Assembly: GCA_037576195.1 (NCBI GenBank)
Contig: CM075102.1
Location: 12,330,245 to 12,394,244 of the forward strand
Source of the DNA: Phytoseiulus persimilis
Lineage: Eukaryota > Arthropoda > Arachnida > Mesostigmata > Phytoseiidae
Direction: 5' to 3'
DNA length: 64,000 bases
The number at the start of each line of letters is the position of its first letter. The stretch's first letter is position 1. The position numbers and the translations under genes are program-made. This document shows positions 1-64,000 of the stretch, piece by piece. Under the pieces are notes generated by a model that saw nothing but the letters and a program-made list of their open reading frames with translations, searched no databases and had not been told where the DNA came from.

Positions 1-169
1 TCATTTCATCTGACGAGAACCTCCCCTGTTACGGCTCTTCCCGATCGCTATTCCGCTCCCTCTTCTCTTAATCAACACATCTGGACTTCTGGTCTGAGTA
101 AGGCAAGCGTGGATCGCGACCGAACGCAGCCCTGTTTTTTTGAACTCTGTGCAATCTAGGTCAGCTGAT

Positions 170-1186
170 ATGTCTCGAACTAGTCGACTAGCGACTCACG
201 CAGGATCGTGGTACACGGAAAAATCAAACGAGCTTCGGAACCAGCTGGACGCCTGGCTGCAGTCAGTGGGTGATGCTACCCATACTCCCGCAAGGGCGAT
301 AATAGCTCCACACGCTGGGTACAGGTACTCCGGCCCAACTGCAGCTTTCGCCTTCAAACAGATCGATCCCGATCGGGTTCGGAAAATCTTCATTTTAGGA
401 CCTTCCCATCACGTCTACCTGGACGGTTGCGCGCTGTCTCCTGCATCGACATACAAAACGCCTTTGATGGATCTCACAATTGACAAAGAAATTTACGACG
501 AGCTTTACAAGACGGGTCTGTTCGAGGAGATGAGTCTAGGGACCGATGAAGATGAGCATTCTATTGAGATGCAGCTCCCTTACATTGCCAAGGTAATTGT
601 GGATGGAATTGTTCTCCAACGCTGAGTGATTCCTGCTAGTAGAGCCTCGAATTACACGAGATCAGCCTGTTCTCGTCTCGTAGTCGCTAACAACACTTTC
701 TTCCCTCAGGTGATGGAGAGGAAGACAAATGGACCATTCACAATCATACCCATCATGGTCGGTGCCATTTCCACCGAAAAAGAAGCGGTGTACGGGAAGG
801 CCCTAGCGAAATATCTCGCTCAAGAAGATGTGTGTTTCGTAGTAAGCTCGGATTTCTGCCACTGGGGCAGCAGATTCCGATATCAACATCAAGAGAAAAA
901 TCAAGGTGATATTTGGAAAAGCATCGAGAAGTTGGATCACGATGGAATGAAGCACATCGAAGACCTCAACCCTACGAATTTTGCTAGTTATCTGAAGAGT
1001 ACGGGAAATACGATTTGCGGACGTCATCCCATTGGCGTTCTCCTCAATAGCGTGGCGACTTTGCAAAAAAGTGCGTTTAGGTTTACTTGCAAATTTCTCA
1101 GATATGCCCAGAGCAGTCGTGTGATTAATCGTCAGGACAGTTCTGTGAGCTACGCCTCAGCCGCGTTCCTGGTCGATGACTCGTAG
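170..1186 (+). CDS. MEMO1: MEMO1 family protein (two exons)
   Basis: This is a complete 299-aa MEMO (mediator of ErbB2-driven cell motility) homologue, close to the usual ~297 aa. The exons are 170-592 and 710-1186; the intron starts gtaatt, ends ccctcag and is phase 0. The start is the first in-frame ATG at 170, followed by the HAGSWY segment typical of the family N-terminus. Other family landmarks are [55 protein letters not shown] and the C-terminal [12 protein letters not shown]. The conserved His, Asp and Cys residues match the metal/redox pocket described for the family. In animals the protein acts in the cytoplasm in microtubule- and actin-dependent motility downstream of receptor tyrosine kinases; that role is inferred from family. 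A possible poly(A) signal AATAAA lies at 1633-1638. Confidence 0.95.
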
Positions 1187-4100
1187 GACTCTACCAAAAG
1201 CTCTGAGCTGATGGTGAATCTACGAAAGGTTGCTTGTGCCTACAGTCGGGACACAAGGCCTTAACCGCAGGGCAAGATCATATGTTCATCTCAACTTGCT
1301 GGATTTCGGGCGACGCAGAATTTGATGTCTCAACTTGTCTGGATTTTCGTGTGGTGTATGGTCTTGTAAGCTAATGTGTCGTGAAGCTGTTTGCATGGAA
1401 ATTGCTACTATAGGACTTCAATAGGCTGAACTAGCCTGAGAGAGAAAGCGAGCGTTCTACCTTAAAGTCTACAGTCCGCCTGTCTGGAGCTCTGGAGGCG
1501 CTCAACAAACGGAGGAGGCGACTTTTTCTAATTTGAAAACTGCGAATCGAGCAAGGTCCTGTAGAGAGGTTTATTTTTGATAATTTCACGCGAAAGTCGT
1601 TTTTTCTCACATTCTGTAGCTTATCTTCCATCAATAAAGGTATCGATAATCCAGGTGATACCTTCGGGTACTATCTCCATCAACGCAGAGACGTTGTGAG
1701 CTCCAACGAGGTCATTACCACGGGAGAGCATCCCAAGAGAATTGACTTGATGTCTTACCGTTCGGCTGCGATTTGGTACCGTTGCTAACGGAAATCGTCG
1801 AACAGCGTCTCTGTCGCTCGTGGTCGTCATGAGTCGGTCAGCGAAAGCCTTTGAGAACCGAGCCGGTATTCTAAGAAAGAGCAGAAAGGAACATGGAAGC
1901 CATTTTCAAACAAAAATCACCCTCTCGGGGATTTCTCTAAAACGTCGTCAATTTCCAGGAAAACATTGCGCCCTTAACCTCGTCCGGGAACGAGTGATGC
2001 TCCTTCACAGCTCTCATCGAAGACCCCTTCCATATTCCTCTTCACTTCTCGGTTGAGAAGTTATACTTATTCGAGAATGACGATGTCATCAAGCGCAAAT
2101 CGCGCCGAAATGCATAGCGGGAATAACTGGATTGAGGGAGAATACCTACGTAGCCTACAGGCTTGCTGATTGTGTCGCAGATCTTGCCTTGTAGAAATAT
2201 CTGGCAGCGTCCCGGCTCGTCAGATAGCTTCCTACACCGATGGAGGACATCCATTGCAAGCGTCTCTTCGGGGTCTCTATGGAGCGCTCTTAGAGATCGG
2301 TCTGGAAAATAATCAGATGAGAACTCGTTCCATGTGTGGAGCGCTGAACGAAGTCGGAGACTTGGGACATTCCGTCCTAGAATGCGCTGTGAGTTTGCGC
2401 GGAAGCTGCAACCGCTCCGCCAGGTGTTGCGGTCCGCAAGAGTCCTTACCCGAACCCGAGAATCCAAACATTTCCTGTTTGCTCTCGGATTTAGAGTCCA
2501 GCCTCCAGAGTGAGGATCACAAGCCTCAACCCCTACTCCTCTCGTTGACCAACTCAGCGGTGAGAGCGTCGAGAACGTATTGACGGGACATCCGTGAAAT
2601 TTTCGAGGGTCGCCCCATGACTGACGTGCCTTGAAGGCGGGAGAGAAGAACCTAATACGGTTGAAAGCATACCGGTGATGGCATGAGAAGACCAGATCGA
2701 ACAAGTCATGAACTTGATGGGGGAACGGGCGATCGTATGGCGGCAGGAGTGAAATCGACCTTGAAAACGCCCCGAGGCTTGCCAATGTACCTCCCGCTCC
2801 AATATTCGGTTATAAGATGAGACCCGAAGGAGCGACTGTGTAGAATGAGCCTCGAGTATTCCTCGCCCATCGACTCATATACTCTAATCCTCTTCCCTAT
2901 GCGATGAATCTCTCCGGGGAGGATCCAGAAAGCATGGTTCGTTGATCCAGCAAAACTCCGGAGTGGTGCTTGATGGAGCTCACCGATAGCGTGTCGGTCA
3001 CATGTTTCTCTCGAAATGGAATTTTCCTCTAATGAACCGATCGCGGGATGTTCTCGAACTGGGTACTCAATTATTGGATCCCTGGACACGTCGATCAGAA
3101 GCTTGGAACTGCACTCGAGAGTTTTCATGAGAAGCGTTGAGAGTGATCCAAACGCTGCCATGCAGCCGGGAGAGAACAGCTCTCAAATAATTATTGGATT
3201 CGATCTCGATTCTGGAGCCCGCCTTGGGACTGCGCGAGGATCGGGGTCGGAAAAACTCTCGGGTCAGAGAACGACAAATGAGGAGGAGCCAACATCAAGT
3301 CATCAGGCTCTTCCGTCTGCTCCTCGAGGACGAGACCGAAATTTTCACTCGGATGAATTTTTAGCCACGGTCAGCCTTCGGGTGAATTTTGCACAACGCG
3401 CAATGCTGTTGTTGGCACGTCCCGCCCGATTGTGCCCGGAACGTGCCTGTATATTCGTCGCAGCTGATACAACTGATCCTCAAATCTCTCCTGTTGTGCT
3501 TGAGGGCGGCAAGGGGAACAGTTGCGGACCTGCTGTCGACACGTGGGGTTATGATCCAGGATGCCTCCGAGCGTGAGTAGTTTTAGGGCCTCGGTCGTTT
3601 TGACGGAAGACCATCTGGTGCCAGACATTCTGTCGCAGATTCAGATGGAGCTTCCCTGAGTCATCTAAGCTATTGAGACAATATTGTTACGTGGTTATTG
3701 ACTCTTTCTTGCGGCTCATATGACTCCGGGAGCTTTCAACAATAGTTCCCGTTACCTCAGGCAACGAAACTGTCGCTAGAATGGCTCACACCAAGAATCG
3801 CTCGCTGTTGTATCATAGATATCTATTTCCGAGTGTATGAAACGAACGCCACTTTCCCCCCCGCTCAGCTGGCTCGGCACTCCTGTAGCCAGCATCTCTC
3901 AGAACCTGGCACTCTCGTATACTTTCATCTTCTCGAATGACGGTGAGAGAGGATGCATCCAGGCAGAAGCTTCCAGTCTCACAGGGGAAGGCGCGACGAA
4001 TCCACAATTACCGTACATGATCCATGCCCTCCATTAATACGGGGGAAGCCCGCCCTCGTTGTCCGCGTTCAAAAAACTCTCATGTCCCACAAGAAAACAT

Positions 4101-4427
4101 CAATCGCCACGGAACGGTATCATCTCGATTGCTATGATGATTCATGGGGGCTCCATCTGATTGTGGGCGGAAATGACATTTCGTCCAGGACGCCAAAAAA
4201 CTCGCGCCAAGATGTGCGACTTGATTAATTCCATACTGGCTGAAAGACAGAGAACCCTGCAGCTCCGTTCTCGTTCCACATCGGAACGTTTTAAGGGTGC
4301 AACCGAGTCCTAGATCGTCTTCCCTCTGATTCAGGAACACGATGATCTGCCTCCAGCCAATGGGGCCCACGCCATCTCCAGTGTGAGATACTATCCCGAA
4401 GCTACGATCAGTCCTGCGGTCCCCATC
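1187..4427. other. Unassigned stretch between MEMO1 and STAT
   Basis: About 3.2 kb with no gene I can name. Several minus-strand open frames look more protein-like than chance. One at 2706-3161 has a stretch rich in aromatic and charged residues. A short one ends at 1621 with the residues ALMEIVPEGITW close to its stop. Candidate splice sites exist between them, but no chain of exons kept one frame. They may be a small minus-strand gene, decayed coding sequence or noise. The rest may hold the 5' non-coding exons and promoter of STAT. Confidence 0.3.
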
Positions 4428-6936
4428 ATGTCCAGCTGGTCCCGGATTCTCAATTTACCAGAACAGCTCCTTCTAAGAGTTCTGGGCCTCTACGAGGGAA
4501 GGATTCCGATATCAGTGCGAAAAACGCTCACCCACTGGATTGACCGGCAAAACTGGCTGGAGCTAGATCCGGAGCGTCCTGAACTCCGAAACACCATGCG
4601 ATTCGTATTCGACGAACTCTGCGCTCTGAATGAAGTGGGTGAATCCTAATTCTTGACGAAATGTATCTGATTGCCGGTTCATTTCGAGCGCAAAGTCAAA
4701 TTCACCTGTGCAGTGATTCCGTTCTGAGAAGGCAATGACTGACGATTCCACAGGAGAGATTCAGGAACTCGGCCGGAATCGCCGATCTTGAACGACTCAG
4801 CGGAGCGTTTGCCCAGCTCAGAGAATACTACGCACCAGATCCAACACTTCTGATCGCAGTGCTCCGGGAATGTGTTCTTGAGGAACAACAAATATTGAAG
4901 TCTTTCGACTACTCTATGCCGAGACCCATCGATATGTTCCCCGAAGAAAGAGTCTTGGAATTTCAACAGGATTACAACTTCCTGTCAAGCGACTCACTGG
5001 TACTGAGGCGACGGTTACAGCAGTTGTCGCGTTTCCATATGGAGCTGTTGCGCTTGGGCGACAAATCTGTGGAGCAGGAGAGGCTTCTGCAGGAATATAT
5101 TCTGACTAATGAGCCCGAAGAAGTTGTTCAAAAGATCCGTCTGGAGCTGGAAACTTCTAGGAGCAAAATCAGCAAGAGAACAGAGGATATCGAAACGGCC
5201 TTCCAAAACTTTTTCGAGTGCTTCCATAGTAAGTACGCCCCAGCGTGTCCCGAAGCTTCTAACAATCATCCGGGGGTCGCAGGACTGATCGACGACAATT
5301 TTTTCTTCAGGCAGAGTGGATCGTCTTGCCAAACTACTAATTCGCTTCGTTAACAAACATTTCTGGGAGTTTGAGAGGAGCCGCCAGGCTGTGGCCAACG
5401 GGCACCTCGCGGTAGATAGTCTCAGCACGGTACAGCATTGCTTCGAATGTCTCGTTTCCCTCATACAAACTCACCTCCAGTCTTTACTACAACTCGGCTC
5501 CCTCGTGCGGCAAACACCGAACATGTCTGTGTTTCTCCTGGAATTCAAATTACCCCTTCTACTCGAACGTTTACGCGAGATGTATATAAGGCTCCTACAC
5601 GCTTCTTTCTTCGTCGAGGAGCAGCCTGAGCAAGTTGTATTGAGCGGCGAAAGTCTCACCTGTAAGATCCGCTATCTGCTCGGGAACCGTCTCCTTCCCG
5701 GTATCAGGCCTGAGGTGAGGGCAACCCTTATCAGCGAGGGAAACTTCACAGCGTTCATCCACTCAGAGGATCCTGACAGCAATCCGGAGAACAATTCTTC
5801 ATCGACGAACCTTGAAACCATCTCTGGAGAAACCGCGGCTCGATTCCAATTGAGAATCGGCATCGTCGACCGAACATCAGGCAAACTTCGTCCAACGCCA
5901 GTTATCGGAGGGAAATGTCGTCTCTACTTTGAAGCCAGCTTCAGCGCAGCCGGCTTGAGAGTTCAATTGTGTTCTAGATCATTGAATTTCGTCGTGATCC
6001 CAGACATTAGCCGCCAGAGGGCCGCTAGAGCGAGTGTTTTCTGGGACAACCTCCATCCGGATACGACGAGAAAGTCCTTCGAGGTCCAAGATAAGATGAA
6101 ATGGGGCATAGTGTCTCATTCTCTCTTCACGAAGTTCTATGCAGAGACCGGCATTCATCTCTCAGACCGACATCTCCAATGCTTGGCATCTGAGGCATTT
6201 CGGAGGCCATGCTCGACGGAGATAGGCGGAGAGGAACTGCTGACTTGGTCCGAATTCGGCGAGGACCCACTCCCAGGACGCGATTTCACTTTTTGGGAAT
6301 GGTTCCACGCGAATATGGAGCTGACACGCGATCATCTGAGCCCTTTCGGCCTGAGCGGTGCACTTTTGGGATTCATCGATTTGGAAAGAGCTGAATGTTT
6401 TCTGCGGGACGAACAAAATGGATCGTTCCTGCTACGGTTTTCCGAATCGCACCTGGGGGCTGTTTCGATCGTCAGCGTCGAGCTAGACCAAAGTCGAAAG
6501 CGAGTCTTCAGGAATCAAACTTTCTCCACTCAAGATCTGGAGCACCGCACGCTCGCTGACAGACTGTCAGAGCTGAAGGTGAGTTGAGCTCTCTCCATTT
6601 CAGACCTTCTCTCGATATTTTCATGGCTTATTGCCTCATCGCGACACCTACGGAGTGAAATCCGTTCAGGGGCTCTTCGAAAGTACGTCTCATATCGAGT
6701 GAAATCTTTTGAAATCTCCCCTTCGAGAGGAGAAAACCCTTTCCCTATTTCCCCCGACGTCGCGAAGGAAAAACCCGGAACCGACCGCACCCGTATGAGC
6801 TTCTAGATGCGAGCCATACTCTTTGGTCGAGCTTATTCGATTTTTTTTCCAGAATATTTTATACTGCTACCCCGATACTCCGAAGCACATGCTGATTCGT
6901 GATTTGTGCCCGTTGTCTGGGAATATGAATGTTTGA
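4428..6936 (+). CDS. STAT: STAT transcription factor with shortened C-terminus
   Basis: This is a 677-aa STAT, shorter than the usual 750-850 aa. The exons are 4428-4634, 4754-5228, 5311-6578 and 6853-6936, with phases agreeing at every junction. The N-terminal interaction domain begins MSSWSRILNLPEQ and includes a typical WIDRQNW segment. A coiled-coil domain follows (about residues 110-310), then the beta-barrel DNA-binding domain with FVVIPDISRQRA, and the linker with DFTFWEWFHANMEL. The SH2 domain carries GSFLLRFSES, whose Arg binds phosphotyrosine. STATs dimerise through SH2-phosphotyrosine contacts after JAK activation and enter the nucleus. Here the last exon reads NILYCYPDTPKHML, equivalent to the LYPDxPK strand near the end of the family SH2, then stops about 14 residues later. 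The conserved activating tyrosine and transactivation tail are absent. Possible AATAAA at 7218-7223. Confidence 0.93.
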
Positions 6937-7617
6937 CTTTAGAAGCTGAGGAAAGGACTGCGTGGGATATCGTTCAGTGATGGCATCAGGAAAAAATGAC
7001 TAATGGCATGAGGAATCCAGGCTCTGGCCATGTGGAGAGCTTATCAACGGGCGTGATCGTTGTGGAAGATCGCCGTCGAGATGCGAATTATATTGTGTGG
7101 CTACGAAAGCTCTTCTGATACTCCCACACCATCAGATCCAGAAGTCTCGGTGGGATATCTACGTTAACGGATGTTTTTACCGTATCTAGGTTCACTCTGC
7201 ACACCTTCAATCGCTGCAATAAACTGACGTACAGTGCAAAGGAGACTTGATGATGGGAGCTTTGATTTCGAATCCGGACGCGGTGGAAACGAGAATGAAT
7301 GTTGATTCGTTTTGTGCAGTTTCGAATGGTGTTTCGTGTGGGAAACGTGGAAAGTCGGAAGAGAGCTCGAGTGTGAAGCGAGAGTGGACGGTGTATGACT
7401 ACGGAGAGCTGATGCTCCGGGTCGCGTCGGCACCAGTAACATAGGGACGTGCCTGCAGACATGTCGGCCGGCTCTCCTCGCAATCTGACGATGGGATTGG
7501 GTTGAGAGATGGTGATCCCGATAACTGAGGAGTCGGTCATAGATGCTTCTTGAGCATTTTGAGCGAATGTTCCCCTCTATGGAGACTGGATTTACTCGTA
7601 CCCACGACTTTTTGCCC

Positions 7618-8417
7618 TCATTGTGAACGGTATCGCGGACTCGCTCCTTGAACCATACTGCAGTTGAGCATAGCCGGTCCCGAGGCAAGGAACGAAATAG
7701 GTAAACGCTCAGATGAAGGGTCATGGAGGATGAACGGCGCCATGAGCCCGGAAAGACCCGAAATCTTCACAAAAGCCCTCCTGAATCCCTTCTTATAATC
7801 AAAATCATCTGAAGCACTGGATAGTCTCACTTTCGTGTCGTCTGGTAGACACGTAGACAGTGAGAGGTCGTAAATCAGCGAACGCAAACTCGCGTCCCTT
7901 GCATCGGTGGTCGACAAGCCCTCTGCCCGGGCCTTCTCACCGGTTGTAATAGAACCTTTTCCGGCCGACCGGGACGGGTTGAGTTGCCCTGAAGTCTCGA
8001 AAACGATGTCTCGTTGGGGTTTTAACTTCTGTGAATTGAGCGGGGATGCACACATTTGATTTCGATTGTACTTCTAGTGTGAGTAAGGTTGTGTTGTGAC
8101 TTCATGGATCCGCCCCGAATTCATGCGAAGGGCGTTTGCCCTGGCGGAAGACCAGATCTTGCTTCCCGCTTCTTCGCTTTGAAGGTCGACCCACCCGTCT
8201 CCCCTCCTCGGAGTTCATTGGCCACTCGGTTCCCTGAAAGCGGCACCTGGCAAGCGTCGTCCATGGGATGAAGCCAGAAAGAAACCGCGGACCAAACCCA
8301 CTCTCGAGCCAAGGAGCCGGCAATAAGCGTAACGACACGTTCGATCTCCGTGATGAGCTCATACATCAGATTGGAGAACTCCTCCCGGTCGGGACTCCTT
8401 GCAAAGTTCAGACGGAA
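7618..8417 (-). CDS. Unidentified minus-strand gene fragment (two exons)
   Basis: I do not recognise this protein. One open stretch runs from 8417 down to a CAG|gtgccg donor at 8247, and contains EEFSNLMYELITEIERVV and a tryptophan-rich segment ending HPMDDACQ. An acceptor (ttcacag) lies just above 8028. The frame after it is phase 0, matching the donor, and runs through KLKPQRDIVFE and LIYDLSLSTCLPDD to about residue 190 before a stop at 7618. The matching phases and residue composition suggest real exons. The start, the end and further exons (an open frame at 7088-7540 is a candidate last exon) are unresolved. A decayed gene is possible. Confidence 0.35.
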
Positions 8418-10179
8418 TCATTGATACTCCTCCCAACTTGATCCTTGACTCGATAGCTTTCAGTTCGAACTCCAACCTGACTCAATACGAGACTAGAACG
8501 CTTCAGTTCGGGAGCGTTAATAATTAATTGTTTGAACAAGTGTTCACCCGCCTTTGACCGTGGATTGGAGCATTATTTCGCCACAGCCTTTAGTCTTGTC
8601 GCATTTTCGCTGGCCGGCGTCATTCGAACTCAATAACGATCGAACTGTAACGGCAACAACCCTCACGAGCCCTCACTATATGGAAAGTTATTTCGAAGGA
8701 ACGATGACCGACCAAATCAAGCTGAGCCGATGCGAATGGATCGAGGAGTCCTGCGCTCGGTCGGCTTAAATCTTGTTCGGTGGCGTAGGATCACGTTCCG
8801 GGCATGTTCTCCACGAGAGGCATCCTCGATCTGACGCTTCGCATCACTTGTTTTCGTCTCATCACCAGAAAACCACACCGAGAATCATGGCAGTTTTTTT
8901 TTCCGGGGGTATCACGCTCATGCCTCCTAGTGAGTTTTTAAGAAAAAGCGGGGGAAGTGTGTGTTTTTCAAGAACCTTCCAGAGGCCACATCTCCGCGTA
9001 TTCACAAGGAATTACGAGAACGTCCCTTTCGTCGGAATGTTCAAATCAAGAAGCGCGTTGCGACTTCGTCCGTCTCATTCAACTCGATTCCAAGCAGATC
9101 GGGTGAGGTACCAGTGTCGTGTTCTTCAGAGATTTGAACCATGAGAAATCACGGCTCAACGTGGTTATTCACATGTATTACGATCGATGCCAAGAATTGC
9201 GAGCGCAGCTGATAATTTTGGCACTAGCTTGACCCAGGAAAAGACGCATTTGCGGTATCGGACCATTTCAATGATTCTTTAACACTGCTTCACCTTTCAG
9301 GTACTACTTACGTGACGAACGATACAGAAGGCGTGAGCCAAGGCTTCTCTCGCTATGCGCGCATCCGTTGTAGACTACTCCATCTCACTGAAAACACGCG
9401 CCCTTGGCGGTCTTCAAGTAACAGAACACTCGGGGGTTCGCAAGAAGGAACGACTGCAGGGCCAGGATCTTGTCTCATGTCAAGCCTCATCTTATCAACA
9501 ATGGAGTCCGCAATGGAACGGACGAAGTCGGAGCTTCCTCATACATTCAGAAATAACGCGGTGTTACGCATGACTATCGGCGGAAACTTCTCGCCAGACT
9601 TTTTAGGCAACGTAGTCCACATGGAGCATTGCGACAACATCCAGCATTGCGAGGAGCGTTTATGAACCGCCTCCTTCGTCGCCGGTATCGGCCTCTGAGA
9701 TCGAAGCGAACGGGAAAGATGTTATGCGGCCTCGACAGAGCGACTTCATACGATATCGTTCTGATCAAAGATGCATTCACTGGATTGATCTTTGAGAAAC
9801 GATGCTTTGCTATTCAGGACACCCTCGACGCCTCTCTGGTGAGTTAACTACCAAACGAACAAACCCGTTCGTGAAGCTTTTGATTCAGATAAGCAGAACC
9901 ACGATGAGCCTAATCGAGGTAAATTCGCAAATCAGTGAGCCACGTGGGGCCGGCTGAGGCAACCATCATGTTGGAGTTTGGTACGGAGTTTTGGTAATGG
10001 ACAACGAGAATATTCCGTGAAGTCCATGTCCGCCCACGACATGTCACTGAAACCTGGGGAAACGATTTGGAGAACATCATTGACGCTGTCGCAAGCCACA
10101 AACAAGTAGATCTCAGGTTTGCAGGTCGCTACAACTGTAACGAGCTAGACACTGATTTAGCCCATTTGACGAGGACGAA

Positions 10180-10613
10180 TCCAGCCTGCAACGGCAAAGG
10201 TGTACCCCTCCGAGATTCAATCACTTCTTGCAGAAGGTGAGCTCATAGCAACATTTGCCGTAGCAGGACCTCATATTCGACAGTCAAACTACTCATATTC
10301 CAACGGACTCGAGTCTTAGTCCCCTCCGGAACGCTCATTGCTCAGTGAACAGCTGAGAGCGAATACCAAGAGATGATTTGAACCTAGAAGCCGAGAGCCT
10401 CCTCATCAAGCTTGCCTTCTTTTATCAGGTGACCTGCTCGAGCAAGTACGAGAGCATTCAACTTCAGACACAGCGATCGAATGTGTCACGGATGATATTT
10501 CCGACAGTATGCAGAAAACCCAGCAGAAGGATATCGACCGCCGTATTCCAAAACAAAAAAAACCTATGCTGGAGGGGGGAATCGTGTTCATCGTCTCAGA
10601 AGTGGCTTTCTGA
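10180..10613 (+). CDS. Unidentified pair of plus-strand exons
   Basis: Two short open stretches fit together. The first runs up to a GCAGAAG|gtgagc donor at 10236 and ends with residues SEIQSLLAE. The second begins after tttatcag at 10429. Joined in phase 1 they read on as GDLLEQVREHSTSD and continue to a stop at 10611-10613, with the last residues IVFIVSEVAF. Other frames of the second stretch are far less protein-like. I recognise no domain, and exons further upstream are unresolved. An acceptor-like site at 10160 and a candidate upstream exon ending with a gtgagt donor near 9840 would fit one gene. Confidence 0.3.
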
Positions 10614-13014
10614 GATTACTTATCGCGTTCCCACGGATGGACCTCCTCTTCTGCTCAAAATCGTGGCTCTTTGGCACTACCGCAGAACTTATCCCCTAGG
10701 GAATTGACCTGTTCTCGAGCTCATTTCCCGGCGAGGAAGCAAACGGAAATCAAGCGAACTCAGGGACCCGACTAAAATGGATTTATCCCTGTTTGAAAAC
10801 GAACGCGCCAAGTCCCCTTCAGGGTTGAGGGAAAACCCTCGTTCTGTTGCCGAGGACGCTGCCGGCGACTAGATGGGTTAGAACGGAAAACACCGCACCG
10901 AGTGGTGTTACATAACCTGTAAGATCCGCCACTGTGCTTTACTCCGAGAGTAGGATTGAACCATCCAGCTCATCCGGAGAAGGAATGTGCAGCATTCGGC
11001 TCTGCTCTCACGGCTACGACGGACTTCTGGAGTTAACGGATCTTCCGGAGATTCTGCGTTGGTTTCCTTCTAGCTGTGATGTCGACCCTAGTTCGATCCT
11101 GCGGGGCGAGGGACGAGACTAGAAGCCAGGAATAGCAGGAAGCCAGCATCATGTTCCACCAGACTGACATAAACATTTCGTGGATCGCATTCCTGACGGA
11201 CTACGTAAGTGCAATAGCCCCGTAGCAGCTAGGAGGGCCGGGCACTACATTGATGCCTCCGACAGACGCTTCAGGTCTAATAAGAATCCCAGCAGAGTCA
11301 GCGACAACGTGGCTGAGATAGCGGCAGGACGAAACTCGTGTTTATCTCAGGGGCTACCCATCCCTCCGAGAACGGGTCTTGGAGGGATCTTCGGGAGCTT
11401 CCATCACCGGTTCAACCCGCGTATAACCCAAAACAACTGAACCTTGCGCTTTCTGAGAACCGGCGGAAGATGAAGAATCGCCCCCTCCCAAAGTGAATCT
11501 GTCGTGCGAGGAACCTTGCGCATCGAGAACTCCAGATGAACAGACCAGCTTCTTCATACGTCAAGTTTCCGTGATGATAATCCTGGATCTGCACACCAGA
11601 GTTGCCCATGTGAGAAAATATTGAGTCCGAAAACCGCGCTTCCTTCTAGTTCCTGTAGTTTCTGAGGAGGGCGCTGATTTCAGAGCCGTATGCTGCTCCA
11701 CTGAGCTCCCAGGGGGAGCCACACTCCACCGTATCCTCAGTTCACTGAACTCCACGAAGTCCTCTGCAGTCAAAGCCACCGACAAGGCTTTTTCGAATCC
11801 TCGTCGCTTTACGGTGAAATCGCGTCCAACCTCGAGCTCTGTTCGCGCGGGAGGTGCCGTCGGCGAACACAGCGAGCGTGCTTTGTCGACCCATACGTCG
11901 AGCGAATCCGCCCTCCTGCCGCGAGCAACTAGTGAACACAGTGCGCGAGGCAGTGCACTCTAGCCCGAAGTCACAGCGAGCGTAAGTTTGAATTTCCCCC
12001 CTCCTGCTCGCTCATTGTTTAAAGCATGTTCGTTGTTTTCCGGCTGCAGGAAGCAGGGAGGGGCGATGTGGAGCTTATCGGATAAAGCCGGTGCCCCACG
12101 TGACGACTCTTTGAATTACCTCCGTGCTGAAGGAAATAGGTAATCATTCCTTCCGAATGAACCAGTTGTGTTTGTTTTGATCTATCCTGTCCAGGTGGAT
12201 GAAGCCACTAACGCTGGACGACATCTCTTGTGCGGAACGGGATGGGGTCCAACTGCAGTGTTCACGCGGGGAGTAGAGGAGAGCGTAATCGGTGGCCTCT
12301 CACCACCAGAGCTACTTTGGTGGAAGCCGTGCGTCCCATTCTGCCTTGAATCCTTATTCCGTCTAATTGAGGGACTCGAGAGAATGAATGCTGAAATTCA
12401 TCCGGAGTGCAGTGACTCTCAGAGATCCGCAGAAAATCGCTCCGTTTCGATCTCCTATCTAGGTCTCCTTAGGCATCGCATTTGCGCCCGAATCATCGTC
12501 AAAGACCTTTGGGACAATCCCGCATCCGAATCCACGAATCTCATTCGGCTCATTCACACCCCATATATTATTGATCACCAGAACCCCCCCACGGAATAAC
12601 ATATAATTGAACCTGCAAGCGGGGTCTGAACCTTTCGAAACTGTGGCGTCTGAAGAGACGTCTCTGGGTAGGCTGCGAGTCCCGATGCGATCGGAATATG
12701 CGCGGTTTCAATTCGAGCAAACACGATCTGACGCTCACGGGCAGCTCCTGTTGGTCAGAGATTGTTGGCCCTCGAAACTCATCGGAGCACAATAAGCTGT
12801 CAATCGATTGAAGCATTCGACGGTTATCAAACATAACGCCTGCTTCGGCGGACGGTCAGACGTGATTAAGATCTCCACAACAACAGACCCAATACATCTC
12901 TCGTAACGATCCTGTATCCGGATGTAACGGAAGTTCCGAAGTGGGATTCCATGTCGAGAGCCCCAGCTCTGCAATAATGACTCTCTTGCTTTCAGAAGAC
13001 TCGGTGATTGTTAA

Positions 13015-16000
13015 CAGGCGGCCGAACGCCGCTCGTCTGTTGCTCGAAACCGGTCCTCAACAACCGCCAAGATTTCTTTCTCATTTAGACAGAGTTTCAC
13101 TTCCACTACCAACTTCTTGAAGAGAAGGTGAGTTCTTCTTCCAATTGTCTGTCTATTTCCACACAGGTAGAAATCGCTCTTCTGGCGTCTAATTATAGGT
13201 ACGCGGTGTGGTACCAGGGCTGATTGTCTTGGTCATCATCGGGATCCAGGTTGAGCTTCTCCGTTCGAGATCGCGGTCAAGAGCAGGAGAACTGGAGCAG
13301 GAGAGGGTTTGACGGTTCGAGACGCCTACGAAGACAGGACAATGGTGGATCCTGTCTGAGCGGATCGACAATACCAGGAGAGGGATTGAAGTCGGATATA
13401 GGTCACCAGGCGCCTCGATCGCGAGCTTGGTCGCCAACTTACACCTTCATCTTCAAATTTTCTCCCATCGATTCTCCGTAGAGACCATCTCCCCGGATTG
13501 TGAGAAACAAGGCCGTCACCTCGAGGCAACCAAGCAGGCACACCCTCTCGAGGAAGACATGCATGAGCGGGAGTGTGGAGTTTGCATGACGGAGACTTTT
13601 AGCCAGCTACTTAACTGAGAGCTATATTTAGAGTTGTTAGGAGTGCTTGACGTAGTTCGCGGAACTATAACTCTCCATTCACGGGGAGCTCGAAAAGAGC
13701 TCGTGTCTCGTGCCAACAAGTGGTCTTCAGTCGGTTACGCAATTGGATGCGTCGATTGCGTGGCCAACCCGGCCTTCTGGCATCTGGTTGCTATCATCCT
13801 CCGATGATCGCATAAAATCCCTTGGAAGGAAAGCCAAAGTAGTTATTTAGATCGCCTCCCCCTCCAAATCCGCAGAGGGTCGTCCGCCCCAAGGATGGGA
13901 GCGTGCTCAGGATTTGACTGAGCAGGAGAGGATTTTCTAGAGCCATGAAGTGGAGAGAAGATGGTGAACCCCCACGTACACTTCTCAGTCTCTTTAGCCA
14001 CACAACTCCAATCAGGAATCAAGGGGAGTGAGAATGGGACTTTTCCGGAGTCAGTGGAGGTATATGAGAGGATCTATGTAAGCATCCGAGTTACGCTCGC
14101 TCATGAGCCGTAACACGTCGTTACGGAGAACGGCCTCTCGATCCACGGACCACGCAAAATGGTATTCATCTGGCTCCCAGATTGTCGCCAAACTCTTTCC
14201 TGCGTCGGCAGACTCTCGGGGCACTCTGTGTTCGATTCTTTTATCTGAGTGGGCACGGGTTTCGGCTATAGGTGGGTGTACCGCTCGTCGACCTGAGAGG
14301 GAATCAGGGTTCTGTCATGAAGCTCGTCCGATCGTCAACGTTGGAAACACTTGAGTCCCCTTTGTGTCACAGATCATCCGTTGCGGAGTAGGTGGAGTCA
14401 ATGAAACCGAGACTCCAGGGCAATCGCAGGGAATCGTTGCGCGAAATCTCAAGTGGATGGTTTTGTAAGAAGGAAGCAGCAAGAGACCTCAGCGCGGACC
14501 GAACACGGCGTCGGGGTGGGGGATCGAACAGCCTAACGAACTTGACGGGGAGGGGGGAAGTTAGCTAATGAACAGCTGAAAAAAACTCCCGGGGGTTTAC
14601 TTTCAACCACGGTGAACCAGGAACCAGTTACTCCACACGGGTTGCCCCAAGTTTGTGGATAACGAATGCGATGAGCTCGCCGGAATCCGTGACTGGAGAA
14701 ACCTAGCTACTTCAAGGAGCGATGCCACGTTGAGCGTTTGAGCCCAGATGATCTCCTTTGATATCCGATGAGAACAGTTTACAGAGGAATTCTCTCGGAC
14801 GGGCAGAACTCGAACGAAATGTTCATTTCCAGGTTTTCTTCCTCGGACCTCAGCGGAGATCTCGATCCCGATTTTGCTCCTGGTGGGGCTGTTGGAATAC
14901 AGCAGCCCGTCTATGGAGCGAACGCGGAACAGTACGGGGTGGGCCCGACACAGGCCGTCCCGTCCGTACCCAACACTCCGCTGGTCACTGGAGGCCAACC
15001 ATCCCAGCAAGGCAAGTTTGCTCGTTTCTCGTTCTCAACCAACCAGTCAGCCAGCCAACACAGAAGACCACGCAGATCGGGGACGAGCCCGCACGGGGAG
15101 ACGGCATGCAGACGAAGAGAGTCTTGCCATCAAGTGGACAACGCGGTCTCAAACACAATTACCCTACTTTTCGCCCCGCGTACGGGAACCAATGCGCGCA
15201 GGCTGCATGAATTCCGAACGGAACCTCAATGACCACATATCACGACGACCACTAGTACAAAAGCGAACGTCCGTAGTAACATATCGATAAGTAGGTCTGT
15301 TACGAAGGCGCGTATTCGCGCTCTTATGACCTTCAACTTAAAAGACGGAAATTTCCCTAATTTCCCCCGGGAGTCAACTTTCGCAACTCGCGGATGTCTG
15401 GAAGTATTCAGCTTCCAGTACAGCCGCCATCCGAGTTTCATAAGAAGGAGAGAGAGAGAGAGGGGAAGAGAGATGCGCAGAAGCGGAGCCAACGCTCTGC
15501 TTCCCGCGGCCCGAGCTCTGCACAGAGCCGTGGCGTCGTGGGCCGTGTCACAACGCGCCATGATAGGACAAGTCCTGATTTATTCTCTCATTATCTTAAC
15601 CACGGACGCACCCGTCTGAATAAGTGCGAAATTTGACGACGGCTCCACTCGCAAGAGCTCCCTGGCTTGCATTGCCGTTGACTCGAAATGATTGAATGGA
15701 TCTCCGGCGGCTAAGGATTTTTTCGCTCATCAAAACTTGCGAAACGGTCGAGCTTCTCACCGTTGCCATGCGAGTTCGGATGGAAGCAAACGTTCGGGTA
15801 TTCCCGAACGATTGCCATCAGTCCACGCTCCAAGCAGAGCGAAAAACCGTTGAAATTTTCACGGAGGGAGATTTCTCGGAACCAATTGACGCATGAGATT
15901 ATCTGCATTGTGAATAATTTTCCCGCTCCGGTCTCTGTCGATTCCTCGGGAATGAGGACAAACACGAACTTAAACGAATGTTCCCGCAGATCTAGTCAGC

Positions 16001-19000
16001 TTGCGGGGCTCGTCAGCGACTTCGGCCCCAGCCTCGCCCGCTCGATCGGTGACATCATTCTTGTCGAGGGGCGTTTCGCTAACCAGCTCACTGAAAGGAA
16101 CCGTCTACAACAAAGACCGCCATCTGACGCTGCTCGTCGTCGACGATCAGACGGTCGACTGGTCAGTTCGATTAGTTGAGCAGATATCCCGCCGCGAGCT
16201 GTCGTGAAAATCCTCGTAAAACGACCGGCCGTATTCATAGCGCACTCATCGTTTCCCAGGGCACGTTACTTCCGTGGACGAAAAGTCCACGGCGATTGGG
16301 ACATCCGCGTCGAGCAGGCCGAATTCAAGGAGCTTCAAGTGTGCTCATCCACAGAGCACGGAACCACGGTTTCCATGGCGTCGCTCAGACAGGGCAACAA
16401 AGTGAGTCGCGATTCGGACTTTAATCCTCCGTCACTCGAACGAGGCGGGCAGACCGATTCTCACGGCGAACGCGCTTCCAGATCTCGAAAACCTTCCGCC
16501 CTGATTTCCTGCTGGTTCGCCAGCACGTTCGCGACGCTCATCACGACTACAGGCCTATACTGCTCGGTCTGAGATACGGCGGAGTTCCCGCAATCAATTC
16601 CATACACTCGCTCTACAACTTCCAAGATAAACCATGGGTGGTGAGTATTTTTCTCGAGCTCGCTCGCGGTCGGAGGCGTGAGCTTCAATCGTTGAATGAG
16701 AGGAACGACTGCGATCCCTGCGTTCCCTTTCAGTTTGCACAGCTTCTGAGCCTCCAGCGCCGTTTGGGTAAAGCTAACTTCCCCCTTATGGAACAAACTT
16801 TCTTCCCCAATCACCTTGACATGGTAAGTCGATGAGATTCCAACATGGAAGCGCTTCCCCGATAGCTATATTTATGTAGATCATGGGAACTTGTATCAAA
16901 AAGCGGTGGATCGCGGTGAGAGCTGTGGTTGAGGAACGATCCTCCGCGTTCTCGATCATCCCTTGAGTAGACAGGAGAATAGAGGATCATCGACGAGCTC
17001 GCCGGAGCTGGATATCACAAGGAAAACTTGGTACCGCGACCCTGGAATCATGAGATCCAAAAAGCTCTCACGAGTTTCAGTAGGATCTCGAGCTTCCACA
17101 ATTCGAAGGCAATGGCAAACAATCTATCTGACGAGCTGGGAATGATCTCAGCGATGGGAGCCGCCCAGGGGCCTCAATTCGCCCCGGGTCTGCAACCCTG
17201 CGGGAGCTAAGTCCCTCGCTGGTCCCGGCTGCGGAACTGTCCACTTCGCACCCCTTTTGAGCGTCAACACTCTCTGAAGTGATGACAAGTGCCGGAGAAA
17301 ATTTCCGCCGAGAGCACCTTTTGAGGAATGCTACTGTTGGAGGCATCTCCACACGAGACTTGGGGAAATTACGCGTTCCCGGCGCCGGACAGCGATCCAG
17401 GAAAGAATCGTAGGAAGTTCCTGCGAATGTTTCGCGAGCGCAGCATTCGACTCTCACAATTATTTTGCTTGGGAGTCGGTTTCTACCGCGCGCGGTGAGT
17501 GAGTCTGAGTGGCCTTCTGACCAGTGTGACTATCGGGGACCCAGCTAGAGAGACCGGGCTCGCGTTGCCGAAACGAAAAAGAAGAGAACGGCGGCGGCGG
17601 CAACGACGACGACGATGAACCAGGCTGGCTGGCTGGCAGGCTATTTTTGCCCCGTCCCAGTACTACACTGTTCGAGAGGCTGACTTTCGCGAGTCGGTGC
17701 TTTGTGCGGTTTGCGAGTGAAGTGCGTGCGTGCGCTCTGGGATTCCGATGAGTTTTGCGGCGGAATGACTGAGAGGAGTGAGATGTCCGATCGGGAAGAC
17801 AGCCCAGCGAGTTTCCACTCGCTCGAATCAGATCCTGAGGAGTTTTCCGCCGTCGACGATGGGGCAGCGAACAGTAGTCCCGAACGCACCAAGACGGACG
17901 AGATGGAACGGCTCAGGCTCAAGTTGGAAGCCATGAGCGATTATTCGGCGGAACCACCAGCGCAGAGCGAAAGCTCCGTCAGTGGAGTTCGAGGAGCCGA
18001 TCGGCTATACAGTCGTGCGGGTGAATGCTATTCGTCGGGCGGCTACATTGACACCTACCTCACGGAAGCTCCGCGGCGGAAACCGCCCGATCGGAAGCGT
18101 CAGCGGGAAATCAGTTTGACCAGAGCAGGAGGGAGCAGGAAGAGGGAGTCCTCGGAGCGTTTGGACTCCGCTCAACCCAGGCAAGAAGTTCCTCCGCCTC
18201 TCACCGACCCGCAAGTGCCACGAATCAGTTTCGACGGAGCTCAGTCTTCGACCAGGATGGACTCCGAGTTCGTGAACTCATATCAATATTTCGGGAGAAC
18301 CGTTTCGTCCATTTCCCCCGGCGACGACGAAGACGACGACGAATTCCGACTGCGCCCGCGCAGCCCCTCGGAAGATTTCAGCGCCTCTCACGACTCCCTG
18401 GAGTTCGAACGAAAACCGTTCAAATTGAGCGTTGACGAACTCCAGGACGCGCACATCGACAGGGTGTCACGGGAGGCGGATGACATGATCCGACAGATTT
18501 CCGCGACGCTAGAATCGACTTCGCCAAGAGAGCAGACTTTCGGAAGCAACCTCTATGACTTCCGGGACGACGAGGATCCGATATTCCAGAAGCGCTTCGA
18601 ACTCGACCCCGGGTTCGAAAACCTCTCGCGGGAAGTCAGTCCTTCGCTGCGACTTTCAGGACGGAAGCAATCATTCCAGCAGTCCGGCGAGGACACCCGT
18701 TTCACGACAGCGGAGCTGGAGGATGAACGCAGCCCCAGCCCCGAGGCCTCGACTCTGCGGTCGAAGTTCTCAACGGTCAGAAGAGACTCCACGATGGAGA
18801 AACTGGAAACGCTCCTCACCGCCCACACCCCCAACCCTTCGTATTTCGACACCGAGGCCATGGAAGAGATCTCGACCTACGGTAGGATCCGAAAAATCAA
18901 GAAACAGAGATCCGAAGATCAACGGATCCTCGAGGAGTTCGACAGGCATTTCGATCTATGTTTCGAGGACAGCGGCGAAGAAGACGAGTTCGTCTCGATT

Positions 19001-22000
19001 CACGACATCGACGAACCCACGGACGACCGCTCGATCCCGGCCTCTTTCTACTCCTCGATGATACAGGGCCGAATCGATCGTATCGACGCTGCTGCGGCGG
19101 GCTATCCCGACACTCTTTCGCCGAGGGCAGAAGAAGACGACGACGACGACGACTACCCGAAGAGACGAGGAGACGACGCTTTTGACCTGAGGAGATCGCG
19201 CGAAGTCTTCAATTTGGTCGAGGCTGCGGAACTCGAACGCGGAGACGTGGCCTCGGAGAGACGAAAATCGTTCTATGACGAATTGAGCGATCCGCTGGAG
19301 CCTCGCCGCTCCATCGACGGCCAGACGAAAATGAGAGCCTTGACTCCGACCGAGGAGATGAGTCTGGAAATTCCGCGGATTCCTCGCCTGGAGTCGCAGA
19401 AATCCGACGAGTCTCACGCCGACAGCGAAATGCTATTCATACCGCAGCGGTCCACCATGGAAAGGAGCGCATCGCCCGCCAAAGACGAGGGCATAAAGAC
19501 AAATCGAGGCTATTTCGAAGACATCGACACCTCGGAGCTCGAGGAGAAAGCGAAACTGCAGCGGATCATTCCCTTCGCGGAGCCCGGTGTCAAAGTGACG
19601 TCCACGATCGACGCCCTGGGGGAGAGGCCGAGGACTCCGGTGAAGGCGTGGCGCGCCGAGCTCAACCTGAAAACCGGTGAAAAAATCTACGAGTCCGAAC
19701 GGTATGGAGGCCGTGACAGGGACCCGATTTACGGCGAAGCGTTCGGCCGTTTCCCCGTCCGTAAATTCCAAACGATGGACCCCAGTCGAGCCGCTCCCGA
19801 TCTGGGCGCGAGGAGGAGTCGCAGAGACCTGTCCCCTCGCAGAAACCTCTACGAGCCACCGGCACCTACGGGACGAACGTCGTACAAGCAGAAGTTCGCT
19901 GAAGCACCCGCCGCCAAAATCACGTCGGCCTTCAGCGCTGCCGTCGTGGACAGCGACTCCTACGGTGACGTCGGCTCCGCCGAAGACGCGAGGACCTCGA
20001 CCTATCCGCAAAAACACGAAAAAAGGAGACGGAAGCAGGCTGTCCTCCGAGAAACGTCGAAGGATCGCTTTCTACGGGAGCTGGAAGCCACCCCGGAGCG
20101 GCAGCGACGCAAAAACTGGACAGAGAGCGCGATGTCAAGCACAGAGAGCGCCGAGCCGCAAACTCGCGGCATTTCTCCGCGGAATGTCCGTCGAGTGCCG
20201 AGCTACGAGCTGATGGAATCTCCGAGCGTTTCGCAGAGCCAGGACCCGCCGGTAACAGATCGGATGTCCAAACTGGAGACGCCGGAGATCATAAGAACGA
20301 TTTCCGCCGAGAGCACCGAAGAGTGGAGTCAGAGCGGCTATTTCGTCAAACCGCCGAAACGAACTCGGAGCAGAAACAGCTTCGTCGCTTATACGACATC
20401 CGAGCGCCCCGGCACGAGCTTTGGTCGGGGTTCAAACTCCGCGTTGGTGCAGGATACGATGCTGGCTCCATCGCCGCCGCGGAGAACGAGGTCCAGGTCT
20501 CGCTTGAACGAGGAGCCGAAGGAGGACATCCTCGGCGCGACCAGGCCGAATCCGCCAAAAAGATCGCGATCGAGCAGCGCGACGCGTCATCCTCATCGGG
20601 AGGGCGATTCGTTTCGAGACGCCCCGAAACGGTTCGGGGGAGACGCCGCGCGATTCGATCCAAGATCCGGGAGCTCCGACCGAACAGTCGAGGTCGATTC
20701 CGCGGCACTTCGACGTGAGGAAGCCTCATCAACCGCTCGCGGTGAGGCTCTGAGCGGAGGTGTCGGGGAAGAGGCAATGCATTCCGATCTGAACTCAGAT
20801 GTCTATTCGGATGAAGAAATATCGACCGCGTTCACGGTGACCTTCAAGCCGGGAGGGAAGATTGCGGACATAGAAGAAACCCCAGTGCAGAGCTCGAAGA
20901 GTTCCAGCCGACGGAGCTCGAACTCCGGCGTCGACGAACGGCAGCGAACCAAAATGAAGAGGAACCAAGAACTCCTTCAGAGAGCGATCGAAGGCATAGA
21001 GAGCGATCCCGCGATGGAGACTGACGAGTCAGAGAACTTCGCCGGCATCCTGCCCGACGACCAGCAGCTCACACCCAAAGTCGGTAGACGCTCGAACGGG
21101 TCGAGAGGGACGATTTCAGCCAGCGCCTCGGTCGGGCTGAACGAGGATTTGGCGGCCGCCCCGCTCGTCGGGGACATCGGTGAAAGTTTCGGGGCGAGCA
21201 ACTCCCTCACGCCCACGCCTTCTACCAGAGAGCTGGAGCCCACGGCGGTCCTGACAGGGAGCGAGGAGTCAGGAGTCGCCAGAACTCATGCGGCTGCGGC
21301 TACCTCAGCGCACGATGCACGCGTTGGCTCCCAGGAGTTTACGAGTCTCGGGGATCGAACTCAGGCCGTTCCCGGCGTTGTGTTCGACCAGAACGAATCG
21401 AAATCGACTGGCGCCGCAAACGCCGAGCTCGAAAATGAAAGTCGGCTGAGAGTCGGACTGGCGGCGGAGAAAGCCGCGAATCGCCTCGAATCGGGGACAG
21501 CGCATTCAGGGCTGACGCGAGCTAATGACGAAATAGATACCATTGCAGTCAACAAGCGAGACCCTCCATACTACTCCGACACAGCAGAGACAATGAGTAC
21601 CGCGAGCCACATGACGGCGATCGAGAGACCTCGTCTGGAAGTCGGACGGAACAGCTCGGCTGATGAAGCCGGCTACGAGCTCGTAGATACGAGCGGCAGC
21701 TACGAAAAACCCAGACCGCCCGGCCGGAGGCGGAAGAGCAGCGCTACGAGCGGCTCCGCCGGCAACCTCAAAATAATGTCTCAGGACAGATTCGGCCTGG
21801 TGAAACCCACCTACAGCGACATCAACGATTGGGCTCGCAGAGCTCTGAGCAGCGATGACGAGATGTCCTCGTACCACGAGGATCCTCAGCTCGACGAGCA
21901 TTTCGATGAGACGTTGCACGCAATCGACAAGATGCTCGCCAACACTCCTCGCGTCGAGCTCGATCAGCTGGCCGAGTCAGCCAAGCACGCACAGATCTCG

Positions 22001-25000
22001 AAGTACGAGGAGCTTTCGAATCTGCGGGAGGCCTTGCGTCGCAAAATCGAAGAACGTCAATCGCATCACGTGGACCGTCGACAGCAGGATGGTCCGGAGC
22101 CGGACACGTTCGACCCTCCGCCACGTGAAGAGGACCGAGGCAGGCTCGAAAGGGACGATCCGTCCCTGCGAGACTTTGTGCGTGCGTGTCCTGCGGACTT
22201 CCCGAAACCCGAGGAACAGATCACCTCGATAACGGGAGTTTATATCGGAGGCATCGGGGAGCTGGATCGACTGACCGGCGGCCTGAACATCACGAGACCG
22301 ATTCTCGAGCCCGAAGAAGGAAGCCAGCCCCCGGCGGAGAGCGGGAACCTCCTCGGGGGTCTGCTCCGTGGCATCCGTAAATCGATAGATATGGGCGTCG
22401 CCGAGCTTCGGAGCATAAGTCCGCGGAGGCAATCGTCCGCCGAGGAGACGCAACCGCAGCGGGGCTTCTTCAGCGACATCCTTCAGAAGATTCAGGACAA
22501 AATCGTCGACGCGGTGGCGGCCGATGACGGCGCCAACAGGAAAGTGATCGCCGCTGGCGAGATGCGGCTTTCCAGTGACAAGGAAACTTTCCAAGAGAGG
22601 CCCAAGTCGGCGCTGTCCGGTGTCTACGGTGAAGTCGGCGTCGCCCGCGAGAGCTCGCTCCCCTCGGCGGTCCGACCTCCCCCTGTCTACACGACCGACT
22701 CCGAGATGAGCGTCATCGACTACGAGATCCGGAAGCGGCCCCGTCGAAGACGGACTCGGGACCGAATCTTCGACAGCAGTTCCGACATCCCCAACTCATC
22801 GACGAACGAAGACTTCGAACCCCTGTTCAAGGCCGGCGGGAGTCGGGACGGACGCGCGTTCATCGACGACATACTCCGAGTCCCCAAAGTCCCTAAACGA
22901 ACCAAAAGTGCAACGAATTTGAGCGAGTTCGCTACCAACCTCTCAGTTCCTGTTTTGCCGAAGAGAACACGATCGGGATCGCTGGCGGTTCCGACGCCTC
23001 CGACACGGACAAGATCGAAGGACTATCTGCGATCGAGCACTGAGCTGCCGCCCCCGTTGCCGCCCAAGAACTACCAAAAAATAAATCAGTTTCGGGAGGG
23101 AGGCAGTTTCGCACAGTTTGGCTCTGCGCCAGCTTCCACCACGCAGAATCGATGGCAAAAAGGAAAATTCACCGACCAATCCCTGCGGGTGCAGGGATCG
23201 TCTCTGTCCGAACGCGGAACTCTTCCGGCCGAATCTGAACCTCTACCCGGTCGCAGAAAAGCAGACTCGGTCTCGACAACAGCAACAAACGGGATTCCTG
23301 AGGATTTCTCCCGACCGCAGCCGTGCCAGAGTTCTCAGTTCGTTCCCGGGGTCCAAGATGATGTCATTCCCGCCGCGCTCAGTCGAGCAGATGAGAAATT
23401 ATCAAGGGTAGACAACGTCACAGGTTCTGTTGCGCCAGATCAATACTGGACGTTCCAAGACGCGTTGTCGGATCCGATGCCCTCGAGTCAAGGAGCGAAT
23501 CTCTCGACGAAGAGCTCCGGCCCAGTCGTTCCTCCTCAAACCACAACGAACCCCGTCGAGGAGGATGTCTTCTACAACGCCCTAGAGACGACGCCCTGTG
23601 TTCCGACTGACGGGGGCGGTCAATCTCGGCCCTACGACGCCGTGACAGCTCCCGGTCACCGCGTGCAGACTCCTTCGGAAGCAGGAACCGAGAGGATCAG
23701 TCAAATCGATTACAAGGCCCAACAGAGGCTTGTGAGCAGCTCTCCCGATCGCTCAGCGCAACCCCGAACGGATGTGATCCCTGCAGAAGCTCCACCGGCA
23801 CCACCCTACATTGAGCTCAGTAACTACGAATCGTACAGTGATCAGAAATCGGCCCATGAGTATGAGCTGCCCGAGCCCGGTCCCCATGGAGCTCCGCTTC
23901 AGGCCGCGGTGGGTCGCGGGGCGTACGGTCCCTCTCCTGTCTCACGAGTGACACCACTCGCCCGAAAATCATACGAAAGACCGCCCACGGGCCCCGAGCA
24001 TCCCCGTTTATTCGATGCGCACAAAACGCTTCCGGAATCGGAAAAGGTGCACGAGCTTCCTCTGAACGATTCGGCGTTCAGCCAAAGATTCGGCGAGACG
24101 ACACAGTCGAACAGAAGCGGCCTGGTAGATAGCGCTTCGCGTGGGCTGGAGAGCACAGGCCAAGGTCAAAGCACGTACTACGAGTCCACGCCTGGGCGAG
24201 ACCAACATCGCCCGCCAGTTCCCGCTGCGATGCCTGCGAAGGAATCGGTCGCGTCGAGCGCTATTCGGGGCAGCGCGGCTAATCCCGCCGGACGGGAGAC
24301 AGGGACGACAACCCGGGGAGCAGCGGACGTCGCTCAACCGATTTACAGCTACTCCATGAAAACTAGAGGGCACGTTCCGCCACCTCTTGAGAAAGTCGGC
24401 CAGGGTCGGCCCACGCCCGAATTCGGTCAACCTCCCCATGTTCGGGGTCAAGACCCGACGCCCTCTCAGACTGCGGTCGCAACTCCGGATTCGGAACTCA
24501 CCGGCGACGCGCAAGGCTTTCTGTCGAAACTGATTCCATCTAGAACGAAGAAGAAGAAGCGCCCAACTCCGTTTTTGAAAATTGACAAAGCAGAGCTCGA
24601 AAGGTTACCAACCATGCGACCCGCCAGCCCCTCCCCGACTCGAAGGGAGTTTCCCGCAGCGGAGGAGATGAACTCGCTTCAAGTTCCCGGGCAAGGCGCG
24701 GGAGAGGGGGAATCGGGCGTGGGTTTCACCAGACGGCTGATCCGACGAGGCTCCAACGCCCTCCTTGAGCTGACGGGCTCTTTCCGTCGCCATCGCTCGC
24801 CCAACGTTGTCGAAGGAGCCGTACCGAGTGATTCCCCGTACCAGACGACCGTTGTCGAGACAACGGATGGCACCGCATCGGAGATTAAACAGTTCTCCGA
24901 ACATTCGCCCACGGCGTCTCCGAACTCGAACTCGAGCCCGAGCATCTTACGTCGCCCGGAGAGGGTCAAAAACGAGCCGGGAAGCGCCCCGGAAAAAAAC

Positions 25001-28000
25001 ACCCGGGTTCAGTTCATCTCGAGTCCTGTTCACGGACGCGTCCTGAAATCTGAGTCGAAACCTTCAAAGGCTGAGAACGACCCACTACTTTTTGAAGAGC
25101 CAACGGGTCCCATCGTGATCGATTTGGAGCTCTCCGCCAAGGACATTTCGTTCCCGGTCCACGGGCGCAAACTCAAACTCGCCACAGAGGGAACAGCTCA
25201 ACCCATCAGGCCGACTGAGGAAAGCCATCTCTTCTCTCAGTATTCGGACAACGCCGACGCTTTCCCGCGAAACAAAATCCCCGATATTGATCCTCGTACG
25301 CAGATTACCGGAATCGGCAGGGGAGACGAGATGCGAGGGCAGTTCGAAGACGAGGAGTTCGAAAAGGACATTTTCATTCCCAAGCAAGCCAAGCCACCGA
25401 TTTCTCTGACGAGAATGCTCAAGGGTGCACTGACCGGTAAAGGCCTCCCGTGGAGCAGTCAATTAGGAGGCAGGGAATGGGCGAGAAAAAAACAAGGGCG
25501 AATGGAGCTAAGGAAGGGCCAAAACTCCCTGCTTCCCTCAGTTCAGATCGGCGCGGCGGGGTTGGAAGCTCGGGAAATTTTCGGCGAAGAAGCTCGATTA
25601 CGCAGAGCTCAAGAGGAGCTCGACGAACCGAAAAAGGTTTCGAAAACTGTTTCGTTCGGGGACCTCATGGATATCAGACAGTCTTTTCGTAACGAGGAGC
25701 TCGCTCGTATGGTCGCCGGAGCCCCACCCGACGCAGTTCTGGCTCACGTCAAGGCGTCCCCATACGTCGACAGTATGACCATGGAGACAATCAAGAAGCT
25801 ATTGGTTCCGGATTTCGCGAAGCTGCGGGAGCGAATCGAGGAGAAACTCCGGAAGAAAATTCCGAAAGAGAGAACCGAGAAAAATTATCAGCCTTTCAAG
25901 TTCGAAAGAGGCATGAACGTCCCGAACGAAGAACTCACCTACGAGCGAGAAGGACCGCTGAAACTCAACTCGAGCCGCAACTCCGTCCACGTCAAGCCTT
26001 CCGGAAAGTCAGCCTCTCACTCCGTGGATCCCATCGCTGATTTGCAGACCCTGGATCACTCAACGAACAGGAATTCAGTGTTGGCGCCCGCAGTTGCTGA
26101 GGTGAAGAGGAGCGCCTTCGAAGTGATCGAAGAAGCTGCTCGAAACGCTTCACAGGAAGTTCCGGCTCCTCTGATCCCGCCTCTGGAACTTCCTTTCGAG
26201 ACTTTTGCCCCGGTTGCTCCCGCTGGTCAGACAAGTGTGGGCACCATTCCCGCGACGAGCCGTGCACACATCGACGTGCCCATGAATCCACGCAAACAAG
26301 TCTCCGACATTCCCGCACCTGATATCGACCTGTGCAATCGACGGTCCTCGTTGATTTTGGTAAATGCCAAGGACTTGGATCTGGCGAAACCACAGCAACT
26401 CAGTGAGTTGACCAGCGTCAACGTCGACTTGAGAAAGTTGAGACAGAAATTGCCTACATACAAACAGTTCAAGGCTGCTGAAGTCTAGACGCTCGACTGA
26501 CTGCTTCATCGACTGGAGCGATACCCGGTCAACATCTCCTGGCACCGAAGGTCAGTATCAGAGCTGAGCTGCGGAGCTCCGATAGAACGAGCTCGAATTG
26601 CGTTTCCACATAACGACATTGAGAACCATCTTCCAGGAGGCTGTGTCATTGCGCTTGCGAGCGATTTGTGGATAAACTGTGACCGCGGACTGTACATAAG
26701 AAGAAATTAATTTTTGTAAACATATTTGCTATATAACAAATAAAAAAGACTCCTGTCTAGCTGTTCATATTCTGGTAGATGATTTTGCTGAATGAGCTTG
26801 ACGAGGCTCCGACGATGCGTTTGGTCCGTGTTTGTGGAGACAGTGGAAACCAAACAACTTCGAGGTACTACTGACCTTCGACGCTCACGTTCTGACACGC
26901 GAGGAAGCGGGGAGAAATAGCAGAGGAGTGAAAACTTGAACCCTATTGGGAGGAAGTAGAAAGTCGGATAAGGCTTTCCACGTTCCATTAACTGTGAACA
27001 GGGATCGCCGGCTCCCACGAGCGTTTTCAATCTAACTTGTGCTTCCCTTCATCAATATATGCAAAACAAAAACCGAAGAGGAGAGTAACACTGAGAGCAA
27101 CACATCGCAAATAATGTTTCACTTCAAATTCCAAATTTACAGTGCCTGAGTGTACCGAATTTCCCGTGTGTTGTCAAAATTGCTCACGCGCACGGCGGGA
27201 TTGGAAAAATCAAGGTGGGCCCAAGTTAATTCCTCAAAGATGATTCGAGCTTCACTGTTCAGATCCCCGTTGCCCATACGCAATCTTTGAAATTCCTTGA
27301 CTCGCTCATTACAGGTCGAAAATCAGTTCGATTACCAGGACGTACAGAGCGTCGTGGCAGTTTCCCACTCGTACTGCACAGTTGAACCATTCATCGATAC
27401 CAAATATGATTTACATATTCAAAAAATTGGCACCAACTACAAAGCGTTCATGTAAGTACTCTAATAGAGCACGTCCTTCATCCTGCCCTGGAGCCGGAAC
27501 TCTCCGTTATGGCGCCCGTCCGGGAGCTTGGTCACCGAAAGTGGACCTTATTCTGGTGCTAGCAGCATGGGGAAATGAAGTCGAGCAAATGAACACGGAG
27601 ATAGCGAGATCCATTCTCGAAGTTCTAAATCTTCGGGATCGAGCCGATGACCCACGGCTCACGTCAAGGCCGACCGGATCCGACAAACCCGCCGCTGTGG
27701 TGGATCCCGCGCTGGGAATCCAGCCCTCCCGACACCATCTGTGCGCCATTCTGTTGACGGGTCCCACAGAAAGGGGCAAAAATAAAGTGGGACGGCTTTT
27801 TGTCACTTTCCAGGCGGAAAAGCATTAGCGGAAACTGGAAAGCCAACATGGGCTCGGCCATGCTAGAACAAGTAAGAAAGAGCCTCCTAGAGACAGAGAA
27901 TCCATTCCACCCTGATCGAATTTAAACGAATCGGAAGCTGATACGTCTAAATAAATTATCTCGGTTCAGGTTGTCCTACACGACCGTTATAAGTCTTGGG

Positions 28001-29187
28001 TCGATGCGGTTGCCGAGCTCTATGGTGGGCTTGATATCTGCGCTGTTGAAGCGATCCAGGGGAAGGACGGAAGAGAATACATCACCGAGGTGTGTGAAAG
28101 CTTCCGACTGCATACGCCCCACGAGCAGATTCCTTCGGTTGGAACCCTGGACTCAATACAAAGTGTGGCTTGCCGTTTTCCAGGCAAATGACTCGTCTAT
28201 GCAGCTGCTTGGTGAGAGCCAAGATGAAGACCGCCGTCTCATTTCTGAGCTTGTAGTGCAGAGAATGCATCAGTTCTGTCGTGTTCCTGGGTCTACATCT
28301 TACCAAGGTGTCCCTGGAGCCCCCCCGATAATGCAACCACCAGCGAACCCCTCCGCGGTGCCCGCCGCTGCACCCACTGCAGCAGCTCCATCACCAGCCC
28401 CACAACCCACATCGACACCCGTGAGCAATTGAAGAAGAAAACTCGTGGAACAAGTCGACCGAGTATCACGCGAGCATTTTCCTCTAATCACATTTGTATT
28501 CCAACGCAGGGAGGAGCACCTTTGCCCCCTCGACCGGCCCCGCCAGCACTGCGCCGAGGTTCATCCACAACTTCGGGACCTCCTCCTCCGACACCTCCTC
28601 CTCCAACGGCAGCAGCTTTGCAATCAGCTGGATCCGCGATTCCTCCCCCGAGACCACCGGCAGCACCACAGGTCAGCTTCAATGGCCGCTCGATCCGGCT
28701 CCCAACGAACGGCGGAAAAGTTCCTGCTCGTCCCGTGATCGTGGTCAAGTTTCTCGAGACCAGTTCCAGCCGTAGGTCAAGTTTTCATGGTGATGTTTTC
28801 CTCTCAGGCAATGTCAGTGCCAGCCACTCCTAGCGTCGCGTCTGCGTCGGCGCCTGGAGACACGAATCCGTTTAACGCCGCAGCAGGTGCTGCAGAACAG
28901 GCATCGGCTGCTGCGTCAGCAGCGGCTTCCGCTTTGACTCGTGGAGCAGCTTCGCTTTTCAGAAGGTGCGTTGCGAAACACAGAGCAGGTTCCGCCGAGC
29001 CCGCTCCTGGGGTTGGGGGGAATCAGCGCATTGCACGATTTGGATTTGCGTTCCTGACGAGAATCTCACTCCATTGTGTTTCGATTTCAGGGAAAGTCAA
29101 AGTGACAAAGGCGGCGTCACAGACGATCCCGAGGATACAATGGGAAATCTCAGAAAGACGTTCGCCGGAGTGTTCGGTGATATGTGA
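13015..29187 (+). CDS. Syn: Synapsin (14 coding exons, giant sixth intron)
   Basis: Synapsin is a vesicle-associated phosphoprotein with an ATP-grasp fold; it tethers synaptic vesicles at presynaptic terminals. Exons: open frame 13015-13127, then 14833-15011, 15990-16161, 16260-16401, 16482-16640, 16734-16823, 27143-27214, 27315-27451, 27814-27871, 27970-28089, 28184-28420, 28510-28671, 28808-28965, 29091-29187; all phases agree. Domain A spans the first junction as NFLKRRFSSSDL, with the basophilic kinase site RRFS. Domain C includes [56 protein letters not shown] and [17 protein letters not shown] proline/glycine-rich linker follows, and domain E ends [17 protein letters not shown]. No in-frame ATG precedes domain A in the open frame, so initiation is either non-AUG, as described for Drosophila synapsin, or in an exon I did not find. 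Intron 2 uses a GC donor. Intron 6 (16824-27142) contains another gene. Confidence 0.93.
17765..26488 (+). CDS. Giant single-exon disordered protein nested in a synapsin intron
   Basis: An uninterrupted 8.7 kb frame encodes 2,907 aa. I do not recognise it. The first ATG at 17765 opens [17 protein letters not shown]; the frame ends [12 protein letters not shown], and AATAAA follows 251 bases later (26739-26744). It lies on the same strand as synapsin, wholly inside intron 6. I see no signal peptide, membrane segment or globular domain. It is rich in Ser, Arg, Glu, Pro and Asp, with acidic runs (about residues 193-200 and 458-465) and many basophilic phosphosite-like RRxS patches. A motif of the form PP[KR]RTRSxS recurs near residues 862, 901, 929, 1706, 1731 and 1745, the last followed by PPPLPPK, an SH3-ligand type. 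Two related basic helices lie near 1532-1556 and 2320-2345. The C-terminus (about 2620-2760) is predicted helical from its composition. It could be a cytoskeletal or presynaptic scaffold, but that is a guess. Confidence 0.85.
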   Translation: MTERSEMSDREDSPASFHSLESDPEEFSAVDDGAANSSPERTKTDEMERLRLKLEAMSDYSAEPPAQSESSVSGVRGADRLYSRAGECYSSGGYIDTYLTEAPRRKPPDRKRQREISLTRAGGSRKRESSERLDSAQPRQEVPPPLTDPQVPRISFDGAQSSTRMDSEFVNSYQYFGRTVSSISPGDDEDDDEFRLRPRSPSEDFSASHDSLEFERKPFKLSVDELQDAHIDRVSREADDMIRQISATLESTSPREQTFGSNLYDFRDDEDPIFQKRFELDPGFENLSREVSPSLRLSGRKQSFQQSGEDTRFTTAELEDERSPSPEASTLRSKFSTVRRDSTMEKLETLLTAHTPNPSYFDTEAMEEISTYGRIRKIKKQRSEDQRILEEFDRHFDLCFEDSGEEDEFVSIHDIDEPTDDRSIPASFYSSMIQGRIDRIDAAAAGYPDTLSPRAEEDDDDDDYPKRRGDDAFDLRRSREVFNLVEAAELERGDVASERRKSFYDELSDPLEPRRSIDGQTKMRALTPTEEMSLEIPRIPRLESQKSDESHADSEMLFIPQRSTMERSASPAKDEGIKTNRGYFEDIDTSELEEKAKLQRIIPFAEPGVKVTSTIDALGERPRTPVKAWRAELNLKTGEKIYESERYGGRDRDPIYGEAFGRFPVRKFQTMDPSRAAPDLGARRSRRDLSPRRNLYEPPAPTGRTSYKQKFAEAPAAKITSAFSAAVVDSDSYGDVGSAEDARTSTYPQKHEKRRRKQAVLRETSKDRFLRELEATPERQRRKNWTESAMSSTESAEPQTRGISPRNVRRVPSYELMESPSVSQSQDPPVTDRMSKLETPEIIRTISAESTEEWSQSGYFVKPPKRTRSRNSFVAYTTSERPGTSFGRGSNSALVQDTMLAPSPPRRTRSRSRLNEEPKEDILGATRPNPPKRSRSSSATRHPHREGDSFRDAPKRFGGDAARFDPRSGSSDRTVEVDSAALRREEASSTARGEALSGGVGEEAMHSDLNSDVYSDEEISTAFTVTFKPGGKIADIEETPVQSSKSSSRRSSNSGVDERQRTKMKRNQELLQRAIEGIESDPAMETDESENFAGILPDDQQLTPKVGRRSNGSRGTISASASVGLNEDLAAAPLVGDIGESFGASNSLTPTPSTRELEPTAVLTGSEESGVARTHAAAATSAHDARVGSQEFTSLGDRTQAVPGVVFDQNESKSTGAANAELENESRLRVGLAAEKAANRLESGTAHSGLTRANDEIDTIAVNKRDPPYYSDTAETMSTASHMTAIERPRLEVGRNSSADEAGYELVDTSGSYEKPRPPGRRRKSSATSGSAGNLKIMSQDRFGLVKPTYSDINDWARRALSSDDEMSSYHEDPQLDEHFDETLHAIDKMLANTPRVELDQLAESAKHAQISKYEELSNLREALRRKIEERQSHHVDRRQQDGPEPDTFDPPPREEDRGRLERDDPSLRDFVRACPADFPKPEEQITSITGVYIGGIGELDRLTGGLNITRPILEPEEGSQPPAESGNLLGGLLRGIRKSIDMGVAELRSISPRRQSSAEETQPQRGFFSDILQKIQDKIVDAVAADDGANRKVIAAGEMRLSSDKETFQERPKSALSGVYGEVGVARESSLPSAVRPPPVYTTDSEMSVIDYEIRKRPRRRRTRDRIFDSSSDIPNSSTNEDFEPLFKAGGSRDGRAFIDDILRVPKVPKRTKSATNLSEFATNLSVPVLPKRTRSGSLAVPTPPTRTRSKDYLRSSTELPPPLPPKNYQKINQFREGGSFAQFGSAPASTTQNRWQKGKFTDQSLRVQGSSLSERGTLPAESEPLPGRRKADSVSTTATNGIPEDFSRPQPCQSSQFVPGVQDDVIPAALSRADEKLSRVDNVTGSVAPDQYWTFQDALSDPMPSSQGANLSTKSSGPVVPPQTTTNPVEEDVFYNALETTPCVPTDGGGQSRPYDAVTAPGHRVQTPSEAGTERISQIDYKAQQRLVSSSPDRSAQPRTDVIPAEAPPAPPYIELSNYESYSDQKSAHEYELPEPGPHGAPLQAAVGRGAYGPSPVSRVTPLARKSYERPPTGPEHPRLFDAHKTLPESEKVHELPLNDSAFSQRFGETTQSNRSGLVDSASRGLESTGQGQSTYYESTPGRDQHRPPVPAAMPAKESVASSAIRGSAANPAGRETGTTTRGAADVAQPIYSYSMKTRGHVPPPLEKVGQGRPTPEFGQPPHVRGQDPTPSQTAVATPDSELTGDAQGFLSKLIPSRTKKKKRPTPFLKIDKAELERLPTMRPASPSPTRREFPAAEEMNSLQVPGQGAGEGESGVGFTRRLIRRGSNALLELTGSFRRHRSPNVVEGAVPSDSPYQTTVVETTDGTASEIKQFSEHSPTASPNSNSSPSILRRPERVKNEPGSAPEKNTRVQFISSPVHGRVLKSESKPSKAENDPLLFEEPTGPIVIDLELSAKDISFPVHGRKLKLATEGTAQPIRPTEESHLFSQYSDNADAFPRNKIPDIDPRTQITGIGRGDEMRGQFEDEEFEKDIFIPKQAKPPISLTRMLKGALTGKGLPWSSQLGGREWARKKQGRMELRKGQNSLLPSVQIGAAGLEAREIFGEEARLRRAQEELDEPKKVSKTVSFGDLMDIRQSFRNEELARMVAGAPPDAVLAHVKASPYVDSMTMETIKKLLVPDFAKLRERIEEKLRKKIPKERTEKNYQPFKFERGMNVPNEELTYEREGPLKLNSSRNSVHVKPSGKSASHSVDPIADLQTLDHSTNRNSVLAPAVAEVKRSAFEVIEEAARNASQEVPAPLIPPLELPFETFAPVAPAGQTSVGTIPATSRAHIDVPMNPRKQVSDIPAPDIDLCNRRSSLILVNAKDLDLAKPQQLSELTSVNVDLRKLRQKLPTYKQFKAAEV
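26739..26744 (+). terminator. Poly(A) signal of the nested giant gene
   Basis: AATAAA 251 bases after the stop codon of the nested frame, in an AT-rich context. It supports an independent transcript rather than an alternative synapsin exon. Confidence 0.7.
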
Positions 29188-31524
29188 AGACGCGGACCTC
29201 CGCTGCACGAGAGGGAGGAGCCGAGACGTTCGGTCTGCCTTCCTGTTCACGCTTACGAGGAATCATCACACATCACAAAAATCTTAATACAAGGGCCTGA
29301 ACAATCCTCTTATTGACACTTCTATTCTGGTGTATGGTTCGGTTATCCAGAATTCGACTGAGCGCGGAAACTGGGCCACACTCTGTTGAGGGATTTTTTT
29401 TTAGCTCACCAAGATCGGAGCTGTATCTGGATGGACCCGATCGCTTCACTCGAACACGCTTTCTTTTTTTGATCAAACGCGGGGAGAGGCTAAGAAGCCT
29501 TCACTCTCGATTGAATTCTCCTGGAATATACACTCGAACCAGCTCATGAGAGACGCACCGGGAGCCAAGATGCCCCCGATATCCGAGTCGCTCATGAGCG
29601 GATCCGACTATATAATTGAGCAATACGATGAGAGAAACGTATAACATCACCGGACGTAGTGAGAAATCAACTACACAATTTTTGTCCCCACTCCATAGAG
29701 TGGCAGAGCTAAAGACAGCCCTATGAGGCTTTATGAATCCTCGCGTAGCTTGAATGGAAGCCTTCAGAAATCCCGGTTCAAAATATGAATACAGAACGGG
29801 AAAAAGGTTAGACCCCGAGCCAATAATCTAGCGGGAAACTCGCGTAAGAAAACCACAAATAACGTGAACCTCACTGCAGAAACCTCTTGACTGAATCTGT
29901 ATCTGACAGGAGTCTACTGCGACAGATTCTCGATCAACGAATATCGTAGATCTTTAGATTTTGGCCAAATGTTGTTCTCCTGCGATCGCCGCGATTCGGG
30001 AAGCCCACAGCTTGCAGCACGACGCGAATAACAGCCATAACGTAGATATCCGGCACTGCCGAGACGAAGCCGACAGCCTCGATGCTAGCTCGCTTTTCTT
30101 GAACCATTATTACCAAGGCGATATTACTATCTCACGTCTACAGCAGCATATTCATATACGAACCACGGTATCGAGCCATTCGTCGCTATCACGTGAGACC
30201 GACCTAGAAAGTGCATATGTGACCTTCAGTGGATCATCTTTACATTTTATCTGATGGATTCCCGTTTCTGGTAAAGGAAAGCAAAAACCTGATTCGGAGA
30301 AGCGTTCCCCAGTGGTCGAATCGGGAGAATCAGCGAAATGGCGTTGCATAGTCACCACCACCCTACGCGGAACCTTCTAGATTCGAAAAATGGAGTCCTT
30401 GTCGATGAGATGTGTTTGAGGTTAATTGGATGTGAGGCGGTCATTTACAAGAGCAGAGAACATAATGTGATAATGTTGCAGTTTGTTGATTTATCTACTG
30501 GTTACGCTTGGTTTTTCTCATAACGGGCACACAGTCCAACGAGGATGCCATTCAGCTAGGCGGCTCACTGACTGTATTTTGATTTTCTCTTGATTACATT
30601 CCTGTCGAATGAGAGAATTCGATGTCCGTCATTACGTATCCGCATTCCTCGGAGTATAAGCCAAATATTCCAATAGGATTTTACTTGTTTCGTCGGAATA
30701 AAATATCTACCATCAAACCCAACAGAATCCGAGTGTTTCGTCCTACGAAGTCTCAATCTCATTGGTTTCCCAACTCCCATTGTGGACGGCATGAGCCGCT
30801 TCAACGTCAAATCATTCATCTGCGAAGCAATGTCGCAGCCTCTCGCAATAGCCTGAGGCAAATGCGGTGGATGTGACAATTCGAAAAGCATGGAATTTCG
30901 AGCGAGTACGCTCCGGCCGTGTCGCACCGTTACCGACAGTACGGAGACCTCGCGCTGGCCAAATAATCCCGTCAGAAGCCACATCTCGAGGATAACCTCC
31001 GTTCTCCACGGGTGGGTTGCGACAAAGACACCCGAGATGAGTCTCAGATAGACGAAGAAGTTGACCGTCGCCTCAAAAGTGGAGGCGACGATTGCCGTTG
31101 GAGAATCCGTTGAATTCCTCGATTGACACTCCGTAGTTCGTGATTCAAGGCTTGAGTTCAGCACGCGCAGTGGATATCGTATCATACGGCATCACTTAGA
31201 GTGTCAGATATGAACTTCAAAATATTCATACACACAAAATGCCTCCCAACTCCGATCCTGTCTGAGTATTTCTCTGCGAGCGGTTGCCAGCGATGTGCGG
31301 CTGTCATTCGACTGATAGGTGCAGACCCCTTAACTTCATAGATTTCAAGACTTGGATGACGTATGGAAATTACATCATTCTCGCATGCAGCTGATACATC
31401 TCTTGAAGGTCGATAGTCGCACACAGGTGCGGTTCTCATCGAAACGAGGATCGAAATCTTCCAAATGTGCGGTAATTATCAAGGAGAGGTAAATATATAT
31501 AGGTTGGTAACCGTCGGTACGGTA

Positions 31525-31640
31525 CGACTCGTCGCTGGGATAACTCGTTGTCGACGACTCGACGCCACAAGGGCCAGTCGCGGGACAATTCTTCGCCAAG
31601 AAACTCGTCGCCAGGAGCCGAGTCTCCTCGGGATCATCGA
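31525..31640 (-). repeat. Degenerate ~15 bp tandem repeat, minus orientation
   Basis: Read on the minus strand, units resembling GGCGACGAGTTTCTT, GGCGAAGAATTGTCCC and GGCGTCGAGTCGTCGA follow each other with a period of 14-16 bases. The same unit recurs on the plus strand at 32268-32357. Confidence 0.5.
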
Positions 31641-32267
31641 AGAACCGAGTACTGCGACCGTAGAATGGGAAGTGGTTAACCCTCCTGGCGCTTCGCAATT
31701 CTGACAGACGAGAGGTTGACTCCGCAAATATGTGAGAACTTTATCTGCGACACCTGCGGAATCGAAGAGAGGTACCCGACGACCAGGAACTTGTTCGGAG
31801 TTGAACGGTCTTCGCAAACCGATTCCGAGTTTGGCGTTCAACACCCGAACCCTGTGGAGATTCATCAATGCACTTGGAACCGTCCAGGATCATCGTGACT
31901 TGACGCTTCCCCGCTCCCAAGGCCATATGTCTGTGCCCAAACGCTAGAAGTCCTCAGATTCGGACCGGCAACTCGTGCTCTTGGTGAACAATTCCGACAC
32001 TTCCACCGAACGATCGCTTACGCTCTGAGCTCACAACCGAAACATCTGTGCCAATCTGAACGAGCAGCACAGTTCGCGCAGAACCCGCGTCATCTGGTCA
32101 TCCCCGCAAGGCGCCATCTTTCACTGTTGGGGAACTTGGAGAGTGAAAATTGCCACGTTGGTTCGTCGGCCCGCTTGCCCGCGTCAATCTCAGTGCCTGG
32201 ATAGGCCGACTAACAGATATTCGCGAACACCCATCGAGTTATGATGACCTGATAAATTGTCGGACCT

Positions 32268-32357
32268 AGGGCGACGAACTGCCCGGCGAAGAGGCGCTCT
32301 GGCGCCGAATCCTCAGCGACGAGCCGTCCGGCGACGACCTGTCCTGCTCCGACTACT
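32268..32357 (+). repeat. Degenerate ~15 bp tandem repeat, plus orientation
   Basis: Units such as GGCGACGAACTGCCC, GGCGAAGAGGCGCTCT, GGCGCCGAATCCTCA and GGCGACGACCTGTCC lie head to tail, about six copies. Together with the array at 31525-31640 this forms an inverted pair about 630 bp apart. Confidence 0.55.
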
Positions 32358-33003
32358 CGTAAGTGGGAAACTCTATCGCCTCCTCTCCTATCGCCCATTA
32401 CGCGGCCCATTCCAGGACGGAAAGCTTGAACGCACGGATCGCCCGAGTGCTCGCGAAGTCTGGACCAATTCAAAATTTCATTGCCATCGGAAAACTCCTT
32501 GAATTTGGCTTCCCTGAGGAGATACGAGCGTAAGCCTGCAGGACGCGTCTTGCCAAGTGGTCAGCTCTCAACGTCGAGGTTGAAACATTCGTTCACCCTG
32601 CTGACAGACCGTGAGCTTAGAATCGGGACTGCCGAGCGTCCGAGCAGCATTCTATTCCGCTCGAGCCTAACACTTCCGATGGGTTGGCTTTGGAAGTTTC
32701 TCGGTCAGTTCTTTTTGAATAGGTAAAAAGAAAAGGGGCATTTTGAGATGCTCTGGAAAATACGATTCTCGACCGTCTTTGGCGCAATGGGAAGGAAAGA
32801 TGTGTCATCCGTACAGGCATCGATCGCAAAAAAGAAATCAGTTTTCACTGAGTGATGAGCCTAGGAAGAGAGGGTGAGAAAGTTCCCGACTCACGATGAC
32901 AGCCCCGTTTGTGCCGCCGAGACAGCGGTGCGATCGATTTTTCTTGTGCAAAAAAATATCCTGCCGTGAGTCAGCCAAGCGTATAGCGCAGTAACACGGC
33001 ATA

Positions 33004-33009
33004 TTTATT
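33004..33009 (-). terminator. Poly(A) signal of the small secreted gene
   Basis: AATAAA on the minus strand, 140 bases beyond the stop codon at 33149. It supports the four-exon model. Confidence 0.6.
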
Positions 33010-33148
33010 GGCTCCGAGTCGAACATGCGTACATCGTCATCATTAAATTATCTGGAAGTGCTATCTCCGCTCCCGTGGTCCATCATCTCCGTCTAGCCAA
33101 ATGCGTGACGGTTCGCGCTGAAATCGAGAGCAATGTCGATTTGACGAA

Positions 33149-33889
33149 TTAGGATAGGTCGGACTGCTTGAATGGGGCAGCTCGAACGATTCTGACAGGC
33201 TGGTTGAAACGTTTTTGCTCCTGGCTGTAAGGAAAGCCGAGCCGAGAAAGAGAGGTTCAGACTATCCGTCACTCACGTATGCTTGACGTAGTTTTCTGCT
33301 TTGTTGAATGGATTCTCTCGTTCTACGGCATCAGTGCCCCAGCCGTCGCCCCATAGATGATGCGGATGGCTTGTGAACGGAGGAGTGTTGACAAGACCGT
33401 TGGGGAACAAGCAATGCGGGTAATCGCCTGAACAATGCACACGGAAAGCAACGGAGTTAGAGAATCGGAGCGAAAAAAAGCGCGCAGTGATAGTTCAGGT
33501 AGCTGCAGTCTGGACCGATTGAAATATTTCGGAAGTGCTTCAAGCTCACCGTTATTCCCTCTTTGGATGGCATATTGTCCTTTCTGGTTGTTGCACCGCA
33601 TGTATGGTGATCCAAATATTAGATATCCATACCGTAAATTGTATCTGTTGATAGCAGAATAGAATCCTCGGAACAATGACTTCGATCAGTCTTGGAAATC
33701 CTCACGACGCGCTCGACGCAGCGAATCGGATGCTGATCTCACTCACCTTGGCATCCCGATGTCGAATTGAGGTACTTTGTAACGATTCGCCAATTGCTTG
33801 TGAGTTATTGAATTGAGGTGATTCTGATCAACGGGTTGAGCGGAAGTTATTCCAAGGAGGACTGAGCTTGCGATGACACACAATAACAT
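33149..33889 (-). CDS. Small secreted protein, family unknown (four exons)
   Basis: I found this gene by joining splice sites; no single exon is long. Minus-strand exons are 33889-33747, 33644-33550, 33427-33277 and 33191-33149, with phases 2, 1 and 2 matching at every junction and a total of exactly 144 codons. The 143-aa product starts MLLCVIASSVLLGITSAQP, a clear signal peptide with likely cleavage near residue 18. The mature part is rich in Tyr, Asn, Pro, Gly and His, with FGSPYMRCNN, GNNGDYPHCLFPNGL and HPHHLWGDGWGTDAV. Two cysteines remain after cleavage, which could pair. Donors are gtgagt-like and acceptors pyrimidine-rich. AATAAA lies 140 bases downstream (33009-33004, minus). No domain is recognised. 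It could be a cuticle, salivary or other extracellular protein, but there is no direct evidence for any of these. Confidence 0.7.
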
Positions 33890-36165
33890 GCTGTAAAACT
33901 AAATTTCTAGCGTAGAGGAACTGGACTCGAGTTTCTGACGTCACAGGAACCAACTGAAATGAGAGATGTCTATTATAAATGTTTGATCTCCATCAATCGA
34001 TTTTCGAGAGGATTGGGTTCGCTCGCAGGGTCGACGAAGATGGGATAGCCTCGTTTGAAGACACTCGTGGTGAGTTTGAATTATATCCTGAAAGATCTGG
34101 CACGGAGCGCTCACTCATTGAATTTCTCCACTGAATGGCGCTCGAAATGGAAGGTCTCCGCGAAGCTCTCGACCCAATAGAAATGAAAAAGAATGTGCAT
34201 AGAGGGAGTCGATCTGCGCAGGGTTTCCTCCAGAAGCCAGGGGCCAAACCCTCTCTGAGGATCGGAATAGCTCGATCCTGCACCACGGTTCTCCTCACGT
34301 GATCAGTAGTGGAAACGAGGAACGGTATATCGACCAAAAATCACGTCCAACACTGAGCCTGACTTCGGAGTCGGCCGGTCATGAAGCACAGGTTTATCAC
34401 CGAGTCGAGTGAATCTCGTCCGCGAGCGAATTCCCCAAATTCAAGACTTTTGACTTACGCTTTTGTGACGTATGAAGCGCACTGGCTGCAACGGCATTGA
34501 CGGTGGGTCGTTGCTCGTTCGCCGCTTCCTTCGCGGCTTTCCCTTTCAACGCGATCCTTCCTGAACGCTGTCTGGGATGCGTAAGATACTTCCGAAACAT
34601 CCCGCGAAGTAAACGTTACGCAATCGACAAACGGTGAGAGTTTCCGCTGGCTCGCAGTTATAGCCATCGGCCACGTCTGACTTCACCAAGCAATGGCTGG
34701 AATGCCTTCCCGAATCTCGTCGATCTCAGTACCAAACTTAAGCACAAGCTGCCATTCCCGGTATCTGCCAATTCACAGGTTCCCGAAAGATGTTTCCGAT
34801 GGGCACAAATCGCTGCAGATTAGGAGTCATCAATCGAGTAACAAAGGGATAGAATTCTCAGAGGCGTCGCTCTGGAAGCTCTCGATGAAGCCTTCGGGGC
34901 TAGGGGGATAACAGCGACGGCAAATCACATCCCACTGGGTTGTGTGTTTGTCCTGATTCAGCGATAATGCGTGTCGAATCTCATCGTTGAAAACGTGAAT
35001 GAAGGGACTATCTTCCAGATATTATGCCTTTCTCTGTCGAATGGTGGAAAGCAGCGACGGAGCGTCCATGCTCTGTGGCGTTCGGCCACGAGGACGGCGA
35101 AATCACCTGAGCATTTCTGAGTTCGATTCAGGCCATGGAACGATTCGGGCTCTGGGATACATGGATAGTGCTCAAAAGTTTGCATTGAAAGCTAGAAGCC
35201 GACTCTTGTTTCTCTAATCAGGTTTCGTCGGAAACATGATTTGAGAAGCGACTCTGAAGCTCGTATCGCGCCATCGACTGGAGTGAAGGAAGAATCGTAG
35301 GTCGACTCGATTGGACTGTTTTCTATGCCGGATTCCGACATCCATGGCCACCGTCCTGCGGTCACTCAGAAACCATGCAGTCACAACTCAGTTTCTCTCA
35401 AGTAGTATTTATTTTGCTACAACATGTCCCAGCTTCACATTGAAGGATTCACAGAGAGGTGTCATTAGAGCGTGACAATAACTTCTAGACGAACGTTTAC
35501 GAATACATTGCGTTCGAACACGCGACCTAATGAGAATCGCGAACTGAACTTAGGGCCAATCAGTCCAAATCCGGACTTGGTCGATGATTCTCGCTCGCGG
35601 CTTCGGAATGAGAATTTTGAACAAGAAGAGACTGCATGCCATGAACTTTATCTCTCTGACTGTTCTCTACGAGATAAAGCGCTGTATGACATGACGACGA
35701 TGAAGCACTCGATTATCAGCGAGTCGAAATGGAGCGCTCCTCCCAAATCCGAATCGATACGATACTCGGATTGATTGATGAGTTCACAACTGTTGACTTG
35801 ATGATATCAGCTCCGGTTTATTGAAGCACGGCTCTCGTGCTACGCGAAGGTGAGGATCGCGACATCTCCAAACTGTGATTCAGAAGAAACGTATGATGCA
35901 GCTGAAGGCCATTTTTTTTTTAAAGAAAGGAGCGGAGGTACGAATTCGATAGTCTTACAATTTAAAGCTGAAAGTTTTCCTGACAGAAACGTGGTCGGAA
36001 GAAAACTAGATACGAGAGCGGAGATATTCTCAATTCCCAAGAGAAGCACGTCCCAGCCTGGCCCGCTCTCTGGGTTCTGACGGCGAAATTTCGTTTCGCA
36101 AGATCGCCGATGTTCGTAAAAGGTGATGTTCGAGATGAGACGTTGTTCCAATCGACCGGTCAATC
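33890..36165. other. Stretch between the secreted gene and SKP1
   Basis: No gene is recognised. The part next to 33890 should hold the promoter of the minus-strand secreted gene. A perfect cAMP-response-element palindrome, TGACGTCA, lies at 33936-33943, and an AT-rich TATA-like element (minus TTTATAATA) near 33971-33979. A minus-strand AATAAA at 35817-35822 may end the SKP1 transcript. Short open frames here show no family features. Confidence 0.35.
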
Positions 36166-36654
36166 TTATTTATCTTCGCACCACTCGTTCTCTTTGCGGA
36201 CTTGTTCTTCTTCTGAGGGGTTGAAGTCGCACGGTATGTTGAACTGCTTCCGGATGTCTTCTGGCGCCTTGCCTTTGATCATGTTGGCAACCGTTTTGCA
36301 GGTGACGTCCAGCAATGCCTTGATATCGAGATAATTGGCAGCCAGAATCAACTCGAATAGGGTTCCTTGGTCGACTTTGAGGAAATCTGCGTCCCATGAT
36401 GGGATATCGTCGGTTCGTTTCTCCTTCGTTTCGTCCTCTTCTTGCGGTGGCGGATCGTCTTTGTGGTAGGTGGCCCACTGAATGACTTTTCTCAGAATCG
36501 TCGAAGTCACGTTTGGCAGTGGGACCACTTCCTCATCGTCCTCGTCCATGCCGAGATCTTCGAGCATTGTTTTGATCGTTACCGAGGCCTTGGCAATCTC
36601 GACATCGACCTCAAAAACTTCGCCATCGCTGCTTTGAAGCTTGATGTTCGGCAT
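36166..36654 (-). CDS. SKP1: SKP1, adaptor of SCF ubiquitin ligases
   Basis: This is a complete 162-aa protein in one exon, the normal size for SKP1. It starts [17 protein letters not shown] and ends ENEWCEDK, the near-invariant family end (consensus NEWCEEK). The N-terminal BTB/POZ-like fold that binds cullin-1 covers about residues 1-125; landmarks are [18 protein letters not shown] and [30 protein letters not shown] split over the middle. The C-terminal helices ([17 protein letters not shown]) bind the F-box of substrate receptors. SKP1 links F-box proteins to the CUL1-RBX1 core, in nucleus and cytoplasm. There are no introns, unlike every other recognised gene here except the nested giant gene, so it might be a retroposed copy that kept function. 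All key segments are intact. Confidence 0.97.
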
Positions 36655-38813
36655 TTCGAGGGTTATCCGTTTCAGATCACGAGTCGGGAGAAGATCGGCT
36701 CACGGAACGCTCAACACTCACAGCACCGTCCGTCCGAAACTTCAACACACTCCTTTACGCAGCAGGACGAAGACAATGAGTGTTCAACGCTCCAATTGTC
36801 TCCGGCTTTTGCTTCAATCCACTCTTTCGTCGAGTAACTTATATACAACACCCTACTCCGACACGCGGCGGATACTAGCGGGTGTCTGGGTGTGCCGCAA
36901 ATTCGAATTGAGTCCCACGCACGAGTCCCAAACGAGTCGAATGGGAAGGGAGAGTCCTCGTGTCGGGAATTTCATATTCACTTCCTGGGTTCCATCCGGA
37001 CCCCAGAAGCTCTATTTAGGACCAGCGAGCGCTTCTTAGGAAGCAATGTTGCATTCTCTCAAATCTGGCGGATCTTCCAGTGGTTGCCTCCAGACGCGTG
37101 TGCTTCTGAACAGGTTTCACTGCGGCAGATAGGGGCCATGAGGCATCACAGGGAATAATTATGATTCCAGATTATATTCATAATCAAGTTATCAAGCCAT
37201 AATCATCATCTGAAGTCTGTAGCCACTGCATATCAGGATGAGTCGTACGTTTTCGGGGTTTCAGGGAACGCTGAAGCCAATGCCAGCGTGGTCGGTATTC
37301 AATTTCTCCATCTTTATTCGCGATTCATTCAGAAAGCCAAATATAATTCCGAATCAATGACCGTCCGCCAGGCTGTCGATGCCGATGACCATTTCCGCCG
37401 AGCCACCCATTGAAAATTCCCAAAATTAATCTCCAACCATTCATTGAGCGAACGGGAGCACCGGAGACCCTTTTCAGGCCTAGCGAACCCTCCCACAATC
37501 CAAGCGGTTCCTTTAGTGAGTCGGACAATACCAGGGTTGAGGGGTCGCTGAAAACGATGCCAATGCCATAGAGAAAGAATGGCGAAATTTATTCGAAAAA
37601 AACAGATCTTGTTTGTGATCAGTGACTGGCGGTGATGTGATCGATGCCTACGACTTCTTCCCCCAAGCTATTTGTCAGATATGCCATCGAGCGGGCGCGA
37701 GCGATCGAGCAAGCCGGAGGAGCCAACTGGTTTCAGATGGTGAAAACCAGGCCATGCTGAACGAAAGCCGGAGAGTCAAGACCCCGGACGGAGTTCGGTT
37801 GGACACCAAGATAGTATGTATGGGACGATCCTCAAAGCTTCCATGAACGTTCTGGTTATCCGCCTGAATGACGCGACAGATGTGGAATCAGGGGGGTCAC
37901 CAGCCATTTTTCCCATGAGACTGAACGTCGTTGTTGTTGTTGTCGTCATAACCGCCGCGATATTCTATGTGTTGTGTCGCTGGCGTCGGGGATATTAGCC
38001 AATTACCAGATGGGCGTCAGCTGAGTTCCATGAGGGGGATGAGAACCTCAAACCCGGAAAACCGTTAACCGGATCACGGGTGAGGGCCAGAGTGCCCTCG
38101 TTAGGTAAGCGGGTCCCGGAGCCCGCAGCGCAGCGAGATTGGGAGCAACTACTGAAATTTTCTGAAACTATCGGGAAAAATCAGAGCGAAACTCTATGAG
38201 GCTCATAGATCTTGGGAAGTATTAGGCTTCAGCCGTCAGAGACTCATGCTGGCGCCGCCACTATGTGGGATCATCTCAATCAATTTTCATTACCTAATGG
38301 ATCTTGGGTGTTGTGAAGCCTGTTAGAACAGTCGTTCTCGAATTGATCGAGATCGACCTCTTGAGGTCGACGGCCGATCATTGATATTGAGAGATCATTC
38401 TTGGGTCCATCTGACGGGGTTCTCTCCGGTAACTAAAAAGGTGAATCTTCGGGGTCTTCACAACCTCGATTATCGCCTCAAGAAATCGATGGCAGCCGAT
38501 AATGTGGGCGAAATGGACTATTTTGAGATTCCGAGAGCAATGAACTTCAACGGGGTTTCTCAGGGGGCCGTCTCCTATGGGGTTGATGAGGCCGGAGTTT
38601 GAGGACCACTGTGTTAGAACCACTGCGATGGCAGCGAGAAAGCTCAACTCTAGTCCTGAAGATTCGTCACAGGAATTCACATGTCACACGTTCGAGGAAT
38701 CTCGCTCGCAAACATTCCGTAAATCCACAGAGTCGCTCGTCAACGGGAATGTCTCGCAGATTCATTTAGCCCATTCTGCGTCCAAGAGAGCTGTGATTTA
38801 GTTGCAGAGAAAA
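36655..38813. other. Stretch between SKP1 and ataxin-10
   Basis: No gene is recognised. The part next to 36655 should contain the SKP1 promoter. The open frames at 37622-37846 and 38381-38602 (plus) and 38378-38680 (minus) show no family features and no consistent splice partners. A short GTT/GTC repeat near 37930-37945 yields a run of valines in one frame, which I take as chance. Confidence 0.4.
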
Positions 38814-41043
38814 TCAAGTTGAGTTCGTTCTCTTCGTCAATGAAGCGACGATCCTCTGGTTCTCTTCATTTCCATCCATCAGGTTTCTCAGAGCTAAAAC
38901 GACCCACTGTGTGATGAAGGGATTTCTCGCATCCAGGGAGCTCATATCGCAGAGGAGTTCGATTCCATTGAAATCTCTGCGAATCATCGTGACAATTAGG
39001 TGAGAACAGTAACTCTCCGGGTGGGCACACCCTGGATCAGACAATGATGTCTCACCTCACTGTATCTTGATTGAGTTTGTTCTTGAAGCACATGTTTGCG
39101 AGCAACCGAACCAGGTCTTTCTTGAGTCCGAACGACGGGCTCTCAAATATTTCAGCCTGGAATGAAACACAATCAAGGCTGATTTCCAACGGCGCCGCTA
39201 CCTTTTCAGTGACGTAGACGATCAAGAACTCACCATAGATCCAGTTTTCCATGAGACTCAGAATTGGGAATAGATGGTGTAGACTCACCTTTTTCCCAGC
39301 CAGAGAATCGAAGTCAGTCTTTTGTTCAAACCCCTCCGCATCCCTTTTTCCAAGAGCGTGCACAGTGCGGAGACACTCAAGACTCATTATCAAGAGCTCA
39401 AGATCCTTCGTGATAGTTCCTCGAGATTCGTCCAGAGAGGAGAGCGCCAGGAGGGTGATCAGCTGCAACAGCCGAGCAGGGTGAAATGTTATTCCGCTCG
39501 TCCATAACAGCCTCGTTCGTCAGAGAATGACAGGGCGACTCATACATGATCGTCATGGTTATGGTTTCGATTTCTCGCTCACTTTGACGAAGAGCAGATC
39601 ACTCGGCCCTCCCTGGCCTCGGTCGCTCTGCTTCCTTAGGTTATCGATGTGACCTTTGACTCTGGTGATGCAGAACTGCAAAGTTTCTTCGGGCAGAGTC
39701 ATTCCTGGAGCTCCGCTGTGGGCTTCCGTCAGCTGTGGACGGAATCATTTCATTGAGAGCTTAGCTCATACCGGGGATCCAAATTTCCGAAGCTCTGAGT
39801 ACAAACAAACGAGACCACTTCCCAGACCATGGTCATTTCTCAGTGAGCGGAATGGGTGAGAGAGTGCCTACCTGTTCCGACGCCAAGTCCAGGAGGAAGC
39901 TTTGCGACTGGAAACCAAAGTCGTCGAAGTGTTGTGGGAATAGACGTGGACTCGTCACAACTTTTTTTAGAAGCTCGAACGCATCCGAATTTGAACTGCA
40001 GAGTGTTTCTCGTATCATGGCTTCGGTGAGCTCAACGAAATCCGGAAGCTCGAGAAATGTTATCCAGACCGAGTCATCTTGAAGCATGCGCCACAAGGCA
40101 CTGTAGGCGACAGCGATGACTTTTTCGTGCTGCAACCAGAATCAAAGTCGGTACCGACACATGTTCGATACGACTGAGGCGAAAGGAGGTATGAACGTGA
40201 GAACACAGGAAGCGAGAAAAGTACTTGAGGGTTTGGGGCACTCACCGTACAGTCGAGGACGTGCTTGAGCGGTTGTGTCGCGGAAAGAATCAGCCGGTTG
40301 AAGAAAAGATGAGATGCCGTTGCGTCGCTCGCAACAAAGTTTGCAACATATTGGAGGTAACGGTTGTACAGTGTCACTGTTTGGTGATCCGAATCCTCCG
40401 TCAGCGGGTGCTCGAAAACCTTCAACAACGCCTCCGTGCTCAGTCACAGATTAAAAACGGTGTTCTGCCAAACATGACCATGGTGGCCTCACCGATGAGG
40501 GTATTCTACAATGATGAAGCACAATCTCAAACTTTGGCATGTCCCGACTGCCCTGGTTTCGAATGAACACTCAAACCCTTGAGCGAGGATTTTCGTGCAG
40601 TGACCGACAGGAATCGCTGCAAAGCTCAACAGCCACGCCGGAAAAAAACTCACAAGGTTTGCGAGAGTCTCATCGAAACTCGAACCGCGCAAGTTGGCTC
40701 TCAGTTCATGGTTGAACGGCACAAAGTTCCTTAGAAGCGCGAGTAGCTCACACAAAACATTTTTTTCGTGTTTCGTGTTCAGATATCGTTCCACCGCCAC
40801 GAGGTCTCTTTGTTCGAAGGCGACGGTTGAGGCGTGATGTGGTGCGATCTGGAATAGAGTATGTTTATTGTGGAATCTCCGAACATTCGGAATGATGTGA
40901 TTGAGGCGCTCATGGTCGTTGCGCCCATCGAAGTAGTTCACCTGTTTATACAGTGAGATGATCTCTTGCTGAAGCTGGAGGCTACGTTCTGCATCGGGAA
41001 GCCGGTTGTTCTCTAACGTCTCCCGGAGCTGTTTCAAAAGCAT
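38814..41043 (-). CDS. ATXN10: Ataxin-10 (eight exons)
   Basis: The model gives 442 aa (human 475). Minus-strand exons are 41043-40942, 40848-40654, 40431-40246, 40129-39872, 39732-39583, 39462-39289, 39156-39056 and 38976-38814; phases are all 0 except the last junction, phase 2. The start ATG at 41043 has an in-frame stop just upstream. The protein is all-helical armadillo type. Landmarks matching ataxin-10 are CELLALLRNFVPFN, LQYVANFVASD, VIAVAYSAL and, in the C-terminal Atx10 homology domain, FGLKKDLVRLLANMCFKNK, NQDTVRDFNGIELL and NPFITQWVVLALRNL. Family members are cytoplasmic, needed for neuronal survival and reported in cytokinesis and cilia. The gene is divergent from EXOSC2, with 777 bases between the start codons. 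Confidence 0.93.
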
Positions 41044-41820
41044 TGCAACTATTCACTAGCATGTGAGATCGAGGGGAACCGAGTTTCAGTCTAGCCAGAC
41101 ACTTTCAAGCACGGTGTTCACGAGAGATGAAACATGTGTCTGGAGCCGATTCCGTCATAGAAGCTTCATTCGGTTCGCTCAATCGGATCTGCTTTGAAAT
41201 CATGATCACAGGAGTCTCTCAGTTTCATCATTGTTTTAAGAACAAGAATATATGAAAGCCACCGCGGTTATAACAGTGGAAACACTGAACTTCGACGATC
41301 CCCCTCGGGAAGCACGTGCGGTTTGTTATTGTTGATGGGTCGTCGGCGCTCGACAGACCAAGAGGTGCCGGACCTCCGGACTATAAGACTTGAGGGGTTC
41401 CTTTGTTGGAGACGGACTGACAAACCTGTGAACAGGACATCGACGACCGGAATCGGGTTATTGCGTACGTTTCCATCAATGATCTCCCTTCCGCTCGGAC
41501 TTACGGCGGGAAGCTCGGGTCGCCTGCTCGATTGGATCCGGAACGACCTGACAGTGAAGTTAATCTAAATGGTTGTGATGCAAGCCTCGAAGCTTTGAGA
41601 TTCCTCCCCGTCCTGGCTGGAACAGAGCTCTGTGTTTCCTTCTAAACAGCCATGAGCGACCCATGAGGAGGAGTTTACTTTCCCTGCCGCGAGTGCGCTC
41701 TCGATGAAACAAGCTCTCTCGCTGGCGATGATCACGTAAAGAGCTGCTCGACTCGACGCACGACTGGGAGTGTCCTTGTAAGCTGCTGATGATGAATATC
41801 CCCCACTAACTTTTCAGATC
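41044..41820. promoter_or_regulatory. Divergent promoter interval ATXN10/EXOSC2
   Basis: Both flanking genes start from this 777-base interval in opposite directions, so it should contain a shared or paired promoter. An acceptor (ttttcag) ends three bases before the EXOSC2 ATG, implying a 5' non-coding exon of EXOSC2 within the interval. I saw no clear TATA element. The small plus frame at 41323-41568 shows no family features. Confidence 0.5.
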
Positions 41821-43258
41821 ATGTCCGCGGATATTGATGTCAGGTTGTTCAGCAACAGAAAACACTCAAACAGTCTCATTGATGAGGATGAATGCAGCGA
41901 AAACAAAGCCAAAATTGTTGTCTCCCCTGGCACCACCATCACCACCGATGGGGGCTTCATGAGGTGAGGGGGCTTGTTTTATTCCGGGCTGTTTCCGATT
42001 TGTGGGAAAACTGAACACAGATGCTTCGCTCCAACCAAATCAGATCTCTCCTGACGTATACAGAAGTCAATGTCCTGCCCCCGTCGTCGAGCGTCTCTCT
42101 TAGACTGTACAACTCGCCTAGCTGAAGATCGTGATTTCCAGGGGTCATGGAACCTACCTGGAGGACGAGAACGGTCTTCTGTCGGCCGTAGCTGGTGTGG
42201 TCGAGAAAGTGAACAAACTCATAACAGTTCGTCCCCTTAAGACGAGGTGAGTTTCCTCCCGTATCTGAGTGACGTGAGCTTCGATCCAGTTGACGGTCTT
42301 CCATATGATTCAACGGAGCGAGGAGATAAGACTGAGATACGAATGTTTCCAGATATAACCCTGAAGTTGGTGATGTTGTTGTTGGTCGTATAGTTCAAGT
42401 CTGTCAAAAACTATGGAAAGTTGATGTGGGTGGGCGACTCTTCGCGTCACTGCATCTCCATTCGGTGAATCTTCCCGGTGGTGAATTGAGGAGAAAATCG
42501 ATTGAAGACGAATTGCTGATGAGCCAATATCTTATAGATGGGGATCTCGTATCAGCAGAGGTACAGTCTGATTCTCGCAATTTTATTCTTCTAATGCTAG
42601 CTTCAGATCGCGGAAAACAGTTAGAATTTTCAGTCCGCTTCCTCAATGATCGGAGGAATCTCTCCTCAGGTCCAGAACGTAGGCGTCGATGGCGCTGTGT
42701 CCCTCCATACGAGAAACCTGAAATACGGTAAACTGGGCCAAGGTAGCCTTGTACAGGTATCCCCATCACTGGTGAAACGATGCAAGACACACTTTCATAA
42801 CTTGCCGAACGGGGTGCATTTAGTAATTGGTGAGTGGATTCTGGTCGAATCGACAGCTCAATTCATCTCCATATTGACACGATATTCCATTTTCTTGTTC
42901 CAGGTCTCAACGGATTCCTCTGGATAACACATGAAGGAGAGGCGGAATCCTCGCAGTTCGCGCAAAATCTGGAGAGGGTAGATTATCACACCCGAGAAAG
43001 CATCTGCCGGACCCGGAACGTCATAATCAGTTTATCCAGGTGAGGTTCATTCGGTCACGTTTAAGCTCGCCTTCATTCGCTCCCACCATCTTCATTAACC
43101 GTGAGCTCTTCTGCAGGTACAACTTGATGTTGTACGATACAGCAATCGTGTACGCGTACGAAATTTCAAAGGAGTACCCGATCGCTCAGCTACTGCGGCC
43201 CGAAATTCAATTGGAAGTCGCTCATCTCACTCGACAGAAACTGCAGCTTGAAGGTTAA
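41821..43258 (+). CDS. EXOSC2: Exosome subunit Rrp4 / EXOSC2 (six exons)
   Basis: This is a 297-aa homologue (human 293). Exons are 41821-41963, 42142-42246, 42353-42560, 42670-42829, 42904-43039 and 43117-43258; all phases agree. Rrp4 is one of the three S1/KH cap proteins of the RNA exosome, which guide RNA into the channel leading to the nuclease in nucleus and cytoplasm. The N-terminal domain contains VSPGTTITTDGGFMRGHGTY. The S1 domain contains VGDVVVGRIVQV, followed by NLPGGELRRKS and DGAVSLHTRNLKYGKLGQG. The KH-type region includes VQVSPSLVKRCKTHFHNLPNGV and the LWITHEG segment. All hallmark segments are conserved. AATAAA lies 59 bases after the stop (43317-43322), so the 3' UTR is short. 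Confidence 0.96.
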
Positions 43259-43316
43259 GATAGAACTCCCCCCTGTTCCTCAATGCGAAGCTATGGAACA
43301 CTCACCATCTTCCAGG

Positions 43317-43322
43317 AATAAA
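43317..43322 (+). terminator. Poly(A) signal of EXOSC2
   Basis: AATAAA starting 59 bases after the EXOSC2 stop codon on the same strand. Confidence 0.65.
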
Positions 43323-44340
43323 GTGAGCTCGCAGTGCTCTTGTCTGTTCCTGCTCGCATTCTCTCTGAGTCGAGGGAAGACGCGAAGAGAGTTCTCTCGT
43401 TGCGCGATGTTAGGGAGCGATTCCAGAGGTCCGTTCCTGCCGGAATCGATAATTGTGAAAACCTTGGTCGAAAAAGACACGGGCCATGTCCAGGGTTTGC
43501 GAAAGCCCGCACTTCCAGGACCGCAAGCTCGCGGTCTATATATTTTCACGGGAAACCCGTATGAAAGCCCCCAAAGAGCGTGGGCTGGCGGGCTCTATTC
43601 CGGGCTCGATGGAGCTCGCCCCGGATCCTTGACTATCACTGATAGTTAGCGGACTTTGATGATAGTTATCCGAATAGTTATAGTAATGATGGATGAACGC
43701 GATGTCTCACTTGATTCACTGGGAAATCTCGAGTTCGTGAATGACCTTCGCGAGCAGAAGCCGAAACAGCGATCGACGGACATAAATTCCCCAACCAGCT
43801 GCGGGCACCCGCGAGCTTGCGATGCTGAAGATGCGGGCTTTTGCGAATTCCGGTCACGTTCAGCCAGGATTTTTCTGTGATTCTCAGTGACTCTCGACAG
43901 AACTTTCGACTTGGTCTGTCACTGTTTTTGCCCAGTAGAGGAAGAGTTCTGTGACACATTGTTCCAGGTTCAACTTGATGGAGATGGAGCGCGAACAAGC
44001 GCCCGGAGTATTGTACAAATATCCCTCCGCTTGATCAATGTATAGGCTATGCTCAATGTCAGGTGTCACGAGATCAGACCTATCGTACTGGCGAAGAACT
44101 GGCTTTCCATCGGCGGTTAAAATGAGAAGCCAACGGATAGATTGGAACAGGGAGACCAGGTTCGAAAGTTTCTAGAACGTTCAACCACTTATCAAGAAAT
44201 ATGCGCCGTGGTCTGAGCGAGAGCTTGTTCAATCTCAAACGAGGGAATCGGGGTCAAGATCCTGGTCAGTGCCGCGAATTCGCAGCGAATGGGGCGAATG
44301 GGGGAGGGGGCGAATGCGGTTCCACCCGCGACATCCGCAT

Positions 44341-44508
44341 TCAGATCGCTTCTGGAGCGGCACACGGCGATGTATAAAAGAAAATCGTCTTGAGACTCTC
44401 CTCCTTCAATGAATTTCGGTCGATAAGTTGCTGGAATCCTCCCTGCGCATTCATTCTCGCCTGCTGGAGGTAGAAACTCACGTCCTGGCCGAGAGTTTCC
44501 CACGTATT
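44341..44508 (-). CDS. Possible terminal exon of a small unidentified gene
   Basis: On the minus strand an acceptor (gagctcag) at 44510-44509 opens a frame of exactly 56 codons to a stop at 44343-44341. It contains WETLGQDVSFYLQQARMN and ends SPCAAPEAI. The composition is strikingly protein-like, but an overlapping second frame (44192-44518) is also open and I could not fix the upstream exon. I recognise no family. Confidence 0.25.
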   Translation of the reverse strand, partial: NTWETLGQDVSFYLQQARMNAQGGFQQLIDRNSLKEESLKTIFFYTSPCAAPEAI

Positions 44509-44815
44509 CTGAGCTCAAGGGACTCCTTGGCTTACTGCCGCGGACCTTTGGGCTGTCCAGTCTGCATGAGGTCGAGGGCTAACTCCTTTGCCTATCATAG
44601 TGAGTTCTTCCGAAGCATTCAAAGCAGCCAACTGATTCGGCTAGATTCTGTGAGAACTGAACGCTAGCGAGTGTGTCTCTTTTTGAGGAAGGGTAGCGGT
44701 CTAGTGAGCTACCTTCTTGAACGCCAGACTGGTTGACGCATAACACGAGTTCGAAAATAACTCGAGCTTAAGGTGAGATTCCATCCGAGGGTTTCCGAAA
44801 GATTATTAAATCGTG

Positions 44816-44821
44816 TTTATT
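44816..44821 (-). terminator. Candidate poly(A) signal of CLASP
   Basis: AATAAA on the minus strand, 657 bases after the CLASP stop codon. It is the first such hexamer I noticed downstream. Confidence 0.45.
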
Positions 44822-45477
44822 CGCTTAAAAACGTTAACTACTATACAAAGCTCTCGCACAAATGTTTCGACGGTTCCTATTACTAATCCTGACATCTCTC
44901 CGTCGCGCGGCTTAGTCCCAATTCCGTTGGGAACAATCCGCCACGCCAGTAACGATTCCACGAAGATGTGAAAAAGTGGATACGCGAATGACTTCTTCGC
45001 CAATTCCTTTCCAAAATGCTGAATCCTTCGTGGCATAGTGATCGAGCAGTTTCAGCGCGGAAACTCAGATCCCATGTTGTCAGTCGTTTCAAAACATCAG
45101 TATGGTCACTTCAGTTGACAAACAGGCAAAAGCAAAAAGCTGGCTACCACTAAGTCTTGTACGAAAATAGTTAAATGCGACATTATCCGTCCTGCAATGT
45201 GATTCTGGCTCGTTACATCGTTGCAAGCTTGGTAAAGCTGTGAACCTGACAGAAAACAGGTTCTGAGACTCGGAAAACTCAGCGAGCCAGCTTCCTTGAC
45301 ACTGCCGCACGGGTTGCGAAAAATTCATCCTGGCTACTCGAGCTTCCTGCTTGGCTCATCTTGCGCGTCAAAAGTGTTACGCCGAGCTCCCTGCTACCCA
45401 AAATCTAACTCCGGGTTGCTTAAACGGGAGGTGTCGAGCTGATGGGTCGACGATGCAGTCGGTCTGTCTCCAAACGA

Positions 45478-48400
45478 TTACAAGTTCGAGGTGTTGCTGC
45501 ACGTAGATGGCGAAGGTGACGATTCACCCCTGCCGTTGTTCTGACTTTGCTGAGATGCGCGCTCAATATATAAGTTCAAGAGACGCAGCTGTGGGATCAA
45601 GGAAAGAGCGGTGAGAATCGATGTAAATTTCGTCGAAGACCCTCGCACGCCCAAAACGAGGCGACATGTTTTCCTCGAGGTCTGTGAACTCACTTTGCAG
45701 CCTGGAAGATGACTCGTGTAGGGATGCATTGCATCCTTGCCGATTTTCATGTGCATGCTGACAAGGGCGAAGACAGATGCCTTTCTCACTGACGATTCAG
45801 CGTGGTCGTATGTACGAATCAAAACAGGACCCAAGACCGGCAACTGCTCCCGTACTGTCTCAGTGCTGTGGTGATCAACAAACTTCTGCACGACTCTGAT
45901 AGCCGTGCACAGCACGCCGGGTTCGGAACCTGAAGTCATGGCCGACATGACGCACGCGGCAGCCGCTTTGGCCACGTCTTTAGGAAGAACCGTAGACACC
46001 AAGGCGGACACCGATGCGTCCGCCATACGGATAACGTCCTGTGAATAAAAGAGTCCTCTGAAGTGCGCGTGACGATTTCCAGTTTATCAGTTTCGCGTCC
46101 ACTTCAAAGATAGCACATAGCTAACTCATCTCGATTATCGATCATGTTGTGCACGAGTAGCTCCGAGTGAGTCGCAGTCGAACCCGCTCACAAGAGATTT
46201 CGGGAAGAAATGAACCAGCCTATGAGAGTCAGTATACGGTTTCCCAGCTCAGAGGAGTTTCCTGAGAGAGGCCGATAGTGTATGTCATCTCACCTTGTCT
46301 TTGTCCTTAGAAACTTGCACAATACGCTCCAGAGCCTGCTCCACAACACATTTCGTGTGTTGAGGCTGTTTGCGAACGAGTTCAGTCAGGCTCTTCAAGG
46401 CATGGAGCCTTATCCCCGATTCATCTTCCAAGTTCGCTATCAAAACCCGGAAAACCGATCGAAAATGCGCCTCGGTTTCCCAGAGTGTTGGCTCCTGGAA
46501 TGCCAAGGGAGAATCAATGTAGAGAGGTTACGAAACTTATTTTCAACTGCCTTCTCAACCACCAAGCAATGACTCGAAGACACGGGTCCCGAACGATACT
46601 CTGGACCCAAAAGAGGGTCACGGGGACGCATTCCCAAAGTCGGACTCTCCGACAACCCGGACTCGTTCGTCGGGCTTCCACGAGCTCACTTCCGTACGGG
46701 ATGAGCTCCCCTGGGGGAATTCTCAGTCTCCTCCAACCATTTATGGTATTCTCATTGTCCCGTAGGATTCGAGTTTGAAGATTCGAGCTGAATTCTGCAC
46801 TGGAGAATTCAGGTCAAAGCCCGTTTTGTCTCCCGTATGCCCATGAAAAATGTAACGTGGCTGATACCCACCTTCAGCAAAATATGCAGCTCAGCTAAAG
46901 CCGATCGTTTCTGCTCCGAAGAATTCATTGGGCTCGCAAGGAGTTGCACGCAATGATTGAGTCTCTCCGAAGCTGATCCTTTTCCGTATCCGGCTACGGG
47001 TTCGGAGTCGGTCAACTGAAAAACAAAAATCGTTCCCTTGTAGCGGTACTGCATCAGGGTTTCCGTCTCTTCGCATCGAAATACGATTGAAGGGGTCGTA
47101 TGATTTTCTCGGAGTAAATTCCCGCTGTCGTTTAGAATCGCGGTTATCGGTGTACCTTCTTCTTCAGATCGCCATAACGGTCCTCAAGCGACTTAAGTTT
47201 CGAATTCTACAACGGAAGGAGGATTGTCGTATGCTGCTTCTCTTCCCAATGTTCACTCATGAAGCTCTCAATTCCCTTTGTACGTCGATTCCCTGTGGCG
47301 AGCGCGAGCTCCTACGCGATATTACAGATCCTACGATCGTTGATATCTTACCGCGAAATTGGGCTTTGAAGTCGGATTGGCTCTCAAATTTTCAGTATTC
47401 TCATCCTCAAACGATCTTTGAGGAGACGATGTCAAATTCGTCATTTCTTCGGATCTGATGCCGGTGATCGACGACGACGTGCGGCTGTCAGGGCTTCCGA
47501 CGGAAGCTTGACTGGCACTGTCGGGGTTTGATCCAGTAAAACTGAAAAAAATCCGTCACGTAAGAGATTTCGCAGAAGTCAAGTATGCGATGGAGATCTT
47601 CGTCTTGTGGTTCAGTGGAGCTTTTCCTCACGGTTTGTTGAATGAGCTCTTCAATTGACTCTGGATGACATCAAGAGCTGTACGTTGAAAATCTGGAGCC
47701 ATTTGGTTGATGACGGTGGAGAAATACGGTGTCTTGACTTTATACAAGGACACGATGACTTGGCGCGACTTCTGCTGTAGGTCGGGGTGTCTCGTGTCTC
47801 CAGCCCAATTGGTTATCTTCAACAATGTATCTCTCATATTCGGGTCGTTAGCGGGAAGATCCGATGAGTCCATTATTCCGGTCAACGCTTCCAAATAGTT
47901 GAGGACTTGGAGTTTGACCCTGGCTGTGCTCGAGGAATGAGCGGGGTCATTGAGAAACCGAGTGATAACCGTGAACTGATCTTGGCGGGGGAAGGAGTCC
48001 CTGATCAAGTCCATTGTACGACCTATTTTCGCCATCACCGAGCCGAGGAGGTCTTGGCCGCTCTTTATGAAGAGCTTCGTCAGCAGTATACTAAGGAATC
48101 CGATTCGATGCAGGTCTCCCGAGTGGACGGTTATCAGCTCGTTTAGAGTGTCCAAGAACAATGAAAACACCTGCGAAGCATTCAGAGCTCGATGAGTTCT
48201 CGAGTCCGATGTAGAATAATCCCCACACGCTCACGCGAGCATGAACAAACCTTCGTATGTGGGTCCATGAACATTTTAGTCAGGGTTTGCGTCACTTTCT
48301 GGAGGTCGGGATCACTCAGAGCGTGCGATTGGTTTCGGAGTAGGCACAATAAGCCCTGTAATAGGAGCGGAGTTACTGCATGGGTCTCCTCGCATTCGAA

Positions 48401-51400
48401 TAGAGCGGGAACCGAGTCGGATCAGACGGCTCGAGCGTCAATACTCACAGCCAGACCGTCTTTCCTATCTGACCAATGAACTGAAGCGAGATTCGCGAGA
48501 ATCTCAGGAACGTCGTCATGCCGGAACGATCGATCGGACGCTACGGAAGAGGCATCACTATCTTCTCTCGAATACCCGAACGAGTGCTGTCTGCCGAACG
48601 ATGATAACGGAGACCGAATCTGCGGGCAGAACCAATGAACAACAAGGTCATGTGGAGCTCAAAGAAACACTTCAATCCTGAAGGCACTCAAACTTCCTTG
48701 GAAGTCTGTCGACCAGTAATCGATTCGGAAATATCGCCGAACAGGCTCGTCGATCCGATACTCACCGTTGTGGAGCCGAGAGCTTCTGCCATGCGTTCCT
48801 CAGCCTCTCGAGAATTTCGCAAAAGTTTCTCAGCTGCGGTCGGCGTAGACGGTATGATGGTAGTCGGCTCGCGGCGTCCAGCGTATCTGCAAGCAGAGAC
48901 TCTGAATGAAGAGCATCCAAGATTTCTTTCCGAAGCCATCGAAAATGCCGAAGGCCCGACAATGCCTTCGTCCTACCTCGTGCTCGACGTTCCTCACCTG
49001 GATAACGAGCTCCTACGACGACGCTGTGTCTCACTCAGAGCTGATGACGACGATTGGGATCCGATGGATCTGCAGATGAAAGACACAGGGCAGGTGGTAC
49101 ACCTAGTTTGTTTCATCTCAAATACTCGATGAATCTGGGGGAAGTTGATTTTACCTTGAGGGCGAAGGATCCCTCGACGTGGCCATCGGGATGCGTGACC
49201 TGGACGGAGTGCGGCGACTTTCCGCACTACCGAAACCATAGGTTGCGTAACTCCATCGCGATGACGGCGAAGCGGAACGCGAATTCGCTGGAGAAGATGA
49301 GCGGGAGTTTTGAGGCAACATTATGCTGATTCTTCACTGAGACTGGCCCAAACGGGTTGATGGATCAGGGCGCGAGAGCGAAAACTACTCACGTTGAGAC
49401 TGTGAAACCGGTCTGCCCCTGCTTTGGGGGGTTCTTTCCGGAGAAGTGATCGCAGAGCACACGGACTCCGCTCTTGTTTTCGCCGCGGATCTCGCTGGGG
49501 ATGCATTCAAAGTCACACTTCATCTAATGATTACTCAAATCCAGGACGAGCGCCTAGAGGATTACGTTATCTGACGAATCCGGTTTATTTTGAAGACAGA
49601 TGCCAATTCACCGCTAGTGTGTCTACATCCTCAGGCTCATGAACTCGTCTGTGATTCGGTTCTCATTGAAACGGAAAAAATCAATGACGTTGATGATGAT
49701 GATCTGAACCAAATGCGCAGAATGCAAGATTCACTCAAATTTTTGCAAGAACTCGATCGAGTGCAATCCAGAATCAGCGTCAAACCAAAAGTGAAACCTC
49801 AAAAACAACGTCTTCTGAGAGGAGCTCTGATATCCCAAAGGAGTTCCCAAGTCACTACAGAGATCCATTGCAGCGATCGAATCCAAGCCATACAGTTTCA
49901 GCAGGAACTCGTCAAGCCGGCAGGGCGTTGCAACATGGAAGCGTCTCAGAGGCATGCAGGAATCATTTATTCTCCGCTCCTTTCGCGAAACCCGCGACCT
50001 ATGCTTGGGCGGGAGACTCTTAGAACTTACGCAAAGATAATCCACTTCCAGCAGAAATCAGCCCGTATCCGTAACCAGAAGAAGGGGTTTTGGCTAGAGC
50101 TTTCAGACGCGACGACTTCGCAGCAGCCATGTCAATGGCACTGTTTGCTCGACGTTGTTGTGAAGAGGTGGCCGAAAAAACTGGTTGAGGGACTGGGGAG
50201 ATAACAGGCAGGTAGGGAAAACAACGAGCTTCATGCTGACAACCACGATCGATACATACATTCGGCGCAAACATCTTACATATGATAATTCATTCTTCCG
50301 ATTATTCATGTCACAACCGCACAGAGTTTACTGATGAATGAGAGCTCAAGTGGCTGATGACGTTTCGAAGAACCAATGGCAAGGCATGCTACTCACGTCT
50401 GGACGTGGACGCCAGGTACTGAGTTCGGGATCCTGCTGTGTTCCTCAACGACTCCATGGAATTGCCATGCGCGGAACGGCCGCGACTGAGGTTGTTCAAC
50501 GATGACGATGACGAAGAATTCGACATTCCTGCGTTGGAAAAGCACAGTTTCATATGGGCCGCTGATGAAGATCTGCGGTGTTTCAAGAAGATGAAATACA
50601 GGTAGAGCTCATCAATCACCTCCGTAAACGACGCCACCCATCTCTCCATGTAGCATTTTCTGTTTACTAGAATCCAACGAGAACAATAAAGAGTCCGCTT
50701 GTGCTTTGAAGTGTTCAGCGAAAGCCCAGAATGCCTTTCGCGAATGTGATCTGCGAATGAATATATCTCCCGTTCAAACGTATTACATTGAACTCTCAGC
50801 GTTCACTTCTCAAGTTCTCTCGCATAGCATCCTTGCCAGGCTTCAGAGTACCTTGCTTCCTGGTCTGCATCAGACAGTCCCGCTTTGATGGCTTGTTGTA
50901 TGATGGCGATATGCCTCTCGAGCGTGAAAGTCGGCCAAAGTATCAGTATTTCGTTGAGAAATTCGAAGCAATGCCGTCGGAGATCTTTGTTTTTCGAACT
51001 AAGATTCTGGATGATGACAGGTACGAGTCTTTGGGAGTGAACGTTCTTCAAGATGAAGTGAATACAAACTGTTCCCGACGTGGACATGACCTGGGAAACG
51101 AGTTATTGTGATGTGAATGCATGAGAGGATTCAAAATCGATGGGATTATCCTACATCGTCAGGATTCCAGCAACTAAAATTGGCAATACGAATGCCATGG
51201 TCGAGGAGCAACTCCTACTCACTTTAACAGTTGCTCCCATGAGCAGAATAAGTGACGGTAGAAGCAGTTCACAAAGACGATCCATTTTTGTACTGAGCTG
51301 AACGCAGAGGTACCTGCGGGATAGTTAAAGTTTTGGTTCCACCCTCGGTTCCAGTAATGATGGGATCGATGATGGCTTCACAAAATCCCTCAAACTCCAC

Positions 51401-53203
51401 CAACCACGCGGAAAATGCTACTTACGAAATAGTTATGCAAGCTTCACGAACAATTTGCGACCTCAAGTCCTTCACGCAATTTTGAAGACAGTTCTCGAGC
51501 GTTTTTAGAGCGGGGAGGAATTCGTCGTAGTCTTTGGCCCCGGCAATCACGAGACTTCGTATCATTCTCAGAGCGTTCAGCCGTTTGTCCCATTCCACAT
51601 CAGCGTTGGAAATCGTCTGCTTGATATTTGCCAAATGGTGTTCCAATTCTCTCGCGGAGAAGACGTTGATCCTTGGCACATCCAGAAAAGCTTCAATAAA
51701 GCTCTCTTCGTCGACCGAGCCCGCTGGTCCAGAAGACGGTGTTTTGGTTTTCGCAGTGACGGAGCTCTTATTGGTCAGAGTTGACAAAGCAGGCTTCTTC
51801 GCTGATATTGGGGGCTTCAGTTTGGACACGACACGGTCGGGTTCATCACCTCCGGGAGCTTCTGTCAAGATAGATCATAATGCAGTCGCAAACGCGAGCC
51901 TTCGAAAGTTTTTTTTAGGCTCCGGAGCTGGAAAACTCATCTTCGAAAACATACTCATCTGCGGAGATATCTTACCTTGCGTGGGTGGCACAAGCATTTC
52001 GCCGTTTTCGATTGCTTTGTCGAATCGTTCGATCAGGGCCAAAAGTCTGAGAATCGAACATTCTTTAGGAACAAAAAAAAGAGATCACTGTTCTACTTCG
52101 AATCATATCGAACAGAGCACCGCGAAGAATTCGTCCGACAGTTAGGAACGAGTATCTCCCCAAGGGTAAACTGGATGACGCACTCACTTGTTAGGGTGGA
52201 TAGCATACTTTCTCTGCAGGTCGTGCCGCAGTTTATCACCGACGTATCTGTAGATGACCACGAGCGTAGTCATGGCGGTGTCCCGAACCTGGAAACATGC
52301 ACTCTGAGGTGAGCGGTGGAGCTCAATCAAAGAATGACGTCACCTGGGTCCCGCCACGTACCTGAGCGTTGGGATCGTCCATGAGCTTGCATATGGATGG
52401 AATGAATTTTGAAAGCGCCAAGCACGAAGCGGTATACCTGGGAAAAGGAAAACGATTTCAGGATGAACAAGGTCGAATCAATGAACGATTGGAACTAGAG
52501 GCTCAATGGGTTGATGGACGAAGAGTATCTGAAAAGGAATACCATTCGTGCCCTCATAGTTTACCGTGCGCATACCTGATGACAGTATCCTGCATGAGCA
52601 GCAAAATCTCTTCGCGCACGCGGAAGTTTTTGTGAGTGTATGCATTCGTGAGCCTGTCTAGGATATATTGCGGTGACGTCACCTGCAACAGGAACGAAAA
52701 TGGTAACCGAGCCGATATCAATCGGAGCAATAACATCGTGAGTCAGATCTGTATCCGGAGCAGGGTCTCAATGCTGCAGTTGGTTGATGGGCTTCTCTTA
52801 CCTCCATCATTTTGTTGAGCAGATCCGCGTTGGTATCTCGTATGAGTTCCTTCGCATCCCCCATTCGGTCGGTACAAGCAGGTAGAACCGAAGCAATGTA
52901 CGGCCTAAAGTCCTCGCGGAGTCGCACGACTATTTTTGAGAGGATCTCTAAGCCGTTCTGCTGGATTTTCGAGTTGCTACTACCCAACCTGTTGACGAGG
53001 GAAAGTATCGGTCAGCAAGCGGCCGATAGCTCTGACGACCCATGGACAAAGAAACTCGAAAATGCGATAGAAACTCACCAACTGACGAGGCCGTCGATCA
53101 GTGCTCCGACATCTTCGCCTTGCAACGAATGATTTTCATCGTCGACCCAAGCTAAGAGGTCTTCTCCGATCTTCAACTTCAAGCGAATATCCTGCTTGCC
53201 CAT
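45478..53203 (-). CDS. CLASP: CLASP microtubule plus-end protein (25 exons)
   Basis: The model gives 1,379 aa; family members have about 1,300-1,540. Minus-strand exons: 53203-53079, 52988-52802, 52682-52576, 52437-52362, 52288-52188, 52046-51976, 51861-51426, 51313-51223, 51090-50852, 50750-50638, 50528-50397, 50192-50031, 49494-49393, 49287-49155, 49069-48998, 48901-48766, 48619-48449, 48355-48251, 48170-47632, 47541-47352, 47206-47156, 47015-46872, 46494-46294, 46038-45694, 45588-45478. All phases agree; the 50638/50528 junction is the least certain. CLASPs bind tubulin through TOG arrays and rescue microtubules at plus ends, kinetochores and the cell cortex. TOG1 occupies about residues 1-220. 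A second array follows, with SFIEAFLDVPRINVFSARELE. The Ser/Arg-rich linker has an SRIP sequence (SxIP EB1-binding motif) before TSRDPSPS. A later TOG has DLLGSVMAKIGRTMDLIRDSFP, and the C-terminal CLIP-interacting domain has ESSVRKASVFALV and RLLNLYIERA. Confidence 0.94.
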
Positions 53204-56200
53204 TTGGGTGATCCATGGCTCAAGCGCTCCCCCCTCCATCGTTCCAGATCAGGGGCTATGTGACGAAACAGCGGTGAACATGACTTCGATTCGACCATAC
53301 GCTCGTCCGTTGCATATTCCGCTTTCACCAGCGGCGGTTGTATTCGATGAGAAATCGTTGGGCCAGATCTAACCAGGTCTGGACCGTGAAACACACATGC
53401 ACACTAATGGAATCGCGGAGCAATATTACATAGGATGCCGATACGCTCCAACATGACGAGTTGGACAAAAAACAGTGGGAGGCGACTTGCGACCGCTTTT
53501 GCTTGATGACTAACCCTGTCACATCCTGATCAAGGCGGAAATATACCGAAACTGACAAAACGACTCACGGTAGGACTTCAAACCTATGAGTTTTCCATGA
53601 GAGGGAGCTTCTCTAGGGATGCTCAAACGTTTTGGACAAAACATGGCAACCTTGAGGCGGCCTTCGGCACATCACCTGGTTCATCCACTCACCCAGTCAC
53701 GACCATTCAGTACATTGCACCGACGGAATGACGAGCGAGCCGCGACTAAATTCGAGGAGCTCATCACTGCATGGATGGCTCGACACGTTCGATTGGTACA
53801 GAGAGTGTAAGGAGAAATAATCAGCTCGGTCGAGACGACCGGCCCATGTGATGGCTGCTGTCATTTTTATCTGAGTCTGCCAGAGAGCAACTATAAAATG
53901 TTAACCCGACAGCGGAGTTCAGTTCAACGCAGTCGAACTCTGTAGCTTGGTAGAGCAGGGAGCGCTTCAATTCAACCTACCTCGCTTTCACGCCACAGAA
54001 TTGACGGGTCTAGTGAATGCCTATTTTGGGATCCAACCTTTTGGATGGATTCAGATCATTCGTGCGTGGGAGCCGTTCGATGCAGTTTCCTCGCGGGAGC
54101 CCTCGAGAATTTCTCCGATCACCGCATCCTTTGAGTGATGCTGAGTTGGGTTGAGGAGAAGCAATCAAAACACATTCAACAAATAACCAACACCGGACGG
54201 CACCTCCCTGTGTGCTATTGCTCGCTCCAGTACACTACCCGAACTTTCCGCTCTCTAAACGACAGAACTTCGGATCAGCCGCCCTTTCCGAACGCAGAAA
54301 GATGGCGGATGAGTGGGGACCACTATCCTATCGCGCGGGCGCCGTCAACTTGGCGCGTATGGGAATGATGCGGAACCTGTCGGATCGCTCGAGCTTCCCC
54401 GCGCCGAATTTGACTGTATGATCCTCTCTGAAAGCTGTGAGAGATCTTGGAACGTTTCGAGGAGCCCTCTCACCTCTGGTAGCTCGAGCGCGGCTCAGAT
54501 CCCACTCATTTCCGACCACGGGCCCTCCTCTCCGTCTCCGTGAAGTCGCTCGGGTGTTGACGCCTCTATCCCGAGTGAATCATGCTCCAGAACCGCGACC
54601 TGGTCGAGCGGCAGGCAACTCGGCGAACGCCTCTCCCATGATTCGGGGGTCTGAAATCATTTGGGAATTTTTTGTGTCCGAGAAAGGATATGATCAGGAG
54701 CCACGCGCTGATTAAGTTGGCATGTATACCTGTCTTCAATGGATGATTTGCACGCTGGCCAGCCGGGAGCTTCTGGCTACTCGGAAGAGAGATATGAGTA
54801 TGTCTCGCTTGAAAAACAATCCTCATTCATCGGCAGAAGAGTCTGTGGAGTTGGAATACAAATGTTCTGGAAAGCTAGCCGCTACGGGTGATTGTCCCTC
54901 CGAGGGGTGGAGGACACCTACAGCGCCTCCTCGGAATTGCTGAGAGGAACTGTTACCCTCGATTTTTCCCCATGCGTGGCCGTGGTGATCAACTCACATA
55001 GTGAGCTCCGTCGAGCTGGTAGTGTCACCTCATGCGTCAGTCGTTGTCTCGTCGAATGCGCCACGACTGGCCCCGCTGGAATTGTCCTCAGAAGCTGCCA
55101 TACCAGGCTTTGAATATTTAGGAATGTCACGCACCAACTCTTCCATACCTGTAAATCGTGCCAAATCTGCCGGAGAGTATCGAGGAAGTACTTGTGACAG
55201 CAGCCTGGCTGAGAAGCGAGCAACTAACTGACCACAAGACCCGCTCCGACAGGGTGTTTTGGAGATGGTAGAGCCCTGTACTGGAAGTCCAGACCTCGAG
55301 GTGCCTACTATTCTGCTTGTGGTCTACTCTAGTACGTGGCCACGCGTTGAATTCTCGGTTTCGGAACGCGTCGCGCACAGAACGAGGGAAAACATTCTCG
55401 CCTTGCCAGAAAATTACTGTCGCCGATTTGTGTTCAATTAGCACTCCGATTCAGCGGATGGAAAAACTCTTCGTTCTCCCCACGACTGCCATCTATCGAC
55501 GGATTCCCAGTCCTACCTTCGAGGACCTCCGACTCAAGGCACCAGCGCCAGAGAATCACTGCCAGAGACATCACACCAACAGACACGGAAGCCTGGTGAC
55601 CGCTGAGATGAAACGCCTGATAATTTCGGTCACTCCGTTGTCAGCTGCGGTCGCGATTTCAGTGCAACAAGTGAGTCGCGAGACTGCTGCCACTTCTCGG
55701 ATGAACTGGTGCTCTGGCTTCGAGTTCCCGGATTAGCCGTCATCTTCATCCTGTGGAGGGTTTGGTGGTTATTGTGGTCAGATAACTCGATTCCGGGAGC
55801 TCTTCGGATTCCACAACTAGAATTCGTAGCCCTTGTGAGACCAGGTTTAGAGCGTCACGATCTTCTGTGCATCGTCGAGGCGAGGTTATTCGCGCTGTTC
55901 GAGTTGGATTTCTGAAGCAAATTCAGCGTCGTAACGATGAATTATGTCGCTACTTCCCGGAGGATATGTCCGCCCATTTCGGGTGGTCAACAACATACGT
56001 AAGTTACGTGAGTTTCAGTAGTATTTTCAGTCTGTCTTGAACGTATTTGCATGGGGAGATCCAAACAGTCACAAGTGTCATAACGAGTGTGGTGCAATAC
56101 ACACCGAACGGAATGAGCCAACAAATATTTGTCATGAGAAGAGCCCGCTTCGAAAGTCAAAGCTTGATTAACGAACTGAACTGCAGCAAGAAGTGCGGAA

Positions 56201-56758
56201 TCGGAACGGCGGTTCTCCTAGTGATCTCAAAACTCATGGATCTAACATAAGGAGCTCTAACGGCGAGGGATACAGCACCTGTCTCGACAGCTGGCCCCGT
56301 GGGGGAAGGTATATCCAGCGGAGAGGTAGATCCGGAACTAAAATCACCGGGTTTTCTCGTCCGGATGAAGGCAAACAGCCGCCCCGTCCACCGTTTCCCA
56401 TCAGCAGAGATCACGATCACCAGTGCTTCCCCACTTAGGTTGCGGCACTTGCAGTTCCCTTATTTCACTCTATAACTCCCAAAACTTCCTTCCTCGAGGG
56501 CAGGTTTCGGTCCCAGAGGAGCACGGTCCAAGGAAGCGCGATCCCCCCACCAGGGAGTGGGGCCCCGTTCCTCTGTTCAGTGAAGGGGTTTGCTCTGACA
56601 GCAGCTGATTCCTGTGGCGGATCTTCTGACCGTGAGGAGATGGAAAAATGTTGCGGAAGCCTGCGTTGAGTTCTCGGAATCCGTTCGATGGAGAATGAGC
56701 TGTGGTCGCATTTGGAAGAAAGTAACCGTTCGACGATTCGTCGCCGCAGGCCGTCAGA
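53204..56758. other. Divergent interval CLASP/RNF123
   Basis: About 3.5 kb between two genes that point away from each other; it should hold both promoters and 5' non-coding exons. Several open frames of 60-140 codons on both strands (for example 55317-55736 plus, 54918-55223 minus, 56047-56250 plus) show no recognisable domain and no consistent splice chain. I cannot exclude small fast-evolving genes. Confidence 0.4.
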
Positions 56759-59700
56759 ATGGGTGATAAGGTAGGGTCGCGCTGCTGGCCTCTCGGCCCT
56801 CAGGCTCCCCCGCCTCCCAACCCATGGATTGAGGAAATGCTTAAGCGAGTGTACTTCACTCCGGATTTGGATCTGTGCGGCTTGCTGGACGACTCGGCAG
56901 TGCCGGTAAACAATGCCCCGCAGCAGTTTTCATTGCCGGACGTCTATGATGCGCTTGAGAAAGTGCTCGTTCCAAGTCGCGCTGATGAGCTGGAGACCGT
57001 CGATGGCAGGCTGGGGCCAAAGAATGTAGCTTTCGACATAAATTCCAATGTTGGCTCCCTCGTGATATCTCAAGATCGACTGGGAGTCACCAGCCAGAGC
57101 AACTTCAACACAGTCAAAGCTAACTGCTGCGTTTTCACGGGACGATGGCAATATGAGGTAAAGATTTGCCTTTGACTCATTCTGAGATCCCAAGCTGCGG
57201 AAGAACGCATTGAGAGATTTTCGCTCTAATCGAATACAGGTATCCCTGGGAAGCAAAGGCGTCATGCAGGTTGGATGGGCGACTGCGAAATGTGAATTCA
57301 ATGAGGAGGAAGGCGTGGGTGACACCAAGAATTCGTATGCTTTCGACGGCAACAGAATAAGGAAGTGGAACGTCTCGAATATGAAGTACGGGGTAGCCTG
57401 GTTGGCGGGTGATGTCATTGGCTGCTGTTTGGATCTGGACAAGGTGGGAATCGATCGAGGATACCAGCGCCGAATGATGATTCATCCATCAAGTCCTGGA
57501 GCGCTCGAAAGCGATCCATCATTTCTGAAAGTGATTGATTTTCCAGGGCTCTGTGTATTTCTATCGGAACGGTGTTTGCCTAGGCGAAGCCTTCAAAAAC
57601 ATAAGGAGAGGTCCAGGATACGCATACTTTCCGGCGGTTTCTTTGTCTTTCGGAGAGAATCTCGTGGCCAACTTCGGAACGAGTCGGTTTCGCTACCCTG
57701 TGGACGGCTTTTCGCCTTTGGTTCCCGCTCCCGACACAACGAAAGGCCAACTAGTGTGCGATATGATTTACAAGGTACTTCTGTTAAAACATCCATCAAA
57801 TCCAGCGTAGGTTCTCGTTTCGTGCGGAGGACATCTCATTGGTCTCTGGTTTCAGGCGCTCAAGGTGTACGAAGAGGCGGAAAAGACCACGTTCAAAAAG
57901 ATGAGCGATGATGGCGCTCAAATCCTTCTGAAAGGAAGTTCCTCTTTAGCACTCCTCGTGGCAGCTCCTGTGGTGGAATATTTCCCTCTGGTTGCGGAAT
58001 CTCCGTTCGTTCTCGAAGTGAGCTTGCGTTTGCCAATGATATGATTCACGTTTTGTGATCGGCGGTTCCAGATTGGGTGTCATTGCTTGGCGGCCGCCTC
58101 CATAACGATCGAGTTATTTTTTTCAGGCGACTTTGGTCCCACTCTTAGAGAAATTGCTCGAGAAAGACCCGCGTCATATAGTGAACCTCCTGAACATGCT
58201 GTGGACTCTCCTAGAGTGGCAGCAAATTCATCAGGCTCTGGAGAAACTTTCGAGTGTTCTCATCAGCTCCTACAGTTTTGCATCATCTAGTTTGGACTAC
58301 GGCCATCAGAAACGGGTTCTGCAGATATTTGTCAGCCTCCTCTCCCATAAGTACACCAGGAGATTCCTGATGTGCAAAGTATGTGGTCGAGCGATCTCAG
58401 ATCGTGGCGCTCGATTATAACCGATTCTGTCAGAATATCCAGTCAAAATCTAACGAGAATGAGAATTCGCGAACTAACCGGTGTCCCCCTGTCCAGGTGC
58501 TCTTTGAAAAAGGTCGATTCTCCACCTTGATGAAAGTCAAACCCCTAGATATCCAGCATCTCGAGCAGATCGTGCCTCAAATCTGGTTCGAAGTAAACGA
58601 GGTAAATTTCGTTTCTCGTCCTGCACTCGCTAGGCTCGCGATCGCCCATGATCGATTGCTTGGATGAATCAGACAGGGAGAATCCTAGAGTTCGGGCGGA
58701 TTGAGTTTACCACTTTTCTCGGGGATTTCCAGGAGCCTCCTCATACACCGGACGACGCGTTCAAGAAAGCATCTTATACCCAAAGCAGAGACAAGATCAA
58801 GGCTGTAGTCTCCCAAGTCGAGGCCCTGCAGATCGAACTCCTGGTCAAAGTTAGTCCATCCGTCGGTAACCTATCGAGAATGTTGGTTCAGTGGAGCCGA
58901 GACCATACGGAACACTATTTTCCGCGAGCCAGGTAACTCAAGACGATGACAATTGTCCGCCACTCGGTCAGACTTCGAGAGACAAATTCCTGTGCGAGTT
59001 TGAGAAGCTACTCAAAGAACACAGTTTGGCGCATTCCGCCACAACGCTCCAATCGAATCTCTCTACGGTTGCTATATCGTATCTACACAGACTGATCAGG
59101 TTGGCAAAGATTCGCGTTTCGGTCAGGTTTTCCATTTAATGACTCGTTCTTCTAACGCGAGTGTTGTTCGTGATAAAGAGTGACACTCCCTTCGCAGCAT
59201 AATTCGGCGATGCCTCCCGATCGTGAATCCGGTCGACGGGTCCGACCTCCGCGAGTCCTGCTTCTTCGTTCCGGTGTTCCATTTCCTGGGCGAACAATGG
59301 ACCGCGGGAGACACCTCTCGAGTGGGCGGATTATACTCCCATCTGAAAACAACGTTCGCGACCGAAATGAAGGTCATGCTTAATTCTCTCGCGTCCGTGC
59401 GGCAGCCAGCGAGAGATGATGTACCCTACCACCAAACTCTCCCCCAAGTGGATCGGGCGAAAGTTACCTCTACGATCAAGGTTCGAATCTGCCCAATCGT
59501 AAACTCGCTCTCGGCGGAAATCCTCCTGGTCACGTTGCTCGATCGCTCGAATTCTAACCCGTTTGTGCCGTCCCGGGTTCCACCGCAGGTTCTGAAGCTA
59601 GTCGACTCTGTGGTTCGGCTCTACTCAGCTGTCGTTCACGAACAACTTGAGAAAGTGAGTTGAGAAGTTTGGGTAGCTCTTGAATCGAGCTGGGATCGAA

Positions 59701-62540
59701 TATCAGAGAACGACTCTCTTTGCAGGCCGCAGCGCTCCGCGATAGCATGAAAGAATACTTGAAGGCATACCGGCTGACGCTGGACGCTATGGCTAAGCTG
59801 GGAGAGAACAGCTTCGAAAGGGTTCGGCTGTCGTGCTCGAGAGACGTTTTCAAGGAGAAACTCGACGAACAAGCGCGCCAAATGGCATGGCTCAGTGCCA
59901 CGATGTTCTCGAGAGAGAAACAAGGCGACCTATATTGGCTTCTGCAGGTGACGATTTCCGCTTCCAATGGGTACGAGGTCCGAAAAGCAAACTAATACCC
60001 ACTAATCGAGCTTATTCATTATCAGGTTGTAATATTCACACTCGAAGAGGCTTCGAAGACGGGGGAATGCTTTGCTTTCGTTCCGGACTTCTACGTCGAA
60101 ACGTGCATCAAGTTGTTCCATTCTCTGACGAGTCTCTTCCCTCCGACTTCGAGTCTTTCAGAAATACCCGGTCATTACAACTTGCAAGTGAGTTCAACAA
60201 GCTCTCAGGTCATAACTCAATCCGAAGTTCGAGCTGAGATTCCACTCGGTTCCAGGTGAGGTACAGCACGTTCCTCGCTATGCACTTCTCGGACAAGAGG
60301 GTGGTCAACGCGGATCTCAAGGATACGTTGATACAAGCCCTGGCGCAGCACGTGTGCCCACCAGAGACCCTGAGATCGCTGGAGTGTATGAGCAACGAAT
60401 CTTCACAGGTCAGGATGGAGCTCCCGGACCCGAGAAACCCCGAAATCTCTTTGATTTCCGGAACATTCCGTCGAGCGCAACATGCGGATTCTAAATTCTC
60501 CCGTTTATAGATGATGGTATCGGCCTTGCTCCGACCTTACGATCGAGCATGGGCACAATCCAATTGGATCCTCGTTAGGCTGTGGAAAGGTTGCGGATTT
60601 GCGTTCAGATACAGGTTGGTGCTGTTTTCCTCAATCTGTCGACTTTCTTCGGATGGAAACAGAGGAGACGCTTCCGAAGGAGCGGCCGAAAAATTCCAAA
60701 TGATTCGAATATTTTTTTTTTCCAGCGAGGCACCCCACCTCGTGGAGAAGAAAATGTCTCTGTTGAAGCCGCGCGTGACTCCCGTGCTGCCTCCGCACCC
60801 TCCACCGTGTCCATCTGTTTTTTATCAAGTGAGTGCGGCTCCGATTTGTTAGCAACCCTACTGCGCGTAGTTCTTACTCAGCTCAGGGTATCGATATCCC
60901 TAGAGCTATGTTGAATGGGATTCGCTGGTTTCAAAACGATTCTTTGCTCCAGAATCTCATCTCGAAATATCTGGAAGAACACCCGGCCAACGCATCCGCG
61001 TTCATCGAGTCCGTTCTCACTCAGCTAAACTGGGCTTTCTCGGAGTTCGTTTCGATGCTTCAGGAGATACAAACTGCTCACATAAGACCTGAGAGGTGAG
61101 TTTTCTCCTCATTTCGGGAGGCAAGCCGGAATTCAGGCGCGATCGCATGCTGGTTGTCGGCGGAGAAATATTCCTAATGATCCGAAACGCTTCCTCAGAG
61201 TCCTGATCGACTCCCGTCATCTCAAAGTGTGTTCGACTTGTTTCAATCTGACCGTCGCATTGCTTCGGGTGAGTTTGTCTTCCAAATTCCAACTCTGCAA
61301 TGATCTATCTCGCGCGGCAAGAGTGAAACCTCAGTTCTGTCATGAATCCCCGTCTCAGGTCATCGAAATGATTGCAAATCTGAGTCCGAGCTGTCTGCTC
61401 CGACCTGCGCATGCCTCATCGATGTTCCTCCCTCGACTTCTGCAAACGCTGTCGCACATCCTGAACCGTGTTTGCTACGGGAAGGTATGTACTGCACGCT
61501 CGGATTGGTACGACAGGGAAGTTCCAACTGAGTCGATACATTGGGGGCATATACTTGAGGTCATTATTTTTCAGGGCTGTTTCGACCTGGTGGTCTCCCT
61601 GGACATCATCGGTCTGGAGAGCATCGATCATTTCGTCATTATAAGCGCGGTTGCTGGTAACTATCTCTGTATTCAATCGCCTCACCGGCCGTTTTCCTCT
61701 GCAGCAGGCATCCTGAACACCCGATGATAATTGTTCCAGGCATCTTCATAGCCTTGCTTCTGAAGGGACCGAAGGAGAACAGAGAACTGGTGCTGCAATG
61801 CCTTTTCCAAGAATCGAGTTTCGTGCCTCAAAGCATCGAGGCTTTCCTCGGATTTCCCGTGACTGCAAATGCACCCAGCACCACATCTGTCGGTAATCAG
61901 AGAGCCCTGACGACCTGTGCAAAAACCCCGGCGGACGGATCTACTTTCTCTTTAGCAAACTACGGAGACGTCAAAGAAGAAGAGATCGATCAGGTAACCC
62001 ATGGCAATCGCGAAAACTCAGAGTGGCCGAGAACAGCTCCGTTCCGGTTGATAATGTATTTTGGGGCTCTATCAAGGGGCCAAGGAAAAAAAACTCCGAA
62101 CCCGCTTCATTCATTAGGTCCGCCAGCTGATTCAGCTCATAAGGAAGGCCTACGCTTCTTCCGGTTCCCAATCGGACACTATGGGCCTTCGCAAGCAACA
62201 ATCCATTGATCAGGTACAGTGAGCTTCGAGAGTTTCTTTTCCCGTCAACAATTTTCGATGGGCTCACGGTGACAGTCGGAAGGTGGCGGAAGTAATCCGT
62301 CAAGTCAACGACGGGACCATCTGTAACGAGCTCATATTCCAGGACTCTGAAGATGTATGCACAATTTGCTACGCGGCCACGAAGAGCGCTGTTTTCCAGC
62401 CTTGTCTGCACGAGTCCTGCCGAGACTGCATCCAGCTGCACCTCATCAACCACAAGGAGTGCTTCTACTGCAAAACCTCGATCACAAGCGTTGAGACAGA
62501 TCCGCCAGTGGAGATTCCGAAGACAGCACCAGAAGACTGA
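56759..62540 (+). CDS. RNF123: RNF123 / KPC1 E3 ubiquitin ligase (21 exons)
   Basis: The model gives 1,309 aa (human 1,314). Exons: 56759-57157, 57240-57443, 57547-57774, 57856-58017, 58127-58378, 58497-58601, 58733-58849, 58933-59099, 59198-59654, 59725-59946, 60026-60187, 60256-60408, 60511-60614, 60726-60828, 60887-61095, 61199-61268, 61359-61484, 61575-61656, 61740-61993, 62118-62213, 62283-62540; phases agree throughout. RNF123 is the catalytic subunit of the KPC complex, which ubiquitinates p27/KIP1 and NF-kappaB p105 in the cytoplasm. The SPRY domain (about residues 85-280) has [22 protein letters not shown] and [17 protein letters not shown] long helical middle includes [23 protein letters not shown] and LNWAFSEF. 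The C-terminal RING reads [16 protein letters not shown], then HESCRDC and CFYC, with all eight zinc ligands. Bases 59481-59588 (108, no stop) may be a further intron, which would give 1,273 aa. Confidence 0.95.
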
Positions 62541-62764
62541 TCCAGACAACTCTCGACGAACGTATCCCGAAACAAACTTCCTCCTGCTCCCTTCAATCAC
62601 ATACTGGTGACTCACACTTCTTGATCTCAGCCACAGCAATCTAGAAACTCCGTGACTGGCCCTAGAAGAGGGTCGAGTGGGACACTGGAAGTCGGCGGCG
62701 ACTTTTTCTAAGGTTAAGGAGCTCGCGCGAGCCCCGGCGTTCGTGGTGTTTATTTAACATAGCC

Positions 62765-62770
62765 AATAAA
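62765..62770 (+). terminator. Poly(A) signal of RNF123
   Basis: AATAAA 225 bases after the RNF123 stop codon, same strand. Confidence 0.65.
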
Positions 62771-63318
62771 GCGCTCACTCAGTGAGTTTTGCCAACTGTT
62801 GAGAGCAATGTTTCCCCCACCTTGGTAACTGGAACAGGTTCGGAACGATTTCTTTTTACACTCCGAAGCCGAATCCGTCCGAGATTCTCCGGAATGTCCC
62901 AAATTGAGGGAGCGGCAGACAGCGAGAGGGTCCCTGACGAGTGGTCTCCTCGAGCGCCGGGCTTCGATAAATTCCATCGAAATAGCCAGCATGAATTCAC
63001 GAGACTATGTCTCGCTTGGGAATGCGATGCTCTGAAAACGCGGCCAGCCTATAGCTAGCGTGGCAAGACTCCCTAAGTTCCCCTGCTGCGTCAGAAGCGG
63101 TGAGGGTCATGTGGCTTGCGACCGTGAGTCGTGGAATAGTCAACCTTGACGGCGAACAACGTTTCTCGTGATAATCGATCCTCCAGTGAAGGTATGTCAA
63201 GATTACGGAATATAAAAGTGTTGGAGAGACGTCCCTGTAGGACCAAGGGAGAGGGAAACAGCCCAATTATAGTTATGAACCTTCCGACATATATATTTTA
63301 CACAACTATCTTCTTCAT
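62771..63318. other. Tail-to-tail interval after RNF123
   Basis: About 550 bases between two convergent genes. Nothing recognisable; 3' untranslated sequence of the neighbouring genes is likely. Short open frames here look random. Confidence 0.4.
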
Positions 63319-64000
63319 TTAAGTTAAGGAATTGGTATTGTTAACATTTGGTTGGCCGACTCGTATCATAGTACCCGACCCTGTATGATACAATTGTTGT
63401 TGAAGATTTATTTGGGTCAGCGGCCGGCCCATTGAGATCTGTTGTTGGCGCATCGTTGTTGTCTGCCCTCGGATGCCTGCAACGATCCATGTGACAGAGT
63501 GTTAGCCGCCGGTGGAGCTGGAAAGGGCTTCGAAAAGGAATGAACGAGGCCCCTACAGAAAATTCGTGGAAACACCCGATGTTCCGGCAACATCACGGAC
63601 CACTCACCGATCTGCATCTGCGTGTACTGCTCATGATCGCCTGGATGTTGCTGAACTTGTATGGCGTACTGCTGCTGTCCCTGATGGCGCAGCTGCATGG
63701 TCTGTTGTAGTACGACTGGCTGCGTCACCTGAGGACGAAACCGTTCATGACCTGGAGAACAACACAGTCGACATTTCCAAAGATCGTTAAGTTTCCCCGA
63801 AGGCAGTGTTCTCGAACCGCAAGCGTACCATCTGCTGCTGTTGTGGTTGGCCAGTCATCACGTGCTGCTGTTGAGTCTGCAGATGTACTCGCTGCATTTG
63901 TTGACGACTTTGGTCTTGACCGCCCGGAACTAGCATCTGTTTCAGCAAATTTGGTTGCTGCCCCTGCAGCTGGACATTCGGCTGTATGCCCTGATCCATA
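63319..64000 (-). CDS. C-terminal part of a glutamine-rich protein (partial)
   Basis: Three minus-strand exons are visible: from beyond the window edge to 63829, then 63728-63608 and 63476-63319, with matching phases (0, then 1). The protein is truncated at the 5' side by the window. The visible ~150 residues are rich in Gln (runs such as QTQQQHV and QPQQQQM) with Met, Val and Pro, and end LYHTGSGTMIRVGQPNVNNTNSLT over the last segment. Glutamine-rich tails like this occur in transcriptional coactivators and mediator subunits. I see no domain that settles which. The frame stays open through three exons and the splice sites are good (gtacgc, gtgagt; ctcag, ttgcag), so it is probably a real gene. 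Confidence 0.65.

Follow-up and report, generated by a model that had tools for sequence, protein, structure and literature searches.

In the mite Phytoseiulus persimilis one intron of synapsin, a gene of the nerve terminal, carries, on the same strand as its host, an open frame of 2,907 amino acids (aa), and the first 440 residues of this frame contain two blocks common to a giant exon, apparently the first, of the CYLD gene of the same genome. The arrangement is probably best explained by a separately transcribed, same-strand nested gene which shares its front end with CYLD and encodes a giant scaffold-like protein devoid of the CAP-Gly and protease domains. The analysis was made from the DNA sequence of a 64,000-nt stretch (GCA_037576195.1, CM075102.1, positions 12,330,245-12,394,244 of the forward strand), referred to here as the window.

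The synapsin intron and its nested frame

The host gene is well delimited. Splice consensus and in-frame joining place one synapsin exon, which ends in ...FFPNHLDM before a gtaagt donor, at 16734..16823 (+ strand), and the next at 27143..27214 (+); they are joined in phase 0 over a 10,319-bp intron (16824..27142, +; gtaagt...ttacag), and the frame continues into the following exon (27315..27451, +), which is itself matched by the synapsin profile. The Synapsin_C profile has six matches in the 181-Mb genome, all six at this locus. An earlier sequence-only reading of the window had proposed this phase 0 junction over about 10.3 kb, and the exon boundaries agree with it. Three introns near the host intron measure 93, 100, and 362 bp, as against its 10,319 bp.

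The nested frame is open from stop to stop over 2,934 codons (17684-26488), with the first in-frame ATG at 17765 and a TAG at 26486-26488, and the open-frame scan gives a single-frame coding sequence of 2,907 aa (17765..26488, +). No other frame in the window is as long, the next on the + strand having 432 codons and the longest on the - strand 272. The entire coding sequence lies within one host intron whose flanking exons splice in frame, and the AATAAA at 26739..26744 (+), the sole AATAAA or ATTAAA of the intron outside the frame, is its likely poly(A) signal. The same-strand frame that had been described was found again, complete with ATG, stop, and a likely poly(A) signal of its own, and from the sequence the nesting in the synapsin intron looks real.

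The coding frame is intronless, as had been claimed; for the whole gene this description may be too strict, since a GT-AG pair at 17495..17660 (+; GCG/GTGAGT ... CCCCGTCCCAG/TAC) suggests a possible 5'UTR intron. Its donor is the best of the host intron apart from the host donor, and its acceptor is the best of those preceding the ATG; an equally good pair was obtained in 7 of 500 dinucleotide shuffles, with thresholds set post hoc. The splice model is crude, and the true host acceptor scores 0.62 and another synapsin acceptor -0.49 in it. None of five core-promoter patterns was found upstream of the frame, and scans of the window for Rfam families, tRNA (bacterial setting), and tandem repeats were empty. 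In separate searches, 30-base telomere repeats of the arthropod type and of the nematode type were both absent.

The front end shared with CYLD

Two blocks of the nested protein are common to the 1,015-aa CYLD giant exon and stand there in the same order. Block 1 (residues 52-131; 17918..18157, +) has the core PPDRKRQR(Q/E)ISL and shows 38% identity over 82 columns (E 0.003), and block 2 (residues 333-440; 18761..19084, +), with TMEKLE ... EEFD[KR]HFDL ... DSGEED.FV, shows 41% identity over 113 columns (E 3e-18). The back-translated core of each block has exactly two matches in the 181-Mb genome, one per gene, while reversed controls have none, and the reciprocal genome searches, in which 16 of 31 candidates were scored in one direction and 10 of 10 in the other, yielded these two genes only. 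In comparisons with the CYLD exon residues 325-416 scored 208 (maximum of 200 shuffles, 56) and residues 1-324 scored 114 (maximum of 200 shuffles, 92), whereas no significant similarity was found for residues 417-1500 (105; shuffle maximum 114) and residues 1500-2907 (70; shuffle maximum 103). The identities at codon positions 1, 2, and 3 are 0.51, 0.70, and 0.34 in one block and 0.48, 0.57, and 0.23 in the other; the greater divergence at position 3 than at position 2 suggests that selection has acted on the blocks at the protein level.

The nested gene can therefore be placed as a paralogue of the CYLD N-terminal exon, with the similarity restricted to two blocks, or 6.5% of the nested protein. 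Besides the collinear blocks, the two sequences have a similar composition and an acceptor-like site just 5' of the ATG (by eye for CYLD). In contrast to CYLD, the nested protein has no CAP-Gly or USP match, has 2.9 times the length of the giant exon, and is unmatched beyond residue 440. The Pfam search for CAP-Gly was negative for the nested protein, while the CAP-Gly exon of the CYLD gene itself scores. No USP protease was found by either Pfam, where neither of the two families returned was UCH, or the PDB, which returned one match; Pfam also missed the true CYLD protease, and PDB found it.

The giant exon appears, from the sequence, to begin the CYLD gene, before the CAP-Gly and USP exons, and it can be joined in frame to the CAP-Gly exon through phase-1 GT-AG junctions. 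The identity of the gene is based on one exon matching PDB 2vhf (E 3.7e-11) together with Pfam CAP_GLY; the exon used for identification is single-copy, and Pfam reported no protease family in any of the four other CYLD frames scanned. Across five phyla CYLD was compared as an organisation of CAP-Gly plus protease, and no giant extension is described in the available part of that study, where the catalytic Cys of worm CYLD is placed at 774, so that long front ends do occur (PMC5796713).

The nested protein as a whole is of disordered-type composition, with 6 Cys and no hydrophobic span. Motif inspection revealed two clusters of PxPP-[KR]RTRSxS-like motifs, at residues ~863-950 (20351..20614, +) and ~1710-1768 (22892..23068, +). 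In the whole protein PxxPx[KR] occurs 10 times against 2.9 expected (reached in 1 of 1000 shuffles) and RT[RK]S 5 times against 0.29 (0 of 1000), while a basophilic kinase-type motif shows no enrichment, with 13 occurrences against 10.2 (reached in 233 of 1000 shuffles).

For residues 441-2907 (85%) no relative was detected by Pfam, PDB, the CYLD-exon comparison, or a genome search with the C-terminal 662 aa, which gave no second genome match (both candidates scored). For the full protein the two Pfam families, NUMOD4 (E 0.096) and ATP-synt_ab_C (E 0.11), were below cut-off and at chance level, as was the single PDB match, a xylanase (E 1.5); the NCBIfam search returned none, and a scan of viral contigs gave 292 pattern matches but no relative. 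The assignment to an unknown family made by the sequence-only reading accordingly holds for this long remainder and has to be given up for the two N-terminal blocks.

The shared block was also searched separately. As a two-row profile it gave ERCC1 in the PDB (E 0.12), and Pfam gave NUMOD4 (E 0.0016; 19.1 bits against a cut-off of 23.4), NTR2, a splicing-complex family (E 0.02), DUF3479 (0.028), and DUF4806 (0.033), each in one of the two members. These matches were taken as chance because each was under the cut-off or in one member only, and DUF4806 for the whole CYLD giant exon (Pfam, E 0.013) was taken likewise.

Proposed origin and transcription of the nested gene

The nested gene could have originated by copying of CYLD at the DNA level, limited to its 5' part and leaving out the CAP-Gly and protease exons; this copy would have landed in the synapsin intron and then grown to 2,907 aa. 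In the retrocopy test the 3' exons of CYLD were unmatched and the shared part fell within one exon, and for both reasons an intron loss would not be visible; having its relative's 5' part and not its 3' part, the synapsin guest differs from a typical 5'-truncated retrocopy. The opposite order, in which the nested gene, or a similar but older gene standing alone, was there first and CYLD acquired its giant exon from it by exon capture, seems unlikely but keeps an appreciable chance. It would agree with the five-phyla comparison, whose available part describes CAP-Gly plus protease and no such extension (PMC5796713), and with the AG that follows a pyrimidine tract shortly 5' of the ATG in both genes (by eye in part). 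Against it, the host of the nested gene is the older of the two, which is what a later insertion into its intron would lead one to expect; nothing here polarises the order, and with two sequences only the direction of copying is not readable.

As a separate unit the nested gene would have a transcription start of its own upstream of 17494, one splice in the 5'UTR, and polyadenylation after 26739. Synapsin transcripts would splice across the guest while it is silent, and its activity could make them terminate early within the intron. The sequence-only reading had suggested from the same-strand nesting that the two genes may be linked in neuronal expression. Mcts2, a retrogene, lies in sense orientation within H13 and forms a transcription unit of its own in the host intron, as is proposed for the synapsin guest. 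For such nesting, with the host polyadenylated in an intron, this pair is a known example, and the Mcts2 promoter is controlled by DNA methylation (PMC13309782).

It is improbable, though worth weighing, that synapsin transcripts instead make use of the frame, as an alternative last exon when donor 16824 is joined to 25547 or 19067, or as a second cistron when this donor is spliced to 17661. The host donor is the strongest of the intron, and the candidate acceptors at 25547 (5.13) and 19067 (3.76) are in frame with synapsin, which that at 17661 (4.86) is not; the presence of the first two within the frame, with scores above or near that of 17661, was counted against a separate gene. After a join to 25547 or to 19067 no stop was found before the frame's own stop; that to 25547 would append the last 313 residues of the frame to synapsin, and a join to 17661 would end synapsin 19 codons later. 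On the other hand, chance alone would put a third of acceptors in frame, and 18660, which is out of frame, scores similarly, while at 17495, shortly before 17661, stands a good donor, which agrees with a 5'UTR intron internal to the nested gene. Moreover, joins to 19067 or 25547 would omit the blocks under protein-level constraint, since residues 52-131 and 333-440 precede both sites apart from the final 6 residues of block 2.

That the frame is decayed or open by chance and has no product is hardly credible, even with residues 441-2907 lacking a detected relative, since 2,934 open codons have a log10 P of about -47 (intron base composition, independent bases), the other five frames across the coding stretch contain 45-89 stops each, and both the codon position 2 versus 3 constraint in the CYLD-shared blocks and the enrichment of PxxPx[KR] and RT[RK]S argue against it.

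For the separately transcribed nested gene the product may be imagined as a mostly disordered cytoplasmic scaffold, in which the shared blocks would bind the partner of the CYLD extension and the proline-arginine motifs would gather SH3-type partners, so that it might compete with CYLD or bridge to it. This is the weakest and a rather unlikely part of the proposal, partner binding being a guess from motifs.

The synapsin intron and TIMP

The available parts of published comparisons describe synapsin-TIMP nesting as retained from sea anemone to human, with the position of the TIMP-hosting intron conserved across animals (PMC2825198) and corresponding to intron 5 in human synapsins (PMC1867822). 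The pair is one of two overlapping pairs retained from fly to human, while same-strand overlaps are selected against, as stated in the available text (PMC2330155). TIMP is reported in reverse orientation within synapsin in the examined species except C. elegans, and the lack of TIMP at synapsin in nematodes is already known (PMC2825198).

The 10,319-bp intron is possibly the homologous one. The TIMP-hosting intron would fall just before the exon that encodes PVVVK. The mite locus thus resembles the synapsin-TIMP pair in having a foreign gene nested in a synapsin intron, possibly the same one. It differs in that guest and host share a strand and that the guest is unrelated to TIMP: the nested protein has no TIMP or NTR profile match, with 6 Cys in 2,907 aa, and it is about 14 times longer than a TIMP. 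The sequence-only reading had seen no TIMP-like Cys pattern in the intron, and no TIMP was detected here either: TIMP profile PF00965 had no genome-wide match, but it matched in no control genome and hence was without a working control, the NTR profile had four genome-wide matches and none in the window, and all 8 antisense frames of at least 150 aa in the stretch were without a TIMP match. In the open-licence literature no description of this gene or of a non-TIMP synapsin guest was found among the matches listed, and no paper was found that joins synapsin, TIMP, and mite.

The link to CYLD indicates an extension of CYLD for which no description was found in the open-licence literature, among the matches listed and in their available parts, and the two conserved blocks may be used as handles for it. 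A wider reading, in which the ancient antisense TIMP guest was lost in this lineage, the intron was re-occupied by a giant same-strand gene derived from the CYLD front end, and its transcription now controls full-length synapsin, is speculative and on balance doubtful; if true, one guest would have been exchanged for another, and a new regulatory link gained, at a locus for which conservation from sea anemone to human has been described. A giant sense guest in the synapsin intron offers a natural test of whether TIMP nesting is functional or merely inherited, and also of how a host gene handles a 9-kb sense guest with a poly(A) signal.

A same-strand frame in the synapsin intron

The same-strand frame nested in synapsin is real and unusual. 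In the Phytoseiulus persimilis genome (181 Mb, 127 contigs), where the window lies at G000:C2:12330245-12394244, the stop-to-stop frame 17684-26488 (+) comprises 2,934 codons and its first in-frame ATG at 17765 gives a 2,907-aa protein, while the second-longest plus-strand frame of the window has 432 codons. With independent bases of the host intron composition, an open frame of this length has a probability of about 10^-47; each of the other five frames contains 45-89 stops across the same stretch. The host intron (16824-27142, phase 0) is 10,319 bp long versus 93, 100, and 362 bp for three nearby introns. Synapsin exons 16734-16823, 27143-27214, 27315-27451, and the one starting at 27814 (all +) are connected by in-frame GT-AG joins. 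The coordinates and joins proposed by the sequence-only reading were borne out. All six genome-wide matches of the Synapsin_C profile fall at this locus.

STAT transcription factor exons (STAT_linker, STAT_bind, and SH2; 4739-6587, +) lie upstream of synapsin, and SPRY and RNF123-type TPR exons (57186-61727, +), probably of an RNF123 gene, lie downstream. Telomere repeats of 30 bases, either TTAGG or TTAGGC, were absent across the whole genome.

Comparison with known nested genes

The frame differs from known nested cases in guest, orientation, and size. TIMPs are described in synapsin intron 5 (PMC1867822) and as reverse-oriented within synapsin in every examined species except C. elegans, an exception to this nesting confirmed by another nematode, Brugia (PMC2825198). 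Selection against same-strand overlaps is reported (PMC2330155). Work on H13/Mcts2 (PMC13309782) and a further study (PMC3192792) report that a nested gene, when active, can lead to polyadenylation within a host intron or to exonisation.

The earlier observation of no TIMP-like Cys pattern in the intron agreed with the searches: the TIMP profile, which gave no signal in any control, had no genomic match at E up to 10, and TIMP was found in none of the 8 antisense frames of at least 150 aa across the nested-frame stretch. The NTR profile had four genomic matches, none in the window; Pfam scanning of three indicated NTR and no TIMP, and PDB comparison of two gave a match to netrin-1 for one and no match for the other. 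Divergent multi-exon TIMPs could be overlooked by these searches. A pair of NTR matches separated by about 27 kb (G000:C2:20753062-20780710, -; loci L014 and L015), one netrin-like, may mark tandem netrin genes.

Predicted transcription unit of the nested frame

Splice sites were ranked by a crude scorer, whose weakness shows in its values for the true host acceptor (0.62) and for another synapsin acceptor (-0.49). Apart from the host's own, the highest-ranked donor was 17495, and the top acceptor ahead of the ATG was 17661, delimiting a candidate 5'UTR intron (17495-17660); of 500 dinucleotide shuffles, 7 contained an equally good pair in that order and at that distance, under thresholds fixed post hoc. 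None of five core-promoter patterns was found upstream of the frame. Inside it, a join from the synapsin donor (16824) would keep the reading frame at acceptors 25547 (5.13) and 19067 (3.76) and lose it at acceptor 18660 (5.17). Given the two in-frame acceptors, a synapsin isoform ending in the terminal part of the nested frame is possible, which makes its transcription as a separate gene slightly less likely. A six-codon upstream frame (17748-17768, ATG at 17748) has a TGA overlapping the main ATG (ATGA), similar to termination-reinitiation arrangements.

Kinship with the probable giant first exon of CYLD

Ser, Arg, Glu, and Pro are abundant in the 2,907-aa protein, which has 6 Cys, 0.3% Trp, and no hydrophobic span; disorder was assessed by composition alone. 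The motifs PxxPx[KR] (10; shuffle mean 2.9, reached by 1 of 1000 shuffles) and RT[RK]S (5; mean 0.29, reached by none of 1000) are enriched, figures that are optimistic because the motif classes were picked after sequence inspection, and the looser basic motif [RK][KR]x[ST] shows no enrichment (13 versus 10.2, reached in 233 of 1000).

Queried against the whole genome (16 of 31 candidates scored), the protein matched, besides its own locus, a single further place, C2:36426819-36427109 (-), 46% identical to residues 325-416 and located within a 1,037-codon frame that encodes 1,015 aa from its ATG (L011:5723-8767, the CYLD locus; G000:C2:36426222-36429266, -). This giant frame is followed directly by a CAP-Gly exon (Pfam E 1.6e-10 on a 93-aa piece and 9.7e-10 on the 203-aa frame) and by an exon whose top PDB match is 2vhf, the ubiquitin hydrolase CYLD (E 3.7e-11); further protease exons were identified by eye. 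Pfam was silent on four of five CYLD frames scanned, the fifth giving CAP_GLY only. The tested protease exon had a single match genome-wide. In a model with two GT-AG introns (120 and 131 bp), phase-1 junctions carry the reading frame from the giant exon via a 60-nt exon into the CAP-Gly exon, and omitting the 60-nt exon also preserves the frame. By these modelled joins, CYLD most likely has the giant exon as its first coding exon. In this genome CYLD thus appears to begin with 1,015 disordered residues, which end in a tail that looks coiled-coil-like by eye; the portions of the CYLD literature consulted make no mention of such an extension.

BLASTP of the two proteins (nominal database of 10^6 letters) gave 41% identity over 113 columns (E 3e-18) and another block of 38% over 82 columns (E 0.003), the blocks being collinear between the proteins. 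Residues 325-416 and 1-324 scored above all shuffles against the CYLD exon, while residues 417-1500 and 1500-2907 did not exceed all of them (200 each). The CYLD exon as query returned only the nested gene and CYLD (10 of 10 candidates scored), and the back-translated patterns PPDRKRQR and EEFD[KR]HFD each had exactly two genomic matches, one per gene, with none for the reversed controls. Agreement at codon positions 1/2/3 was 0.51/0.70/0.34 (102 codons) and 0.48/0.57/0.23 (69 codons), a pattern of protein-level selection as read from the aligned blocks.

The sequence-only reading had placed the protein in an unknown family. This stands insofar as no Pfam, NCBIfam, or PDB family matched above chance, and is amended for the two N-terminal blocks (residues 52-131 and 333-440; 6.5% of the protein, residues 441-2907 being 85%), which are related to the CYLD giant exon. 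This kinship is newly found, and it makes the former orphan frame a tractable case.
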